A DNA stretch of 64,000 nucleotides from Hypericibacter terrae. Its GTDB lineage: Bacteria; Pseudomonadota; Alphaproteobacteria; Dongiales; Dongiaceae. The notes below the pieces were generated by a model. That model had not been told where the DNA came from. It did no database searches and saw nothing but the letters and a program-made list of their open reading frames with translations. This document shows, in pieces, positions 1 through 64,000 of the stretch (within the stretch, counting starts at the first letter, position 1; the number at the start of each line of letters is the position of its first letter). The translations under genes and the position numbers were made by a program. The stretch spans positions 806,001 to 870,000 of the forward strand of contig NZ_CP042906.1 in NCBI RefSeq assembly GCF_008728855.1, in the 5' to 3' direction.

Positions 1-1
1 C

Positions 2-1354
2 GTGATCGACGCGGTCTGCTGGCGCGGCACGGTCGGACGGCTCAAGCTCAAGATCGAGCATGGCATGGAGCTGATCGCCACGGGCCGCATCAGCTCCTAT
101 CCGGGCAGCTCGAAATACCAGATCGTCATCGACTCGGTGGAATTGGCCGGCGAGGGCGCGCTGCTGAAGCTCCTGGAGGAGCGGCGCAAGAAGCTCGCGG
201 CCGAAGGCCTGTTCGACGAGGCGCGCAAGAAGCCGCTGCCCATGCTTCCGGCCGTGATCGGCGTCATCACCTCGCCGACCGGGGCCGTCATCCGCGACAT
301 CCTGCATCGCCTGGCCGACCGCTTCCCGCGGCCGGTGCTGCTCTGGCCGGTCGCGGTTCAGGGCGAGGGGGCGGCCGAGCAGGTCGCCGCCGCCATTCGC
401 GGATTCAACGCCCTGGTTCCCGGCGGCAAAGTGCCGCGCCCCGATCTCATTATCGTCGCGCGCGGCGGCGGCAGCCTCGAGGATCTCTGGGCCTTCAACG
501 AGGAAATCGTGGTGCGCGCGGTCGCGGCTGGCACGATCCCGCTGATTTCCGCGATCGGTCATGAAACCGACACGACGCTGATCGATTTCGTCTCCGACCG
601 GCGGGCGCCGACACCGACCGCGGCGGCCGAGATGGCGGTGCCGGTCCGCGCGGAGCTCATGGCCGCGATCGCCGAGAACGGCCACCGCCTCGCCCAGGCC
701 GTGGCGCGCGATCTGGCCCATCGGCGCACGGAGATCCAGGGCCTCGCGCGCGGCCTGCCCGAGCCGCGCCGGCTGATCGAGGAGAAGACCCAGCAGCTCG
801 ATGGCTGGATCGAGCGCCTCAAGGGCGCCGAGCGCGGCTTCTTCGCCGAACGCCAGCGCCAGGTCGCGACGCTCGCCGCGCGCCTGGTGACGCCGGGCGA
901 GATGATCCGGCGCAAATCGCAGGAGCTGGCCCATGGCGCAACCTTGCTGAAGAACGCGATGGCGGGTTTCGCCGCGAAGAAGGAGCGCGGGCTCGATCGC
1001 ATCGCGGCCGGGCTGCGGCCGGCGCTCGTGACCGAGCTGATCGCGCGCCGCCGCCTGGCGCTGGACGGGCTCGCGCGGCTGCTCGAAGGCCTCTCCTATG
1101 AAAGCGTGCTGCAGCGGGGCTTCGTGCTGGTGCGCGATGCGGCCGAGCGGCCGGTCACGCAGGCGGCCGCGGTCGCCGCCGGCATGAAGCTGACCCTGAC
1201 CTTCGGCGACGGCACCGTGCCGGCGATCGCCGAGGCCGGCGGCAGAACCTCCTCGCGTTCCGGCAAGGCTGCGGCGGCGCCCGAATCGCCTGCCTCATCC
1301 AAACCGAAGAAAGGCGGGCCCAAGGACGGCGGCCCGCAAGGCTCACTGCTATGA
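2..1354 (+). CDS. xseA: Exodeoxyribonuclease VII large subunit, 5'-truncated by the window edge
   Basis: Large, nucleic-acid-binding and catalytic subunit of ExoVII, which degrades single-stranded DNA to oligonucleotides. The visible 450 residues start inside the N-terminal OB-fold domain (WRGTVGRLK, then [14 protein letters not shown]), so the true start lies upstream. The conserved XseA core follows: [31 protein letters not shown] and [18 protein letters not shown], then a long helical region and the C-terminal [14 protein letters not shown] segment. The last ~40 residues are a Ser/Lys/Pro/Gly-rich tail. The stop overlaps the next start in an ATGA arrangement, so the two genes are probably co-transcribed. 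Confidence 0.95.
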
Positions 1355-2247
1355 CACTCGATCGCTCGCGCCGGCGCTGGTTCACCGGCGGTGCTGCGTT
1401 CGGCGCCGCCTGGGCGCTGGGCCTGCGCAGCGGCTTCGGGGCCGCACCGCCGAAGATCGAGGGACCCATGACCCAGGGCGGGCTGTTGTTCGGCCATGCC
1501 GAGCCCGGGTCGCGCGTGTGGCTCGACGGCGCAAGCATCATGGTGTCGCCCGCGGGCGAGTTCCTGCTGGGCTTCAATCGCGATGCGCCGCCCGAGGCCA
1601 AGGTCCGGATCGAACATGGCGATCATTCGGTCGAGGAGCGGACCCTCGCGATCGCGCAGCGCAGTTATGAGGAGCAGCGGATCAACGGGCTGCCGCAGAA
1701 CACGGTGACGCCCAACGCCGAGGAGCAGGCGAAGATCGCGGCCGACCAGGAGAAGATCAACGCCGCGCGCGTTACGCAATCGACAGTCGCCTGGTATGCG
1801 CATGGCTTCGACTGGCCGGCGCTGGGCCCGATCTCCGGTGTCTATGGTTCTGTGCGAATCCTCAACGGCGTGCCGCGCAATCCGCATTACGGCGTCGATA
1901 TCGCGGCGCCCGAGGGCGCGCCGGTCAGGAGTCCGGCCGACGGCATCGTCCGGCTCGCCGAGACCGGCATGCTGCTCACCGGCGGCACCGTCATCATCGA
2001 GCATGGGCTGGGCCTGACCTCGATCCTGATCCATATGTCGGCGGTGCTGGCGCATCCAGGGCTCTTCGTCGCCAAGGGCACCCAGATCGGCCGCATCGGC
2101 CATACCGGCCGCGCGACTGGGCCGCATTGCCACTGGGGCATGAACTGGCGCGATGTGAAGCTCGATGCGCAGCTGCTGGTGCCGCCCATGCCGGCCAGCG
2201 CGGCGATGCTGAGCTCGCCGAAGGCCCCGGCCGCGACCGGAGAGTGA
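1351..2247 (+). CDS. M23-family (LytM/peptidoglycan endopeptidase-like) metallopeptidase
   Basis: 298 residues, probably an exported peptidoglycan hydrolase. The N-terminus (SRRRWFTGG followed by an Ala/Gly-rich hydrophobic run) resembles a twin-arginine signal. The C-terminal half is an M23 domain with the HYGVD zinc motif (HxxxD) and the closing HCH motif ([10 protein letters not shown]). The usual YxHLS segment reads ILIHMS. An N-terminal region with beta-strand character (residues ~35-110) precedes a coiled stretch rich in Glu/Lys/Gln. It starts within the xseA stop codon (ATGA) and ends 11 bases from the convergent lpxK. Confidence 0.88.
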
Positions 2248-2258
2248 CGTCGGCTGCT

Positions 2259-3233
2259 TCAGCACGCGAGAACGGGCTTTAGCAGCCGGTCGAGCGCCGC
2301 TTCGTCCTCGATGCGCAGCAGGATATCGAGCGACGTCAGGCCCGAACGGAAGTTGGGATGGATGCGCACCCAATCCTTGCGGGTGGTCAGCAGTTCCGCT
2401 TTGAGCGCCGCTGCCTCGGCGCGGAGCCGGTCGAGCTCCTTCTCGCTGTAGCGGTGATGATCGGGAAATTCGCGCCAGCCGGCGAGATCGAGCCCCATCT
2501 CCTCGATCGTGCGGCGGAATTTGTCGGGCGCCCCCAGGCCGCAAAAGGCGAACCAGCGCCGGCCCTTCAGGTTTTGCGGATGGGTCGGTTCGATCCGCGC
2601 CTTGAGGACCGGCAGCCCCGCCGGCAACCGGGCCGCGACACCGGCCTCGTCCGGACCGATGATGACGGCGAGCTGGCAGCGGGCAGCGGCCTGCGCGACC
2701 GGCTCGCGCAAGGGGCCCGCCGGCAATTGCCAACCATTGCCGAAGCCCGAGATGCCGTCGATCGTCAGGATCGAGAAATCCCGGGCGATCGTCCTGTTCT
2801 GCAGCCCGTCGTCGAGCAGCACGACATCGGCGCCGTCCTGCAGCGCGGCCACGACCCCGGCCGCGCGGTTGCGCGCGATCCAGACCGGCGCGGATTGCGT
2901 CAGCACCAGCGTTTCGTCGCCGACCTCGGTCGCCAGATGGCGCTGGGGATCGACCCGCAAGGGGCCGCGCTCGCTGCCGCCATAGCCGCGCGCGACGATA
3001 TGAACCCGGCGACCCTGCTGGCGCAGCCGCAAGGCCAGGGCGAAGGTAAGCGGCGTCTTGCCGGCGCCGCCCACGGTGGCGGCCCCGACGCAGATCACGG
3101 GCACGCGCGCGCGATGCGGTTTGGCACCCGCCCGGCGCGCGAGAAATCCGAGGCGATAGAGCCCGGCCGCGGGTGCCAGCAGGGCCGGCAGGAGGATCGA
3201 CGCGTCGCGCCGCCAGAATCTAGGGGATGACAT
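2259..3233 (-). CDS. lpxK: Tetraacyldisaccharide 4'-kinase
   Basis: Inner-membrane kinase that phosphorylates the 4' position of the lipid A disaccharide. The 324 residues begin MSSPRFWRRDASILLPALLAP, a typical N-terminal membrane-associated helix, and carry the P-loop GGAGKTP (VPVICVGAATVGGAGKTPL) and the DDGLQN motif corresponding to the family DDGFQ segment. The reading frame extends further upstream, but that sequence is Arg/Ser-rich shadow of waaA. The ATG at 3233 overlaps the waaA stop by 14 bases. Last gene of the lipid A/Kdo operon. Confidence 0.94.
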   Translation of the reverse strand: MSSPRFWRRDASILLPALLAPAAGLYRLGFLARRAGAKPHRARVPVICVGAATVGGAGKTPLTFALALRLRQQGRRVHIVARGYGGSERGPLRVDPQRHLATEVGDETLVLTQSAPVWIARNRAAGVVAALQDGADVVLLDDGLQNRTIARDFSILTIDGISGFGNGWQLPAGPLREPVAQAAARCQLAVIIGPDEAGVAARLPAGLPVLKARIEPTHPQNLKGRRWFAFCGLGAPDKFRRTIEEMGLDLAGWREFPDHHRYSEKELDRLRAEAAALKAELLTTRKDWVRIHPNFRSGLTSLDILLRIEDEAALDRLLKPVLAC

Positions 3234-4524
3234 GAACAGCCTTCGCGGTGTCGAGCGCCTGCAGGATCGGCGCCAAAGCGGCGAGGCTGCGATCGAGAAC
3301 CTGTGCCTCGGCTTGCGAGAAACGCTGGGCGGCGGCGGCGAGTTCCGAGCGCGCGCCAGTATCGCCGAGAAGCGCGATCGCCGCCGACGCCAGGCTCGGC
3401 GCATCGGGAAGAATCCGGCAGCCGCCCGCTTCCGCGAGGCGCTCATAGAGATCGGCAAAATTGCCGATATGAGGGCCGGTCAGGATCGCGCGGCCCAGCA
3501 GCGCCGGTTCGATCGGATTATGGCCGCCCTTGTCGACGAGCGACCCGCCCATGATCACGAGGTCCGCCAGCCGGAACCACAACCCCATCTCACCCAGGCT
3601 GTCGGCGAGATAGATCCGGTCCTTGGGGCCGGGCAGCCCGCCCAGGGAGCGGCGACGCAGCTTGCCGCCCAGCGCCAACAACGGGCGCAGGAGGGTGAGA
3701 AGGGCGTCGCCGCGCGCCGGATGGCGCGGCGCCACCAGCAGCAGCGGCGCGATCTCGGCGGTCAGATGCGGCGCCAGCGCTGTCGCCAGCAGCCTCTCTT
3801 CGGGCTCATGGCTGCTGGCCAGCAGGATCACCGGGCGTCCGGCGATGGAAGCCCGGAACCGAGCGAGCTCCGCCTCGTCGCAAGCGGGCAGGGCCGCCGC
3901 GGCCTTGAGATTGCCGATGGCGACGGCCTGGGGCGCGCCGAGGCCGAGGAAATGCTGGCGTTGCGCTTCGTCGATGGTCGCGATCACGGCGAAGGCGCCG
4001 AGGATCCGGCGGGCGAAGCCGCGCAGCCAGCGCCAGCGCCGGAAGGAGCGCTCGGAGAGACGGCCATTGACCAGCGCCAGGGGCAGGGCCCGCGCCTGGG
4101 TGGCCAGCAGGAGGTTGGGCCAGAGCTCGGAATCTGCGATGACGCCGGCATCGGGACGCCAGTGATCGAGGAAGCGCTCGACCCAGGCCCGGCGGTCCAG
4201 CGGCAGATATTGCTGGATGGCGCCCGGCGGCAGCGCGCTCGTGAGCAAGCTGGCGGCGCTGACCGTGTTGCAGGTAACGAGCAGCTGCAAGGTCGGTTGG
4301 CGCCGACGCAGGACCTCGATCAGGGGCAGGAGCGACTGGGTCTCGCCGATGCTGGCGCCATGCAGCCAGAGCAAGGGTCCCGACGGCCGGGCGATACCCG
4401 TCTCGCCCTTCCGCTCGCCGAGGCGGGCCTTGTCTTCCTTGCCGAGGGCCGCGCGCCGTTCGAGGTGACGCTCGAGCCAGGGGCCCGCGAGGCCGGTCGC
4501 GGCGCGATAGAGGGTCGCCATCAT
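3220..4524 (-). CDS. waaA: 3-deoxy-D-manno-octulosonic acid transferase
   Basis: Transfers Kdo from CMP-Kdo to lipid IVA at the inner membrane. The 434 residues start MMATLYRAATGLAGPWLERH. They contain the conserved LLWLHGASIGETQSLLP segment with the catalytic Glu, the DSELWPNLL motif, and C-terminal GT-B nucleotide-binding features (MGGSLVDKGGHNPIEPA). The start lies in an ATGATG that overlaps the stop of the acyltransferase gene; the first ATG was chosen, the second is equally possible. Flanked by lpxK and a DUF374 gene, as in many alphaproteobacteria. Confidence 0.95.
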   Translation of the reverse strand: MMATLYRAATGLAGPWLERHLERRAALGKEDKARLGERKGETGIARPSGPLLWLHGASIGETQSLLPLIEVLRRRQPTLQLLVTCNTVSAASLLTSALPPGAIQQYLPLDRRAWVERFLDHWRPDAGVIADSELWPNLLLATQARALPLALVNGRLSERSFRRWRWLRGFARRILGAFAVIATIDEAQRQHFLGLGAPQAVAIGNLKAAAALPACDEAELARFRASIAGRPVILLASSHEPEERLLATALAPHLTAEIAPLLLVAPRHPARGDALLTLLRPLLALGGKLRRRSLGGLPGPKDRIYLADSLGEMGLWFRLADLVIMGGSLVDKGGHNPIEPALLGRAILTGPHIGNFADLYERLAEAGGCRILPDAPSLASAAIALLGDTGARSELAAAAQRFSQAEAQVLDRSLAALAPILQALDTAKAVHVIP

Positions 4525-5243
4525 CGGGCTGCCTCCGCGATCGCCAGGGATGGCGCGGGCTCGATCGGGGCATGGCCCATGCGCCGGTCGCAATCGGCGG
4601 AGAGCTCGTTGAGCGCCCGTTCGAGCGCCAGTCGCGCCGCTTCGATCGCGGCCGCGTCGGCGTCGCGCGGCACCGAGATCGGCGCGCCGACGCGATAGAG
4701 GCCGCGCCCGAAGGGCAAGGGCAGGAGGAAGCGATCCCAGGAGCCGAGGACTCGGCGCCGGCTGGTGGCGACGGCGCTGGGCAGGATCGGCACGCCGGTC
4801 AGGGCCGCGAGCTGAATCGTGCCGGCCGCCGCCTGCATGCGCGGTCCCCGCGGCCCGTCGGGCGCGATCGAGACGATGCCGCCTTTGCTCAACCGAGCCC
4901 GGCATTGGAGCATGGCCGTCTCGCCGCCGCGCCCGGTCGAGCCGTCGATGGTGGAGAGTCCCAGGTGCTCGATCACGCGGGCCACGAGACGGCCGTCGCG
5001 ATGGGTGGAGATCAGGACCGCCGCCGCGCGCGCTTCGCGATGGCAGAGCGGCATCATGGCGAGCCGCCCATGCCAGAAGCAGAAGATGAGGGGCTTGCCC
5101 TCGGCCCGGAGGGCTTCGAGCGTGTCGAACCCTTCGCGCTGCCAGCGCGTGGTCCCGCCGACGATGCGGATGTAGAGAGCGAGGAGAAAGCCGAGCGGCG
5201 CCTGGATGAACCCCGATGCCAGCAGCCGGCGCGAGATTCGCAT
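4521..5243 (-). CDS. Lysophospholipid acyltransferase family protein (DUF374)
   Basis: 240-residue membrane-associated acyltransferase of the DUF374/LPLAT type. The family accompanies waaA and lpxK in alphaproteobacteria and is thought to act on lipid A or a related acyl acceptor; the exact substrate cannot be told from sequence. Visible features are an N-terminal hydrophobic helix (APLGFLLALYIRI), FCFWHGRLAMMP in place of the classical HxxxxD region, STHRDGRLVARVI, and SIAPDGPRGPRM as the acceptor-site loop. It sits 8 bases downstream of the MsbA-like gene and overlaps waaA by ATGA. Confidence 0.88.
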   Translation of the reverse strand: MRISRRLLASGFIQAPLGFLLALYIRIVGGTTRWQREGFDTLEALRAEGKPLIFCFWHGRLAMMPLCHREARAAAVLISTHRDGRLVARVIEHLGLSTIDGSTGRGGETAMLQCRARLSKGGIVSIAPDGPRGPRMQAAAGTIQLAALTGVPILPSAVATSRRRVLGSWDRFLLPLPFGRGLYRVGAPISVPRDADAAAIEAARLALERALNELSADCDRRMGHAPIEPAPSLAIAEAAR

Positions 5244-5251
5244 CGGCGGGC

Positions 5252-7111
<1,860 letters not shown>

Positions 7112-7164
7112 GCGGCCGGCAGGATAGCACGGCCCTGCGACCGGACTGACCGCCCGATTTCGCC

Positions 7165-8238
7165 TCAGTCGAGCAGGTCCGGCGCGTCGCCCGGCTGTTC
7201 CTGCCTGTCGCCGGGTCGCCCCTGTGTCGCGACCGAGCCCTTGAGCGGGGCCAGGTTGGCCAGGAAATCGCGCGCCGACTGGGCCCAGGAGAAGCGCAAC
7301 GCATAAGCCCGGCAAAGAGCCGGATCGATCTTGCGCGCGGCCTCGATCGCCTTGCCCAGATCCTCGTGGAGCACGCCGGCGCCGCTGTCGGCGATCACCT
7401 CGTTGGGGCCCGTGACCGGAAAGGCCGCGACGGGCACGCCCGCCGCCAGCGATTCCATCATCACCAGCCCCAGCGTGTCGGTGCGGCTGGGAAACACGAA
7501 GACGTCAGCGGCGGCATAGTGTTTCGCCAGCTCCTCGCCCTGCTTGACCCCGACGAAATGAGCCTTGGGGAACTGCGTCTGCAACCGCGCCCGCTCCGGT
7601 CCGTCGCCCACCACCAGCTTGCTGCCGGGAAGAGCGAGCTTGAGGAAGGCTTCCAGATTCTTCTCGATCGTGACCCGCCCGACATTGAGATGGATCGGCC
7701 GGGGCAGATCGAGAAAGCTCTTCTCGCGCGGTCGGAACAGCTCGGTATCGGTGCCCGCCCACCAGAGCTTCATATTGTTGCCGAAGCCGCGCGCCTTCAG
7801 TTCGTCGATGATGCCGGCGCTCGGCACCATCACGCAGCGCGAGATCTTGTGGAATATACGCAAGGTGGTGAAGGTCTTCGCCATCGGCACGCCGAAACGC
7901 GCCTGCATATATTCGGGTAACTTCGTCACATAGGAACTGGTGAAGGGAATGTTTCGGCGCCCCAGGATGTTCCGGGCGGCGACGCCGACCGGTCCCGCGG
8001 TCCAGAGATGGATCGCGTCGGGGCGCGCCGCCAGCATCATCGGGCCGATGGTCTTCTCGGGATGGAGCGCCACAATCACCTCGGGATCACCCGGGAAGGG
8101 GACCGTCTGGAATTGCCGAGGACCGATCACTACGATCTCATGGCCCATGGCCTCGAGCTGCCGGTTGATCTGCTCGATCATGCGCACCGTCCCATTGACG
8201 GTCGGATGCCAGAGATCTGTTACGACGAGGATTCGCAA
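7165..8238 (-). CDS. GT4-family glycosyltransferase (first of three paralogues)
   Basis: 357 residues with GT-B architecture. The N-terminal acceptor domain starts MRILVVTDLWHPTVNGTVRM; the C-terminal domain has NVGRVTIEKNLEAF, VVGDGPERARLQ and the donor-site segment FPSRTDTLGLVMMESLAAG. It is clearly paralogous to the genes at 8361-9359 and 10931-11968 (shared ATDLW/TDAW start, EVIGPDRF-like segment, PRPIHLNVGR). Members of this group glycosylate diacylglycerol or lipid carriers; the sugar and acceptor are not readable here. It lies on the same strand just upstream of msbA, with a 53-base gap. Confidence 0.85.
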   Translation of the reverse strand: MRILVVTDLWHPTVNGTVRMIEQINRQLEAMGHEIVVIGPRQFQTVPFPGDPEVIVALHPEKTIGPMMLAARPDAIHLWTAGPVGVAARNILGRRNIPFTSSYVTKLPEYMQARFGVPMAKTFTTLRIFHKISRCVMVPSAGIIDELKARGFGNNMKLWWAGTDTELFRPREKSFLDLPRPIHLNVGRVTIEKNLEAFLKLALPGSKLVVGDGPERARLQTQFPKAHFVGVKQGEELAKHYAAADVFVFPSRTDTLGLVMMESLAAGVPVAAFPVTGPNEVIADSGAGVLHEDLGKAIEAARKIDPALCRAYALRFSWAQSARDFLANLAPLKGSVATQGRPGDRQEQPGDAPDLLD

Positions 8239-8310
8239 AAGCGCACACTCTCGTGGCCGAGGAAAAGAGGCCGGATATCCGTTCGTGGCGGACGCATGTT
8301 AGCCATCCGT

Positions 8311-8338
8311 GGTCGCGCCCGCCATGGCGGGCGCGACC
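8311..8338. repeat. Perfect 28-bp palindrome between two glycosyltransferase genes
   Basis: GGTCGCGCCCGCCA continues into its exact reverse complement, making a perfect 28-base palindrome in the 122-base gap between two minus-strand genes. There is no T-run on either side, so it is not a canonical intrinsic terminator. It may be an RNA hairpin, a REP-like unit or a protein-binding site. Confidence 0.6.
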
Positions 8339-8360
8339 CCTTACCATGCATGTCCGAGCC

Positions 8361-9359
8361 TTAATGTTCTGTTGCGAGCAGTTCCCGGAAACGTTCCGCG
8401 GATCTGCCCCAGCTGAATGCCAGGGCATGGTTGCGGGCTCGTTCGCGAGAAATGGTCAGGGCGCTTGCAACGGCGCGACCCAGATCTTCGTCGAGCACGC
8501 CGGCACCACTATCAGCAATGATGTCCCGGGGGCCCGCAACAGGAAAGGCTGCGACGGGAAGGCCCGAGGCCAGGGCCTCCAGAATCACCAAGCCGAAGGT
8601 ATCAGCCCGACCCGGAAAGACGAACAGGTCGGCGCTGGCATAGAACCTCGCAAGCGCCTCGCCTTCCTGGGTTCCGGGGAACAGCACCCGGGGATAGCGC
8701 TGCTTGAGTTCCTCGAGCATGGGACCGTCGCCGATCATGATCTTGCTGCCTGGCAGGTCGAGGTCGAGAAAGGCCTTCAGGTTCTTCTCTGCTGAAATTC
8801 GGGCGACGCAAAGATGGATCGGGCGCGGCAAGTCGACCGGCGCGCGCCATCGCGGATGAAATCGCTCGGTGTCGACACCGAAGGGCCAGACATGGAGGTT
8901 CTGAAAGCCCTTCGTCTTCAACTCCCCGGCAATACTGGCGGTCGGCACCAGAACCCGGGTCGATGGGAGATGGAATTGGCGCATTTTGGCGTAGAGCATC
9001 TCCGGTGACCTTCCAAAGCCCATCTGGGCGAGTTCGGGAAGCTTTGTCAGATAGGAACTGGTGAAGGAGCGTCGGTGTTTGAGGCACCATTGGCGGGCAG
9101 CGAAGCCGATGGTTCCTTCGGTGGCGATATGAAGGGCCACCGGCGCAAACTCTTCGATCATGGGTCCGATGGTTGCCGCGACATTGGTCGCTAGGCGAAC
9201 GGTTGGACCGAGGAAGGACTGACTGGTCTGGAAACGATCAGGCCCCACGACCTCGACGGTTTCGCCTTGCGCGCGCAATTCGGCAACCAGACTGTGAAGC
9301 ATTCGCTCCACGCCATGATGCATGGGCATCCAGAGATCAGTGGCGATGAGAATGCGCAA
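8361..9359 (-). CDS. GT4-family glycosyltransferase (second paralogue)
   Basis: 332 residues starting MRILIATDLWMPMHHGVERML. Same architecture as its neighbours: CVARISAEKNLKAF, MIGDGPMLEELKQRYP and FPGRADTFGLVILEALASG, the last containing the conserved Glu of the E-x7-E-type donor loop. It is more diverged than the other two (an MHHG segment replaces the usual VNG, and HRRSFTSSYLTKLPE is shifted). Likely cytoplasmic or membrane-associated, using an NDP-sugar. Function is assigned by family only. Confidence 0.84.
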   Translation of the reverse strand: MRILIATDLWMPMHHGVERMLHSLVAELRAQGETVEVVGPDRFQTSQSFLGPTVRLATNVAATIGPMIEEFAPVALHIATEGTIGFAARQWCLKHRRSFTSSYLTKLPELAQMGFGRSPEMLYAKMRQFHLPSTRVLVPTASIAGELKTKGFQNLHVWPFGVDTERFHPRWRAPVDLPRPIHLCVARISAEKNLKAFLDLDLPGSKIMIGDGPMLEELKQRYPRVLFPGTQEGEALARFYASADLFVFPGRADTFGLVILEALASGLPVAAFPVAGPRDIIADSGAGVLDEDLGRAVASALTISRERARNHALAFSWGRSAERFRELLATEH

Positions 9360-9455
9360 GAGTCAGTGATCCGCTTCAAGAGATGACGATGGAGACAGTA
9401 GCCGTTGATGCTAGCAGCCCCAGCGGGCGCAAGAACATGATCCCCTCGAGGGTGG

Positions 9456-10670
9456 CTATATCAAACTCGGGTCGAGGGTGAAGAGCTCCTGCGCGCGGCT
9501 GACGCCCCGCAGGGCGTAGCGGCCGACCGAGACGAGATCGGCCCGCTCGGCCGCCGGCGTCGCCGCCGCGAAGGTATCGGACAGCAGGACGCTGCGATCG
9601 ACCTGGCGGCACATCGAGGCGATCCGGCTGACCTCGTTGACGGCCGGCCCCACCACGGTGAAGTCGAGGCGAGCGTCGCTGCCGATATTGCCGTAGAAGA
9701 CCTCGCCGATATGGAGGCCCAGATAGACGGAGGTGACCGGGCGGTTCTCGGCGGCGCGGCGCTGGTTGAGCGCCATGAGATTGCGCCGCAGGGTCTGGGC
9801 CGCGCGCAGCGCGCTGCGGCAGGCGTCGCCCGGATCCTCGGCATTGAAGATGGCCAGCGTGCCGTCGCCGATCAGCTTCAGCACGTCGCCGCCGGCCTCA
9901 TGGATCGCGGCGATGACGAGCTCCGCATAGTCGTTGAGGAAGGGGATGATCTGGTCGGGCGAGGCGCTGTCCGCCATCGCGGTATAGCCATGCAGATCGG
10001 AGAACCAGAGCACGGCGCTGATCCGGTCGGCGACGCCGCGCGAGATGCGGCCGCTCAGGACACGCAGACCCGCATCGCGGCCGAGATAGACTTCCACCAG
10101 CGTGCTGGCGATCTGGGCCAGGGCCCCGCATTTGATCGCGAGCGCGAGCGCCGGCACGAGGCGGCGCAGGGCAAGCAGATCGTCGTCGCCGAAGCCCTCC
10201 GGCCGGCGCGTCACCCAGGAGGAATAGACGCAATCCATCACGCCGATGGAGCCATCGGGAGCCAGACGATGGACCATGGCGACATAGTCGGTGTGTCCGT
10301 CGGCCTTCAGGGCCTCGAGCTGGGAAAAGTCGGTCGGATCGCCGAGGCCGATCCGGCGGCGAACCAGCTCGGTGCCCGTCGTCAGAAGATATTGGAACGC
10401 GCTCCTTTGCCAATCGGCCGCGGCCGCTCCCTCGGTGGTGCGGCCATATTCCACGAGGCTCCTCTCCTCGACACCGTCATTGCGCCAGCGGAAGGCGCGG
10501 CCCTCATAGATCGGGTGCAGCGTGTCGATGAGGGCGATGCCCCGGGAAAGCTCGAGGCCCGCCGCCAGGCATCGCTCGCAGAAACCTTGCAGCAGCGCGT
10601 CTTCCGGCGTGCCCGCCAGGCCCCCAGCAATGAGCCACGCCTTGATTCGATGGAGGTCGCTGTCTTCCAT
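9456..10670 (-). CDS. Class III adenylate/guanylate cyclase domain protein
   Basis: 404 residues with no membrane segments. The N-terminal ~200 residues form an unnamed domain; the C-terminal half is a class III cyclase homology domain. All catalytic positions look intact: metal-binding D225 (WFSDLHGYT) and D269 (LIGDGTLAIF), purine-selecting K265 and D336, and transition-state N345 and R349 (GPAVNEVSRI). The K/D pair is the pattern of ATP-using enzymes, so cAMP is the likely product. The N-terminal part, with paired Cys at 31/34, may be a sensory module. It lies between glycosyltransferase genes on the same strand, with no evident functional link. Confidence 0.88.
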   Translation of the reverse strand: MEDSDLHRIKAWLIAGGLAGTPEDALLQGFCERCLAAGLELSRGIALIDTLHPIYEGRAFRWRNDGVEERSLVEYGRTTEGAAAADWQRSAFQYLLTTGTELVRRRIGLGDPTDFSQLEALKADGHTDYVAMVHRLAPDGSIGVMDCVYSSWVTRRPEGFGDDDLLALRRLVPALALAIKCGALAQIASTLVEVYLGRDAGLRVLSGRISRGVADRISAVLWFSDLHGYTAMADSASPDQIIPFLNDYAELVIAAIHEAGGDVLKLIGDGTLAIFNAEDPGDACRSALRAAQTLRRNLMALNQRRAAENRPVTSVYLGLHIGEVFYGNIGSDARLDFTVVGPAVNEVSRIASMCRQVDRSVLLSDTFAAATPAAERADLVSVGRYALRGVSRAQELFTLDPSLI

Positions 10671-10725
10671 GCCCCATTCTGCGGCAATCGCATCGGGAGG
10701 CTAAAGAACAATTCCCTCTCATTCT

Positions 10726-10860
10726 AAATCCCCTCCCCCAACTTTTGGGGGAGGGTTGGGGAGGGGGCTGCTCGGTATCTGCCCCTTCGCATCCCGATGA
10801 TGTCGTGGACCCAGTCATCCCCCTCCCTGCCCTCCCCCAAAAGTTGGGGGATGGGATTCT
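10726..10860. repeat. Inverted pair of C/G-rich REP-like units
   Basis: Two ~43-base units face each other: 10726-10767 and 10818-10860. Each contains a small hairpin of the form CTCCCCCAACTTTTGGGGGAG (or its inverse), and the second unit is nearly the reverse complement of the first. The pair fills the 260-base gap upstream of the cyclase gene and downstream of the third glycosyltransferase. The same paired organisation recurs at three other intergenic sites in the window. Confidence 0.75.
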
Positions 10861-10930
10861 ATCGCCTCGCCACAAGCGATATTCCCGGCTTTGAGGGGGA
10901 AGTGAAGGAAGGCAGACAGGCGTTGGATTT

Positions 10931-11968
10931 TTAAGCCGCGAGATTGCCCAGGAATTGCCGCGCGGAGGCGGCCCACGAATATTCCAGCGCCAGATCGCGG
11001 CAGCGGACAGGGTCGATGGCGCGGGCGGCTTCGACCGCCTTGCCGAGGTCGAGATCGAGGGCGCCGGCGCCGCTGCCATCGATCACGTCGAGCGGCCCCG
11101 GCACAGGATAGGCCGCGACCGGCAGGCCCGAGGCGAGGGCCTCCAGCAACACCAGGCCGAAGGTGTCGGTGCGGCTGGGGAAGACGAACAGGTCGGCCGC
11201 CGCGTAATAGCGCGCCAGCTCCTCGCCATGCTTCTCGCCGGCGAAGTGAGCGTCCGGATAGCGGCGCTTCAGCTCATGCAGCTGCGGCCCGTCGCCCACC
11301 ACCAGCTTGCTGCCGGGAAGATCGAGCTCGAGGAAGGCCTCGATGTTCTTCTCCACCGCGACGCGACCGACATAGAGATGGATCGGCCGCGGCAGATTGA
11401 GGAACTCCTTCTCGCGCGGCCGGAACATCTCGGTATCGACGCCGCGCGACCAGCGCCGGATATTGCTGAAGCCATGCGCGATCAGCTCGTTGGCGATGCT
11501 GTCGGTCGCGACCATCACGCTGGTCGAGGGCGCGTGGAAGCGGCGCACCACGGCATAGCTCCAGGCCAGCGGCACGGCGCAGCGCGCGCGCACATATTCC
11601 GGGAACTTGGTGTGATAGGCGGTGGTGAAGGGATGGTCGTGGCGCAGGCACCAGCCGCGCGCCGCCCGGCCGATCGGGCCCTCGGTCGAGATATGGATGC
11701 AGTCGGGACGGAAATTCTCGATCGTGCGCGCGACGCGCCGGCCCGGCATCAGCGCCAGCCGGATCTCGGGATAGGTCGGGCAGGGCACCGTGCGGAAGCG
11801 GTCGGGGCCGATCACCTCGATATGATGGCCTTGCGCCTCCAGCTCATGGGTGACGCGGCCCAGCGTGCGCACCACGCCATTGACCTGGGGCCGCCAGGCA
11901 TCGGTCGCAATGAGGATGCGAAGGGAACGGGTGAGGGGTGGGTGCAACTCGCCGATCCGCCGCATCAT
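10931..11968 (-). CDS. GT4-family glycosyltransferase, Agt-like (third paralogue), coupled to a PlcP-like gene
   Basis: 345 residues. Motifs include ILIATDAWRPQVNGVVRTL at the acceptor domain, YVGRVAVEKNIEAF, VVGDGPQLHELKRRYP and FPSRTDTFGLVLLEALASG. The start lies in ATGATG and overlaps the stop of the metallophosphoesterase gene (ATGA), so the two are translationally coupled. A phosphoesterase followed directly by a GT4 enzyme is the layout of the plcP-agt lipid-renovation operon, in which Agt glycosylates the diacylglycerol released by PlcP. This role is inferred from context and family. The open frame continues upstream through the phosphoesterase gene but is a shadow there. Confidence 0.85.
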   Translation of the reverse strand: MMRRIGELHPPLTRSLRILIATDAWRPQVNGVVRTLGRVTHELEAQGHHIEVIGPDRFRTVPCPTYPEIRLALMPGRRVARTIENFRPDCIHISTEGPIGRAARGWCLRHDHPFTTAYHTKFPEYVRARCAVPLAWSYAVVRRFHAPSTSVMVATDSIANELIAHGFSNIRRWSRGVDTEMFRPREKEFLNLPRPIHLYVGRVAVEKNIEAFLELDLPGSKLVVGDGPQLHELKRRYPDAHFAGEKHGEELARYYAAADLFVFPSRTDTFGLVLLEALASGLPVAAYPVPGPLDVIDGSGAGALDLDLGKAVEAARAIDPVRCRDLALEYSWAASARQFLGNLAA

Positions 11969-12744
11969 GCCAGTTCGAGCATGGAGGCCTGCCGGACCTC
12001 GGCCCAATTCACGATCTCGAGCCGTCCGTCCCAATGCTCCACCAGCGCGGTGCAGCTCTCGACCCAATCGCCGTCGTTGCAATAGAGCACGCCGTCGATG
12101 GTGCGGATTTCGGCCTTGTGGATATGGCCGCAGACGACCCCGTCGACGCCGCGCCGGCGCGCCTCCTCGGCGACCGCGCGCTCGAAATCGTCGATATATT
12201 TGACCGCGTCCTTGACGCGCTGCTTCAGATAGGCCGACAGCGACCAGTAGGGATAGCCCATCTGCCGGCGCGCGATGTTGAACCAGTGATTGGCGTGCAG
12301 CATCCAGTTGTAGGCCCAGTCGCCGAGATAGGCCAACCACTTGGCGTATTTCACGATGCCGTCGAAATCGTCGCCATGCACGACCAGCAGCTTCCTGCCG
12401 TCGGCGGTCTCGTGCATGGTCTCGTTCATCACGGTGATGCCGCCGAACTGCAGCTCGGAATAATCGCGCAAGGGCTCGTCGTGATTGCCCGGGACATAGA
12501 TGACGCGGGTGCCTTTGCGCGCCTTGCGCAGGATCTTCTGCACCACGTCGTTGTGGCTCTGGCGCCAATACCAGGCGCGCCGCAGGCGCCAGCAATCGAT
12601 GATGTCGCCGACCAGATAGAGGAATTCCGATTCGTTGTGGCGGAGAAAATCGACCAGGAACTCGGCTTTGCATCCGCGGGTGCCGAGATGGATGTCCGAG
12701 ATGAAAATCGCGCGATAACGATGCGACGCGCGCGCTTGATTCAT
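11965..12744 (-). CDS. Calcineurin-like metallophosphoesterase, PlcP-like phospholipase C or LpxH-type hydrolase
   Basis: 259 residues with a complete dinuclear metal site: SDIHLG (D17, H19), VGDIID (D47), PGNHDE (N87, H88), VVHGDD (H123) and GHIHKAE near residue 204. The family includes UDP-2,3-diacylglucosamine hydrolase (LpxH/LpxI-type annotations) and the rhizobial phospholipase C PlcP, which removes phospholipid head groups under phosphate limitation. The overlap with an Agt-like glycosyltransferase and the divergent diacylglycerol kinase gene favour PlcP. LpxH is not excluded, because no other LpxH gene is visible in the window. Confidence 0.8.
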   Translation of the reverse strand: MNQARASHRYRAIFISDIHLGTRGCKAEFLVDFLRHNESEFLYLVGDIIDCWRLRRAWYWRQSHNDVVQKILRKARKGTRVIYVPGNHDEPLRDYSELQFGGITVMNETMHETADGRKLLVVHGDDFDGIVKYAKWLAYLGDWAYNWMLHANHWFNIARRQMGYPYWSLSAYLKQRVKDAVKYIDDFERAVAEEARRRGVDGVVCGHIHKAEIRTIDGVLYCNDGDWVESCTALVEHWDGRLEIVNWAEVRQASMLELA

Positions 12745-12880
12745 GGGCGAACCTGGGTTCCGAAGCGTCGTTTCTACGAATCAGCTTTGTCGTTCTGCCG
12801 CATGCCTCTACCGCTTTATCTTCTGGCAATACAAGAAAGAACCTGTATATTGCGCGCCGCTCCAATAAAAATTCACCACT

Positions 12881-12897
12881 GCGTCATAAATCGTCAA
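12881..12897. promoter_or_regulatory. Possible Pho-box-like direct repeat in the plcP/dagK divergent region
   Basis: The 189-base divergent intergenic region (12745-12933) is AT-richer than its surroundings. It carries two CGTCA repeats, GCGTCATAAATCGTCAA, spaced 10 bases apart. Canonical Pho boxes use a period of 11, so this is only suggestive. It would fit phosphate control of a PlcP-type gene. Confidence 0.2.
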
Positions 12898-12933
12898 TAG
12901 AACTGACTCGGAAGACCGGATTGTGACCCCGCG

Positions 12934-13860
12934 ATGACATTGGCAGCTCCCCTCGCCAGCAGCGTCGACAGCAAGGATCGCTCGCTGCTCGTGATCTTCA
13001 ACCCGACCGCCGGCGGACGCCGCCGGCGCCGGCTCGACGCCGCCCTGCGCGCGCTCGAGCATCGCGGCTGGGATTGCGAGCTGCTGGAGACCCGGGCCCG
13101 AGGCGATGCCGAGGCCCTGGCGCAGAGCGCGTCGAGCGATTCCAAGGCGACGCGGCTGCTGGTCGCGGGCGGCGACGGCACTATCAACGAGGCGGTCAAC
13201 GGCGCGCTCAAGGCCGGCGGACGGCTGCCCTTCGGGATCATTCCGCTGGGGACCGCCAATGTGCTGGCGGCCGAGCTCGGCATAATGGATATGGGCGAGG
13301 CGGTCGATGCGGCCGCCGCGGGCGTCATGCGCACGATCTGGCCCGGCGTCGCCAACGGCCGCAATTTCGTGATGATGGCGGGTGCGGGCTTCGACGCCCA
13401 TGTGGTCGCCAATGTCGACGGCGCGCTCAAGAAGAAGATCGGCAAGCTCGCCTATGTCGCGACCATGATCCGTCTCGCCTTCCGTTTTCCGTTCCCGCTC
13501 TATCGCGTGCGGATCGACGGGGTCTGGCATGAGGCCGCCTCGGTCGTGGTCTCGAAGGGCCATTTCTACGGCGGCCGCTTCGTGCTGGCGCCCCAGGCGC
13601 GGCTCGACAAGCCGGAGTTCCAGGTCTGCCTCTTCACCCGGGGTGGCCGCTGGAACCTGATCCGCTACGCGCTGGCGCTGCCGCTGGGGCTGTTGCCGAA
13701 GCTGAAGGACATCAAGCTCGTCGCCGCGCGCGAGGTCATGATCGAGGGCCCCGCGAACGATCCGGTCCAGGGCGACGGCGACGTGATCGCGCATCTCCCG
13801 GTGACGATCCGGCTGGCGGAGAAGCCGCTGACGGTGATGGTGCCGCCGGCGCGGGGGTGA
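12934..13860 (+). CDS. Diacylglycerol kinase-family lipid kinase
   Basis: 308-residue DAGK/sphingosine-kinase-fold protein. The N-terminal domain has VIFNPTAGGRRRRR, then the catalytic-loop glycine motif VAGGDGTINEAVNGAL and GIIPLGTANVLAAELG; the C-terminal beta-sandwich has MAGAGFDAHVV and EGDG-like QGDGD. Such enzymes phosphorylate diacylglycerol or related lipids on the cytoplasmic face. It is divergent from the PlcP-like gene, so it could return released diacylglycerol to phosphatidic acid, opposing Agt for the same substrate. The substrate is inferred. Confidence 0.88.
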   Translation: MTLAAPLASSVDSKDRSLLVIFNPTAGGRRRRRLDAALRALEHRGWDCELLETRARGDAEALAQSASSDSKATRLLVAGGDGTINEAVNGALKAGGRLPFGIIPLGTANVLAAELGIMDMGEAVDAAAAGVMRTIWPGVANGRNFVMMAGAGFDAHVVANVDGALKKKIGKLAYVATMIRLAFRFPFPLYRVRIDGVWHEAASVVVSKGHFYGGRFVLAPQARLDKPEFQVCLFTRGGRWNLIRYALALPLGLLPKLKDIKLVAAREVMIEGPANDPVQGDGDVIAHLPVTIRLAEKPLTVMVPPARG

Positions 13861-13871
13861 TGCACCCAGAT

Positions 13872-13951
13872 GTCATCCCCGCGAAAGCGGGGACCCAACT
13901 CTAAGCTTGGCACCTTGGATCAAGATGGATCCCCACTTTCGTGGGGATGAC
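13872..13951. repeat. 80-bp inverted-repeat element, copy 1
   Basis: Starts GTCATCCCCGCGAAAGCGGG and ends with the near-complement CCCCACTTTCGTGGGGATGAC, separated by ~28 bases including AACTCTAAGCTTGG. Copies 2 and 3 lie at 51123-51202 and 51298-51376. It sits in the 101-base gap between convergent dagK-like and tldE genes. Each end forms its own hairpin, and the ends are complementary to each other. No coding capacity, so it is a REP/MITE-type dispersed element. Confidence 0.8.
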
Positions 13952-13961
13952 CGCTGCGCGG

Positions 13962-15716
13962 TCACTTCCCCGCGATCGTCATCCCGTCGACACGCGTGGT
14001 CGGCGCGTCGGTGCCGTATTTGAACTCGAGGTCGTTGGCGGGCTCGAGGTTCAGGAACATGTCCTTCAGATTGCCGGCGATGGTGACCTCGCTCACCGGA
14101 TAGGCGATCTCGCCCTTCTCGATCCAGAAGCCCGAGGCGCCGCGGCTGTAGTCGCCGGTGAGGCCATTGACGCCGAAGCCCATCAGGTCGGTGACGAAGA
14201 AGCCGCGATTGATGTCGCCGATGAGCTGGGCCGGCGTCTTCCTGCCGGGGCTGAGGCTGAGATTGGTGGGCGAGGGCGAGGGCGGCGAGGAGGTGCCGCG
14301 CGAGCCATGGCCGGTGCTCTTGAGCTTGAGCTGGCGCGCGGAGCGCAGGTCGAGCACCCAGCTCTTGAGCACGCCGTCCTCCACCAGATTGCGCCGCTGC
14401 GCGCCGATGCCCTCGCCGTCGAAGGGCCGCGAGCGCATGCCGCGCCGGCGCAAGGGATCGTCGGTGATGTCGAGGCCCTTGCGCAGCACCTGCGTGTTCA
14501 TCCGGTCTTTCAGGAAGCTGGTGCCGCGCGCGATCGAGGAGCCGTTGATGGCGCCGACCAGATGGCCGACCAGGCTGTTGGCGGTGCGGGTTTCGAACAC
14601 CACCGGGACCTTGGCGGTGTCGGCCTTGCGCGGCTTCAGGCGGCGCACGGCGCGCTCGCCGGCATTGCGGCCGACGGAAGCCGGGTCTTTGAGGTCGGAG
14701 CGATAGACCGCCGAGGTGAAATCGTCGTCGCGTTCCATGCCCGTGCCTTCGCCTGCCAGCACCGAGACGCCGAGGCCGAAGCGCGAGACCTGATAGCCGC
14801 CGGCAAATCCGTTGGAGGCGGCGAGGCTGAACTGGCTGCGGCTCCAGCTGGCTTCCGAACCTTCGGAGTTGGTCACGCCCTTGACGGCGCGTGCGGCCTC
14901 TTCGCCGATTCGCGCGGTCTCGAGCAGCCATTCGGGGTCGGGCTCGGTCGGATCGGCCATGTCGAGCCCCACCCAGCCTTGCGCGATCTCGGCCGGATCG
15001 GCGATGCCGATGAAGGGGTCCTCGGGCACGCTGCGCGCCATCGCCACGGCGCGCTCGACCAGCTCCGCCAGAAGGGCGGCATTGAGATCGCTGGTGGAGA
15101 CCACGGCCTGGCGCTTGCCGACCAGGACCCGCAGTCCCAGATCCTGCCCTTCGGCGCGCTCGAGCTTCTCCGGGTTGCCGAGGCGGATGGCCTGCGACAG
15201 CGACACGCCGCGCGCCAGCACCGCGTCGGCCGCATCGGCGCCGGCACGCCTGGCGGCGGCGATCAGGTCGGTGAGGAGATTGAGATCGCCGGCCTGGCTG
15301 GAGGCCTGGGTGGCGGCCGTCGTCGTCGCCTTGGTCTTGGCCTTGGGCGCCGGCCGCGGGGCCGCGGCCTCGCGCGGCAGCGGGCGATGCATCGGCTTGC
15401 GGGCGACAGCGTCGCGGCCCTGCGGCCCGCGCTTGTCGTTCGGCGGGCGGCGCGGTGCCGGGGTCGGCGCGATCTTCGCCTTGGGCACGGCCTTGGGCTT
15501 GGGTGCCGCCTTCGCCTTGGCCTTTGGCGCCCGCTTTGGGGCGGCCGCCTTCTTCTTGGCCGCCGGCCGCTTCACCGCCGTCTTCTTGACGGCGGTCTTC
15601 TTCTTGGCGGGTCTGCCCTTGGCGCCCGTCGCCTTCTTCTTGGCGGCGCTCTTTTTCTTCGGCGTCGCCGTTTTGGCGCGGGTCTTGCCGGGACGGCGGG
15701 TCTTGCGGGCGGCCAT
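13962..15716 (-). CDS. pmbA: TldE/PmbA metalloprotease subunit with a histone-H1-like N-terminal tail
   Basis: 584 residues, against ~450 for the usual TldE/PmbA. Residues ~143-584 match the family: LGLRVLVGKRQAVVSTSDL, VPVVFETRTANSLVGHLV, RRRGMRSRPFDGEGIGAQRR, GASGFWIEKGEIAYPVSEV and ending PTTRVDGMTIAGK. TldE partners TldD (present at 33215-34648) in a heteromeric protease; TldE itself lacks the zinc site. Residues 1-142 are an extraordinary Lys/Ala/Pro-rich low-complexity tail (AAKKKAAAPKRAPKAKAKA) resembling bacterial histone-H1-like proteins. The ATG at 15716 follows a GGAGAG ribosome site. The tail is in frame, with no stop or other start candidate near residue 142. Confidence 0.88.
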   Translation of the reverse strand: MAARKTRRPGKTRAKTATPKKKSAAKKKATGAKGRPAKKKTAVKKTAVKRPAAKKKAAAPKRAPKAKAKAAPKPKAVPKAKIAPTPAPRRPPNDKRGPQGRDAVARKPMHRPLPREAAAPRPAPKAKTKATTTAATQASSQAGDLNLLTDLIAAARRAGADAADAVLARGVSLSQAIRLGNPEKLERAEGQDLGLRVLVGKRQAVVSTSDLNAALLAELVERAVAMARSVPEDPFIGIADPAEIAQGWVGLDMADPTEPDPEWLLETARIGEEAARAVKGVTNSEGSEASWSRSQFSLAASNGFAGGYQVSRFGLGVSVLAGEGTGMERDDDFTSAVYRSDLKDPASVGRNAGERAVRRLKPRKADTAKVPVVFETRTANSLVGHLVGAINGSSIARGTSFLKDRMNTQVLRKGLDITDDPLRRRGMRSRPFDGEGIGAQRRNLVEDGVLKSWVLDLRSARQLKLKSTGHGSRGTSSPPSPSPTNLSLSPGRKTPAQLIGDINRGFFVTDLMGFGVNGLTGDYSRGASGFWIEKGEIAYPVSEVTIAGNLKDMFLNLEPANDLEFKYGTDAPTTRVDGMTIAGK

Positions 15717-15764
15717 GGGCTCTCCGGGGATGCGATGGGGAGGAGGGGGAATCAAGGCGGCAGC

Positions 15765-16256
15765 TTACCGTGGCTCGAGCCCGTAGCGAAAGACGGGCAG
15801 AAACCGGCCGGGATCGATCTCAGATGGGACGGCGCCGGCCGTCCGGCAACCCATCTTGAGGTAGAAGCCCGACGCGTTGGGGTCGCTCACCACCACCAGC
15901 TCGCGATGACCCAGCGCCCGCGCGATGGCGACCGCATGGTCCCACAAGGCGCGGCCGACCCCCTGGCCGATGGCGTCCGGCTCGACGAAGAACATGTCGA
16001 GCCCCAGCGCGTCCGCCTCGGGCTCGACGCCATAGAAGCCCAGCGGCCGGCCGCCGGTGTCGGTCGCGACGTAATAGGGATGGGCCCGCAGCTTCTCCGG
16101 CATCAGGGTCATGGCGGCGCGGCAGCGGGCGAGGAAGCTCGCCTCATAGCCCCAGACCGCCTTGGAGCGCAGCGACAGCTCGGTCAGGGCCTGGGCCTCG
16201 TCGGCGCGCGCGCGGCGGATCGTGATGATCGGCGCCGGGGCGGCCGCATGCCTCAT
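15765..16256 (-). CDS. GNAT-family N-acetyltransferase
   Basis: 163 residues with a GNAT fold: [18 protein letters not shown] at the start, [39 protein letters not shown] (acetyl-CoA-binding loop QGVGRAL), [17 protein letters not shown]. The substrate is unknown. The start overlaps the UbiD-family gene stop as ATGA, making it the last gene of a three-gene minus-strand run (Cys-rich protein, UbiD family, GNAT). Confidence 0.86.
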
Positions 16257-17773
16257 TTCGACGGCTTCCAGATGCTCTTGCCGCTGCCTGGCAATCCCAG
16301 GTTCGGCCAGAGCTTGTCGATCTTCTCGACCACGGCCGGGTCCATGCGAATCTTGCGGCCCCATTCGCGCTTGGTTTCGGGCGCCATCTTGTTGGTGGCG
16401 TCGAGGCCGACCTTGCCACCCAGCCCGGATTCGGGGCTGGCGAAATCGAGATAGTCGATCGGCGTGTTCTCGATCAGCGTCAGGTCGCGCACCGGGTCCA
16501 TGCGGGTCGAGATCGCCCACATCACGTCCTTCCAGTCGCGCACATCGATATCGTCATCCACCACGATCACGAACTTGGTGTAGATGAACTGCCGCAGGAA
16601 GGACCAGATCCCCATCATCACGCGCTTGGCATGGCCGGGATAGGCCTTGCGGATCGAGACCACGCCGATGCGATAGGAGCAGCCCTCGGGCGGCAGCCAG
16701 AAATCGACGATCTCGGGGAATTGCTGCTTGAGCAGGGGCACGAACAGCTCGTTGAGCGCCACGCCCAGCACCGAGGGCTCGTCGGGCGGCCGTCCGGTGA
16801 AGGTCGAGAGATAGATCGGGTCGCGCCGCATGGTGATGGCGCTGACGGTGAAGACCGGGAATGGCTCGACCGCGTTGTAATAGCCGGTATGGTCGCCATA
16901 GGGGCCCTCGTCGCGATAATCGTCGAGGCTCACATGACCCTCGAGCACGATCTCGGCCTCGGCCGGCACCTTGAGCGGCACGGTCTTGCAATCGACCAGC
17001 TCGACCTTCTCGCCGCGCAAGAGCCCCGCGAACTGATATTCCGACATGGTGTCGGGCACGGGCGTCACGGCGGCGAGGATGGTCGCCGGATCGGCGCCGA
17101 TCACGGCCGCGACCGGCAGCGGCTCGCGCTTGGCTTCCTTCCAGCGCGCGTGATGCTGCGCGCCGCCGCGATGCTTGAGCCAGCGCATCAGCGTCTGGTT
17201 CTTCCCCAGCAGCTGCATGCGATAGATGCCGAGATTGAAATTGTCGGCGCGGTCTTCCTTGGGCTTGGGGCCCAGCGTCACCACCAGCGGCCAGGTGATG
17301 AGGGGCGCCGGCTCGCCCGGCCAGCAGGTCTGGATCGGCAGCGCCGTCAGGTCGACGTCGTCCCCCTTCAGCACCACTTCCTGGCAGGGCGCGTTCGAGA
17401 CCGTCTTGGGCTTCATCGCCATCACGGTCTTGAGGAGCGGGAACATCTCGAAGGCCTCGCGCCAGCCGCCGGGCGGCTCGGGCTGCTTCAGCCAGGCGAG
17501 CTGCTCGCCCAAGGCCCGCAACTCGCCGGGCTCGCGGCCCATGCCCCAGGCGACGCGCTCGATCGTGCCGAAGAGATTGACCAGGACCTTCATGTCCCAG
17601 CGCCGCGACCCGTCCCGCACATTCTCGAACAGCAGGGCGGGGCCGTCATCGGCCAGGAGCCGCGTCTGGATCTCGGTCATCTCCAGGACAGGCGAGACCG
17701 GCTCGCGCACCCGGGTCAGGCGGCCGGCCGTTTCGAGCCGGGCCATGAAATCGCGGAGCGAACGATAGGCCAT
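16253..17773 (-). CDS. ubiD: UbiD family decarboxylase
   Basis: 506 residues, full length for prenylated-FMN-dependent decarboxylases that remove the carboxyl group from 3-polyprenyl-4-hydroxybenzoate in ubiquinone synthesis. Family features include [19 protein letters not shown] at the start, [50 protein letters not shown] with the active-site Glu region, and [21 protein letters not shown]. It is downstream of the Cys-rich gene by 4 bases. ubiA lies ~12 kb away at 29577. Other UbiD relatives act on different aromatic acids, so the symbol is likely but not certain. Confidence 0.9.
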
Positions 17774-17777
17774 GGGT

Positions 17778-18557
17778 TCAGGCGCCGGCGCGAGCCGGGT
17801 CGCCTACCAGATGCGCGTCGGGATGATGCCCGCCCGCGGCCGCCTCGGCCTGGGCTTCTTTCAGCGCGCGGGCATAGGCGCGGTCGGACTTGTAGGGGCC
17901 GAACTTGGGCAGCTTGGCCGCCGGGATCGGGCGGATGCCCTTGCCATAGGCGCGCTCCTCGAAGAAGCCGCCCTCGAGTCCGATGAAGACGATCGGCTTC
18001 TTCCGGCGCGAGAAGACCCGGCGCATCGAGGCCGAATGGCTCTTGAAATTGTCATATTCCTCGGGATCGCGCGCGAACAGCAGCTCGAAGGCCTTGATGA
18101 AATCCTTGAGGAAGTCGGCCTCGACGATCTGCATGTTGGAGATGACCCAGCAGCGATCCTCGAAATCCCAGTAATAGGCGAGGCCGATGAACTTCCCCGC
18201 CCGGTCGATATAGGGGAAGAAGGGGAAGGCGCGGCAGGCAAGGCTGCGGTTGTCGCGCTCGCAATGGCGCGCACCCCGGCATTCGACCGCGGCGCAGGAG
18301 GAGCCGATCTCCTTGACGATCTGGCGCGTCGCCCGGTCATAGGGCTTGAACCGGGTCCACATGTCGGTGCGGCTCTTCAGGAGCTCCCATTCGACCTTCT
18401 GGACCACCGGCACCGCATGCTGCGTCGAGCAGCAGACCGGCTCGCCCCCGTTCAGAGGCGCGCATTTCTGCCCGCAATCGAACCGCGAGATCGAAGCCTG
18501 GAACAGGTCGTAGATTTGACGGAAGTCGTCGGGACCAATTAATGATTTGTCAGCCAT
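17778..18557 (-). CDS. Cysteine-rich protein of unknown function, possible YkgJ-like metal-cluster protein
   Basis: 259 residues. The N-terminal half carries eight cysteines, at 28, 32, 42, 43, 88, 93, 99 and 108 ([25 protein letters not shown]). This is suggestive of an Fe-S or zinc site and loosely resembles YkgJ/UPF0153 proteins. The rest is soluble with a basic [19 protein letters not shown] segment. No signal peptide or membrane helix. It is the first gene of the run with the UbiD-family gene (4-base gap), so a link to ubiquinone or flavin chemistry is possible but unproven. Confidence 0.7.
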
Positions 18558-18699
18558 AACGGAGGACTATAACGGGCCCGCGCGCTTGCGCAACGACGCT
18601 CGACGGCCGGGCCCCTTAAGATCGGCTTTCGAGCGCCCGCAAGGACGGTCAGGCCCCCGATTCCGGTGGGGGCGCCCTTACTCAGTCGAGTCCCAAGCC

Positions 18700-19104
18700 A
18701 TGACACATTATTGGGTCGTCGGTGGAGAATATCAGGATACGAACTTCGACCAGCCCGTGGCCGGCACGGCCGTGCGTCGATTCGGTCCCTTCGACACGCA
18801 TGCGGATGCCAGGGCCAAATGGCAGGAGCTGGCCTGGAGCACGGTCGACAACGCCCATGCGCGTTATCGCATCGAGGCCGAGAAGGACCAGTCGCCGCAG
18901 AATTACTGGGTGGTCGGTTGCAGCTATCGCGACACCAGCTTCCGCGAGCCGGTCGACGGCAGGGAGAACTGGTTCGGTCCCTTCGCCAGCTATGACGAGG
19001 CCAAGGCCGAGTGGCAGAAACGGGCCTGGTCCACGGTGGACGATGCGCTGAGCCGGTTCCGCATCGAGATCTTGAACGGATCCGAACACCCGCCCGGGGC
19101 CTGA
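18700..19104 (+). CDS. Tandem DUF4170 protein
   Basis: 134 residues made of two copies of a ~62-residue module. Copy 1 begins HYWVVGGEYQDTNFDQPVAG and copy 2 NYWVVGCSYRDTSFREPVDG; both continue through GPF...A...W...AWSTVD-A--R-RIE. This matches DUF4170, normally a single small domain encoded near waaA/lpxK in alphaproteobacteria. The ATG at 18700 was preferred over in-frame upstream starts because the repeat begins immediately. Function unknown. Confidence 0.82.
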   Translation: MTHYWVVGGEYQDTNFDQPVAGTAVRRFGPFDTHADARAKWQELAWSTVDNAHARYRIEAEKDQSPQNYWVVGCSYRDTSFREPVDGRENWFGPFASYDEAKAEWQKRAWSTVDDALSRFRIEILNGSEHPPGA

Positions 19105-19110
19105 GGCTTC

Positions 19111-19869
19111 GTGGCGTCCTGGCCCCTGCCCGATGATCGCGCGGCGCGCCTGGCCCTCGCGACCGGTTATCCCTTCGCGATTCCGGATCGCTCCTATCTC
19201 TTCGAGAATGGCGTCGCGTTGCCCTGGCCGGCCGAGGTCGACTATCGCGACCGGTTGCCGGTCCTGGCGATAGGCTCCAACCAGTCGCCCGAGCAGCTCA
19301 CGCGGAAGTTCGATCCGCGTCATGGCTCCCACCGGATCCCGGTGACGCGCGCCTGGCTCGCCGACCATGACGTGGTGTTCGCCACTCATGTCACGCGCTA
19401 TGGCGCCATCCCGGCCAATCTCCATGCGGTGCCGGGCATGCGCGTCCGGCTCGCCGTGACCTGGCTCGATCCCGCCCAGCTCGAGATGATGCATCGCACC
19501 GAAATCGGCGGCGGCAACTATCACTATGCGCGGCTCGACGGGATCAGGCTCGATCTCGAGCATCCGGGCCCGGGTGGAATCACCCGGCTCGACAGCGCGA
19601 CCGCCTATCTCAGTCCCTTCGGCTTCCTGGCTCATGAAGGCCAGCCGCTCGGGCTGGCGGCCTTGCCGGCAGAGGGCCGGCCGCACCCGGCAGCGACCGT
19701 CGCGGAAGCGCTCGATCATCTGCGCCGACGTGCGAAGGATGAGCGGAGCCTCGAGGATTTCATCCTGGCGGCGATGGCGGACGAAACGATCCGCCGCCGC
19801 CTGACCGCGCTCATCCGCGAAACGGCGCTCCCCGCTGCCCATGACCGCGCCGCGATCCTGAAACGGTAG
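19111..19869 (+). CDS. Conserved-looking protein of unknown function
   Basis: 252 residues starting at a GTG 6 bases after the DUF4170 gene, so probably its operon partner. Notable segments are VLAIGSNQSPEQLTRKF, VVFATHVTRYGAIPANLHAV, EIGGGNYHYARLDGIRL and a C-terminal helical part (LDHLRRRAKDERSLEDFILA). The GSN motif after a beta strand recalls gamma-glutamylcyclotransferase-like folds, but the rest is not convincing. No membrane segments or signal peptide. Confidence 0.7.
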   Translation: MASWPLPDDRAARLALATGYPFAIPDRSYLFENGVALPWPAEVDYRDRLPVLAIGSNQSPEQLTRKFDPRHGSHRIPVTRAWLADHDVVFATHVTRYGAIPANLHAVPGMRVRLAVTWLDPAQLEMMHRTEIGGGNYHYARLDGIRLDLEHPGPGGITRLDSATAYLSPFGFLAHEGQPLGLAALPAEGRPHPAATVAEALDHLRRRAKDERSLEDFILAAMADETIRRRLTALIRETALPAAHDRAAILKR

Positions 19870-19889
19870 CGAAGGCCGGGACGCCCACG

Positions 19890-22187
19890 TCAGCTCGGCG
19901 TCTTGAGCGCCTCGAGGACGTCCGCAGGACGGATCGGCAGATGGCGGAGGCGCGCGCCCACCGCCGCGAAGATCGCGTTGCCGATCGCGGGCGCCACGGC
20001 CGTGGTCGGCGGCTCGCCGAGGCCGGTCGGCATCTCGGTGCTCGGCATGAATTCGATCTCGATCTCCGGCACGTCGCCCATGCGCAGCGGCGTATAGCTG
20101 TCGAGGTTGGTGTCCCTGACCTCGCCCTTCACGAACTCGGTGCCTTCATGCAAGGCCATGCTGGCTCCCCACAGGGCAGCGCCTTCGGCCTGGGCCAGGG
20201 CGCCGTCCGGATGGACGACCGTGCCGATATCGATGACGAGGGTGAGCTTCTCCAAGGTCACGATTCCGGTCAGCCGATTGACATTGACCCGCGCGACGCA
20301 GGCGACCCAGCTCGGCATGTCGCGCTCCTGGCCGAAGGTCGTGGCGATTCCGAGCCCGGTATCCTTCGGCATGGCGCCGCCCCAGCCGGCCTTCTCGGCG
20401 ACACGCCTGACGACGGCGGCCTGGCGCAAGGCGCCGCCAACGGCACTCGGGGGCCCGCCGGCATTGCGCCCGCGGCCATCGAGCAGCCCCAGGCGGAACG
20501 CGACCGGATCGAGCTTCGACGCGTGGGCGGCCTCGTCCATGAAGCTCTCGACCGCCCAATTGGTCCAGCCCGGTCCAACAGAGCGCAGATAGCCCGGGCG
20601 GAATGTCTTCTGGGCCAGATCGTTCATGAGCGCGCGAACACGCTGCGCGCCGACATCGTACCAATGGTCGGCGCCGCTGATCGCGAAGGAATCGTACGGC
20701 ACGCCGTTCTTGCCCTTGCCCATGAAGCCCGGCGCGACGATGAGAGTGGGCCAGCCGGCGGTGGCGTGATGTTCCATGGCCGTGACCTTTCCGGCGTCAC
20801 CGAAGGCCATGCGGCAGAGCTGGACCGAGGGCGAGCGCACGCAATCGATCCGGGCATCGTCGGCGCGCGTCAGGACCATCTTGACCGGCTTGCCGACGGC
20901 TTTCGCCGCGAGGGCCGCCGGCACGGCATAGTCGCCATAGAGCCGCCGGCCGAACCCGCCGCCGATCAGGTAGGTGCGCATGACGATCTTGTCCTCGCCG
21001 ACACCCAAGGCCTTGGCCAGCACGGGCAGGATCGAGGATTGCCACTGATTGCCGGTATGGATCTCGAAGATGCCGTCCTTCTCGAAGGCCAGCGCGTTGA
21101 CAGGCTCCAGCTGGAAATGAAGCACGCTGCTCGTCGTATAGGTTCGCTCGAGGGTCGAGCGGGCGGCGGCGAAGGCCGCATCGACGCCCTCGTCCTCGAC
21201 CACGAGCGAACCGCCCTTGGTATCGGCGATCAGCGCGGCGCCGCGGTCCTGGAGATCCTTCTCGGACACGTTCGCCGTCTCGCCCGCGCTCCATTCCACC
21301 TTCACCTGGTCCGCCGCGCGGAGCGCGGCCGTGAAGGAGTCGGCGAAGACCATGACCCATCCCGGCACGGTCTCGGAAGGATCGGCCAGCGCCAGGCTGG
21401 TGATATAGCCCTTCACCGACTTGGCGCCGGAATCGTCGATCGACACCACCTTCGAGCCGTTGCGCGTCGGCGGAATCTTGGGACGCGCATAGACCATGCC
21501 TTCGACCGTGGCATCGATGCCGTAGCGCGCCGTGCCGTCGGTCTTGGACGGGATGTCGATCGCGTCCGTGTCCTGGCCGATCAGCCGACGGTCGGCCGGC
21601 GCCTTGACCGGCATCTTCGCCAGATCGTCGGCGCTGTAGCTGCGGGCGAGCTGGCCATGCGCGACGATGTCGCCAAAGCCGATCGACTGCTTGCCGTCGC
21701 TCACCATGCCGTTGCGCGCCTGGCAGGCCTGCGGCTTGACGCCCATGAGCTTGGCGCCTTCCTCGATGAGCGCGATGCGGCCGGCGGCACCGGCTTGGCT
21801 CAGCGGCATGAAGCTGCTCCAAACCGACCAGCTCCCGCCCGTGACCATCAGACCCCATTTCGGATCGGTATCGACATAGTCGAGCCGCACCTTCTCCCAA
21901 TCGGCCTCGAGCTCGTCGGCGACGATGCGGGCGAGCGCGGTTCCGACATGCTGGCCCATCTCGGCCTTGGCGATGGAGACGGTGACGATGCCGCTGGAAT
22001 CGATGCGGTACCAGATCGTCGGCTCGAACAGGCCGGCGGGCGCCGTCGACGCGGTGTCGGCCAGAAGAATGTCCGGTCGCAGGAAACCCATCACGACGCC
22101 GCTGCCGGCGGCGCCGATCAGGAATCGCCGGCGCGCCGGCGAGGCCGGGAGGTCGCTTCCCCGGGCCCGCATCGGATCACTGATCAT
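19890..22187 (-). CDS. Molybdopterin-binding subunit of a xanthine dehydrogenase-family oxidoreductase (IorB-like)
   Basis: 765 residues. The N-terminus has a Tat signal (ARRRFLIGAAGSG), so the enzyme acts in the periplasm. The large Moco-binding regions follow: MGQHVGTALARIVADELEADW, LIGGGFGRRLYGDYAVPAA (the GGGFGRR cofactor loop), and a C-terminal GLGEPPTTAVAPAIGNAIFAA with the catalytic Glu of the GxGEP motif. It resembles the isoquinoline 1-oxidoreductase/aldehyde oxidase beta type rather than classical xanthine dehydrogenase. The ATG at 22187 overlaps the 2Fe-2S subunit by 11 bases. Its electron path would run through that subunit to the adjacent cytochrome. Substrate unknown. Confidence 0.9.
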   Translation of the reverse strand: MISDPMRARGSDLPASPARRRFLIGAAGSGVVMGFLRPDILLADTASTAPAGLFEPTIWYRIDSSGIVTVSIAKAEMGQHVGTALARIVADELEADWEKVRLDYVDTDPKWGLMVTGGSWSVWSSFMPLSQAGAAGRIALIEEGAKLMGVKPQACQARNGMVSDGKQSIGFGDIVAHGQLARSYSADDLAKMPVKAPADRRLIGQDTDAIDIPSKTDGTARYGIDATVEGMVYARPKIPPTRNGSKVVSIDDSGAKSVKGYITSLALADPSETVPGWVMVFADSFTAALRAADQVKVEWSAGETANVSEKDLQDRGAALIADTKGGSLVVEDEGVDAAFAAARSTLERTYTTSSVLHFQLEPVNALAFEKDGIFEIHTGNQWQSSILPVLAKALGVGEDKIVMRTYLIGGGFGRRLYGDYAVPAALAAKAVGKPVKMVLTRADDARIDCVRSPSVQLCRMAFGDAGKVTAMEHHATAGWPTLIVAPGFMGKGKNGVPYDSFAISGADHWYDVGAQRVRALMNDLAQKTFRPGYLRSVGPGWTNWAVESFMDEAAHASKLDPVAFRLGLLDGRGRNAGGPPSAVGGALRQAAVVRRVAEKAGWGGAMPKDTGLGIATTFGQERDMPSWVACVARVNVNRLTGIVTLEKLTLVIDIGTVVHPDGALAQAEGAALWGASMALHEGTEFVKGEVRDTNLDSYTPLRMGDVPEIEIEFMPSTEMPTGLGEPPTTAVAPAIGNAIFAAVGARLRHLPIRPADVLEALKTPS

Positions 22188-22653
22188 TGAATGCCGTCCC
22201 TCGCATTTCCGCCGCCGCCAGCTCGATCGCCTTGCGGATGCGGATATAGGCCATGCAGCGGCAGAGGCTGCCGCCCATGACCGCGTCGATATCCTGGCGG
22301 CTCGGGTCGGGAAAATCCTTGAGCAGGGTCGCGGCCTGCATGATCTGCCCGGACTGGCAATAGCCGCATTGCGGCGCCTGGGCCTTGATCCAGGCGCGCT
22401 GCAGCGGATGCTGCCCGTTGGGGTCGAGCCCCTCGATCGTGGTGACCTTGGCGCCGGATACGGCCTCGAGCGGCGTGATGCAGGAGCGCAGCGCGCGGCC
22501 GTCGACATGCACGGTGCAGGCGCCGCACATGCCGATGCCGCAGCCGAACTTGGTGCCCTTGAGCCCGACCTCGTCGCGGATGACCCAGAGGAGCGGCGTG
22601 TCCTCGGCCACATCGACCGAGACGTCCCGTCCGTTGAGCGTGAAAGTGGTCAT
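22177..22653 (-). CDS. (2Fe-2S)-binding subunit of the same oxidoreductase (IorA-like)
   Basis: 158 residues with both iron-sulfur sites of the family. The plant-ferredoxin type cluster is CGIGMCGACTVHVDG plus C58-region RSCITPL; the second is CGYCQSGQIM with GGSLCRCMAY. It shuttles electrons from molybdopterin to the c-type cytochrome. No signal peptide of its own, so it is presumably exported with the Tat-bearing partner. It lies 25 bases downstream of the cytochrome gene, in the order cytochrome, 2Fe-2S, Moco subunit. Confidence 0.93.
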   Translation of the reverse strand: MTTFTLNGRDVSVDVAEDTPLLWVIRDEVGLKGTKFGCGIGMCGACTVHVDGRALRSCITPLEAVSGAKVTTIEGLDPNGQHPLQRAWIKAQAPQCGYCQSGQIMQAATLLKDFPDPSRQDIDAVMGGSLCRCMAYIRIRKAIELAAAEMRGTAFNDQ

Positions 22654-22678
22654 GATCGCGTCACTCCGAACGCCGGGG

Positions 22679-23992
22679 TCATGGTGCGGGCGTTTCCTGG
22701 CGGATCGCCGCCACCTTGGTTTCGAGATCGGTCCAGGCCGGGAGCTCGGTGCGGGTGGCCCTCAGATAGGCCGCCAGCCGCGCGATCTCGGCGTCGGAAA
22801 AGCTATGGGCAAAGCCCGGCATCATCACGCCCGGCATGCCGTCCTTCAGCGAGATGCCGCTGAGCACGACCTTCACGAAGTTGGTCGGCTCGTCGAGCGA
22901 CAGCGCGCTGTTGAGCGACAGGTCCGGCCGGACGGCGAGCGGCATGGCCGCGCCGCTGTAATGGCAGGACGCGCAGGCCGTGATGTAGAGATGCGCGTCG
23001 GGGTCCGAAAGCTGCGCGATGTTCCGGGCCGAGGCTGCGGCCGCCTTCGCGATCGCCGTCTCGGTGTCGGCGGCGCGGGCGCCGGCCTGGTCGATGTCGG
23101 CGAAATAGGCCGCGATCGCGCGGATGTCGGGGTCGGGCAGCCTGGCGAGCCCGTCATGCACCACCTCGGACATCGAGCCCGCGGCCGTGCCATGAAGAAC
23201 GCTGGCGCCGCTGCGCAGATAGGCGAACAGCTCATCCTGGGTCCAGGGTGCGGGCGAAGGATTGGCCGCGGTCAGCGCCGGCGCGATCCAGCCGTCGATC
23301 GTGGCGCCGCCATAGGCATTCCCCGATCGCTCCGCGCCCAGCGCGTTGCGTGGCGTATGGCAGGCACCGCAATGGCCGAGGCCTTCGGCCAGATAGGCGC
23401 CCCGATTCCATTCCGCGGTCTTGGTCGGATCGGGCTGATAGACGCCCTCATGCAGGAACAGCAGCTTCCAGCCGGCCTGCAGGAGCCGGATGTTCAGCGG
23501 GAACGGCAGGGTGGAGGGCTTCTGCGCGGCCTGGACCGGCTTCTGCGTCATCAGATAGGCATAGAGCGCCGTCAGGTCCTCGTCGGTCACCTTGGTGAAA
23601 TGATCGAAGGGGAAGGCCGGGAAGAGATGCGACCCGTCGCGGGCGACGCCCTCATGCAGGGCGCGCGCGAAGGCGGCCTCCGACCAGCGGCCGATGCCGG
23701 TGTCGGGATCGGGCGTGATGTTGCTCGAGTAGATCGTGCCGAAGCCGGTCGCCAGGGGCAGTCCGCCGGCGAAGTCGGCGCCGCCCTTGACGGTATGGCA
23801 GGAGGCACAGTTCCCGGCGCCGGCCAGGACGGCCCCTCGGGCGACCAGATCGGCCGGGAAGCTGGCGGCGGCGGGCGGATCGATCGGTGCGATCGCCGGT
23901 TTCCAGGCCAGCGCCAGGAATCCGGCGGCGACCAGGACACCGGCGACGACGACACCGATCAGCAGCCGCTTAAACCGGCTTCGTTTGCGCAT
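22679..23992 (-). CDS. Membrane-anchored triheme c-type cytochrome
   Basis: 437 residues. An N-terminal signal anchor (RLLIGVVVAGVLVAAGFLALAW) is followed by three heme-c motifs: CASCHTVKGG, CGACHTPRN and CASCHYSG. It resembles the cytochrome subunit of membrane-bound alcohol/aldehyde dehydrogenases. First gene of a three-gene operon with the IorA- and IorB-like subunits, it would pass electrons from substrate oxidation in the periplasm to ubiquinone or an oxidase. Confidence 0.92.
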   Translation of the reverse strand: MRKRSRFKRLLIGVVVAGVLVAAGFLALAWKPAIAPIDPPAAASFPADLVARGAVLAGAGNCASCHTVKGGADFAGGLPLATGFGTIYSSNITPDPDTGIGRWSEAAFARALHEGVARDGSHLFPAFPFDHFTKVTDEDLTALYAYLMTQKPVQAAQKPSTLPFPLNIRLLQAGWKLLFLHEGVYQPDPTKTAEWNRGAYLAEGLGHCGACHTPRNALGAERSGNAYGGATIDGWIAPALTAANPSPAPWTQDELFAYLRSGASVLHGTAAGSMSEVVHDGLARLPDPDIRAIAAYFADIDQAGARAADTETAIAKAAAASARNIAQLSDPDAHLYITACASCHYSGAAMPLAVRPDLSLNSALSLDEPTNFVKVVLSGISLKDGMPGVMMPGFAHSFSDAEIARLAAYLRATRTELPAWTDLETKVAAIRQETPAP

Positions 23993-24223
23993 GGCGAGCC
24001 CCGAGATGACGATCGAACCTGGGCGAGCGCCATCATCGCGCGCAGGTTCTCAGAGAGCTAGATGGGGCGACCCCGACCGATTGGTAGTCGCGCTGCCTAT
24101 CGACAAATCGCGATCGTTTCATACCGGCCATGACGGGCTGCCGCTTGACCCCGCCTTGCGGCGCGGCCTAAGCCATGGCCGCTTCGCGCGGGGGCACGGG
24201 GCCCGAGTCGGAGTTGGGGTAAT

Positions 24224-24487
24224 ATGCCGGAAAGCAATTGGATCGAAGCGCTGGGGCTGGTGGCGGGGACGCTGACCACCATTTCCTTCCTGCCGCAGGC
24301 GGTGAAGGTCTGGCGCTCCCACTCGACCCACGACATCTCGCTCTGGATGTTCACGCTGATGCTGGTCGGAACGGCGCTCTGGCTGGCCTACGGGATCATG
24401 CTCGGGCGCCCGGCGCTGATCTTCGCCAACGGCACCTCGCTGACGCTCATCGCCTGGATCGGCTGGTTCAAGCTGCGCTACGGCTGA
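24224..24487 (+). CDS. SemiSWEET-type sugar transporter
   Basis: 87 residues with three predicted helices and the PQ-loop motif FLPQAVKVWRSHSTHDISLW. This is characteristic of bacterial SemiSWEETs, which dimerise to move small sugars across the inner membrane. ATG start follows an AT-containing segment (GGGGTAAT). The 3' end overlaps the convergent MOSC gene by 20 bases. Substrate not predictable. Confidence 0.9.
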   Translation: MPESNWIEALGLVAGTLTTISFLPQAVKVWRSHSTHDISLWMFTLMLVGTALWLAYGIMLGRPALIFANGTSLTLIAWIGWFKLRYG

Positions 24488-25235
24488 CCGGCCGCAACAG
24501 CCGCAGCTCGTCGCCGATCCGGATCCGCCCCGGCTGCGTCACCTTCGCATAGACGCCGGCGCGCCTGCCGTTGGCTTCCGAGCTGGTCTTGAGGATGCCG
24601 GGATCGAGCGGCAGGTCGCCCTGCGGCAGGGTGGTGAGGATGCAGCGGTCGCAATGCTCATGCACCTCGAGCCGGCTCTCGCCCAGCAGCAACGTGGCGC
24701 CGATCCAGTCCTGCTCGATGAAGCCCTCGGTCTCGCCGCAATCGATCAGGAGATTGGGCCGGAAGCGCTGCGGGGCGAACTGGCCGGACGGGTAGTGGCG
24801 CGCGAAGGCCTTCAGGGTTGCGCTGGTCAGCAGATGGAGCGGCGCGTAGCCGTAAACCTGATTGTCGGCGTTGCGGGCGATGAGCCGCGTCGCCTCGCCG
24901 ATCGCGGCGGAGATCCGCGCATCGCGGTCGGAGGCTTCGCTGTCGATCCCGCCGCCGTCGGGCAGGCGGATCGACACCGGCGGCAGGGGCTCGGCCGCCG
25001 AGGGCTCGCGCTTGAGGCGCGCCTGCCATTGGATCAGGTCGCGCCACGGCTTCTTGCCGCGCGCGGCCGCCGCGATCTTGTTCTCGGCCGGATTGAGCAC
25101 GCCCCAGAGGCGGTCGCCGGGAATGCCGGTTTCCGTCAGCTCCGCCGTCTCCAGCGCCTCGCCTTGCATCGACTGCACGGGATAGCGCCAGACGCCCACG
25201 ATTTTGCCGACTGACTCAACCATATCCATGTTCAT
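24468..25235 (-). CDS. MOSC domain-containing protein
   Basis: MOSC N-terminal beta-barrel plus MOSC domain (255 residues from the chosen ATG), the fold that handles sulfur bound to molybdenum cofactor in the YcbX/mARC group. Seen: VGVWRYPVQSMQGEALE at the start, FRPNLLIDCGETEGF, and HEHCDRCILTTLPQGDL with the conserved Cys. The start is uncertain: ATGs lie at 25235, 25229 and 25223, and no strong ribosome site separates them. A TTG at 25283 is less likely. The HEPN-like gene ends 44 bases upstream on the same strand, so any native promoter may have been displaced by the islet. Confidence 0.85.
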   Translation of the reverse strand: MNMDMVESVGKIVGVWRYPVQSMQGEALETAELTETGIPGDRLWGVLNPAENKIAAAARGKKPWRDLIQWQARLKREPSAAEPLPPVSIRLPDGGGIDSEASDRDARISAAIGEATRLIARNADNQVYGYAPLHLLTSATLKAFARHYPSGQFAPQRFRPNLLIDCGETEGFIEQDWIGATLLLGESRLEVHEHCDRCILTTLPQGDLPLDPGILKTSSEANGRRAGVYAKVTQPGRIRIGDELRLLRPVSRSAA

Positions 25236-25279
25236 CGTTTTGACCCAATCTCCACCGTTAGGCAGAGGTGATATCAATC

Positions 25280-26479
25280 TCAATTCTTGCCGTCCTGGTC
25301 GGCATTGGAATCGGTTCCAACGTGGAAACTGATATCGAAAACCTCTTGACCCGTTCCACTGACGACACAGCTTGCCGATTTCAATGTCGCAATGGGCGCT
25401 ACATCCTCGAACTTCTGGAGAAACTCTCGAGCCACATAGACTGCCATTCTAGGGGTCACCTTGGTTCCTGGTACCCTTATGTTCATGCTTTCATCTGTAT
25501 CGAAGCTCATTCCAGGCTCGCGGAATCGAAACTTCACGTTCATGGTCATAATGGCTCCTACGCTCTTGGCGTGGTCGTAGTGACGTTTTGAGAGTTCGGC
25601 ATCGAACATTGGCGCAGCTGCCGCATGTGAAATGAGCATTGCAATTTCTAACGAAAGTGCGCAGAGCGCTTCCGCAGCTTCTTGTTCGTGAGGCTGCCAA
25701 GCGTCGTGACGTTTGATGTTTCCGTGAAAATAGAATCCCCTCTTTTCGACCATGTGATCAATAACAGCTTCAACGGTGGGCGAACTTGCAAGGAGTTTGT
25801 CGGTGTCAGAGTTGCGCGCGCGCTTCATGGGGAGGCGCTGTTTGAGAGCAGTAGCAACCATTGATGTTAAGTCGCTGCGCTGCTTCAAGGCGTCTTTCAG
25901 TTGCGCTGCCTTAAACTTCCCATCGCCATAAAGCGATTCCATGAGCAAAAAAGAATAGCGGAAAGAATCAATGTACCTTTCCTGCAACATTGCATCACGT
26001 GCGGCGCTTACCAGAGTCGCCTCAAACTCGGGCGCTTGCCCCACTTCTGCAGCCATAACAGCGCGGGTAAAATAGTCATAAGTAAGAGTTAGCGGTATTT
26101 CTCTTTTCTTAGAGCCAAACGCCTTAATGGGTATCTGTTCCTTTTCTTCTTCGGTTTCCGCAATGTAGTCGGTCTCTATTTCTCCAATTAAAATCTCTAT
26201 GCTGAAATAACATTGAAGATAAGAAAACGCCTTCTCCAAGTGCATCCGTACGAATGGAAGTAATGTATCGCGTGTCGTGATAGATAATTCGGCACGGCCA
26301 CTTTCAATTTTCTCAACTTTCGGCGCAAGTGAGACGGGTTGACCCGCAAATATGATCTCGAAGGCAGTTACTTTCTCGCCCGTTGAGACGGCGCGTAGTT
26401 CGCCACCTAAAATCGAGATAGGCCAATGATCTTCAAGCAAGATCGCCTCTTTGAGTCGAACGACATATCGGATCCGCAT
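25280..26479 (-). CDS. Unknown protein with a HEPN-like C-terminal half, candidate defence component
   Basis: 399 residues, soluble, with base composition clearly AT-richer than the flanking genes. Residues 1-130 are beta-rich with no recognised family. Residues ~150-290 are helical: a long helix pair (ARDAMLQERYIDSFRYSFLLMESLYG) and later EKRGFYFHGN, in which R247 and H252 make an Rx4H motif as in HEPN ribonucleases. HEPN proteins often act as toxins or effectors in phage defence. The assignment rests on this motif and helical context and is tentative. It is divergent from an AbiJ_NTD3/nuclease gene. Arg and Lys codon use includes AGA/AAA types rare elsewhere in the window. Confidence 0.75.
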   Translation of the reverse strand: MRIRYVVRLKEAILLEDHWPISILGGELRAVSTGEKVTAFEIIFAGQPVSLAPKVEKIESGRAELSITTRDTLLPFVRMHLEKAFSYLQCYFSIEILIGEIETDYIAETEEEKEQIPIKAFGSKKREIPLTLTYDYFTRAVMAAEVGQAPEFEATLVSAARDAMLQERYIDSFRYSFLLMESLYGDGKFKAAQLKDALKQRSDLTSMVATALKQRLPMKRARNSDTDKLLASSPTVEAVIDHMVEKRGFYFHGNIKRHDAWQPHEQEAAEALCALSLEIAMLISHAAAAPMFDAELSKRHYDHAKSVGAIMTMNVKFRFREPGMSFDTDESMNIRVPGTKVTPRMAVYVAREFLQKFEDVAPIATLKSASCVVSGTGQEVFDISFHVGTDSNADQDGKN

Positions 26480-26490
26480 GACCTAAACGT

Positions 26491-26647
26491 AGTGCCCCTT
26501 CCTCTGCAGTTCGAGATCCGAAATAGCTTACCATACTATGAGTGTCTTGATGTACTGCCGGATACTGCGAGTCGCCTGCGCAGTGCAGTCATCGAAGTTT
26601 ACGAAGATCGATTCGGAGGTATGCCAAGTTTCGATTACACGATATGA
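26491..26647 (+). CDS. Possible small ORF in the divergent promoter region
   Basis: A GTG at 26491 opens 51 codons (an ATG at 26426 would give 73 but would overlap the 5' end of the HEPN-like gene on the other strand). The stop at 26645-26647 overlaps an in-frame ATG of the downstream nuclease frame as ATGA. No clear ribosome site and no recognisable domain (LPYYECLDVLPDTASRL). It may be a leader peptide, a gene remnant or noncoding. The surrounding 305-base gap (26480-26784) must also hold the promoters of both divergent genes. Confidence 0.2.
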
Positions 26648-26784
26648 GGACTTCAGCTAATTCTGCCCGTCGTCTCGAAGAAGTGACTGCGGCACCATCT
26701 CAGCAAACCAACAATTTAGGGCCGCGGCCTGAAACGGCGGATGATGGATTTGTTCTTTGCGAGCGAGCGCGGGGAGACGGCGGT

Positions 26785-27648
26785 ATGGGTGCGATAAAGG
26801 CGGCCGACATGCTTCTAGTCGACGATGTGTTGGAGATGCATGGCGGTTACGTGCTTAACTTTTCAGATCGGAGCTTCGCAAATTTCTTTGCTAGCGAGCT
26901 CCAACTGGATATTGACGATCCTATCTATGCCAAGAATGGAACGTCGAAAGCAAAACGTCTGCGGTGTTTCCTCCAAACCGTTGATGGCCCCACTGCTGCA
27001 CGTACTCTGCAAGCGCTGTGGGATTATCGCGAAGCGCTGCGCCTGCATTTCGGAACCGACGAGAAGATAACGAGCGCGCATTCGCGGATTATCGACCTCA
27101 TCCGGCGCTTGCGAGGCGGAGCTGTCAAATCGTCGGCGGCATCAACTCAATCGCCGGCTAAGCTCCGCATCACCCAGCTTGAGCAAGAGCTCGTGGCACT
27201 ATCTACACTCGCTCCTCAGGCTAGAGGGTATGCGTTTGAAAAGTTTCTTAAGGAGCTTTTCGATGCCTATGGCATGGATGGACGAGAGCCCTTTCGCCTA
27301 ACCGGCGAGCAAATTGACGGCAGTTTCCTGCTCGGGAGCGAAACTTACCTCGTTGAAGCAAAATGGCAGGCGCCACTCACCGGGGTAAGCGACTTGCATG
27401 CGTTTCACGGCAAGATTGAAACGAAGGCCGCATGGACACGGGGGCTCTTCATTAGCCAAAGTGGCTTCTCGGCAGAAGGCATCCTAGCTTTTGGTAGAGG
27501 CAAACGCGTGATCTGTATGGACGGTTTGGACCTCTATGAAACCCTCAGTCGGGAGTTATCTCTCACGGATGTACTTTCAGGGAAGACTAGACGTGCGGCG
27601 GAAACTGGGGCGCCATTCGTGCGTGTGAGAGATTTATTTCCGAACTGA
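26785..27648 (+). CDS. AbiJ_NTD3-like domain fused to an Mrr-like PD-(D/E)xK nuclease
   Basis: 287 residues. The N-terminal ~90 residues (ADMLLVDDVLEMHGGYVLNF, FFASELQLDI, GTSKAKRLRCFL, LQALWDYREAL) match the module known as AbiJ N-terminal domain 3, found on abortive-infection proteins. The C-terminal half (ARGYAFEKFLKELFDAYGM, then GEQIDGSF, TYLVEAKW, then GLFISQSGFS) is a restriction-endonuclease-like fold with E152, D178, E191 and K193 as the likely catalytic set. ATG 26785 was chosen for the GGGGAGA ribosome site; the frame also opens at 26644. AT-richer than its neighbours. Candidate antiphage effector; the target is unknown. Confidence 0.85.
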   Translation: MGAIKAADMLLVDDVLEMHGGYVLNFSDRSFANFFASELQLDIDDPIYAKNGTSKAKRLRCFLQTVDGPTAARTLQALWDYREALRLHFGTDEKITSAHSRIIDLIRRLRGGAVKSSAASTQSPAKLRITQLEQELVALSTLAPQARGYAFEKFLKELFDAYGMDGREPFRLTGEQIDGSFLLGSETYLVEAKWQAPLTGVSDLHAFHGKIETKAAWTRGLFISQSGFSAEGILAFGRGKRVICMDGLDLYETLSRELSLTDVLSGKTRRAAETGAPFVRVRDLFPN

Positions 27649-27832
27649 ACGGGATTCGCAGCCGATGCAGAGGCAAGCAGCAGTTAGGCGCCGTACGATG
27701 TCTGTTGAAGCTGATGCAAGTCCACTCGACGAGCAGCTACCGAGATTGCCCACTTTCTCCTAAGCATGCTTCGGTCGTGCAGCTGGGCGGTGTGTCGTTT
27801 TGCCGTAAGTCGTTCATTGCAGTCGGGCAGTG

Positions 27833-28783
27833 TCAGCCACGACTCTGCCGACCCACGGCAAAGAGCGCCAGCCATTCATGAGCAAGATGCGCGGCCGCCA
27901 GCGCCGTGATCTCCGACACGTCATAGGCCGGAGCCACCTCGACCACATCCATGCCCACGAACCTGATGCCGGCAAGGCCCTTGAAGATGGCGATCGCCTG
28001 CGCCGAGGAGAGGCCGCCCGGCACCGGCGTGCCCGTGCCGGGGGCGAAGCTGGGATCGAGGCAATCGATGTCGAAGGTGAGATAGGCGCCATGGTCGCCG
28101 ACGATCCGGCGGATCTCGGCCGCCGTCTTCGCGCTGCCATTCTCATGCACCCAGAACGCGTCCAGCACATTGAAGCCCAGATGGTCGTCATTGTGGGTGC
28201 GAAGCCCGACCTGCACGGAGCGGCGCGGATCGACCAGACCTTCCTTGGCCGCGTGATAGAACATGGTCCCGTGATCGACGCGGCCGGCCCCTTGCGAATC
28301 GTCCCAGGTGTCGGAATGGGCGTCGAAATGAATCAGCGACAGCGGCCCGTGACGCTTGGCATGGGCCTTCAGCAGCGGATAGCTGATGAAATGATCGCCG
28401 CCCAGCGACAGCAGCGCCGCACCGGATGCGAGGATCTTGTCCGCATGGGCCTCGATCGCGGCCGGAATCGTTTCGGGCCGGCCGTGATCCCACTGGCAAT
28501 CGCCATAGTCGACCACGGAGAGCCGGTCGAACGGCTCGAAGGCCGCGCCATAGGGCCGGTTCCAGGCATTGTTGGTCGAGGCCGCGCGGATGGCGCGGGG
28601 GCCGAAGCGGGCGCCCGGCCGGTTGGTCACAGCCGTATCCATCGGGAAGCCCGAGACGGCGACATCGACGCCGGCGAGATCGCGGCTGTATTTGCGCCGC
28701 ATGAAACTGAGCGCGCCGGCAAAGGTCGGCTCGAGATGGGTGCCCTTCAGGTCCTGGGCGGTGAAGGCATGGTCGTTCGTCAT
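27833..28783 (-). CDS. speB: Agmatinase-family ureohydrolase
   Basis: 316 residues of the arginase/agmatinase family, binuclear manganese hydrolases that release urea from agmatine or related guanidino compounds. Metal-ligand motifs are intact: LGGDHFI, HFDAHSDTWD and FDIDCLDPSFAPG with GTPVPGGLS. Start at ATG 28783 (MTNDHAFTAQD); the longer frame has a non-family extension. Agmatinase, guanidinobutyrase and proclavaminate-type enzymes cannot be separated here. The 184-base gap on its 3' side (27649-27832) borders the accessory islet. Confidence 0.88.
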   Translation of the reverse strand: MTNDHAFTAQDLKGTHLEPTFAGALSFMRRKYSRDLAGVDVAVSGFPMDTAVTNRPGARFGPRAIRAASTNNAWNRPYGAAFEPFDRLSVVDYGDCQWDHGRPETIPAAIEAHADKILASGAALLSLGGDHFISYPLLKAHAKRHGPLSLIHFDAHSDTWDDSQGAGRVDHGTMFYHAAKEGLVDPRRSVQVGLRTHNDDHLGFNVLDAFWVHENGSAKTAAEIRRIVGDHGAYLTFDIDCLDPSFAPGTGTPVPGGLSSAQAIAIFKGLAGIRFVGMDVVEVAPAYDVSEITALAAAHLAHEWLALFAVGRQSRG

Positions 28784-28878
28784 GAGTCTCTCTCGATGGG
28801 ACCCGCAGGCTCGTCGCTGACGGGGCGCGGGGAATAGCATCGCCTGTCGCCGCCTGCCCGGGTTGGCTCGATCCTCGC

Positions 28879-29547
28879 CTATTCCGACAGAAGCCGCCAG
28901 ATCGCGGTGTCGCGCTCGGTGCGGTCCTCCAGCTCGAGCGAGGTGGGAACCCGGTGGCGCGTCACGAGCTGCAGCCCGCTCGGCGGCAGATAGCTGCGGC
29001 CCGGATCGCCCATCAGCACTTCGATGCCCTGGCGCACCAGGGTGCGAAGCCAGGCGGTGACGCGTTCCGCCATCGGCCGCTCATAGCAGACGTCACCGGC
29101 CAGGACGAGATCCCAGGGACTCGTCGTGCCAACCACGTCATCGAGCGTTACGGGAACCGTCACGCCGTTGAGTGCGGCATTGAGCGCGATGGCACTCGCG
29201 GCGAACTTGTCGATCTCGGCGGCGGCGACGGATCGGGCGCCGGCCTTGGCCGCCGCGATCGCGACGAGGCCCGAGCCCGCCGCGAAATCGAGCACGCATT
29301 TGCCGGCGACGATCGCAGGATCGTCGAGGATCGTGCGCGCCAGCGCCTGCCCGCCGGGCCAGGCGAAGGCCCAATAGGGCGGCGGCAGGCCCTCATGCGC
29401 AAGCGTCGTCTCGGTCGCCTGCCAGATCGGCGTGATCTCGGTCGCGAGATGAAGCCGGATCTCCGGCACCAGCGGCGGCGCCGCGACGACCGTCTCGCGG
29501 CGGATGAAAGCGACGGGATCGGCCTCGGCGCGGGGGAGCTCGGTCAT
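28879..29547 (-). CDS. Class I SAM-dependent methyltransferase, ETF-beta/L11 lysine methyltransferase-like
   Basis: 222 residues. Motif I is VLDFAAGSGLVAIAAAKAGA, followed by AAEIDKFAASAIALNA and DLVLAGDVCYERPMAERV. The PPPYWAFAWPGGQALAR segment before motif I is typical of the METTL20/ETFBKMT-related group, which methylates lysines on ETF-beta or ribosomal proteins. The target is inferred from family. The next gene on the strand upstream is ubiA, with a 29-base gap. Confidence 0.85.
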   Translation of the reverse strand: MTELPRAEADPVAFIRRETVVAAPPLVPEIRLHLATEITPIWQATETTLAHEGLPPPYWAFAWPGGQALARTILDDPAIVAGKCVLDFAAGSGLVAIAAAKAGARSVAAAEIDKFAASAIALNAALNGVTVPVTLDDVVGTTSPWDLVLAGDVCYERPMAERVTAWLRTLVRQGIEVLMGDPGRSYLPPSGLQLVTRHRVPTSLELEDRTERDTAIWRLLSE

Positions 29548-29576
29548 GGATCCTCGGGCTCCCGATGACGCCGGTT

Positions 29577-30518
29577 TCAGCTCAGCCAGGGACTGAGAAG
29601 AATCCCGGCGAGCAGCATCCAGCCCAACCATCGTTGCGCGTTGAACTTGGCGAGGCAGTCGGCGGGATCGTCGAAATTCGCGGCTCGGATCTGATAGGCG
29701 AACAGCAATCCGGCGGCGGCGAGCCCGAGATAGGCGGCCCAGCCGAGGCCGGCCGAGGCAAAAGCGGCGATCCAGAATCCGAGCGCCACGACGGCGAAGA
29801 GGATCAGCCAGGGCCGCGTCGAGGCGCCCAGCTTGAGCGCGGTCGACTTCACGCCGATCAGCGCGTCGTCCTCCTTGTCCTGATGCGCATAGATCGTGTC
29901 GTAGAAAAGTGTCCAGGCGATGCCGCCGGCATAGAGCAGGACGGCCGGCGCCTGCAGCGAACCCGTCGCGGCCGCCCACCCCAGGAGCGCGCCCCAATTG
30001 AAGGTGAGGCCGAGGAAGGCCTGCGGCCAATAGGTAATGCGCTTCATGAAGGGGTAGGTCGCGACCAGCGCCAGCGAGCCGGCGCCGAGCGCGATGGTGA
30101 AGCCGTTCATCTGCAGCAGCACGATCAGCGCCAGCAGCAACTGGAGCCCGAGGAAGATCGCGGCGGCGCGGACGCTGACGGCGCCGCTCGGGATCGGCCG
30201 CGTCGCGGTGCGCGCCACCCTTCCGTCGAACTCGCGATCGACGATGTCGTTGAAGCTGCAGCCGGCGCCGCGCATGAGCAGCGCGCCGACAGCGAAGAGC
30301 GCCATCAGCCCGAGGTCGGGCTTGGCGGGCGCGGCCATCGTCAGGGACCACCAGCCGGGGAAGAGCAGCAGCCAAGTGCCGATCGGCCGGTCGAGCCGCG
30401 CCAGCCTGGCATAGGGCGCGAGCGCCGACGGCAGGAACCGGTCGACCCAGTTGCCCCGGCGAATGTCGGTGAAGTTTGGGGACCCCGCAGGCTGGCCGGT
30501 GTGAGGTTGGCTCGGCAT
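29577..30518 (-). CDS. ubiA: 4-hydroxybenzoate polyprenyltransferase
   Basis: 313-residue inner-membrane prenyltransferase, joining the polyprenyl chain to 4-hydroxybenzoate in ubiquinone synthesis. Several membrane helices flank the two Asp-rich prenyl-diphosphate sites, NDIVDREFDGRVART and the YAHQDKEDD segment. The start at ATG 30518 (MPSQPHTGQ) is preferred to a longer frame with Arg/Ser/Pro-biased sequence. Divergent from rsmE, so the short gap between them (30519-30570) holds both promoters. Confidence 0.93.
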   Translation of the reverse strand: MPSQPHTGQPAGSPNFTDIRRGNWVDRFLPSALAPYARLARLDRPIGTWLLLFPGWWSLTMAAPAKPDLGLMALFAVGALLMRGAGCSFNDIVDREFDGRVARTATRPIPSGAVSVRAAAIFLGLQLLLALIVLLQMNGFTIALGAGSLALVATYPFMKRITYWPQAFLGLTFNWGALLGWAAATGSLQAPAVLLYAGGIAWTLFYDTIYAHQDKEDDALIGVKSTALKLGASTRPWLILFAVVALGFWIAAFASAGLGWAAYLGLAAAGLLFAYQIRAANFDDPADCLAKFNAQRWLGWMLLAGILLSPWLS

Positions 30519-30570
30519 GGGGTAATCTTGACGGCCTTGAGCCGCGGGCTCAAGCGATGTGGGAGCTTGC

Positions 30571-31407
30571 ATGGGCCGGAGCGGGGATCGGGAGCAGGAG
30601 GCGGGCGAGGAATCGGGCGCGAAGGAGCCGGGCCAAAAGGAACCGGGGCAGGTCACGCGGCTCTTCGTGACGGCGGCGCTGGGCGACGGCGCCGAGATCG
30701 AGCTCGACGAGGACGCGACCCACTATTTGCGCAACGTGCTGCGGCTGGCGCCGGGCGAGCGGGTCGGCCTCTTCAACGGGCGCGACGGCGAATGGTCGGC
30801 GGAGCTGACCGGCCTTTCCAAGCGTGCGGCGCGGCTGCAGCTGCGCGAGCGGACAAGGGCTCAGCCCCGCGAGTCCGATCTCTGGCTGGTGTTCGCGCCG
30901 ATCAAGCGCCAGCGCATCGACATCCTGGCGGAGAAGGCGACCGAGCTCGGCGTGGCAGCGCTTTTGCCGGTCTTCACCGCCCGCACCGTGATGACGCGCG
31001 TCAACCTGGACCGCCTCGCGGCCCATGCGAAGGAAGCGGCGGAGCAGACCGAGCGGCTGACAGTGCCTGTCATTCGCGAGCCACGGACTTTGGATAAGCT
31101 GCTGGCGGAATGGCCGGCCTCGCGCCGGCTTCTGGTCTGCGCGGAGGCGGGGTCTGCGCGTCCAATCCTTGATGCGTTAGGCGAACTCACCCGCGATGTG
31201 AGAAACCGTACTGAGTCCTGGGCCATCATGACAGGCCCCGAGGGCGGCTTCACGGCATCGGAACTTGACGCGCTCGGGAAACTCCCCTTTGTTACGCCCG
31301 TCGGTCTGGGGCCTCGGATCTTGCGGGCCGACACGGCGGCGATCGCGGCGCTGGCCATATGGCAAGCGCTCGTCGGGGATGGACGAGACCGTCCGCCGTC
31401 ACGTTAG
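30571..31407 (+). CDS. rsmE: 16S rRNA (uracil-1498-N3)-methyltransferase
   Basis: 278 residues of the SPOUT class. The RNA-binding PUA-like N-terminus begins near VTRLFVTAALGDGAEIEL, followed by LAEKATELGV and the trefoil-knot motifs MTGPEGGFTASEL and LGPRILRADTA. About 28 residues of Gly/Glu/Lys-rich sequence precede the usual start, longer than most RsmE. An upstream in-frame GTG at 30559 is possible. gshA follows after 39 bases. Confidence 0.93.
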   Translation: MGRSGDREQEAGEESGAKEPGQKEPGQVTRLFVTAALGDGAEIELDEDATHYLRNVLRLAPGERVGLFNGRDGEWSAELTGLSKRAARLQLRERTRAQPRESDLWLVFAPIKRQRIDILAEKATELGVAALLPVFTARTVMTRVNLDRLAAHAKEAAEQTERLTVPVIREPRTLDKLLAEWPASRRLLVCAEAGSARPILDALGELTRDVRNRTESWAIMTGPEGGFTASELDALGKLPFVTPVGLGPRILRADTAAIAALAIWQALVGDGRDRPPSR

Positions 31408-31446
31408 AGATCATTGCGAAATCAAGAACGGAGCATCGCGCCCCCC

Positions 31447-32835
31447 ATGTCGGCGCCTCCCACCACGCGCGGCGAGCCAATCACCTCGAAGCGCCAGATG
31501 ATCGATTACATCGCGCAAGGCTCGAAGCCGCGCGAGCGCTGGCGCATCGGAACCGAGCACGAGAAATTCGGATTCAACCAGCGCGACCTGCGCCCGCTCC
31601 CCTATGACGGACCGGCCGGCGTCAGGGCGCTGCTGGAGGGGCTGACGCGCTTCGGCTGGAAGCCGGTGCTCGAGGAGGGGAAGCCGATCGCGCTGACCCT
31701 CGACAATTGCAACATCACGCTCGAGCCCGGCGGCCAGTTCGAGCTCTCCGGCGCGCCGCTCGAAACGATCCACGAGACCTGCCGCGAGACCTGCACCCAT
31801 CTCAACCAGGTGAAGGAAGTCTGCACCGAGCTCGGCGTCGGCATGCTCGGCATGGGCTTCCAGCCGAAATGGAAGCGCGAAGACGTCATCTGGATGCCCA
31901 AGGGCCGCTACAAGATCATGCGCGAGCAGATGCAGCGCAAAGGCAAGCTCGGGCTCGACATGATGCTCAGGACCTGCACGGTGCAGGTCAATCTCGACTA
32001 CAGCTCCGAAGCCGACATGGTCAAGAAGATGCGCGTCGGTCTGGCGCTGCAGCCGATCGCGACCGCGCTCTTCGCCGACTCGCCCTTCATCGAGGGCAAG
32101 CCCAACGGCTTCCAGTCCTTCCGCAGCCATGTCTGGACCGATACCGATCCCGATCGCTGCGGCACGCTGCCCTTCGCCTTCGAACCGAGCTTCGGCTTCG
32201 AGCGCTATGTCGATTACATGCTCGATGTGCCTATGTATTTCGTCTATCGCGACAACCGCTATATCGACGTGGCGGGGCAGTCCTTCCGCGATTTCCTGCA
32301 GGGCAAGCTGCCGGGCCTGCCGGGCGAGATCCCCGGCCTCGGCGACTTCATGGATCACCTGACCACGGCCTTCCCCGAGGTGCGGCTCAAGCGCTTCCTC
32401 GAGATGCGCGGCGCCGACAGCGGTCCCTGGGATCGCATCTGCGCGCTGCCGGCCCTGTGGGTCGGACTCCTTTACGACGATGTCGCGCTCGACGGCGCCT
32501 GGGAGCTGGTAAAGAGCTGGACCGCAGAGGATCGCGACCGCATGCGGGTCGATGCGCCGAAGATCGCGCTCGAGGCCAAGGTGCGCGGCCGCTCCATGCG
32601 CGACATCGCACGCGACGTGCTGGCACTCTCTCGCGCCGGCCTGTCGCGCCGCGCCAGGCTCGATTCCACCGGCCAGGACGAGAGCCATTTCCTCAACGCG
32701 CTGACCGAGATCGTCGACAGCGGCAAGACCCCGGCCCAGCTCAAGCTCGACGCCTATCACGGACGCTGGAACGGCTCGGTCGACCCGATCTTCCGGGAAT
32801 GCGCGTACTGGAAGGGGCCGGTACCGGCGGAGTGA
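31447..32835 (+). CDS. gshA: Glutamate-cysteine ligase (alphaproteobacterial/plant-like type)
   Basis: 462 residues. First enzyme of glutathione synthesis, forming gamma-glutamylcysteine from Glu, Cys and ATP. Family segments include WRIGTEHEKFGF with the ATP/metal site, NITLEPGGQFELSGAPL, GMGFQPKWKR, LRTCTVQVNLDY and GLLYDD. ATG 31447 was preferred to a TTG at 31414. Downstream of rsmE in the same orientation, ending before a repeat-rich gap and a bidirectional terminator. Confidence 0.93.
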   Translation: MSAPPTTRGEPITSKRQMIDYIAQGSKPRERWRIGTEHEKFGFNQRDLRPLPYDGPAGVRALLEGLTRFGWKPVLEEGKPIALTLDNCNITLEPGGQFELSGAPLETIHETCRETCTHLNQVKEVCTELGVGMLGMGFQPKWKREDVIWMPKGRYKIMREQMQRKGKLGLDMMLRTCTVQVNLDYSSEADMVKKMRVGLALQPIATALFADSPFIEGKPNGFQSFRSHVWTDTDPDRCGTLPFAFEPSFGFERYVDYMLDVPMYFVYRDNRYIDVAGQSFRDFLQGKLPGLPGEIPGLGDFMDHLTTAFPEVRLKRFLEMRGADSGPWDRICALPALWVGLLYDDVALDGAWELVKSWTAEDRDRMRVDAPKIALEAKVRGRSMRDIARDVLALSRAGLSRRARLDSTGQDESHFLNALTEIVDSGKTPAQLKLDAYHGRWNGSVDPIFRECAYWKGPVPAE

Positions 32836-32865
32836 GGTTGAGCATCATCGCTCGACCCTGAACCG

Positions 32866-32981
32866 ACCCCTCCCCCTACCCCCTAAGTTAATATGATCGC
32901 CTCGCTCTACTTCAAAGCTTCGAGCGAGATCTACACCATCCACGCCCCCTCCCTTTGCGGGATGGGGTAGGGGGAGGGGGT
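32866..32981. repeat. Inverted pair of C/G-rich REP-like units
   Basis: Unit 1 (32866-32884, ACCCCTCCCCCTACCCCCT) and unit 2 (32945-32981), whose reverse complement begins ACCCCCTCCCCCTACCCCAT. Unit 1 looks truncated relative to the copies at 60905 and 10726. It is part of the 379-base gene-free stretch between gshA and tldD (32836-33214). Confidence 0.65.
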
Positions 32982-33049
32982 GGCCGCAAGATCAAACGCG
33001 GCATCGCTCCTCGATCTCATCCGAAGCTTTGAAGTAGAGCGAAGCGATC
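32895..33049. repeat. 28-bp inverted repeat around a REP-like unit
   Basis: Arms 32895-32922 (starting GATCGCCTCGCTCTACTTCA) and 33022-33049 are reverse complements with one mismatch over 28 bases, separated by 99 bases. They interleave with the C/G-rich REP pair. The AT-richer composition suggests a small inserted or rearranged element. Confidence 0.7.
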
Positions 33050-33070
33050 AAACAAAGAATTCTCAAACAA

Positions 33071-33105
33071 AAAGGGCCGCGGCAGGGAACCGCGGCCCTT
33101 TTCTT
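33071..33105. terminator. Bidirectional intrinsic terminator between gshA and tldD
   Basis: Stem AAAGGGCCGCGG (33071-33082) with CCGCGGCCCTTT (33090-33101) around the loop CAGGGAA, flanked by T-runs in both directions (TTTTC on the plus strand, TTTTTG on the minus). Placed between convergent genes; the stronger T-run serves tldD. Confidence 0.8.
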
Positions 33106-33214
33106 TCGGGCGTCCGGGCTTGGAAGACCGGACGTGGGCGCATTCTAGAGCGACGAACGGTTAATCGGAGGTTAACGCGCCGGCTAAGGTGCGGGAATCA
33201 CAGCGAGAGTCACC

Positions 33215-34648
33215 TCAAGCCGCGGTGCCGCCCACGGTCATGGCATCGATCTTGAGCGTCGGCTGGCCGACGCCGACCGGCACGCCCTGGCCTTCCTTGC
33301 CGCAGGTGCCGATGCCGCCATCGAGCTTCAGGTCGTTGCCGATCATGCTGACCTTGTTCATCGAATCCGGGCCGTTGCCGATGAGCGTGGCGCCCTTGAC
33401 CGCACGGCCGACCTGGCCGTTCTCGATCAGATAGGCCTCGGTGCAGGAGAAGACGAACTTGCCCGAGGTGATGTCGACCTGGCCGCCGCCGAAATTGACG
33501 GCATAGAGGCCCTTCTTCACCGAGGCGAGGATCTCCTTCGGATCATGCTTCCCGGCGAGCATGTAGGTGTTGGTCATGCGCGGCATCGGAATATGGGCGA
33601 AGCTCTGCCGCCGGCCGTTGCCGGTCGGCTTCATGCCCATGAGCCGGGCGTTCTGCCGGTCCTGCATATAGCCCTTCAGGATGCCGTCCTCGATCAGCAC
33701 GTTGTATTGCGAGGGCGTGCCCTCGTCGTCGATCGTGAGCGAGCCGCGGCGGTCCTGGATCGTGCCGTCGTCGACGATGGTGACGCCGGGGGAGGCAACG
33801 CGCTGGCCCATGAGGCCGGCGAAGGTCGAAGTCTTCTTGCGATTGAAATCGCCCTCGAGCCCATGGCCCACGGCCTCATGCAGCATCACGCCCGGCCAGC
33901 CCGGCCCCAGCACGACTTCCATCTCGCCGGCGGGTGCCGGCACCGAACCCAGATTGACCAGCGCCTGGCGCAGCGCCTCGTCGACGCCGTCCTTCCAGCT
34001 CTGCTCCTTGACGAAACGGCCATAGGCCTCGCGGCCGCCGGTGCCGAAGCTGCCGGTCTCCATCCGGTCGCCGTCGCCGACCACGACCGCGATGTTGAGG
34101 CGCACCAGCGGCCTTATGTCGGCCAGGCGCTGCCCGTCGCCGCGGATGATCTGCACCGCCTGCCAGACGCCCGTCATCGAGGCCATGACCTGGCGCACGC
34201 GCGGATCCTTGGCTCGCGCATAGGCGTCGATCTCGGTCAGCAGCTTGACCTTGTCCTCGAACGGCACCTCGTTCAGCGGGTTCACGTCGGTATAGAGCGA
34301 GCGGTTGGTGCCCTTGGGCGGGAGCGCCAGGGTTCCGCCATGGCCGCGATGGACCGTCTTGACGGTTTCGCCGGCGCGCCGGATCGCGGCCTCGGAGAGC
34401 TCGCTGGCATGGGCGTAGCCCGCGCGCTCGTCGGCGATGGCGCGCAGGCCGAAACCCTGCGTGGTGTCGTAGGACGCGCTCTTGAGCCGGCCGTCGTCGA
34501 AAGCGAGCGCCTCCGACTGGCTGTATTCGAGGAACAGCTCGCCATCGTCGGCGCCCTTGAGCGCGTCGGCGACGACGCCCTCGATGCGGCTCCGGTCGAG
34601 GCCGGTGCGGTGGAAAAAGAGCTCGTCGGTCTTGCTGAGATCGGCCAT
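33215..34648 (-). CDS. tldD: TldD metalloprotease subunit
   Basis: 477 residues, catalytic partner of TldE in a cytoplasmic heteromeric protease that cleaves unfolded peptides. In enterobacteria it processes microcin B17 and CcdA. The zinc motif is intact: MLHEAVGHGLEGD gives H257, E258 and H262 (HExxxH), and the later CTEAYLIENG segment supplies the conserved Cys. It is ~18 kb from tldE, and immediately upstream of the divergent cytochrome oxidase locus. No N-terminal extension like that of TldE. Confidence 0.95.
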   Translation of the reverse strand: MADLSKTDELFFHRTGLDRSRIEGVVADALKGADDGELFLEYSQSEALAFDDGRLKSASYDTTQGFGLRAIADERAGYAHASELSEAAIRRAGETVKTVHRGHGGTLALPPKGTNRSLYTDVNPLNEVPFEDKVKLLTEIDAYARAKDPRVRQVMASMTGVWQAVQIIRGDGQRLADIRPLVRLNIAVVVGDGDRMETGSFGTGGREAYGRFVKEQSWKDGVDEALRQALVNLGSVPAPAGEMEVVLGPGWPGVMLHEAVGHGLEGDFNRKKTSTFAGLMGQRVASPGVTIVDDGTIQDRRGSLTIDDEGTPSQYNVLIEDGILKGYMQDRQNARLMGMKPTGNGRRQSFAHIPMPRMTNTYMLAGKHDPKEILASVKKGLYAVNFGGGQVDITSGKFVFSCTEAYLIENGQVGRAVKGATLIGNGPDSMNKVSMIGNDLKLDGGIGTCGKEGQGVPVGVGQPTLKIDAMTVGGTAA

Positions 34649-34953
34649 GACGGTCCTTCAGGACTCCTTGGGTGCTGCCATCGGCAGGATGTTCGGGGGC
34701 CGCATCGCCGCGAGGCCGGGAGGAGAAGTGCCCGAGTCGCGCGATCAAGTTTGCCGCCCTCCCGCATATAGGACGTCGCGGGGCTTCTGTCAGCCCGAGG
34801 CCCGGGCTCGCCGATGAACCCCCGGACAGGTTCGACGCGTCCTCCGGAACGGCCTCACGCGACAGAACGTCGCATTTTCGAAGCCCGGCGGCAAAGGGGT
34901 CGCCAAGGCCGGGGAATCGCGCGCGTCCAACCGCCGCAAACCGCCCCAAAGGC

Positions 34954-34982
34954 TTGAGAAGCCTACGATAGGGGTGTAGTTT
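34954..34982 (+). promoter_or_regulatory. Candidate promoter for the cytochrome oxidase operon
   Basis: TTGAGA (34954-34959) and TAGTTT (34977-34982) are separated by 17 bases, 121 bases before coxB. This is the best match seen on the plus strand in the 454-base divergent gap 34649-35102, which otherwise shows no ORF or repeat I can support. The -10 box is weak. Confidence 0.3.
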
Positions 34983-35102
34983 CCCCGCCTGCCAGCGCAA
35001 GGGATGGGCGGTCGCTGGAGGCCTTGGGACAACAGTCCTCGGGACCTCGAGGCGGGCCGCCCGGTGGAGAGGAAGGCGCCGGCCATAAGAGGAAATCTCG
35101 CA

Positions 35103-35951
35103 ATGCGTCTTAAGGCTTTGACGATGCTCTGGGGGGCGTTCATCGCGCTCGTCACGCTGGCCCCTGCGGCCTATGCCGAGAACGGTCCCAAGGATTGGGA
35201 GATGGGCTTCCAGCCCGCGGTCTCGCCGATCGCCGAGCAGATCCACGGTTTCCACCACATTCTGCTCATCATCATCTCGGTCATCACCGCCTTCGTGATG
35301 CTCCTCCTCCTGACCGTGATCGTCCGCTTCAATGCGCGGGCCAATCCGGTTCCCTCCAAGACCTCGCATAACACCCTGATCGAGGTGCTCTGGACGGTGA
35401 TCCCGGTGATGATCCTGGTCGGCATCGCGATCCCCTCCTTCAAGCTGATCTATGCCGCCGACCGGACCGCGAACCCCGAGCTGACGATCAAGGCGATCGG
35501 GCATCAGTGGTACTGGTCCTACGAATATCCGGACAACGGCAACTTCACCTTCGACGCGCTGATGACGGCCGACAAGGACCTGAAGCCCGGCCAGCCGCGC
35601 CTCCTCGAGACCGACAATCACCTGGTGATCCCGGTCAATACCAAGGTCCGGATCCTGATCACCGCCTCGGACGTGATCCATTCCTTCGCGGTGCCCGCCT
35701 TCGGCTTGAAGCTCGACGGCGAGCCGGGCCGGATCAACGAGACCTGGACCGAGGTCACCCAGGAAGGGACCTATTACGGCCAGTGCTCCGAGCTCTGCGG
35801 CACCAACCACGCCTTCATGCCGATCACGGTCGATGTGGTGTCCAAGGAGAAGTATCTGGAGTGGGTCGCCGAGGCCCAGAAGAAGTTCGCCCAGGCTGAC
35901 GCACCCGCGATCGATGTCGCGGCTGCGGCGCCGGCGCCGGCTGCCAACTGA
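35103..35951 (+). CDS. coxB: Cytochrome c oxidase subunit II
   Basis: 282 residues. Signal peptide ends near APAAYAEN; two membrane helices (FHHILLIIISVITAFVMLLL and VIPVMILVGIAIPSFKL) precede the periplasmic cupredoxin domain. The CuA site is complete: HSFAVPAFGLK supplies a His, and CSELCGTNHAFM the two Cys, Glu, His and Met. The aromatic patch WYWSYEYPD receives electrons from cytochrome c. An AGAGGAA ribosome site precedes ATG 35103. First gene of the aa3 oxidase operon. Confidence 0.97.
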   Translation: MRLKALTMLWGAFIALVTLAPAAYAENGPKDWEMGFQPAVSPIAEQIHGFHHILLIIISVITAFVMLLLLTVIVRFNARANPVPSKTSHNTLIEVLWTVIPVMILVGIAIPSFKLIYAADRTANPELTIKAIGHQWYWSYEYPDNGNFTFDALMTADKDLKPGQPRLLETDNHLVIPVNTKVRILITASDVIHSFAVPAFGLKLDGEPGRINETWTEVTQEGTYYGQCSELCGTNHAFMPITVDVVSKEKYLEWVAEAQKKFAQADAPAIDVAAAAPAPAAN

Positions 35952-35970
35952 GTTGGCCCGGCAATATTGA

Positions 35971-37590
<1,620 letters not shown>

Positions 37591-37679
37591 GACGGGCAGG
37601 GGCTCGGGGACGATCTCCCCGGGCCCCTTCGGCCCGACGCTTCCCCGCGTGAATATTTGAGACCGAGGACAGAGTCGAT

Positions 37680-38639
37680 ATGAGCGATGCCAGCATCGGT
37701 ATCGGAACGGGCGTGACGGGGACGACGCATGACGCGGCCGCCCTGGATGCGGGCGCCCGTGTCGCCGATTACCTGGCGCTGCTCAAGCCGCGCGTCATGT
37801 CGCTCGTCGTCTTCAGCGGCTTCGCCGGCCTGATCATGGCACCCGGCCATATCCATCCGGTCCTGGCGGCGATCGCGGTCCTCTGCATCGCCGTGGCGGC
37901 CGGTGCGGCGGGTGCGGTCAACATGTGGTACGACCGCGACATCGACGCAATCATGCGGCGCACCTGCGCGCGGCCGATCCCGACCGGCAAGATCAAGCCG
38001 GAGGAGGCGCTGGCCTTCGGCATCGTGCTCTCGGTCGGCTCCGTCATGCTGATGGGCCTCGCCCTCAACTGGACGGCGGCGGTCCTGCTGGCGATCGCCA
38101 ATCTCTTCTACGTCTTCGTCTACACGATCTGGCTCAAGCGCCGCACGCCGCAGAACATCGTGATCGGGGGTGCCGCCGGCGCCTTTCCGCCGATGATCGG
38201 CTGGGCCGCCGTCACCGGCGATGTCAGCCTCGCCTCGGTCGCTCTGTTCGCGCTCATCTTCATGTGGACGCCGCCGCATTTCTGGGCGCTGGCCCTCTTC
38301 CGGCGCGGCGACTACGAGAAGGCCGGCGTGCCGATGCTCCCGGTGGTCGCCGGCGCCCGCGCCACCAAGCTGCAGATGCTGCTCTATACGGTGATCCTGC
38401 TGCCGCTGGGCCTGGCGCCCTGGTGGCTCGGCATCACGGGCCCGCTCTATGCCGTGGCCGCCCTGGCGCTCGGGCTGACCTTCCTGGGATTCGCGGTCTG
38501 GGTCTGGTTCGACGAGACCGAGCGCGCCGCCAAGCGCATGTTCGGCTACTCGATCCTCTATCTCTTCCTGATGTTCGCCGCGATGATGGTTGACCGGGCG
38601 CCGGGCCTCCTGGCGCGGCTTGCGGAGTGGGTGGGTTGA
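37680..38639 (+). CDS. ctaB: Protoheme IX farnesyltransferase
   Basis: 319 residues, UbiA-superfamily membrane enzyme converting heme B to heme O, the step before heme A for the aa3 oxidase. It has the Asp-rich motif [15 protein letters not shown] and the second [21 protein letters not shown] region, with about eight to nine helices. The 89-base gap after coxA can fold into GC-rich hairpins (GGGCCCCTTCGGCCC). The stop overlaps the next small gene. Confidence 0.95.
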
Positions 38640-38767
38640 GCGCCGTGGAACGCAGCGAAGAAGCCAAGAAGCGCCAGCGCGCGCGCAACTGGGCGGTGCT
38701 GGCGGCCCTGCTGGGCTTCGTGGTCATCGTCTATATCGTCTCGATCCTGCGCATGGGAGGCCATTGA
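38636..38767 (+). CDS. Small single-span membrane protein between ctaB and ctaG (CoxF-like)
   Basis: 43 residues from TTG 38636, which overlaps the ctaB stop; a GTG at 38645 would give 40. A charged N-terminus ([15 protein letters not shown]) precedes one hydrophobic helix ([19 protein letters not shown]) and ends RMGGH. Small single-helix proteins occupy this slot in many alphaproteobacterial cox operons and are presumed assembly factors. The stop is one base before the ctaG start, supporting coupled translation. Confidence 0.75.
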
Positions 38768-38768
38768 G

Positions 38769-39377
38769 ATGGCGTCCCTGCGAACCCGTCACCGCTGGAC
38801 CGTGCTGGGCCTGGCCGTCGCCTTCGCCGCCATGGTCGGCCTCGTCGCCTCCTCGGTGCAGATCTACAATCTGGTCTGCCGCGTCACCGGCATGGGCGGC
38901 ACCACCCGGACCGCCACCGAGGCCCAGGCCGACGCGATCGCGGCCCAGGGCGAGAAGTTCCCAATCATCACCGTGCGCTTCAACGCCGACCTCAACGGCG
39001 ACATGCCCTGGAGCTTCTATCCGGTGCAGCGCGAGGTGAGGATCCAGATCGGCGTGCCGCAGACGATCTATTACCGCGCGATCAACCGCTCGACCCAGCG
39101 CGTCACCGGCACGGCGACCTTCAACGTCACGCCGCTCCAGGTCGGCGCCTATTTCGACAAGATCCAGTGTTTCTGCTTCACCGAGCAGACGCTCGATCCC
39201 GGCCAGTCGGTCGACATGCCGGTGCGCTTCTTCGTCGATCCGGCGATCCTCAAGGATCCCGACGGCGGCGACTACAAGACCATCACGCTGTCCTACACGT
39301 TCTTTCGCGCCAAGGACCAGGCGGCGACCCCGCCGCAGGCCTCCAACAACGGCGCGAACAGCACCTCTCTCAACTGA
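38769..39377 (+). CDS. ctaG: Cytochrome c oxidase assembly protein CtaG/Cox11
   Basis: 202 residues: one N-terminal membrane helix and a periplasmic Ig-like copper-binding domain. The copper motif CFCFTEQTL is intact, with the preceding FNVTPLQVGAYFDKIQ. Delivers copper to CuB of subunit I. Located in the canonical place between ctaB and coxC. Confidence 0.96.
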   Translation: MASLRTRHRWTVLGLAVAFAAMVGLVASSVQIYNLVCRVTGMGGTTRTATEAQADAIAAQGEKFPIITVRFNADLNGDMPWSFYPVQREVRIQIGVPQTIYYRAINRSTQRVTGTATFNVTPLQVGAYFDKIQCFCFTEQTLDPGQSVDMPVRFFVDPAILKDPDGGDYKTITLSYTFFRAKDQAATPPQASNNGANSTSLN

Positions 39378-39431
39378 CCGCCCGCCGAACCGGGCGCAAG
39401 CAACGAAGGGCCGAGCAGGGAAGACCGAAAC

Positions 39432-40262
39432 ATGAGCACGAGCCACGCCGCCTCGACGAAGCCGCACCATCCCTACCATCTGGTCGATCCCAGCCCCTGG
39501 CCCGTGGTCGGCGCCGTCGGCGCCGGCGTGATGGCCGTGGGCGGCGTGCTGTTCATGCATCAGGTCACGCCCTGGGTGTTGCCGCTGGGCTTCCTCATGG
39601 TGCTGGCCGTCATGTTCTTCTGGTTCCGCGACGTGGTCCGCGAGGCGACCTTCCAGGGCCACCACTCGCCGGTGGTCCAGATCGGCCTGCGCTACGGCAT
39701 GCTGCTCTTCATCGCCTCCGAGGTGATGTTCTTCTCGGCCTTCTTCTGGGCCTTCTTCGATTCCGCGCTGTTCCCCAAGGAAGCGACCGGCGGCGTCTGG
39801 CCGCCCAAGGGCATCCTGCCCTTCGATCCCCTGTCGCTGCCGCTCCTGAACACGCTGATCCTGCTGACCTCGGGCGTCACCGTGACCTGGGCGCATCACG
39901 CCTTGCGCGAAGGCGACCGCGCCGGCCTGCTGCAGGGCCTGGGTCTCACCGTCCTGCTCGGCCTCTGCTTCACCGGCATCCAGGCCTATGAGTACAGCCA
40001 CGCCGCCTTCGGCTTCCGCGAGGGCATCTATCCCTCGACCTTCTTCATGGCGACGGGCTTCCACGGCTTCCACGTCATCGTCGGCACGATCTTCCTGATC
40101 GTCTGCTGGTTCCGCGCCTATCGCGGCGACTTCAAGCCGGATCATCATTTCGGCTTCGAGGCGGCGGCCTGGTACTGGCATTTCGTCGACGTGGTCTGGC
40201 TGTTCCTCTTCATCTGCGTCTATATCTGGGGCGGCGGCGGCGGGCCTTATGCCGTCCACTGA
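39432..40262 (+). CDS. coxC: Cytochrome c oxidase subunit III
   Basis: 276 residues, seven membrane helices. Conserved [12 protein letters not shown] near the start, [20 protein letters not shown] with the family Glu, [11 protein letters not shown] and [14 protein letters not shown] near the C-terminus. A purine-rich stretch (GAAGGGCCGAGCAGGGAAG) lies just before the ATG. Confidence 0.97.
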
Positions 40263-40289
40263 ACCCCGGTACAGCGGACGCCTCGGCGG

Positions 40290-40670
40290 ATGAGCGCGGG
40301 CGGTTCCTACCCGCGCCTCTCGCCCTTCAAGACCGGCCTCGCCTGCCGCTGTCCACGCTGCGGGCGAGGCCGAATCTTTTCGGGCTTCCTCAAGATCGCG
40401 GATCGTTGCCCGGTCTGCGGCCTCGATCTCGGCGGCGAGGATGCCGGCGACGGCCCGGCGGTCTTCATCATCCTCTTCATGGGTGCGCTCGTCGTGGCGC
40501 TGGCGCTCCTGACCGAGGCCTGGTTCTCGCCGCCCTACTGGGTGCATCTGGTGCTGTGGGGGCCACTGATCCTGATCGGATCGCTGCTGCTGATGCGTCC
40601 CTTCAAGGGCATTATGGTCGCATTGCAATACCAGCATAAGGCGGGCGAAGGTGGTGGCCGCCTCGGCTGA
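40290..40670 (+). CDS. DUF983 family membrane protein
   Basis: 126 residues: an N-terminal zinc-ribbon-like pair (CRCPRCGRGRIF and CPVCGLDLGGEDAGDGP) and two membrane helices. DUF983 genes commonly lie between coxC and surf1 in alphaproteobacteria, so a role in oxidase assembly is suspected but not established. Confidence 0.88.
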   Translation: MSAGGSYPRLSPFKTGLACRCPRCGRGRIFSGFLKIADRCPVCGLDLGGEDAGDGPAVFIILFMGALVVALALLTEAWFSPPYWVHLVLWGPLILIGSLLLMRPFKGIMVALQYQHKAGEGGGRLG

Positions 40671-40710
40671 AAACGCCCCTGCCGAGCCTCATCTTCGGAG
40701 TTCCTGTGCC

Positions 40711-41478
40711 ATGAGCGAGCCGTTCTATGCCGGCCGCGTCTTCCGCCCCAAGCCCGGCGCCACCATCGCCGCCGGCATCGTGCTCGTGATCCTGATCGGG
40801 CTCGGCGTCTGGCAGCTGCAGCGCCTGACCTGGAAAGAGGGGCTGATCGCCGAGCGCCATGACCGCAGCACGGCGGCGGCGATCGAGCTGCCGGCCGCGG
40901 GCGCCGATACCAGCCAGCTCGATTTCCGCCACGCCCAGGCGACCGGCAGCTTCGACCATGCGCATGAGATGTTCCTGGCCGCGCGCTCGATGAACGGCAA
41001 TCCCGGCTATCACGTCGTGACGCCGTTCAAGCTCGCGGACGGGCGCACGCTTCTGGTCGATCGCGGCTGGGTGCCGCTCGAGCGCAAGAACCCGCCCCAG
41101 CGCGCCGACGGCCAGGTCCTGGGCGAGATCACCATCGACGGGCTGTTGCGCCTGCAGCGCCCCAAGACCTGGCTCGAGCCCGACAACCAGCCCAAGGACA
41201 ATCTCTGGTTCTGGGTCGATCTGCCGGCGATGGCGGACTATCTCGGGCTGCCGCCCGACCAGGTGACGCCCTTCTTCCTCGAGGCGGGACCAGCGCCCAA
41301 TCCCGGCGGCTTCCCGATCGGCGGGCAGAGCCGCACCGAGCTGCCCAACGACCATCTGCAATATGCGCTGACCTGGTTCAGCTTTGCCGTCATCCTCGCC
41401 GTGATCTGGTTCCTCTATCATTGGAAGACGCCCGCCGAGTTCGCCGCCCGGGAGCAGCAGAACAAGTCGCGCCGCTGA
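40711..41478 (+). CDS. SURF1 family cytochrome oxidase assembly protein
   Basis: 255 residues with the SURF1 layout: an N-terminal helix (TIAAGIVLVILIGLGVWQLQRL), a periplasmic domain (FDHAHEMFLAARSMNGNPGYHVVTPF, LVDRGWVP) and a C-terminal helix (YALTWFSFAVILAVIWFLYH). It binds heme A and assists its insertion into subunit I. The start at ATG 40711 follows the DUF983 stop by 40 bases. Confidence 0.95.
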   Translation: MSEPFYAGRVFRPKPGATIAAGIVLVILIGLGVWQLQRLTWKEGLIAERHDRSTAAAIELPAAGADTSQLDFRHAQATGSFDHAHEMFLAARSMNGNPGYHVVTPFKLADGRTLLVDRGWVPLERKNPPQRADGQVLGEITIDGLLRLQRPKTWLEPDNQPKDNLWFWVDLPAMADYLGLPPDQVTPFFLEAGPAPNPGGFPIGGQSRTELPNDHLQYALTWFSFAVILAVIWFLYHWKTPAEFAAREQQNKSRR

Positions 41479-41497
41479 GCGCATGTAAGAGGCACTC

Positions 41498-43033
41498 ATG
41501 ACCGCCACGGCCACCCACAACGAGAGCGGCGCGGGCCTGCGCCCCTACAAAGCCCTCGAATCGCGCTTCCACCGGCTGGCGGCGCTCAACGAGGCGGCCG
41601 GCATGCTGCATTGGGACATGGCGGCGATGATGCCGCCCGGCGGCGCCGAGGCGCGGGCAGAGCAGCTGGCGCAGATGCGCCTCGTCTGCCATGAGATCCT
41701 GGCCGATCCCGCCCTGGGCGGCCTGCTGGGCGAGGCGGAGAGCCGGCGCGAGGAGCTCGATCCCTGGGCGGTCGCCAATCTCCACGAGATGCGCCGGCAA
41801 TGGATCCATGCGACGGCGCTGGAGCCGCCCCTGGTCGAGGCCCTGTCGCGGGCGGCCAGCCGCTGCGAAGGCGTCTGGCGCGAGGCGCGGCCGGCGGCGG
41901 ATTTCGCCAAGGTGGTGCCGGCCCTGGGCGACTTGCTCGCTCTTGTGCGCGAGGCCGCGGCGGCCAAGGCGGCGCGGCTCGGTTGCGGTCTCTACGAGGC
42001 ACTGCTGGACGAGTTCGAACCGGGCGGCAAGGTCGCGGCGATCGACGCGCTGTTCGACGATCTGGCAACCTTCCTGCCGGCCCTGCGCGAGAAGGCACTG
42101 GCGGCACAGGCCCGCCGGCCGGCACCCCTGAACGCGAGGGGACCCTTCCCGACGGCGCAGCAGATGGCGCTGGGCGAGAAGCTGATGGCGACCGTCGGCT
42201 TCGATTTCCATCATGGCCGGCTCGATACCAGCCTTCATCCCTTCTGCGGCGGCACCCCGGACGATGTGCGCATCACCACGCGCTATGACGAGAGCGACTT
42301 CGCCTCGGCGCTGATGGGCGTGCTGCATGAGACCGGCCACGCGCTCTATGAGCGCGGCCTGCCGGCGCCCTGGCGCTATCAGCCGGTGGGGCAGGCGCGC
42401 GGCATGGGCATCCATGAGAGCCAGTCGCTGCTGATGGAGATGCAGGCGTGCCGCTCCAAGCCGTTCCTGACCTATCTGGCGCCGCTGCTGGTCGAGGCGT
42501 TCGGTCACCAGGATCCGGCCTTCACGCCGGAGAATCTGCTGGCGCTCTATTGGCGGGTGAAGCCGGGCTTCATCCGCGTCGAGGCCGACGAGGTGACCTA
42601 TCCCTCGCATGTGATCCTGCGCTACCGGCTCGAGCGCGCGATGATCGAGGGCCGGATGGAAGTGGCCGACCTGCCGATGGCCTGGAACGAGGGCATGGTC
42701 GAGCTGCTCGGCATCCGCCCTCCTTCCGACCGCGAGGGCTGCCTCCAGGACATCCACTGGTATGACGGCGCCTTCGGCTATTTCCCGACCTACACGCTGG
42801 GCGCCATGAACGCGGCCCAGCTGTTCGATGCCGCGGGCCGCGCCGATCCGGCGATCCCCGAGGAGCTCGGCCGCGGCGACTTCAAGCCGCTGCTGGGATG
42901 GCTGCGCACGAACGTGCACCGGCTGGGCTCGTCCCAGACCGCGGCCGAGATCATGACCCAGGCCACCGGCCGGCCGCTCGACGCCGCGGTCTTCAAGCGC
43001 CATCTCGAACGGCGCTATCTGGGTCAGGGCTGA
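41498..43033 (+). CDS. M32 family carboxypeptidase (Taq type)
   Basis: 511-residue cytoplasmic zinc carboxypeptidase with broad specificity. The zinc motif HExxH is LMGVLHETGHALYERGLP, followed by IHESQSLLMEMQ with the third ligand. The family ending TLGAMNAAQLFDAA and the catalytic DDVRITTRYDE segment are present. Follows surf1 by 19 bases; not part of the usual oxidase locus, so it begins an insertion between surf1 and thrC. Confidence 0.94.
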   Translation: MTATATHNESGAGLRPYKALESRFHRLAALNEAAGMLHWDMAAMMPPGGAEARAEQLAQMRLVCHEILADPALGGLLGEAESRREELDPWAVANLHEMRRQWIHATALEPPLVEALSRAASRCEGVWREARPAADFAKVVPALGDLLALVREAAAAKAARLGCGLYEALLDEFEPGGKVAAIDALFDDLATFLPALREKALAAQARRPAPLNARGPFPTAQQMALGEKLMATVGFDFHHGRLDTSLHPFCGGTPDDVRITTRYDESDFASALMGVLHETGHALYERGLPAPWRYQPVGQARGMGIHESQSLLMEMQACRSKPFLTYLAPLLVEAFGHQDPAFTPENLLALYWRVKPGFIRVEADEVTYPSHVILRYRLERAMIEGRMEVADLPMAWNEGMVELLGIRPPSDREGCLQDIHWYDGAFGYFPTYTLGAMNAAQLFDAAGRADPAIPEELGRGDFKPLLGWLRTNVHRLGSSQTAAEIMTQATGRPLDAAVFKRHLERRYLGQG

Positions 43034-43215
43034 CGGGAATCGGCGCCGCCGGTCCGACATTTCGGACTGCGATCCGGGTGGCCGTTCCTTTCCATCTTCG
43101 TTAGGCTTGCCCCCGCCCGATGCCGGCGGCCCTCGCGATGTTTCGTTCCGGGGCCGAGGGTTTCGGCGCGCGATCGCCGCCTTTCCCACCCCTCATCGAT
43201 GAAGATCGAAACGTC

Positions 43216-44427
43216 ATGCTGACGATATCGCCGCAGTTTGCCGGTCCGACGCCGAAGCTCACCATCACCGGAATCGAATGCCGCGTCCTGCTGGCGCCCG
43301 ATTTCGATCCCGGCTTCACTTCCTCCGCGCAGGACAGCCTGCTGGTCTCGATCCATACCGACGGCGGCGTCACCGGCATCGGCGAATGCGACGCCAATCC
43401 CTGGATGTGCAAGGCCTGCATCGAGGCGCCCGGTACCCACACCATGGGTCTCTCGATCAAGGAGATGCTGATCGGCAGCAATCCGTTCGAGATCGGCGCC
43501 ATCTGGGAGAAACTCTATCTCGGCACGGCGATGAACGGCCGGCGCGGCGTGGTGATCCATGCCATGAGCGCGGTCGAGATGGCGCTCTGGGATCTCTGCG
43601 GCAAGGCCCTGGGCAAGCCGGTCCATGCGCTGCTCGGCGGCAAGCCACGCGACCATATCGTGCCCTATGCCTCGCTGCAGCCGGCAGGCCATCGCTTCGA
43701 GGAATATCGCGACGCGCTGGTGGCGTCGGCGATCAAGGCCAAGGAGCTGGGCTTCAAGGCGGTCAAGAGCGAGGTCACCATGAACGGGCCCTATGCCCAT
43801 GGCGGCATGCGCGAGACCTATGATCGCCATACCGAGGTGGTGGCGGCGGTACGCAAGGCGATCGGCCCCGACATCGCGCTCATGGTCGATGTGCAATATC
43901 TCTGGGAGGATGCCGCGACCTGCCTCTCGGTCGTGCGCGACTGGGCCGAGTTCGATCTCTATTTCCTCGAGACGCCGGTCTGGTCGGACAATGTCTTCGA
44001 GATGGCGAAGCTGGTCGAGAAGGCGCCGATGAAGATCGCCTTCGGCGAATGGCTCGCCACGCGCCACGAGTTCCGCGAGCTCATGGATATCGGCCAAGTG
44101 CAGGTGGCGCAGCCCGATGTCGGGCGCTGCGGCGGGATCGGCGAGGCCAAGATCGTCTGCGACATGGCGGCCGAGCGCGGCCGGACCATCGTGCCGCACT
44201 GCTGGAAGACGGGGGTCTCGATCTCGGCCACGGCGCATCTGGCCTTCGTCACCCCGCATTGCGCCTATATCGAATATCTGCCGCCGCAGCTCTGCCATGA
44301 GCGGCTGCGCCGCGAGCTGGCGCATGAGGAGCTGGTGCTGAAAGACGGGAAGATCGCCCTGCCGGTGAAGCCCGGTCTCGGTGTCGAGGTCGATTGGGAG
44401 GTCGCGCGGCGCTACACGGTCGCTTGA
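43216..44427 (+). CDS. Enolase superfamily enzyme (mandelate racemase/muconate lactonizing-like)
   Basis: 403 residues. Metal ligands D225 (LMVDVQ), E252 (FLETP) and E278 (AFGEW) and the His-Asp dyad D301/H328 (QPDVGRCGG, VPHCWKTG) place it in the mandelate racemase subgroup of sugar-acid dehydratases and racemases. The second base motif, normally KxK, reads K184-S-E186, which is unusual and could change chemistry or specificity. The start is the ATG at 43216; an upstream ATG at 43120 would add a Pro/Phe-rich leader. Substrate unknown. A GMC oxidoreductase follows. Confidence 0.88.
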   Translation: MLTISPQFAGPTPKLTITGIECRVLLAPDFDPGFTSSAQDSLLVSIHTDGGVTGIGECDANPWMCKACIEAPGTHTMGLSIKEMLIGSNPFEIGAIWEKLYLGTAMNGRRGVVIHAMSAVEMALWDLCGKALGKPVHALLGGKPRDHIVPYASLQPAGHRFEEYRDALVASAIKAKELGFKAVKSEVTMNGPYAHGGMRETYDRHTEVVAAVRKAIGPDIALMVDVQYLWEDAATCLSVVRDWAEFDLYFLETPVWSDNVFEMAKLVEKAPMKIAFGEWLATRHEFRELMDIGQVQVAQPDVGRCGGIGEAKIVCDMAAERGRTIVPHCWKTGVSISATAHLAFVTPHCAYIEYLPPQLCHERLRRELAHEELVLKDGKIALPVKPGLGVEVDWEVARRYTVA

Positions 44428-44471
44428 CGAGTCGGGTGCCTGGCGATTGAGTTACTGAGGGGGACGGGGAT

Positions 44472-46106
44472 TTGTCGAATTCGCGGGGCTATGACTACAT
44501 CATCGTGGGCGCCGGCTCGGCCGGATGCGTCGTCGCCAACCGGCTCTCGGCCGACAAGACCGCGCGTGTCCTGCTGATCGAGGCGGGCCCAGGCGACCGC
44601 GACTGGCATATCCAGATGCCGGCCTCCCTCGCCTGGTCGCTGCAGAACAAGAAATACAACTGGGCCTACAAGACCGAGCCCGAGCCTTACCTAGACGGCC
44701 GGATCGTCGATCATCCGCGGGGCCGTGTGCTGGGCGGTTCCTCCTCGATCAACGGCATGATGTATGTGCGCGGGCACCGGCGCGATTTCGATCGCTGGGC
44801 GCAATCGGGCTGCCGCGGCTGGAGCTATGACGACGTGCTGCCCTATTTCCGCAAGGCCGAGAACAACAGCGGCGGCGGCGACGACTATCACGGCGATTCC
44901 GGCCCGCTCAACGTGACGAAGGGCGAGATCGTCAATCCGCTCTGCCGCGCCTGGATCGAATCCGCGGTCCGGCAGGGCTATCCGCATAATCCCGACATCA
45001 ACGGGGCCGAGCAGGAAGGCGTGGGCCGGATCGATCGCACCACCCATCGCGGCCGGCGCTGGAGCACGGCCAACGCCTATCTCCATCCCGTGCGCCATCG
45101 TCCCAATCTCGAGATCATGACGCGGGCCCTGACCACGGCAATCCGGTTCGAGGGCGATCGCGCGGTTGCCGTCGAGGTCACGGTCGATGGGCATTCGCAG
45201 CGGATCGCGGCCGCGCGCGAGATCATTCTCTGCGGCGGCGCGTTCAACTCGCCGCAACTGTTGCTGCTGTCGGGCGTCGGCCCGGCGGCGCATCTGCGCG
45301 AGATCGGCATTCCGGTCGTGGCGGACCGTCCCGGCGTCGGCCAGAACCTGCACGACCATGTCGACGTCTTCGTCAAGCATCGCTGCACGCAGCCGGTCTC
45401 GCTCTACCAGAAACTGTCGCTGATGGGACGCGCGAAGATCGGCCTGCGCTGGTTCCTGTTCCATGACGGCGACGGCGCCACCAACCATTACGAGACCGGC
45501 GGCTTCGTCCGGTCGGATTCGGACGTCGAGCATCCCGACCTCGAATTCATGTTCCTGCCGATGGCCACCGCGGTCGAGGCCAATCAGAGTTTCGACAGCG
45601 CGCCCTTCGACGGGTTCCAGACCCATACCGACCTGCTGCGCCCGACCAGCCGCGGCTGGCTCAAGCTCGCCGATGTCAATCCGCGCACCCCGCCGCGGCT
45701 GCTGTTCAACTATCTGCAGACGCCTGAGGATCGGTCGCGGCTGCGCAAAGCGATCCGGATCATGCGCGATATCCATGCCCAGTCGCCGCTGGCACCCTTT
45801 CGCGGCGAAGAGATTCTGCCGGGCGAGAATGTCAGGACCGATGCCGAGATCGACGCCTATATCCGGAGGAGCTGCGATACCGGCTATCACCCGGTCAGCA
45901 CCTGCAAGATGGGTCCGGATTCCGACCCAACCGCGGTGGTCGATCCGAGCTGCCGGGTCCATGGAATCCGCGGTCTTCGGGTGGTCGACGCCTCGATCAT
46001 GCCAACAATTGTTAGTGGCAATACCAACGCCGCCACCATCATGATCGCGGAGAAAGCGGCCGATATGATCCGGGGCGTGGCGAACGCGGCCGAAGCCGCC
46101 GCCTAA
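44472..46106 (+). CDS. GMC family FAD-dependent oxidoreductase
   Basis: 544 residues of the choline dehydrogenase/glucose oxidase superfamily. The N-terminal FAD site is YIIVGAGSAGCVVANRLS, the GMC signature GRVLGGSSSINGMMYVRGH, and the C-terminal catalytic region HPVSTCKMG followed by GNTNAATIMIAEKAADMI. The start appears to be TTG 44472, 8-15 bases after a GAGGGGGACGGGG ribosome site; no ATG is available near. It probably oxidises an alcohol and may act in series with the preceding enolase-superfamily enzyme. Confidence 0.93.
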   Translation: MSNSRGYDYIIVGAGSAGCVVANRLSADKTARVLLIEAGPGDRDWHIQMPASLAWSLQNKKYNWAYKTEPEPYLDGRIVDHPRGRVLGGSSSINGMMYVRGHRRDFDRWAQSGCRGWSYDDVLPYFRKAENNSGGGDDYHGDSGPLNVTKGEIVNPLCRAWIESAVRQGYPHNPDINGAEQEGVGRIDRTTHRGRRWSTANAYLHPVRHRPNLEIMTRALTTAIRFEGDRAVAVEVTVDGHSQRIAAAREIILCGGAFNSPQLLLLSGVGPAAHLREIGIPVVADRPGVGQNLHDHVDVFVKHRCTQPVSLYQKLSLMGRAKIGLRWFLFHDGDGATNHYETGGFVRSDSDVEHPDLEFMFLPMATAVEANQSFDSAPFDGFQTHTDLLRPTSRGWLKLADVNPRTPPRLLFNYLQTPEDRSRLRKAIRIMRDIHAQSPLAPFRGEEILPGENVRTDAEIDAYIRRSCDTGYHPVSTCKMGPDSDPTAVVDPSCRVHGIRGLRVVDASIMPTIVSGNTNAATIMIAEKAADMIRGVANAAEAAA

Positions 46107-46237
46107 CGCGTTATACGCTTTCACATTTCTGCGATGTCCATCGTTCCTGCGGAAAAAGCCTGCAATCCTCGATAGCGGCGCCGGCCGCCATCCGCTACCC
46201 TCATAATCTTCCGGCCTGTCTCGCAGTGGGTGGGGCA

Positions 46238-46867
46238 ATGGCGTTCGATCGATGGGAGCGGCGCTCCGGGCTCTGGGTGCGCCGGCGCGACGACGGCGAT
46301 TGGGATTACTTCCCGACGCTGCGGGCGCCCGCGGCCGGCCTTCGTCTCGATGCGGCGAGCGTTGCGCGGATCGGGCATTCCGATCTCGTCGGCAAGGCGC
46401 TGGCCTTCGGCGTCGGCCTGCCGATCCTCTGCTTCTCGCTCGTCGTCCTGGCTGCGCGGCTCGACCTGGGATTCCTCGCCGATCCCCGCTCGCGCGGGCT
46501 GCTCTATCTGCTGGGGCTGGTCATCGTCGTCGCGGCCAGCGTCGCGCGCCCGATGATGCGCCAGGCGGCGCTCAAGCGCGCCGCGGCCACCGAGACGGTC
46601 CTGTCGAGCGACGAGCTGAAGGGCGTGAGCGGGCGGATCGATCCGACCGCCTTCGCGGATTCCGCAGGCCCCCGTCCCGCGATCTCGGGCGGCGCCCGCC
46701 AGGCGCTCACGATGTCGATGGCCGCGATGGCAGCGCTGGCGGTCCTGATCTTCCTGATCGCGCTCGCCTTCGGCCTCGAGACCACGATGCTGGTGACCGG
46801 CATCGTGGCGACGCTCTGCCTGCTGACGGCGATGCGGCTCTGGTATCTCAGCCGCGAGAGCGTTTGA
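46238..46867 (+). CDS. Unknown membrane protein
   Basis: 209 residues with four hydrophobic helices in two pairs (ALAFGVGLPILCFSLVVLAA, LLYLLGLVIVVAASVA, and MAAMAALAVLIFLIALAFG, TTMLVTGIVATLCLLTAM) around a polar middle region. The soluble N-terminus RWERRSGLWVRRRDDGDWDYF is Trp/Arg-rich. No recognised family. Starts at ATG 46238. Confidence 0.65.
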   Translation: MAFDRWERRSGLWVRRRDDGDWDYFPTLRAPAAGLRLDAASVARIGHSDLVGKALAFGVGLPILCFSLVVLAARLDLGFLADPRSRGLLYLLGLVIVVAASVARPMMRQAALKRAAATETVLSSDELKGVSGRIDPTAFADSAGPRPAISGGARQALTMSMAAMAALAVLIFLIALAFGLETTMLVTGIVATLCLLTAMRLWYLSRESV

Positions 46868-46907
46868 GTTTGATGCCTGCTGCGTCGATCCGAAGATATG
46901 AGTGCCA

Positions 46908-47522
46908 ATGAGTTTTCGTTCGTTCTGGCGCGATGTGCTAATCGAATCGGAGTTCAAGAAACTCGACGATTCGACGTTTGTGTTCGGATCTCCGAACCGC
47001 TTCGTCTGGCCCTACATCGTGACGGGCGCGCAAAAAGAAGCCATCGCAAATCAGGTGCTTCGCCCCTTCTGGATAACGATGGTCATCTCGCTCCTCGGCG
47101 GAATTGCAGCGACGATCATATTTCGAAGCTCCGCTGTTTTGCTCGCAACCGGGCTCGTGGTCAGCCTTGTCTGTCATTGGCCGCGGATCTGGGTGTTGTT
47201 CCGCCTGCGCGCCAACGATCGGGTCGGCGGACCCTTCACGCTGTGGGGGTCGGAAACCGATTCCGTGAGGCTTGAACTCGCGCTCTACGGGAAAGCACCC
47301 CGGGCGGCGCTTATCGGAGTCCTGATATTCTCCTGCCTCTATGTCGGGGGCTCTCTCTGGTTGCTTTACCACGCGCTGGATAGCGGCTCGGCCAAAGACA
47401 TACGGGTGGCAAGCCTCAGCCTGGCGCTGGCGAGCTATTTTCTTATTGCCGCCATCCTGCTGTGGATCGGTCGCCCGAGACCGGCACAAATCATTTCGTG
47501 CGCTCGACTGCCTTCTCGGTAA
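46908..47522 (+). CDS. Unknown membrane protein
   Basis: 204 residues with about four hydrophobic helices (PFWITMVISLLGGIAATIIF, AVLLATGLVVSLVCHW, AALIGVLIFSCLYVGGSLWLL, VASLSLALASYFLIAAILLW). The AT content and Ser/Asn use are higher than in the flanking genes. Its arrangement resembles the preceding gene but no sequence relation is obvious. No recognised family. GTG 46902 is an alternative start. Confidence 0.6.
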   Translation: MSFRSFWRDVLIESEFKKLDDSTFVFGSPNRFVWPYIVTGAQKEAIANQVLRPFWITMVISLLGGIAATIIFRSSAVLLATGLVVSLVCHWPRIWVLFRLRANDRVGGPFTLWGSETDSVRLELALYGKAPRAALIGVLIFSCLYVGGSLWLLYHALDSGSAKDIRVASLSLALASYFLIAAILLWIGRPRPAQIISCARLPSR

Positions 47523-47526
47523 TTCA

Positions 47527-47555
47527 TTGAAATATAACATTAATATATCAATATT
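47527..47555 (+). promoter_or_regulatory. Candidate promoter upstream of thrC
   Basis: TTGAAA (47527-47532), a 17-base spacer, then AATATT (47550-47555), in a conspicuously AT-rich patch directly after the preceding stop. Three hairpins follow within the thrC leader: GGGCTA/TAGCCC (47582-47598), GACGGG/CCCGTC (47623-47644) and GAGCC/GGCTC (47651-47664). No T-run or leader peptide was identified. Confidence 0.4.
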
Positions 47556-47687
47556 GCCGGCCCTTGCCGCTGGAGAGGGCGGGGCTATAGGGTAGCCCTC
47601 AGAACCCCCGCCTCCGGGCAGGGACGGGTCCTTCGGGTCCCGTCTCCCCCGAGCCTCCGGGCTCCCTCGATCAGGAACCTTTCGCTC

Positions 47688-49094
47688 TTGCGCTATATCT
47701 CGACCCGCGGTGCTGCGCCGACGCTGAAATTCGACGAGGTCCTGCTCGCGGGCCTCGCCAGCGATGGCGGACTCTATGTGCCGGAAAGCTGGCCGCAGAT
47801 CTCGGCCGCGGAGCTGCGCCGCTGGCGCGGGCTCTCCTATGCCGATCTCGCGATCCGCGTGATGTCGCCCTTCATCGGCGACACGGTTCCCCAGGCCGCC
47901 TTCGAGCGCATGGTGCGCGACGCCTATGCCACCTTCGATCATCCGGCCGTGGTGCCGATGAAGCAGCTGGGCGAGCGGCTCTGGTCGATGGAGCTGTTCC
48001 ATGGGCCCACGCTTGCCTTCAAGGATCTGGCGCTGCAGCTCGTGGGCCGGCTCTACGACAATGTGCTGGCCTCGCACAATGCGCGCGTCACCATCGTCGG
48101 CGCCACCTCGGGCGATACCGGCTCGGCCGCGATCGAGGCCTGCCGCGACCGCAAGAGCATCGAGATCTTCATCCTCCATCCCGAGGGCCGCGTCTCCGCC
48201 GTGCAGCGCCGGCAGATGACGACGGTGCCGTCGAAGAATGTCCATAACCTCGCGATCCAGGGCTCGTTCGACGATTGCCAGGATCTGGTCAAGGCGATGT
48301 TCAACGACCGGCCGTTCCGCGAGGCGCATAAGCTGGGCGCGGTCAACTCGATCAACTGGGCCCGCATCATGGCCCAGATCGTCTATTACTTCCGCGCCGG
48401 CCTCGAGCTGGGCGCGCCCGATCGCAGCCTGCGTTTCTCTGTGCCGACCGGCAATTTCGGCAATGTCTATGCCGGCTATGCGGCGCGCCAGATGGGGCTG
48501 CCGATCGAGAAGTTCATCGTCGCCTCCAACCGCAACGACATCCTCACGCGCTTCTTCGCGTCGGGCAGGATGGAGATCCTCGGCGTCGAGCCCTCCTTGA
48601 GCCCCTCGATGGATATCCAGGTCTCGAGCAATCTCGAGCGGCTGCTGTTCGACCTCTATGGCCGCGACGGCAAGGCGCTGGCGGCCGACATGGAGAATTT
48701 CCGCGAACGGAAATCCCTGACGCTCGCGCCGGAGCGCCACCAGGCGGCGCTGCAATGGTTCCAGGGGTTCCGGCTGTCGGACGAGGGCACGCTCTCCGAG
48801 ATCGGGCGGCTCCACCGCCTGACTGGCGAGCTTATCGATCCGCACAGCGCCATCGGCATCGCCGCCGCGGTCGAGGCCGCCAAGACCGGCGAGACGCCGG
48901 TGGTGGCGCTGGCGACGGCGCATCCGGCCAAATTCGCCGAGGCGGTCAAGCGGGCCACTGGTGTCGAACCCCTGCTGCCCCCACATCTGGCTGACCTGAT
49001 GACCAATCCCGAGCGGTTCGAGCGCCTGCCGAACGATCTCGGCGCGGTCGAAGCCCATATCAAACGGCGTCTCGCCGAAGAGGTCCATGCATGA
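47688..49094 (+). CDS. thrC: Threonine synthase
   Basis: 468 residues, PLP enzyme converting O-phosphohomoserine to threonine. It starts at TTG 47688 (RYISTRGAAPTLKFDEVLLAG) with AGGA 11 bases upstream. The PLP lysine lies in GPTLAFKDLALQ and the phosphate site in GATSGDTGSAA. thrB is at 55514, so the two threonine steps are separated by ~6 kb. Its stop overlaps the M16 peptidase start as ATGA. Confidence 0.96.
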   Translation: MRYISTRGAAPTLKFDEVLLAGLASDGGLYVPESWPQISAAELRRWRGLSYADLAIRVMSPFIGDTVPQAAFERMVRDAYATFDHPAVVPMKQLGERLWSMELFHGPTLAFKDLALQLVGRLYDNVLASHNARVTIVGATSGDTGSAAIEACRDRKSIEIFILHPEGRVSAVQRRQMTTVPSKNVHNLAIQGSFDDCQDLVKAMFNDRPFREAHKLGAVNSINWARIMAQIVYYFRAGLELGAPDRSLRFSVPTGNFGNVYAGYAARQMGLPIEKFIVASNRNDILTRFFASGRMEILGVEPSLSPSMDIQVSSNLERLLFDLYGRDGKALAADMENFRERKSLTLAPERHQAALQWFQGFRLSDEGTLSEIGRLHRLTGELIDPHSAIGIAAAVEAAKTGETPVVALATAHPAKFAEAVKRATGVEPLLPPHLADLMTNPERFERLPNDLGAVEAHIKRRLAEEVHA

Positions 49095-50359
49095 GTGAAG
49101 ACAGCGTCCGCGTGACGAAGCTCGATAACGGCTTCACCATCGCCTCCGATGCGATGACGAGCGTGGAGACCGTATCGATCGGCGTCTGGAGCGCCGTCGG
49201 CACCCGCCATGAGTCGCCCGAGATCAACGGCGTCTCGCATATGCTGGAACATATGGCCTTCAAGGGCACCGAGCGGCGCAGCGCCAAGGACATCGCGGTC
49301 GAAATGGAATCGGTCGGCGCCTCGATCAACGCCTATACGACGCGCGAGCGCACCGCCTATTACGCCAAGCTCCTGTCGGACGATCTGCCGCTGGGCCTCG
49401 ATATCCTCGCCGACATCCTGCAGCATTCGGTCTTCGATCCGGGCGAGCTCGAGCGCGAGCGCACCGTGATCCTGCAGGAGATCGGCCAGGCCGAGGACAC
49501 GCCCGACGACATCGTGTTCGATCATTTCCAGGCCGCGGCCTATCCCGATCAGCCGATGGGCCGCCCGGTGCTGGGCACCGAGGAGACCGTGAAGCGCCTG
49601 AAGCGCGGCGATCTGCAAGGCTACCTGCGCGGCAGCTACGGCCCCGAGCGGCTGGTACTGGCGGCGGCGGGTCGCGTCGATCACGATTTCCTGGTCGAGC
49701 GCGCCAAGGCGCTCTTCACCGATCTGCCGCAGGGCCGTCCGGCGGCCACGGCGCCGGCGCGCTATGCCGGCGGCGATCATCGCGCCGAGCGCGACCTCGA
49801 GCAGGTGCATCTGGTGCTGGGCTTCGAGGGCGTCGGCTATCTGCATGACGACTATTATGTGCAGTCCGTGCTCTCGACCCTCTATGGCGGCGGTATGTCC
49901 TCGCGCCTGTTCCAGGAGGTGCGGGAGAATCGCGGCCTGGTCTATTCGATCTATTCCTTCGCCTCGTCCTATGACGATGGCGGCCTGTTCGCGGTCTATG
50001 CGGGCACGGGCGAGGGCGAGGCTGGCGAGGTCCTTCCCCTGATCGTCGAGGAGCTGCGCCGCCTGCCCGAGGGGCTGACGGAGGAGGAGATCCGCCGCGC
50101 CAAGGCGCAGATCCGCGCCGACCTGCTGATGGCGCGCGAAAGCACCAGCGCACGGGCCGAGCATCTGGCCCAGCAGCTCCAGGCCTATGGCCGACCCCTG
50201 CCCACAGCGGAACTGCTGCAGCGCATCGAGGCGGTCGACCGTGCCGCCCTGGCCCGGTTCGCGCGCCAGCTGGCGGCGAGCCCGCCGACCCTGGCGGCGT
50301 TGGGACCGGTCGGCAAGCTGCCGAGCGCCAAGCGCGTCGCCGAGGCTTTCGCAGCCTAG
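49091..50359 (+). CDS. M16 family (pitrilysin/mitochondrial-processing-peptidase-like) zinc peptidase
   Basis: 422 residues. The inverted zinc motif HxxEH is H50-M-L-E-H54 (VSHMLEHMAFKGT), followed by the family YTTRERTAYYAKLL region and ILQEIGQAEDTPDD. A second structural domain ends with QVHLVLGFEG and YGGGMSSRLFQEVRENRGL. Closely placed M16 genes after thrC are typical of alphaproteobacteria, and this group is the likely ancestor of mitochondrial processing peptidase beta. Translationally coupled to thrC. Confidence 0.95.
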   Translation: MSEDSVRVTKLDNGFTIASDAMTSVETVSIGVWSAVGTRHESPEINGVSHMLEHMAFKGTERRSAKDIAVEMESVGASINAYTTRERTAYYAKLLSDDLPLGLDILADILQHSVFDPGELERERTVILQEIGQAEDTPDDIVFDHFQAAAYPDQPMGRPVLGTEETVKRLKRGDLQGYLRGSYGPERLVLAAAGRVDHDFLVERAKALFTDLPQGRPAATAPARYAGGDHRAERDLEQVHLVLGFEGVGYLHDDYYVQSVLSTLYGGGMSSRLFQEVRENRGLVYSIYSFASSYDDGGLFAVYAGTGEGEAGEVLPLIVEELRRLPEGLTEEEIRRAKAQIRADLLMARESTSARAEHLAQQLQAYGRPLPTAELLQRIEAVDRAALARFARQLAASPPTLAALGPVGKLPSAKRVAEAFAA

Positions 50360-50434
50360 AAACCTCAGGCTAGACTCGGAGAGACGAGAATCGGGTCAAC
50401 CGGGCAGAGACCGACGGGGGAAGGGGGACGGGCG

Positions 50435-51034
50435 ATGCTGTGGAGTCGTCGCGCCCTTTTGCCATCGGGCTATGGCGCCCGGCTGGAAGGGCAGGGTGTC
50501 TATCTGCGCCCGCCGGCCCGGCTGGATTACGTGCCCTGGCGGGACTTGCGCGAGAGCTCGCGCGATTTCCTGGTGCGCTGGGAACCGACCTGGACCGCCG
50601 AGGCCCATGCCCGCGGCACCTTCGTGCGGCGCGTCAGATATGCCGGCGAGGAATGGCGCACCGACCAGAGCTACAGCTTCCTGATCTTCCGGCGCGAGGA
50701 TGACGCGCTCCTTGGCGGCATCACGCTGGGCCAGGTCCGGCGCGGCGTCGCCCAGACCGCAAGCCTCGGCTACTGGATCGGCGCCGGTCACGCGCGCCGC
50801 GGCTATATGAGCGAGGCGCTCGGCTGCGTCGTCTCCTACGGCTTCGGCGAGCTGGGACTGCACCGCATCGAAGCCGCCTGCCTGCCGCACAACGAGGCCA
50901 GCCGCGGCTTGCTGCTCAAGCTGGGTTTCCGGGAAGAAGGCCGCGCCCGCGAATATTTACGCATCGACGGGCGCTGGCAGGACCATCTGCTGTTCGGCCT
51001 GCTCGCCGGCGACAATTGGCGGAAGAGAACGTAA
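50435..51034 (+). CDS. RimJ-like GNAT N-acetyltransferase
   Basis: 199 residues with a RimJ/RimL-type GNAT domain: GVYLRPPARLDYVPWRDLR, SYSFLIFRREDDALLGGITL, LGYWIGAGHARRGYMSEALG and the acetyl-CoA loop, then NEASRGLLLKLGFREEGRAR. Homologues acetylate N-termini of ribosomal proteins. It follows the M16 gene, an order common in related genomes. A purine-rich site (GGGGGAAGGGGG) precedes the ATG. Confidence 0.9.
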   Translation: MLWSRRALLPSGYGARLEGQGVYLRPPARLDYVPWRDLRESSRDFLVRWEPTWTAEAHARGTFVRRVRYAGEEWRTDQSYSFLIFRREDDALLGGITLGQVRRGVAQTASLGYWIGAGHARRGYMSEALGCVVSYGFGELGLHRIEAACLPHNEASRGLLLKLGFREEGRAREYLRIDGRWQDHLLFGLLAGDNWRKRT

Positions 51035-51122
51035 GGCCCGCTCACGCGGTGCGCCGCTGAGCGGCGCGCTCTTTTGTAGCGCCTCGTCGGCGTAATGAAG
51101 AAAGTGCGCCAGCACACCAACA

Positions 51123-51202
51123 GTCATCCCCGCGAAAGCGGGGACCCAACTCTAAGCTTGGTGCGTTGGATCAAGATGGGTCCCCGCTTACGCGGGGATG
51201 AC
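51123..51202. repeat. 80-bp inverted-repeat element, copy 2
   Basis: Nearly identical to copy 1 at 13872, with GTCATCCCCGCGAAAGCGGG at the left and GTCCCCGCTTACGCGGGGATG at the right. It lies in the 374-base gap between the RimJ-like gene and yqgE (51035-51408). Confidence 0.8.
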
Positions 51203-51297
51203 AACAAAAGGAAACGCGCGTCGTTACGCTGTGATCTTCATGCCGGACCCAGGGGCCGGGATGACGAAAAAGGAAACGCGTCCTCATACGCTTCATG
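51203..51297. repeat. Spacer between element copies, with a degenerate right-end fragment
   Basis: Holds a partial right-end fragment (GGACCCAGGGGCCGGGATGAC). AAAAGGAAACGCG follows both copy 2 and this fragment. This suggests a local duplication or decay of a further copy. No coding capacity. Confidence 0.5.
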
Positions 51298-51376
51298 GTC
51301 ACCCCCGCGAAAGCGGGGCCCAACGTTACGCTCGCAGTGCTGGATTAAGATGGGTCCCCGCTTTCGCGGGGATGAC
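51298..51376. repeat. 79-bp inverted-repeat element, copy 3
   Basis: Left end GTCACCCCCGCGAAAGCGGG, right end CCCCGCTTTCGCGGGGATGAC. The centre (AACGTTACGCTCGCAGTGCT) differs from copies 1 and 2, while the ends stay conserved. It sits 32 bases from the yqgE stop. Confidence 0.8.
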
Positions 51377-51408
51377 CATGGGAGTGCGTGGCACTGCAGT
51401 GCCGCGCC

Positions 51409-51996
51409 TTACGCGTGTCCCGCTTGCCCCGAGAGCCGCGACGCGCTGATGCCGATCTTGCCGATGGCGCGTTCCCATTTGTCGTCGAGGGCCGCGTCGA
51501 AGATCAACGCGTCGTCGGCGGCGACCGAGAGCCAGCCATTGGCCTGGATCTCGGCATCGAGCTGCCCGGGGCCCCAGCCGGCATAGCCCAGCGCCAGCAG
51601 GCTGCGGCGCGGGCCGCTGCCGGCGGCGATGTCCTTGAGGATGTCGAGGCTCGCGGTGAGCGCGACCTCGTCGCTCACCTGCATGGTGCCCGACGCGTTG
51701 TATTCCGAGGAATGCAGCACGAAGCCGCGACCGGTCTCGACCGGCCCGCCGAAATGGACCCGGATGGATTCGATGCCGGGGCCGGGTTCGATCCCGAGCT
51801 GCGCCAGGAGGTCGGGGAAGGTGAGGGAGCCCACCAGCCGGTTGAGCACCAGCCCCATGGCCCCTTCGGCGGTATGGGCGCAGAGGTAAATGACGGTCCG
51901 GGTGAAGCGGGGATCGCGCATCGTCGGCATGGCGATGAGCAGATGCCCGGTCAGATATCCCGGAAGGGCCGGGGCCTGATCCTTGTCCATATCCAT
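51409..51996 (-). CDS. YqgE/AlgH family protein (UPF0301)
   Basis: 195 residues. Conserved family segments are LTGHLLIAMPTMRDPRFTRT, HTAEGAMGLVLNRLV and VHFGGPVETGRGFVLH. Soluble and cytoplasmic; biochemical function is not established for the family. Convergent with the RimJ-like gene across the repeat cluster, divergent from the DsbD-like gene. Confidence 0.93.
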   Translation of the reverse strand: MDMDKDQAPALPGYLTGHLLIAMPTMRDPRFTRTVIYLCAHTAEGAMGLVLNRLVGSLTFPDLLAQLGIEPGPGIESIRVHFGGPVETGRGFVLHSSEYNASGTMQVSDEVALTASLDILKDIAAGSGPRRSLLALGYAGWGPGQLDAEIQANGWLSVAADDALIFDAALDDKWERAIGKIGISASRLSGQAGHA

Positions 51997-52104
51997 CTAG
52001 CTAGGGACCCCTGGGCGCCCTGGCAAGCGGCCTTCCGCCGCGCGAGCCGACACGGAATCGTGAGGTATTATCAATCATCTGGTCATTATAATGCGCCCCG
52101 CCCC

Positions 52105-54279
52105 ATGAAAACAGACGCTATCCGGAACGGCCCAGGATCCAGGAGCGCCCGCCCCCGAAAACCGGGGTCGAGGGGGCTGTGGCTGGCCGGATTCCTGGCC
52201 CTGCTGGCGCTGGCGGGCCCCCTCCCGGCCCTGGCTGACGGCGCCGTCGCCACCCAGCCCCAGGTCGAGGTCGCCCTGATCTCGGCCCAGACCGCCGTGG
52301 GCCAGGCCCGCCAGATCCGCCTGGGGCTGCATTTCACCCTGGCCAAGGGCTGGAAGACCTATTGGCGCTCGCCCGGCGATGCCGGCTATCCGATCGCGGT
52401 CGATTGGGCGGGCTCCGGCAACCTGGCCAAGGCCGATCTGCTCTGGCCGGCGCCCCATCGCTTCACGCTCTTCGGGCTCGACACCTTCGGCTACAAGGAC
52501 GAGGTCGTGCTGCCGGTGATCGCGACCCTGAGCGAGCCCGGCAAGCCGCTCTCGATCAAGGCGCATCTGCGCTATCTCGTCTGCGAGACGGTCTGCATCC
52601 CCTATGAGGCCGACCTGGCGCTCGAGATTCCGGCGGGCGATGCGCTCCCCAGCGCGCAAGCACAGCTGATCGATCGCTACTACGCGCAAGTGCCGGGCGA
52701 TGGCCGCGCGCAAGGTCTGACGCTCGAGCAGGTGGCGCTCGCAGGCAGCGACGCGAAGCCGAGCCTCGAGGTGACGGCACGCTCGTCGCTCGCGGAATTC
52801 GCCGCGCCCGATCTCATCGTCGAGGCCCCGCCGGGGCTCTATTTCGGCAAGCCCGATATCCAGCTCGGCGACAATGACAAGCTCGCGCGGTTCACGCTGC
52901 CGATCACCCGCGAAGCCACGGCGCCGGCTCTGTCGGGCGCCACCGTCATCGTGACGCTGACCGACGGGATCCGCGGTCTCGAGCGCAATGTCACGCTGAC
53001 CCGCGCGGCGGGCTCGGGCGAAAATTTCAGCGGTCTGCTGGCGATCGTCGGCGTGGCGCTGTTGGGCGGGCTGCTGCTCAACCTGATGCCCTGCGTGCTG
53101 CCGGTGCTCTCCCTGAAGCTCCTGGGAGTCGCCGGCCATGGCGGCGGCGAGAAGGCCCATGTGCGGCTCTCCTTCCTGGTCTCGGCGGCGGGCGTGCTCG
53201 CCGCCTTCCTGCTGCTCGCCGCCATGCTCGCCGCGCTCGATGCCGCGGGCCTCGCGATCGGGTGGGGGATTCAGTTCCAGCAGCCGCTGTTCCTGGCGGC
53301 GATGGCGCTGATCGTCACGCTCTTCGCCGCCAATCTGATGGGCTGGTTCGAGATCACGCTGCCGGGCTGGCTCGGCAGCCTGGCGAGCGACGCGGACGCA
53401 GCCGCGGGACGTGCCGCCGACCGGCGGAGCCTGCCGGGCTACTTCCTCACCGGCATGCTCGCGACCCTGCTGGCGACGCCCTGCTCGGCGCCCTTCGTCG
53501 GCACCGCCGTCAGCTTCGCGCTGTCGCGAGGCGCCCTCGAGATCTTCGTGATCTTCGGCGCGATGGGGCTGGGACTGGCGCTGCCCTATCTGGCGGTCGC
53601 GGCCCTCCCCGGAATCGCGGTGGCGCTGCCGCGGCCCGGCCGCTGGATGATCCATCTGCGTCGCCTGCTCGGGATCGCACTGGCCGCGACGGCCGCCTGG
53701 CTGCTCTCGGTCCTCGCGGGCGATATCGGGATCTGGGGCGTGGCGATCCTGGGCGGGCTGCTGCTGGCCATGGCCCTCGCGCTGGCGCTGCTGCATCGCC
53801 TGCCGGTCGACAAGCGCCCGCTGCTCTGGGGCGGGGCGGCCGCCCTCGGGATCGCGGCGCTGGCCTTGCCGGCGCTGATCTCGAGCGGCCCCACCGCCCA
53901 GGCGCGCACGCAGGCGCAGGCCGGTCTCGCCGAGGGCTGGGCGCCTTTCGAGGAGGCCCGCATCGGCGCTCTGGTGGCGCAAGGCCGTACGGTCATCGTG
54001 GATGTGACCGCCGACTGGTGCATCACCTGCCTCGCCAACAAGACGCTGGTGCTGGACCGCCCGGAGATGAAGGCGGCGTTCGAGAGCGGCAAGGTCGTCA
54101 CCATGCGCGCCGACTGGACCCGTCCCGACGAAGCGATCTCGCGCTATCTGGCCCGGTTCGGCCGCTATGGGATTCCCTTCAACGTGGTCTATGGCCCCAA
54201 GGCGCCAGAGGGCATTCTGCTGCCCGAATTGTTGAGCCGTGACGCGGTCTTGGATGCGATCGCGCGGGCCGGCTCCTGA
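52105..54279 (+). CDS. DsbD/ScsB-like thiol-disulfide interchange protein
   Basis: 724 residues with three parts. There is a signal sequence and a periplasmic N-terminal domain with C-E-T-V-C (YLVCETVCIPYEADL). A central membrane domain of about eight helices follows, with redox Cys in NLMPCVLPVLSLKLLG and TPCSAPFVGT. The C-terminal thioredoxin-like domain has CITC in TADWCITCLANK. It moves reducing power from cytoplasmic thioredoxin to periplasmic targets. The long N-terminal domain is of the ScsB/long DsbD kind. Start at ATG 52105; an earlier open frame runs through the yqgE shadow. Confidence 0.9.
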   Translation: MKTDAIRNGPGSRSARPRKPGSRGLWLAGFLALLALAGPLPALADGAVATQPQVEVALISAQTAVGQARQIRLGLHFTLAKGWKTYWRSPGDAGYPIAVDWAGSGNLAKADLLWPAPHRFTLFGLDTFGYKDEVVLPVIATLSEPGKPLSIKAHLRYLVCETVCIPYEADLALEIPAGDALPSAQAQLIDRYYAQVPGDGRAQGLTLEQVALAGSDAKPSLEVTARSSLAEFAAPDLIVEAPPGLYFGKPDIQLGDNDKLARFTLPITREATAPALSGATVIVTLTDGIRGLERNVTLTRAAGSGENFSGLLAIVGVALLGGLLLNLMPCVLPVLSLKLLGVAGHGGGEKAHVRLSFLVSAAGVLAAFLLLAAMLAALDAAGLAIGWGIQFQQPLFLAAMALIVTLFAANLMGWFEITLPGWLGSLASDADAAAGRAADRRSLPGYFLTGMLATLLATPCSAPFVGTAVSFALSRGALEIFVIFGAMGLGLALPYLAVAALPGIAVALPRPGRWMIHLRRLLGIALAATAAWLLSVLAGDIGIWGVAILGGLLLAMALALALLHRLPVDKRPLLWGGAAALGIAALALPALISSGPTAQARTQAQAGLAEGWAPFEEARIGALVAQGRTVIVDVTADWCITCLANKTLVLDRPEMKAAFESGKVVTMRADWTRPDEAISRYLARFGRYGIPFNVVYGPKAPEGILLPELLSRDAVLDAIARAGS

Positions 54280-54364
54280 CGGGATGTCGAAAGCCCGCTC
54301 CTGGTCACTCGCAGGGTACTGGACAGGGTGGGGCCTGAGCCTATTTTAGGGGCAAGGCCAGACG

Positions 54365-54387
54365 CGGGAGGTTGCGCTCCCGTTTTT
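54365..54387 (+). terminator. Intrinsic terminator after the DsbD-like gene
   Basis: Stem CGGGAG (54365-54370) with CTCCCG (54377-54382), loop GTTGCG, then TTTTT. It lies 85 bases after the DsbD stop and 23 before the peroxiredoxin ATG, so it could also act as an attenuator for the latter. Confidence 0.6.
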
Positions 54388-54409
54388 CATTTGGAAGAGA
54401 GGACTGACA

Positions 54410-54892
54410 ATGGCGATCAAGGTAGGCGACAAGATTCCGGCCGTGGAACTCAAGACCATGGCCAGCGACGGCATGAAGACCGTCAGCACGGACGAGCTCT
54501 TCAAGGGCAAGAAGGTCGTGCTGTTCGCCCTGCCGGGCGCGTTCACGCCGACCTGTTCGGCGAAGCATCTGCCGGGCTTCGTGCAGCATGCAGAGAAAAT
54601 CAAGGCCAAGGGCGTCGACACGATTGCCTGCCTCTCGGTCAATGACGCCTTCGTCATGGACGCCTGGGGCAAGTCGCAGAACACGGGCGACAAGATCGTG
54701 ATGCTCGCCGACGGCAATGGCGATTTCTCGAAGGCCGTCGGCCTGACGATGGACGGCACCGGCTACGGCATGGGCCTGCGCGCCTCGCGCTACGCCATGC
54801 TGGTCGACAACGGCACCGTCAAGGCGCTGAACGTCGAAGCGCCCGGTGCGTTCGAAGTCTCGAGCGCGGAAGCGGTGCTGAAGCTGCTGTAG
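54410..54892 (+). CDS. Peroxiredoxin (Prx5/AhpE-like thiol-specific antioxidant)
   Basis: 160 residues. The peroxidatic Cys is C49 in PGAFTPTCSAKHLPGF, typical of the Prx5 class. Later segments SVNDAFVMDAWGK and MGLRASRYAMLVDNG complete the fold. Reduces peroxides using glutathione or thioredoxin. A prx gene near thrB-rnhA is a common alphaproteobacterial order, although here it is convergent with rnhA. Confidence 0.94.
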   Translation: MAIKVGDKIPAVELKTMASDGMKTVSTDELFKGKKVVLFALPGAFTPTCSAKHLPGFVQHAEKIKAKGVDTIACLSVNDAFVMDAWGKSQNTGDKIVMLADGNGDFSKAVGLTMDGTGYGMGLRASRYAMLVDNGTVKALNVEAPGAFEVSSAEAVLKLL

Positions 54893-54903
54893 ACGGGATT
54901 TTG

Positions 54904-54999
54904 TCCCTTCCCCCGGCACGAAGGTTAGGAAGGGGGCTGCGCGATATCGGATAGCGAGCAGCCCCCTCCCTCGCCCTCCCCCGCGAAGCGGGGGAGGGG
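54904..54999. repeat. Inverted pair of C/G-rich REP-like units
   Basis: Units 54904-54940 and 54958-54999 end in complementary GGGGGCTGC/GCAGCCCCC arms around GCGATATCGGATAGCGA. The second unit contains a CTCCCCCGCGAAGCGGGGGAG hairpin. It occupies the gap between convergent prx and rnhA. Confidence 0.7.
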
Positions 55000-55007
55000 A
55001 TATGATT

Positions 55008-55517
55008 TCAGAACATCATTCCTTCCTTCACCGCCCTGATCGCGTCGCGCGCGAGCTGGTCGGCGCGTTCGTTCTCGGGGTGGCCGGAATGGCCGCGGAC
55101 CCATTCCCACTGAATCTGGTGGGGCGCCACCGCGGCTTCGAGGCGCTGCCAGAGATCGACATTCTTGACCGGCTTCTTGTCGGCGGTTTTCCAGCCGTTC
55201 TTCTTCCAGCCGTTGATCCAGCGCGTGATGCCGTCCTTCACATAGGTGCTGTCGGTCGAGAGCGTCACCGCGCAGGGACGGCGCAGGCTCTCGAGCCCCA
55301 TGATCGCCGCCATCAGCTCCATGCGGTTGTTGGTGGTGGCACTCTCGCCGCCCGACAATTCCTTCTCGGTCTCGCCATAGCGCAGCACGGCGCCCCAGCC
55401 GCCGGGGCCCGGATTGCCGCTGCAGGCGCCGTCGGTGAAGATCTCGACGCGGGACTTGGTCTTCTCCTTCGGCGCCGCTTCTTCCTTGGGCTTCTTCGCC
55501 GCTGCCTTGGCGCTCAC
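55008..55517 (-). CDS. rnhA: Ribonuclease HI with a short basic N-terminal tail
   Basis: 169 residues. Degrades RNA in RNA-DNA hybrids. Catalytic residues are present: D in [12 protein letters not shown] in [10 protein letters not shown] in LSTDSTYV and D in [10 protein letters not shown]. The first ~22 residues ([20 protein letters not shown]) form a Lys/Ala/Glu-rich extension not needed for the fold. Overlaps thrB by 4 bases. Confidence 0.95.
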
Positions 55518-56479
55518 GGCTCGAGCCCGTAGGCGCCGGGGCCGCGCAGGCCCGCATGGAAGCGCAGCTTGTCCAGATATTCGCGCGGATCCTTCGGCTT
55601 GACGAAGGCGCCGGGCGGATGATTGAGCCAGTCATAGAGCCGCGTCAGCAGGAAGCGCAGCGCGCTGCCGCGCGCCAGCATCGGCAGCGCGTCGAGCTCT
55701 TCCTTCGAGACCGCCCTCGTCTTGCGATAGGCCGCGATCAGCATCCGCGCCTTGGTCACGTTGAAGGAACCGTCGGTCTCGAAACACCAGGCATTGAGGC
55801 AGACTGCGAGGTCATAGGCATAGGCGTCGTTGCAGGCGAAATAGAAATCGATGATCCCGGAGAGCCGGTCGCCCAGAAAGAACACATTGTCGGGGAAGAG
55901 ATCGGCATGGATCACGCCCGCCGGCAGATGCTTCGGCCAATGCGCCTCGAAGCCTTCGATCTCGCAGCGGATCTCTTCGGCGAGCCCCGGGCTGACCTCG
56001 TCGGCGCGATCCTTGGTCGCTTCGTAGAGCCGCCGCCAGCCCACGACCGAGAGGTCGTTGGCGCGGCGCAGGCTGTAATCGGTGCCGGCCAGATGCATCT
56101 GCGCGAGCGCCGTGCCGAGCAGCTGGCAATGGCGCGCCAGGGGGCGGCGCGGCCACATGCCGTCGAGGAAGGTCACGATCGCGGCCGGGCGCTTGCAGAG
56201 CTCGCCCAGGGCCTCGCCGTCCCGCGCCTTGACCGGGGTGGGGCAGGCGATGCCGCGCGCCGCCAGATGCTCCATCAGGCCGATGAAGAAGGGCAGGTCC
56301 TCGCGCCGGACCCGCTTCTCATAGAGCGTCAGGATGAAGCTGGCGCGTTCGGTCGTGAGGAGGAAATTGCTGTTCTCGACGCCCTCGGCGATCCCCTTGC
56401 AGGAGACCGGACGCCCGATGTCGTAGCGGGCGACGAAGGCTTCGAGTTCCTCGTCGGGGACTTCGGTATAGACCGCCAT
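55514..56479 (-). CDS. thrB: Homoserine kinase (APH-like)
   Basis: 321 residues of the aminoglycoside-phosphotransferase fold. The type II ThrB of proteobacteria phosphorylates homoserine ahead of ThrC. Kinase motifs are [13 protein letters not shown] (catalytic loop) and [18 protein letters not shown]. In many relatives ispH precedes it; the 272-base gap upstream here (56480-56751) holds no ispH and no other ORF I can support. ATGA overlap with rnhA. Confidence 0.94.
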
Positions 56480-56751
56480 GGGTTCGGGGACCGGCGACGA
56501 AAGGGTTGCTGCCGCCGGCGCCGATCAGGCGCCGGCCATGGCGGGGGAACGGCGCGGGAGGCTCGAATCGGGGCCGGCGGCGCGGGCGATTTCGGACGGT
56601 ATCATGGCAGGCCCTCACATCCGGTAACGAGCGGAAAAAACAAGCCGATCCGGGCCTTGTGCATCGCGGGGGCGTTCATTAAAGTCGCCCGACGAACCAG
56701 CGCGGTGGCGGCGAAAATTATGCCAGCACGCCACTCCTTGGGAAGGGGAAC

Positions 56752-56991
56752 ATGACGGAACCGATTCCAGCGCAGAAATCGCCCTATGCGGTCGCTGTCA
56801 CGGCTGGAAAGAAGTATTTCTGGTGTGCCTGTGGGCGCTCCAAAAGCCAGCCATTCTGCGACGGCTCGCACAAGGGCACCGGCCTCGCGCCGGTCGCTTG
56901 GGAAGCGCAGGCCACCAAACAGGTCTTCTTCTGCGGCTGCAAATCGACCCAGATGAAGCCACTCTGCGACGGAACACATAATGCTCTTTAG
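56752..56991 (+). CDS. Double CDGSH-type iron-sulfur protein
   Basis: 79 residues with two CDGSH zinc-finger-type 2Fe-2S motifs: CACGRSKSQPFCDGSH and CGCKSTQMKPLCDGTH. Each supplies the 3Cys-1His ligand set as in mitoNEET-related bacterial proteins. Function is probably electron or cluster transfer. Overlaps the following lipoprotein gene by 11 bases. Confidence 0.93.
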   Translation: MTEPIPAQKSPYAVAVTAGKKYFWCACGRSKSQPFCDGSHKGTGLAPVAWEAQATKQVFFCGCKSTQMKPLCDGTHNAL

Positions 56992-57556
56992 GCGGATTGC
57001 GGCCGCCCTCGCCTTGTCGGGGATCATGGCGCTGGGACTGGCGGCTTGCGGCTCCGCGGACAATCCGGGGCCGCCGCCTCCCTGTCCGCGCATCGTCACG
57101 GTCAGCGACGCCGCGCATCTGACGCGCTTCCAGGGACCGGGCCGCGACGTCAAGGACGTCCAGTTCGAAGCCCAGATCGGCGAGCTCCGCTCGAGCTGCG
57201 TCTATATCGTCGAGCCCGACAACAAGACCCGCATCGAGACCACGCTGCAGGTGCAGACGATCGCGTCGCGCGGGCCCGCCATGACGGCCAAGAGCGCGCA
57301 GTTCCAGTATTTCGTCGCCATCGCCAAGATCGGCGCCGGCCCGCTGGCGCGCCAGGCCTTCGATGTCGAGATCGATCTCGAAGGCAACGCCGTGCGAGCC
57401 CAATCGGTCGACGAGTTGACGCAGACGATTCCGCTGGTATCCGGCGAGAACGGCGACAACTACGCCATCTATGTCGGCATCGTGCTCACGCCGGAGGAAC
57501 TCAAGTTCAATCGCGCCGACAGCTCGAGCACGATCGTCGCGCCGGCCTCGCCCTGA
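56981..57556 (+). CDS. Lipoprotein of unknown function
   Basis: 191 residues. Signal peptide with lipobox LAAC (IMALGLAACGSADN), so lipidated at Cys23. The mature part is a beta-rich domain (VQFEAQIGELRSSCVYIV and an AKSAQFQYFVAIAKIG segment) of a family found in alphaproteobacteria, with no known role. Starts inside the CDGSH gene and is closed by a strong terminator. Confidence 0.8.
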   Translation: MLFRRIAAALALSGIMALGLAACGSADNPGPPPPCPRIVTVSDAAHLTRFQGPGRDVKDVQFEAQIGELRSSCVYIVEPDNKTRIETTLQVQTIASRGPAMTAKSAQFQYFVAIAKIGAGPLARQAFDVEIDLEGNAVRAQSVDELTQTIPLVSGENGDNYAIYVGIVLTPEELKFNRADSSSTIVAPASP

Positions 57557-57618
57557 GCGAAGGAATCGCCGCGCGTCGCGGAAGCTCTTCGCTGTCGCAA
57601 TACAATCCGGCCTGAAAC

Positions 57619-57654
57619 AACCGCGCTCGAGCCTCTCGAGCGCGGTTCTGTTTT
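57619..57654 (+). terminator. Intrinsic terminator after the lipoprotein gene
   Basis: AACCGCGCTCGAG (57619-57631) pairs with CTCGAGCGCGGTT around the loop CCT, followed by CTGTTTT. It separates the lipoprotein gene from the glycine riboswitch region. Confidence 0.8.
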
Positions 57655-57659
57655 CGCGC

Positions 57660-57688
57660 TTGACCCGATCCGGGGCGGGGAGGATGCT
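57660..57688 (+). promoter_or_regulatory. Candidate promoter of the glycine cleavage operon
   Basis: TTGACC (57660-57665), 17-base spacer, then GATGCT (57683-57688). It lies 18 bases before the riboswitch and directly after the terminator of the preceding gene, which is the expected place. Confidence 0.4.
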
Positions 57689-57705
57689 TGCGCCCGGTCA
57701 GACTA

Positions 57706-57966
57706 CCGCTTGCGGGAGAGACCGCCCCGGACGATCGCGCGCAGCACCATCACGAAGTCGCACGCGAACGATCGGGAACGGCGCCGAAGGAGCAACCGCC
57801 CCGGAAACTCTCAGGCAAAAGGACCGCAAGCGGGACGAGAACTCTGGAAAGCAGACGATCGCGCGGTTGATGATCCGTGCGCCCGTCTCACCGAAGAGGT
57901 AGACCGGCGCCCCGATGACGGGGTTCCTGCCGGCAAATCTTTCAGGTGCCAGGACAGAGGGGGCTT
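57706..57966 (+). ncRNA. Tandem glycine riboswitch (gcvT element)
   Basis: Two aptamers occupy 57706-57851 and 57852-57966. Conserved landmarks are GCGGGAGAGACC at the 5' end, GGCGCCGAAGGAGCAA, AACTCTCAGGCAAAAGGACC and ACTCTGGAAAG, then CACCGAAGAGG and TCTTTCAGGTGCCAGGACAG in the second aptamer. Cooperative glycine binding switches on the glycine cleavage genes. It is directly upstream of gcvT. Confidence 0.92.
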
Positions 57967-58000
57967 TCGGCGTTGCGCCCGTCGGGCGCGGCCATAAGCC
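57961..58000 (+). promoter_or_regulatory. Putative expression platform of the glycine riboswitch
   Basis: GGGCTT (57961-57966) can pair with AAGCCC (57995-58000), enclosing the hairpin GCGCCCGTCGGGCGC (57975-57989). The gcvT ATG is at 58028. No T-run, so control at the level of translation or a rho-dependent event is more likely than intrinsic termination. Confidence 0.4.
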
Positions 58001-58027
58001 CGTCATCCGTCCCGCGAAAGCCTGATT

Positions 58028-59143
58028 ATGACCTCATCCTCCGACAGCGCCGCCCTCAAGACCACGCCGCTTCATGCGCTGCATCTGGCGCTCGGCGCCA
58101 AGATGGTGCCCTTCGCCGGCTATGACATGCCGGTGCAATATCCGACCGGCATCCTGACGGAGCATCTTCATTGCCGGGCGGCGGCGGGGCTGTTCGATGT
58201 CTCGCATATGGGGCAGCTGCGCCTGACCGGGCGCCATGCCGCGCAGGCGCTCGAAGCGCTGGTCCCGGCCGATATCCAGGCGCTGGAACCGATGCGCCAG
58301 CGTTACACGCAGTTCACCGACGCGAACGGCGGCATCCTCGACGATCTGATGGTGACCAACGCCGGCGATCATCTCTTCCTGGTGGTGAATGCCGACTGCA
58401 AGGACGCGGACCTGGCGCATCTCCAGGCGAAGCTGCCGGGCGTGATCGCGATCAAGCCGCTGCCGGACCAGGCGCTGCTGGCGCTGCAGGGCCCGAAGGC
58501 CGTGACCGTGCTGGCGCGCATGGCCCCGGAGGTCGCCCGGATGAAATTCATGTCCGCGGCCGAGGTCACGCTCGAGGGTGTGACCTGCTTTGTCACCCGG
58601 TCGGGCTATACCGGCGAAGACGGCTATGAGATCTCGATCCCGGCGGAGAAGGCGGTGGCCTTCGCCAAGCGCCTGCTGGATCAGCCCGAGGTGAAGCCGA
58701 TCGGCCTCGGCGCGCGCGATTCGCTGCGACTCGAGGCGGGCTTGTGCCTCTATGGCCATGACATCGACACCACCACCTCGCCGGTCGAGGCCGACCTGGT
58801 CTGGAGCATCGGTAAGCGCCGGCGCGCCGAAGGCGGCTTTCCCGGCGCCGCGCGGATCCAGCGCGAATTGAAGGAAGGCACGTCGCGAAAGCGCGTCGGC
58901 ATCCTGCCCGCCGGACGGGCACCGGTGCGCGACGGCACCGAGCTGATGGCCGGCGCCAAGCGCATCGGCAAGGTCACGAGCGGCGGCTTCGGCCCCAGCC
59001 TCGGCGGTCCGCTCGCCATGGGCTATGTCGAGACCGGCTTCGCCAAACCTTCTCAAGAACTCGAGGCCATCGTGCGCGGCAAGCCCTTGCCGGTGCAGGT
59101 GGCGCCGCTTCCCTTCGTCAAGACCAGCTATTACCGCGGGTAA
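58028..59143 (+). CDS. gcvT: Glycine cleavage system T protein (aminomethyltransferase)
   Basis: 371 residues. Transfers the methylene from the H-protein-bound intermediate to tetrahydrofolate. Conserved FAGYDMPVQYPTGI, FDVSHMGQLRLTG, DDLMVTN, GYTGEDGYEIS and LGARDSLRLEAGLCLYGHD. The C-terminal barrel domain ends in VETGFAKPSQEL. Immediately downstream of the tandem glycine riboswitch. Confidence 0.97.
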   Translation: MTSSSDSAALKTTPLHALHLALGAKMVPFAGYDMPVQYPTGILTEHLHCRAAAGLFDVSHMGQLRLTGRHAAQALEALVPADIQALEPMRQRYTQFTDANGGILDDLMVTNAGDHLFLVVNADCKDADLAHLQAKLPGVIAIKPLPDQALLALQGPKAVTVLARMAPEVARMKFMSAAEVTLEGVTCFVTRSGYTGEDGYEISIPAEKAVAFAKRLLDQPEVKPIGLGARDSLRLEAGLCLYGHDIDTTTSPVEADLVWSIGKRRRAEGGFPGAARIQRELKEGTSRKRVGILPAGRAPVRDGTELMAGAKRIGKVTSGGFGPSLGGPLAMGYVETGFAKPSQELEAIVRGKPLPVQVAPLPFVKTSYYRG

Positions 59144-59155
59144 AGAGGAGTCTTC

Positions 59156-59533
59156 ATGAGCACGCTGCGTTACACGGAAGAGCATGAATGGATCCGCGTC
59201 GAGGGCGACACCGCGACCATCGGCATCAGTGCCTATGCGCAGGAGCAGCTGGGCGACGTGGTGTTCGTCGATCTGCCCCAGCCCGGCAAGAAGGTCGAGA
59301 AGGGAAAAGAGGTCGCGGTCGTGGAATCGGTCAAGGCCGCGAGCGAGGTCTATGCGCCGGTCTCGGGCGAAGTGGTCGCGGTCAACAGCGACCTCGCCAC
59401 CGAGCCCGCGCGGGTCAACAGCGATCCGATGGGAAATGGCTGGTTCGTGAAGCTGAAGCTTTCCAACAAGGCGGAGCTCGACGGGCTGATGGACCAGGCA
59501 GCCTATGACGCCTATGTGAAGGGTCTTCACTGA
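59156..59533 (+). CDS. gcvH: Glycine cleavage system H protein
   Basis: 125 residues, lipoyl carrier of the complex. The lipoylated lysine is K60 in [17 protein letters not shown]. The family start [11 protein letters not shown] is present. It lies 12 bases after gcvT, with GAGGAG ahead of the ATG, and shares one base with gcvPA (TGATG). Confidence 0.98.
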
Positions 59534-60879
59534 TGCGCTATCTGCCGCTCACGCCCGCCGACCGCCAGTCCATGCTGGCGCGCATCGGCGTGCGTTCGAT
59601 GGACGATCTCTATCGCGACGTGCCGCCCAAGGCGCGCCGCGACAAGCCGGTGGACCTCCCCTCCCATCAGGGCGAGCTCGAGGTCGAGCGCGCGATCGGC
59701 GCGCTGGCGGCGAAGAATCTCGGCACCGCAAAGGCGCCGAGCTTCCTGGGCGCCGGCGCCTATCGCCATCACGTGCCGGCCGCGGTCGATCACCTGATCC
59801 AGCGCGGCGAGTTCCTCACCTCCTACACGCCCTATCAGCCGGAGGTGACGCAAGGCACGCTCGAATACCTGTTCGAGTTCCAGACGCAGGTGGCGCTCCT
59901 GACCGGGATGGAGGTCGCCAACGCCTCGATGTATGACGGCGGCACCGCCTGCGCCGAAGCGGTGATGATGGCCAACCGCGTGACGCGGCGCTCGAAGGCC
60001 GTGCTCTCGGGCGCGCTCCATCCGCATTACGCCGAGATCACCCGCACCCATGCGCATTTCCTGGGCTTCAAGGTCGAGCAGCCGCCGGCCGATCCCGAGG
60101 GCAAGGAGGATCTGGCCCGGCTCGTCGACGCCGACACCTCCTGCGTGGTGGTGCAGAACCCGAACGTGTTCGGCCATATCCAGGATCTGAGCGGGCTGGC
60201 CGAAGCCTGTCACAAGGCGGGGGCGCTGCTCGTTGTCGCGGTGACCGAAGTGGTCTCGCTGGGCGCGATCGAGCCGCCGGGTGCAATGGGCGCCGACATC
60301 GTGGTGGCCGAAGGCCAGGCGCTCGGCAACTCGCTGGGCTTCGGCGGACCCTATGTCGGGCTATTCGCGACCCGCGAGAAATTCCTGCGCCAGATGCCGG
60401 GCCGTCTCGTCGGCGAGACCAAGGACGTCGATGGCCGGCGCGGCTGGGTGCTGACGCTCTCGACACGCGAGCAGCATATCCGCCGCGAGAAGGCGACCAG
60501 CAACATCTGCACCAATTCGGGCCTCTGCGCGCTCGCCTTCACCATCCATCTGACGCTCCTGGGTGAAGCGGGATTCCAGCGGCTGGCGGCGCTCAATCAC
60601 GCCGCCGCCTGCATGCTCGCCGACAAGCTGGCGACGCTCCCGGGTGTCTCGGTTCTCACCCGCAGCTTCTTCAACGAATTCACGGTGAAGCTGCCGAAGC
60701 CCGCCGGACCCGTGGTCGAGGCGCTCGCCAAGCGCGGCATCCTCGGCGGCGTGCCGGCATCGCGGCTCTGGCCGAATGAGAAGGCGCTCGAGAATCTGTT
60801 GCTGGTGGCGGCGACCGAAACCAACACGGGCGCCGACATGGACGCGCTCGCGGCCGCGCTCAAAGAGGTGCTGGCATGA
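59533..60879 (+). CDS. gcvPA: Glycine dehydrogenase (decarboxylating) subunit 1
   Basis: 448 residues, the N-terminal half of the P protein encoded separately. Characteristic segments are [49 protein letters not shown] and [17 protein letters not shown]. It forms a heterotetramer with GcvPB and decarboxylates glycine. Shares its start with the gcvH stop. Followed by a 202-base gap with a REP-like pair before gcvPB. Confidence 0.97.
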
Positions 60880-60904
60880 GAGTTCCCGCTCAGTCTTGCG
60901 CGCA

Positions 60905-61048
60905 ACCCCTCCCCCTACCCCCTCCCGCAAGGGGAGGGGGCGGGAATAGAACTGAACCCTCTCGTCTTTTTGATGGGGGACAGCAAAGGCGGTGCGGCAA
61001 CAAAAATCCACGCCCCCTCCCCCTGCGGGAGGGGGTCGGGGGAGGGGT
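60905..61048. repeat. Inverted pair of C/G-rich REP-like units inside the gcv operon
   Basis: Unit 1 60905-60944 starts ACCCCTCCCCCTACCCCCTC with CGCAAGGGGAGGGGGCGGG. Unit 2 61012-61048 is nearly its reverse complement and ends GGGGGAGGGGT. Between them are ~67 bases of unique sequence. It lies between two genes of a single enzyme complex. Confidence 0.75.
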
Positions 61049-61081
61049 CCTCACACTCGCCGCCGCCCATGGAGTCTCCGC

Positions 61082-62599
61082 ATGAACGTCGATCCGGTCA
61101 CCGGCACCTATAGCGGCAATCGCGGGCTTCAGGTCGAGGAGCCGCTGATCTTCGAGCAGGGCGAGGAGGGGCGCTGCGGCGTCGATCTGCCCGAGCCCGC
61201 CAAGGTCGCGAGCCGTCTCGGTAACCTGGCGCGCAGGAAGCCGGTGGGCCTGCCCGGCCTGTCGGAGCCGCAGGTGGTGCGCCATTACACGCGGCTTTCG
61301 CAGAAGAACTACGCCATCGATACGGGGCTCTACCCGCTGGGCTCCTGCACGATGAAGCACAATCCGCGCCTCAACGAGAAGATGGTGCGGCTGCAGGGCC
61401 TGGCCGATCTCCATCCGCTGCAGCCGGTCTCGACCGTGCAAGGCGCGCTCGAGCTGATCGACCAGCTGGCGCATTGGCTGAAGACGCTGACCGGCATGCC
61501 GGCGGTGGCGATGTCGCCCGGTGCCGGCGCCCATGGCGAACTCTGCGGAATCATGGCGATCCGTGCCGCCCTCGAGCATCGCGGCGATGCGAGGAAGCGC
61601 ATCCTGGTGCCGGAATCCGCCCATGGCACGAACCCGGCGACGGCGGCGGCCTGCGGTTATGAGGTCGATCCGATCCCGGCCAACGCCAAGGGCCGTGTCG
61701 ATCTCGAAGCGTTCCGCGCCAAGCTCGGCCCCGACGTGGCCGGCATCATGATCACCAACCCCAACACCTGCGGCCTGTTCGAGCCCGACATCGTCGAGAT
61801 CGCCGAGGCGATCCATGGGGCCGGCGGCTTCTTCTACTGCGATGGCGCCAACTTCAACGCGATCGTGGGCCGCGTGCGGCCGGGCGATCTCGGCATCGAC
61901 TGCATGCATATCAACCTGCACAAGACTTTCTCCACGCCCCATGGCGGCGGCGGTCCCGGTGCCGGTCCGGTCGTTCTCTCCGAGGCGCTGGCGCCCTTCG
62001 CGCCGGTGCCCTGGGTGGTGCATGGCGCCAAGGGCTTCGACCTGGTCGAGCAGGACCCGAAGAAGCAGGCCTTCGGCCGGCTCAAGGGCTTCCACGGCCA
62101 GATGGGCATGTTCGTGCGGGCGTTGGCCTACATGATGAGCCATGGCAGCGACGGGCTGAAGCAGGTGGCCGAGGATGCGGTGCTCAACGCCAACTACATC
62201 CTGGCCTCGCTCAAGGACGACATGTCGCCGGCCTTCCCCGGCACCTGCATGCATGAGGCGCTGTTCGACGACCATTTCCTGAAAGACACCGGCGTGACCA
62301 CGCTCGATTTCGCCAAGGCGCTGATCGACGAGGGCTATCACCCCATGACCATGTATTTCCCGCTGGTGGTGCATGGCGCGCTGCTGGTCGAGCCGACCGA
62401 GACCGAGAGCAAGGATTCGCTCGACCGCTTCATCGAGGTGTTGCGCAGCCTGGCGCGGCGCGCCAAGTCGGGCGACGCCGCCTATTTCGAGGCGGCGCCG
62501 AAACTGACGCCGCGCCGGCGGCTCGACGAGACCGCAGCCGCGCGCAAGCCCGTGCTGCGCTGGGTTCCGGGCTCGAACACTGCGAAGGCGGCGGAGTAG
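61082..62599 (+). CDS. gcvPB: Glycine dehydrogenase (decarboxylating) subunit 2
   Basis: 505 residues, the C-terminal half of the P protein. The PLP lysine is K281 in NLHKTFSTPHGGGGPGAGP. Other family segments are LGSCTMKHNPRLNEKM, SPGAGAHGELCGIMAI, HGTNPATAAACGYEV and MTMYFPLVVHGALLVEPTE. Start at ATG 61082, beyond the repeat pair; an open frame continues upstream through the repeat but is not coding-like. Confidence 0.97.
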   Translation: MNVDPVTGTYSGNRGLQVEEPLIFEQGEEGRCGVDLPEPAKVASRLGNLARRKPVGLPGLSEPQVVRHYTRLSQKNYAIDTGLYPLGSCTMKHNPRLNEKMVRLQGLADLHPLQPVSTVQGALELIDQLAHWLKTLTGMPAVAMSPGAGAHGELCGIMAIRAALEHRGDARKRILVPESAHGTNPATAAACGYEVDPIPANAKGRVDLEAFRAKLGPDVAGIMITNPNTCGLFEPDIVEIAEAIHGAGGFFYCDGANFNAIVGRVRPGDLGIDCMHINLHKTFSTPHGGGGPGAGPVVLSEALAPFAPVPWVVHGAKGFDLVEQDPKKQAFGRLKGFHGQMGMFVRALAYMMSHGSDGLKQVAEDAVLNANYILASLKDDMSPAFPGTCMHEALFDDHFLKDTGVTTLDFAKALIDEGYHPMTMYFPLVVHGALLVEPTETESKDSLDRFIEVLRSLARRAKSGDAAYFEAAPKLTPRRRLDETAAARKPVLRWVPGSNTAKAAE

Positions 62600-62615
62600 G
62601 CGCGGCCCAGATTCG

Positions 62616-63644
62616 TCAGGACACCGTCTTCTTCAGCCGGTAGCGCTTCGCATCCGGCATATAGAGCCGGCCCTTGACCTGGAACGGCACGACGTCGCCG
62701 AACACCTGGCGCAGGTCGGCGCGCACCCGCGTGTTGACGCGGAAATATTGGTGGTTGGTGAAATCGTCGTCGCCCGACAGGGCCTCCGAGACATCCACCA
62801 CCGAGATCTTGTCGTTGATCGTGCGGGTATTCTCGGGCCCGCCGGCGCCGAGGCGGTCGGGATTGCCTTTGGTCAGGTCGCTGATGATGAGCGCCCTGTC
62901 GCGCGGCGTGTGATAGACCAGCACCTGCTGCGCCAGTTGGGGTAGCGGCCTCAATTTGGCATCGAAATCGAAGGTGTCGGCATCCTCGTCCGCGGCGGCG
63001 AGAACGACCTTGTCGAACAACCGCGGCAGAATGGTCTTGTAGCGGCGGCAGAGCCCTTGGACGCCATAGCGCAGCGCATAATTGCCCATGCTGTGCGAGA
63101 GCAGATGCAGGCGCTGCTCGCAGCGATCCACCGCCGCAATCTCCTGCAGATAGCGGGCCGCGATCTCGATGGCGCGCGCCATGGCGTCGCCCGATCTCTC
63201 CACGTCGGCGCGGTCCTTCGGATAGGCCGTCACGGGAGTCTGCTTGCCGTCGGAGGGCCAGGTGAAGACGAAGATGTTCATCTGCAGGGCCAGGAACTTC
63301 TTGAATTCGGCCGCCCGCTCCAGCGCCTCGGTGAAGCTGTAGCCGAAGCCATGGACGAAGATCAGCGTATCGCGCGCGTGGGCGATCATTTTGGCCTTGA
63401 GATCGTCGAATACTTGCCGGCTTCCGAAGACGAGCCGCCGGTCGGCGGGGCCGTCGAGCACGAGCTTCTCCGGCGCCACGTCCAGCCGCACCAGTTTCAG
63501 GGTCTTTTCGTTGATCTCGGCGGTGCCGAAGCGGATCGCCGTGCCGTCGATGGGCCCCAGCAGCGGTCCGAAATCGGTCGGCGGATCGCCGATCGGGTTG
63601 CGATTGGTGGCGAAGAAGACGGTGATGGTGGATGCAGCAGGCAT
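62616..63644 (-). CDS. Alpha/beta hydrolase of the DUF900 family
   Basis: 342 residues. Hydrolase features: oxyanion region LIFVHGFGYSFTEALERAA, FVFTWPSDGK, nucleophile elbow LLSHSMGNYALRYG with the catalytic Ser, and a downstream AAADEDADTF acid. DUF900 proteins resemble esterases/lipases; the substrate is unknown. Convergent with gcvPB, 16 bases apart. The upstream 211-base gap (63645-63855) separates it from the divergent GNAT gene. Confidence 0.85.
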   Translation of the reverse strand: MPAASTITVFFATNRNPIGDPPTDFGPLLGPIDGTAIRFGTAEINEKTLKLVRLDVAPEKLVLDGPADRRLVFGSRQVFDDLKAKMIAHARDTLIFVHGFGYSFTEALERAAEFKKFLALQMNIFVFTWPSDGKQTPVTAYPKDRADVERSGDAMARAIEIAARYLQEIAAVDRCEQRLHLLSHSMGNYALRYGVQGLCRRYKTILPRLFDKVVLAAADEDADTFDFDAKLRPLPQLAQQVLVYHTPRDRALIISDLTKGNPDRLGAGGPENTRTINDKISVVDVSEALSGDDDFTNHQYFRVNTRVRADLRQVFGDVVPFQVKGRLYMPDAKRYRLKKTVS

Positions 63645-63855
63645 GGCCCTTCCTTTCGCGGAAAGCGACGGTATGTTGGGCCTGTTGGGAAGTTTATCTT
63701 ATCGCCGCGGGAAGATCATCGGGGATCGCAGGAAAATGCAACTCTGGCCGCCGCCATTCCGACTCTTGCCTTGCTCCGTCGCTCCCATATTCTGAAGCGC
63801 ATCAAGGCCGCCGGCCATCCGCCGCGAACCGAGTGCGAGACCAGAGGAACCGATC

Positions 63856-64000
63856 ATGCCAGCATCAGGACGTCCCCGCCTGCGACCGGCGCGGCCCGAG
63901 GATGCCGAGGAGATCCTCGCCATGGTGCGCGAGCTGGCCGAATTCGAGAAGGAACCGCTCTCGAGCGTCGAGGCGACGGCGGAGGATTTCCGGCGCGACT
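63856..64000 (+). CDS. GNAT-family N-acetyltransferase, 3'-truncated by the window edge
   Basis: The first 48 codons are visible: MPASGRPRLRPARPEDAEEI, then LAMVRELAEFEKEPLSSVEA and TAEDFRRD. The RPARPEDAEEILAMVRELAEFE start is typical of diamine acetyltransferase-like (SAT-type) GNAT proteins. AGAGGAA precedes the ATG. The catalytic loop lies beyond the window. Confidence 0.75.
   Translation, partial: MPASGRPRLRPARPEDAEEILAMVRELAEFEKEPLSSVEATAEDFRRD

Follow-up and report, generated by a model that had tools for sequence, protein, structure and literature searches.

A histone H1-like N-terminal tail on the TldE (PmbA) peptidase subunit of Hypericibacter terrae

Why should a peptidase subunit carry a long tail resembling those of bacterial histone H1-like proteins, and is that tail made at all? 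These questions are raised by a tldE/pmbA gene in a stretch of 64,000 nucleotides of the Hypericibacter terrae genome (G000), positions 806,001 to 870,000 of contig NZ_CP042906.1, hereafter called the window. TldD/TldE peptidases are widespread and, to our knowledge, their normal substrates and cell location are poorly known outside the cases of microcin B17 and CcdA. A search of the open-access literature found no description of H1-like or lysine-rich tails on TldE/PmbA; the H1-like tail on TldE appears to be new, whereas the TldE core and H1-like tails on other proteins were known already.

The gene occupies positions 13962..15716 on the minus strand, with its ATG at 15716 and its stop codon at 13962-13964, and it encodes 584 amino acids. 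Residues 1-142 (15291..15716, minus strand) form a tail rich in Lys, Ala, Pro and Arg which continues in frame into the TldE core of residues 143-584 (13965..15290, minus strand). The core carries PF01523, PF19290 and PF19289, with PmbA_TldD domains 1-3 scoring 40.1, 50.4 and 250.5 bits against Pfam cut-offs of 20.9, 20.9 and 22, and it aligns with E. coli PmbA (5nj5_B) at E = 3.1e-82, so that the preliminary description of a complete TldE preceded in frame by a 142-residue Lys/Ala/Pro tail is borne out. In keeping with a non-catalytic role it has no HExxxH motif, and its predicted model superimposes on structures 3qtd and 5nj5_B with a TM-score to target of 0.94-0.96. The best NCBIfam match was the equivalog PRK11040.1 (metalloprotease PmbA), but at 320.2 bits it falls below the cut-off of 438; the protein is a PmbA homologue outside the strict range of that model and is filed as TldE on the basis of its Pfam domains, its fold and the missing HExxxH. 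Between tldE and a convergent lipid-kinase-like gene lies a pair of inverted repeats (GTCATCCCCGCGAAAGCGGGGA) at 13872-13951, with two further pairs at 51 kb (51123-51202 and 51298-51376); within 1.24 Mb of the genome the sequence is matched 27 times, and it is probably a dispersed palindromic element.

The tail consists of 26% Ala, 23% Lys, 15% Pro, 11% Arg, 9% Thr and 2% Ser, and 4 of its 142 residues belong to the bulky or hydrophobic set FWYILMC. With Lys and Arg together at 33% (rounded) and only three Asp or Glu among the 142 residues, it has a net charge of +44, and its calculated pI of 12.0 raises that of the whole protein to 10.5, compared with 6.3 for the core. Almost all of residues 1-131 have AlphaFold pLDDT values below 50, whereas most of the core exceeds 90, although the other 37 alignment rows have no tail, and this lack of depth in the tail columns alone lowers pLDDT there. 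Searched by itself against Pfam and NCBIfam, the tail gave no match up to E = 1. It shares with the H1-like tails of the AlgP/PhaF/Hc2 type a Lys/Ala/Pro-rich and strongly basic composition, few acidic or bulky residues and predicted disorder, and the likeness to H1-type tails proposed earlier is a fair one in these predicted respects. As modelled, the tail thus gives the non-catalytic subunit of TldD/TldE an intrinsically disordered, polycationic extension. Segments of the PASK type, which undergo lysine polyphosphorylation, are rich in acidic residues and in Ser beside Lys; this identity was considered for the tail and rejected, its content of Asp, Glu and Ser being unfit.

Close relatives retain the tail at the same locus, which was the check that the preliminary description had proposed. 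Within the family of H. terrae (f1) the gene is present in 16 of 17 genomes and tails occur in three of them: H. terrae itself, G001 from the same genus (core identity 86%), with an in-frame tail of 165 residues, and G002 from another genus (core identity 75%), with one of 220 residues. The other 13 have no tail and show 6-13 ordinary residues ahead of the core. Directly upstream of tldE in the window lies a gene (15765..16256, minus strand) which we take to encode a GNAT-like acetyltransferase, the family name being our own reading, and it has the same place in the tailed G001 and G002 and in the untailed G003. Farther upstream, ubiD is found in G000, G001 and G003, the G002 contig being too short to show it. 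On this comparison the tail lies at the 5' end of tldE within an otherwise conserved neighbourhood. Fusion with a stand-alone H1-like gene was considered as its origin and rejected: only about 105 bases separate the GNAT gene from the core in G003, which leaves no space there for such a gene, and no convincing duplicate of the tail was found in G000. When the tail sequence was used as a query against G000, it retrieved itself and one weak match (E = 0.02, four stops), although a low-complexity query makes for a weak search and this one missed the G002 tail.

The start of the tail is preceded by a Shine-Dalgarno-like GGAGA (15721..15725, minus strand), recognised from sequence and pairing energy. 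This ribosome site (CCGGAGAGCCC) is well spaced from the ATG and has a pairing energy of -5.5 kcal/mol with CCUCC, against values of +1.5 to -1.2 kcal/mol for the five remaining in-frame starts, which lie in the tail and the first part of the core. The good ribosome site attributed to the tailed gene is therefore confirmed, and the tail starts of G001 and G002 have comparable values of -5.0 and -5.5 kcal/mol, respectively. Moreover, G002 has no ATG, GTG or TTG between residue 1 and residue 244, which is inside the core, so that the core there could be reached only through the tail, barring an unusual start codon, and translation beginning near residue 142, one of two outcomes said to count against the tail, finds no footing in that genome. 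The other was that a separate H1-like gene had been joined to tldE by an assembly error. An artefact of this kind, whether from assembly, a frameshift or a wrong start call, is in our view very improbable: nothing in its favour was found for G000, which is a single contig of 5.89 Mb with one good ribosome site, at the tail ATG, and against it stand the same joint in G001 and G002, the missing start codons in G002 and the narrow gap in G003.

A further reading is that one gene yields two forms, the full tailed TldE and a shorter one starting at an internal in-frame ATG at residue 109 (15390..15392, minus strand). That ATG is kept with its surroundings in G001 (residue 133) and, in PMC11005335, pmbA of Salmonella and E. 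coli is reported to use alternative starts and to give N-terminal proteoform pairs. In G000 no ribosome site precedes the internal ATG (+1.5 kcal/mol), the site in G001 is weak (-3.1 kcal/mol), and G002 has no such start; we consider the production of two forms quite unlikely. Judged from these sequence signals, the tail is real and translated.

The statement in the preliminary description that known TldE proteins lack such a tail stands for most of them and fails for members of two other families, designated f66 and f78. In a class-level sample, 280 of 385 genomes matched TldE and, among the matches listed, 20 loci with long frames were read; four carried tails, three in family f66 (G200, G293 and G370) and one in f78 (G093). 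In a phylum-level sample, 297 of 398 genomes matched and no new long tail was seen in the 30 loci read among the matches listed, genomes such as G347, G724, G775 and G823, which are listed with open frames above 530, being left out. The tail of G093 is the only one among the eight f78 genomes, counted leaving out second tldE copies in G468, G469, G470 and G377. These four genomes each carry two tldE-like copies side by side, as in G470 (C1:56778-59446; L254 and L257).

Family f66, presumably Reyranellaceae, although this is a guess, provides the most extensive series. The gene was found in 72 of its 75 genomes and, of 74 matches listed, 71 TldE loci were read, two of them from G457; G414 (cut) and the second locus of G450 were left out, and L262 of G081, standing beside the 71, has a 19-residue tail. 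The shortest tail has 9 residues and the longest 149; 17 loci reach 40 residues or more, 28 have 20-39 and 25 fewer than 20, while one locus (L238) is cut before its start. This graded series argues for growth in place and against fusion. Even the short tails are distinctive: at least two Lys occur within the first ten residues in 68 of the 70 f66 proteins with a start and in none of 141 distinct other cores, and when Lys or Arg is counted the figures are 70 of 70 and 9 of 141. The 70 include L226, which is cut by a contig end so that its listed start is not real, and the comparison cores, taken from outside f66 and the known tailed proteins, were started at the nearest ATG. Four tails of genus g171 in f66 have ribosome sites of -4.7 to -5.0 kcal/mol and G093 one of -3.0 kcal/mol, whereas the four checked in genus g72 of f66 are poor (-1.0 kcal/mol), which makes their exact starts less sure. 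In a quick tree built from 94 cores, six state changes are needed to account for tails of 40 residues or more, and the three tailed groups stand apart; support is weak on 32 of its 89 inner branches and reaches 98 for the tailed f1 clade. This pattern reads as tails having arisen at least three times separately, with repeated lengthening or shortening within f66. Among all the TldE proteins read, tails are confined to a few groups and most have none.

How the tails evolve bears on whether they have a role. For G000 and G001, 139 tail codons could be aligned, encoding 99 identical residues, with differences at codon positions 1/2/3 of 28/18/42. The tail has a dN of 0.175, a dS of 0.50 and a dN/dS of 0.35, against 0.093, 0.375 and 0.25, respectively, for the core, and the third-position excess, together with a frame kept in three genomes, suggests more than chance. 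For f66 the median dN/dS was 0.24 (0.15-0.42) in tails and 0.07 in cores, based on 55 pairs from 11 rows whose tails have 42-117 residues; dS was usable in 52 of the pairs. The tails thus change faster than the cores yet below the neutral rate, under a constraint weaker than that on the core and with length left free. In all 13 tails compared, which were hand-picked, Lys exceeds Arg while Arg exceeds Lys in the protein's own core (Fisher p 0.02 to 5e-9); for G000 the Lys:Arg counts are 32:15 in the tail and 17:38 in the core. Since Lys codons would oppose the mutational push in GC-rich genomes, we take this as a sign of selection for lysine. SPKK-like motifs number 11 in 19 tails (0 to 2 each), compared with about 3.3 in shuffles; they are absent from nine of the 19, including those of G001 and G002, and the excess, being largely one motif inherited within f66, seems to offer no firm signal.

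The frequency of similar tails on other proteins was assessed with a 40-residue filter on about 994 ORFs of G000 (1.24 Mb), about 298 of G001 (0.4 Mb) and about 310 of G370 (0.4 Mb). Of the five G000 matches we judge two to be wrong frames, which leaves three convincing tails, on TldE, on an asparaginase II and on a TIG-domain protein; G001 gave two and G370 none. The asparaginase II (PF06089; L193:15839-17014, plus strand, equivalent to G000:C1:5515839-5517014) has an N-terminal tail rich in Lys and Ala, some 50-65 residues long, which occurs in exactly the three genomes with a tailed TldE (L351, L352 and L353) and is absent from 12 other family members read, a partial match in G016 being left out and G012 giving no match. 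The window's clade therefore appears to tend towards adding such tails, though they are rare among its genes. In some untailed relatives, of genus g6 (L361, L362, L363 and L365) the asparaginase II has a His-rich N-terminus, with a run of ten His in L365. The TIG-domain protein (L144:4420-7314, minus strand) is large, with a Lys-rich stretch near its N-terminus and a HEFGHN motif which we read as zinc-protease-like, and one of the two G001 matches (L386:4147-5013, minus strand) is a Lys/Ala-rich C-terminal tail on what presumably is an endonuclease III. RNase HI in the window (55008-55517, minus strand), for which a small Lys/Ala-rich tail had been proposed, does have an N-terminal extension of about 20 residues, but this is composed of Lys, Ala and Glu and, with three Glu, is of mixed charge and not H1-like.

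These observations can be set against near-neutral low-complexity growth, whereby slippage adds Lys/Ala/Pro units at a tolerant N-terminus, with no specific role, and selection merely purges harmful changes. The freedom of length between relatives fits it well, as do a dN/dS higher in tail than in core, the pentamer-like expansions around APKK seen by eye in the f66 tail L223, and the unrelated asparaginase II tailed in the same three genomes, which suggests that the clade may be prone to such growth; the G000 tail itself has only short repeats, imperfect at the DNA level. Such growth accounts less readily for the consistent choice of Lys over Arg against the preference of the tails' own cores, for dN/dS values well under 1, for the early lysines of f66 and for the rarity of tails elsewhere in the three genomes screened. 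We regard it as a real possibility, if one on the less likely side.

The presumed partner gene, tldD (33215..34648, minus strand; about 477 amino acids), lies about 18 kb from tldE in the window, is untailed and carries the catalytic HExxxH motif as HEAVGH. According to PMC5810440, the active site is in TldD, within a hollow heterodimer into which unfolded N-termini enter, and the structure led its authors to infer that the enzyme takes in such ends, N-terminus first, when they are at least 15 residues long, in a cleft described there as having no sequence preference. A disordered N-terminus of 142 residues would fit that rule, and the tail could then be a self-substrate, as the preliminary description had suggested, or a gate, threaded into its own or a neighbouring TldD chamber and either trimmed or competing until displaced. 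With Pro at about every seventh residue it should, however, disturb the main-chain beta pairing in the cleft; 53 of the 71 f66 loci have tails shorter than 40 residues, 25 of these being shorter than 20, and gating would not demand Lys over Arg. N-terminally His-tagged E. coli TldE, which in the same source was used in work reporting cleavage, showed the expected size, although it was purified apart from TldD and so does not inform on the complex. Self-processing or gating is, on these grounds, improbable.

A link between the tail and known substrates was also considered and rejected. The CcdA family, an E. coli substrate with a link to DNA, was found in none of 12 genomes, whereas the control search gave matches in E. 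coli; YcaO occurs in three of the 12 (G004, G093 and G444), of which G093 is tailed, and no microcin-type YcaO was detected in G000-G002.

The explanation we favour, tentatively and at slightly less than even confidence, is that the tail, through its charge, anchors the TldD/TldE peptidase to a polyanion such as nucleoid DNA. The tail would hold the heterodimer on the polyanion, nucleoid DNA being the first candidate and RNA or polyphosphate the alternatives, and would thereby concentrate the peptidase where its substrates are; the chemistry of TldD would be unchanged, since a tail on TldE leaves the active site alone. Here we infer the pairing of tailed TldE with TldD, the polyanion binding and the tethering role. 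The H1-like composition and predicted disorder make binding to nucleic acid or polyphosphate plausible, by analogy, and the tether is favoured by the high net charge with few acidic residues, the shift in pI between core and whole protein, and the contrast between a tail predicted to be disordered and a well-folded predicted core. It is favoured, too, by recurrence (3 of 16 own-family genomes, 17 of 71 f66 loci at 40 residues or more, and one of eight f78 genomes), by the lysine preference and the constrained tail dN/dS of 0.35 and 0.24, by the SPKK-like excess, though its f66 motifs are largely inherited, and by the presence in the window of a TldD with HExxxH, together with the use of an N-terminal tag on E. 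coli TldE. Against it count the variable length and the many untailed TldE, which indicate that the tail is dispensable for the basic enzyme, the faster evolution of tails than of cores (0.24 versus 0.07 in f66), the tails without SPKK-like motifs, the absence of the DNA-linked substrate CcdA and of YcaO in G000-G002, even though tailed G093 has one, and the poor ribosome sites in g72. A broader proposal, which we consider rather doubtful, is that H1-like tail growth made the peptidase nucleoid- or polyphosphate-bound in at least three alphaproteobacterial lineages and did likewise for asparaginase II in the window's clade, assembling a set of amide-bond-cutting enzymes on one polyanion. The natural series of tails, 9 to 149 residues long, together with tail-less sisters, provides a direct route to asking where TldD/TldE works, and H1-like tails recurring on enzymes whose substrate is not DNA offer a useful test between a functional tether and tolerated low-complexity growth.

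Among known systems, the closest are the TldE/PmbA proteins of E. coli (5nj5_B) and P. aeruginosa (3qtd), which share the whole core with its three Pfam domains, lack HExxxH and are accompanied by a TldD gene; these structures show 36% identity and a TM-score of 0.96 to target, but the PDB chains listed have 443-457 residues (495 for TldD) and none has a 142-residue N-terminal extension. The resemblance of the tail itself is to AlgP and PhaF of Pseudomonas, which likewise have long disordered Lys/Ala/Pro-rich tails of variable length, although theirs are C-terminal with regular KPAA repeats, whereas the TldE tail of the window stands at the N-terminus of a peptidase subunit and appears irregular. 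In PMC9239181, AlgP is described as having a net charge of +55 and as sitting on polyphosphate granules, the spacing of which requires its H1-like tail, and fragments of that tail bind DNA in vitro, which favours a tether for a tail of similar composition. Hc2 and similar proteins of Chlamydia, Bordetella and others are lysine-rich and change in length by repeat gain and loss (PMC2848022), much as the TldE tails vary in length, but they are DNA-binding histone-like proteins and not enzyme subunits. Finally, Streptomyces topoisomerase I and mycobacterial Ku combine another job with a lysine-rich low-complexity region, and PMC6821194 reports that in prokaryotes such regions are over-represented among DNA-binding proteins and help to hold DNA, which again favours the tether; those two proteins act on DNA, whereas TldD/TldE acts on peptides.
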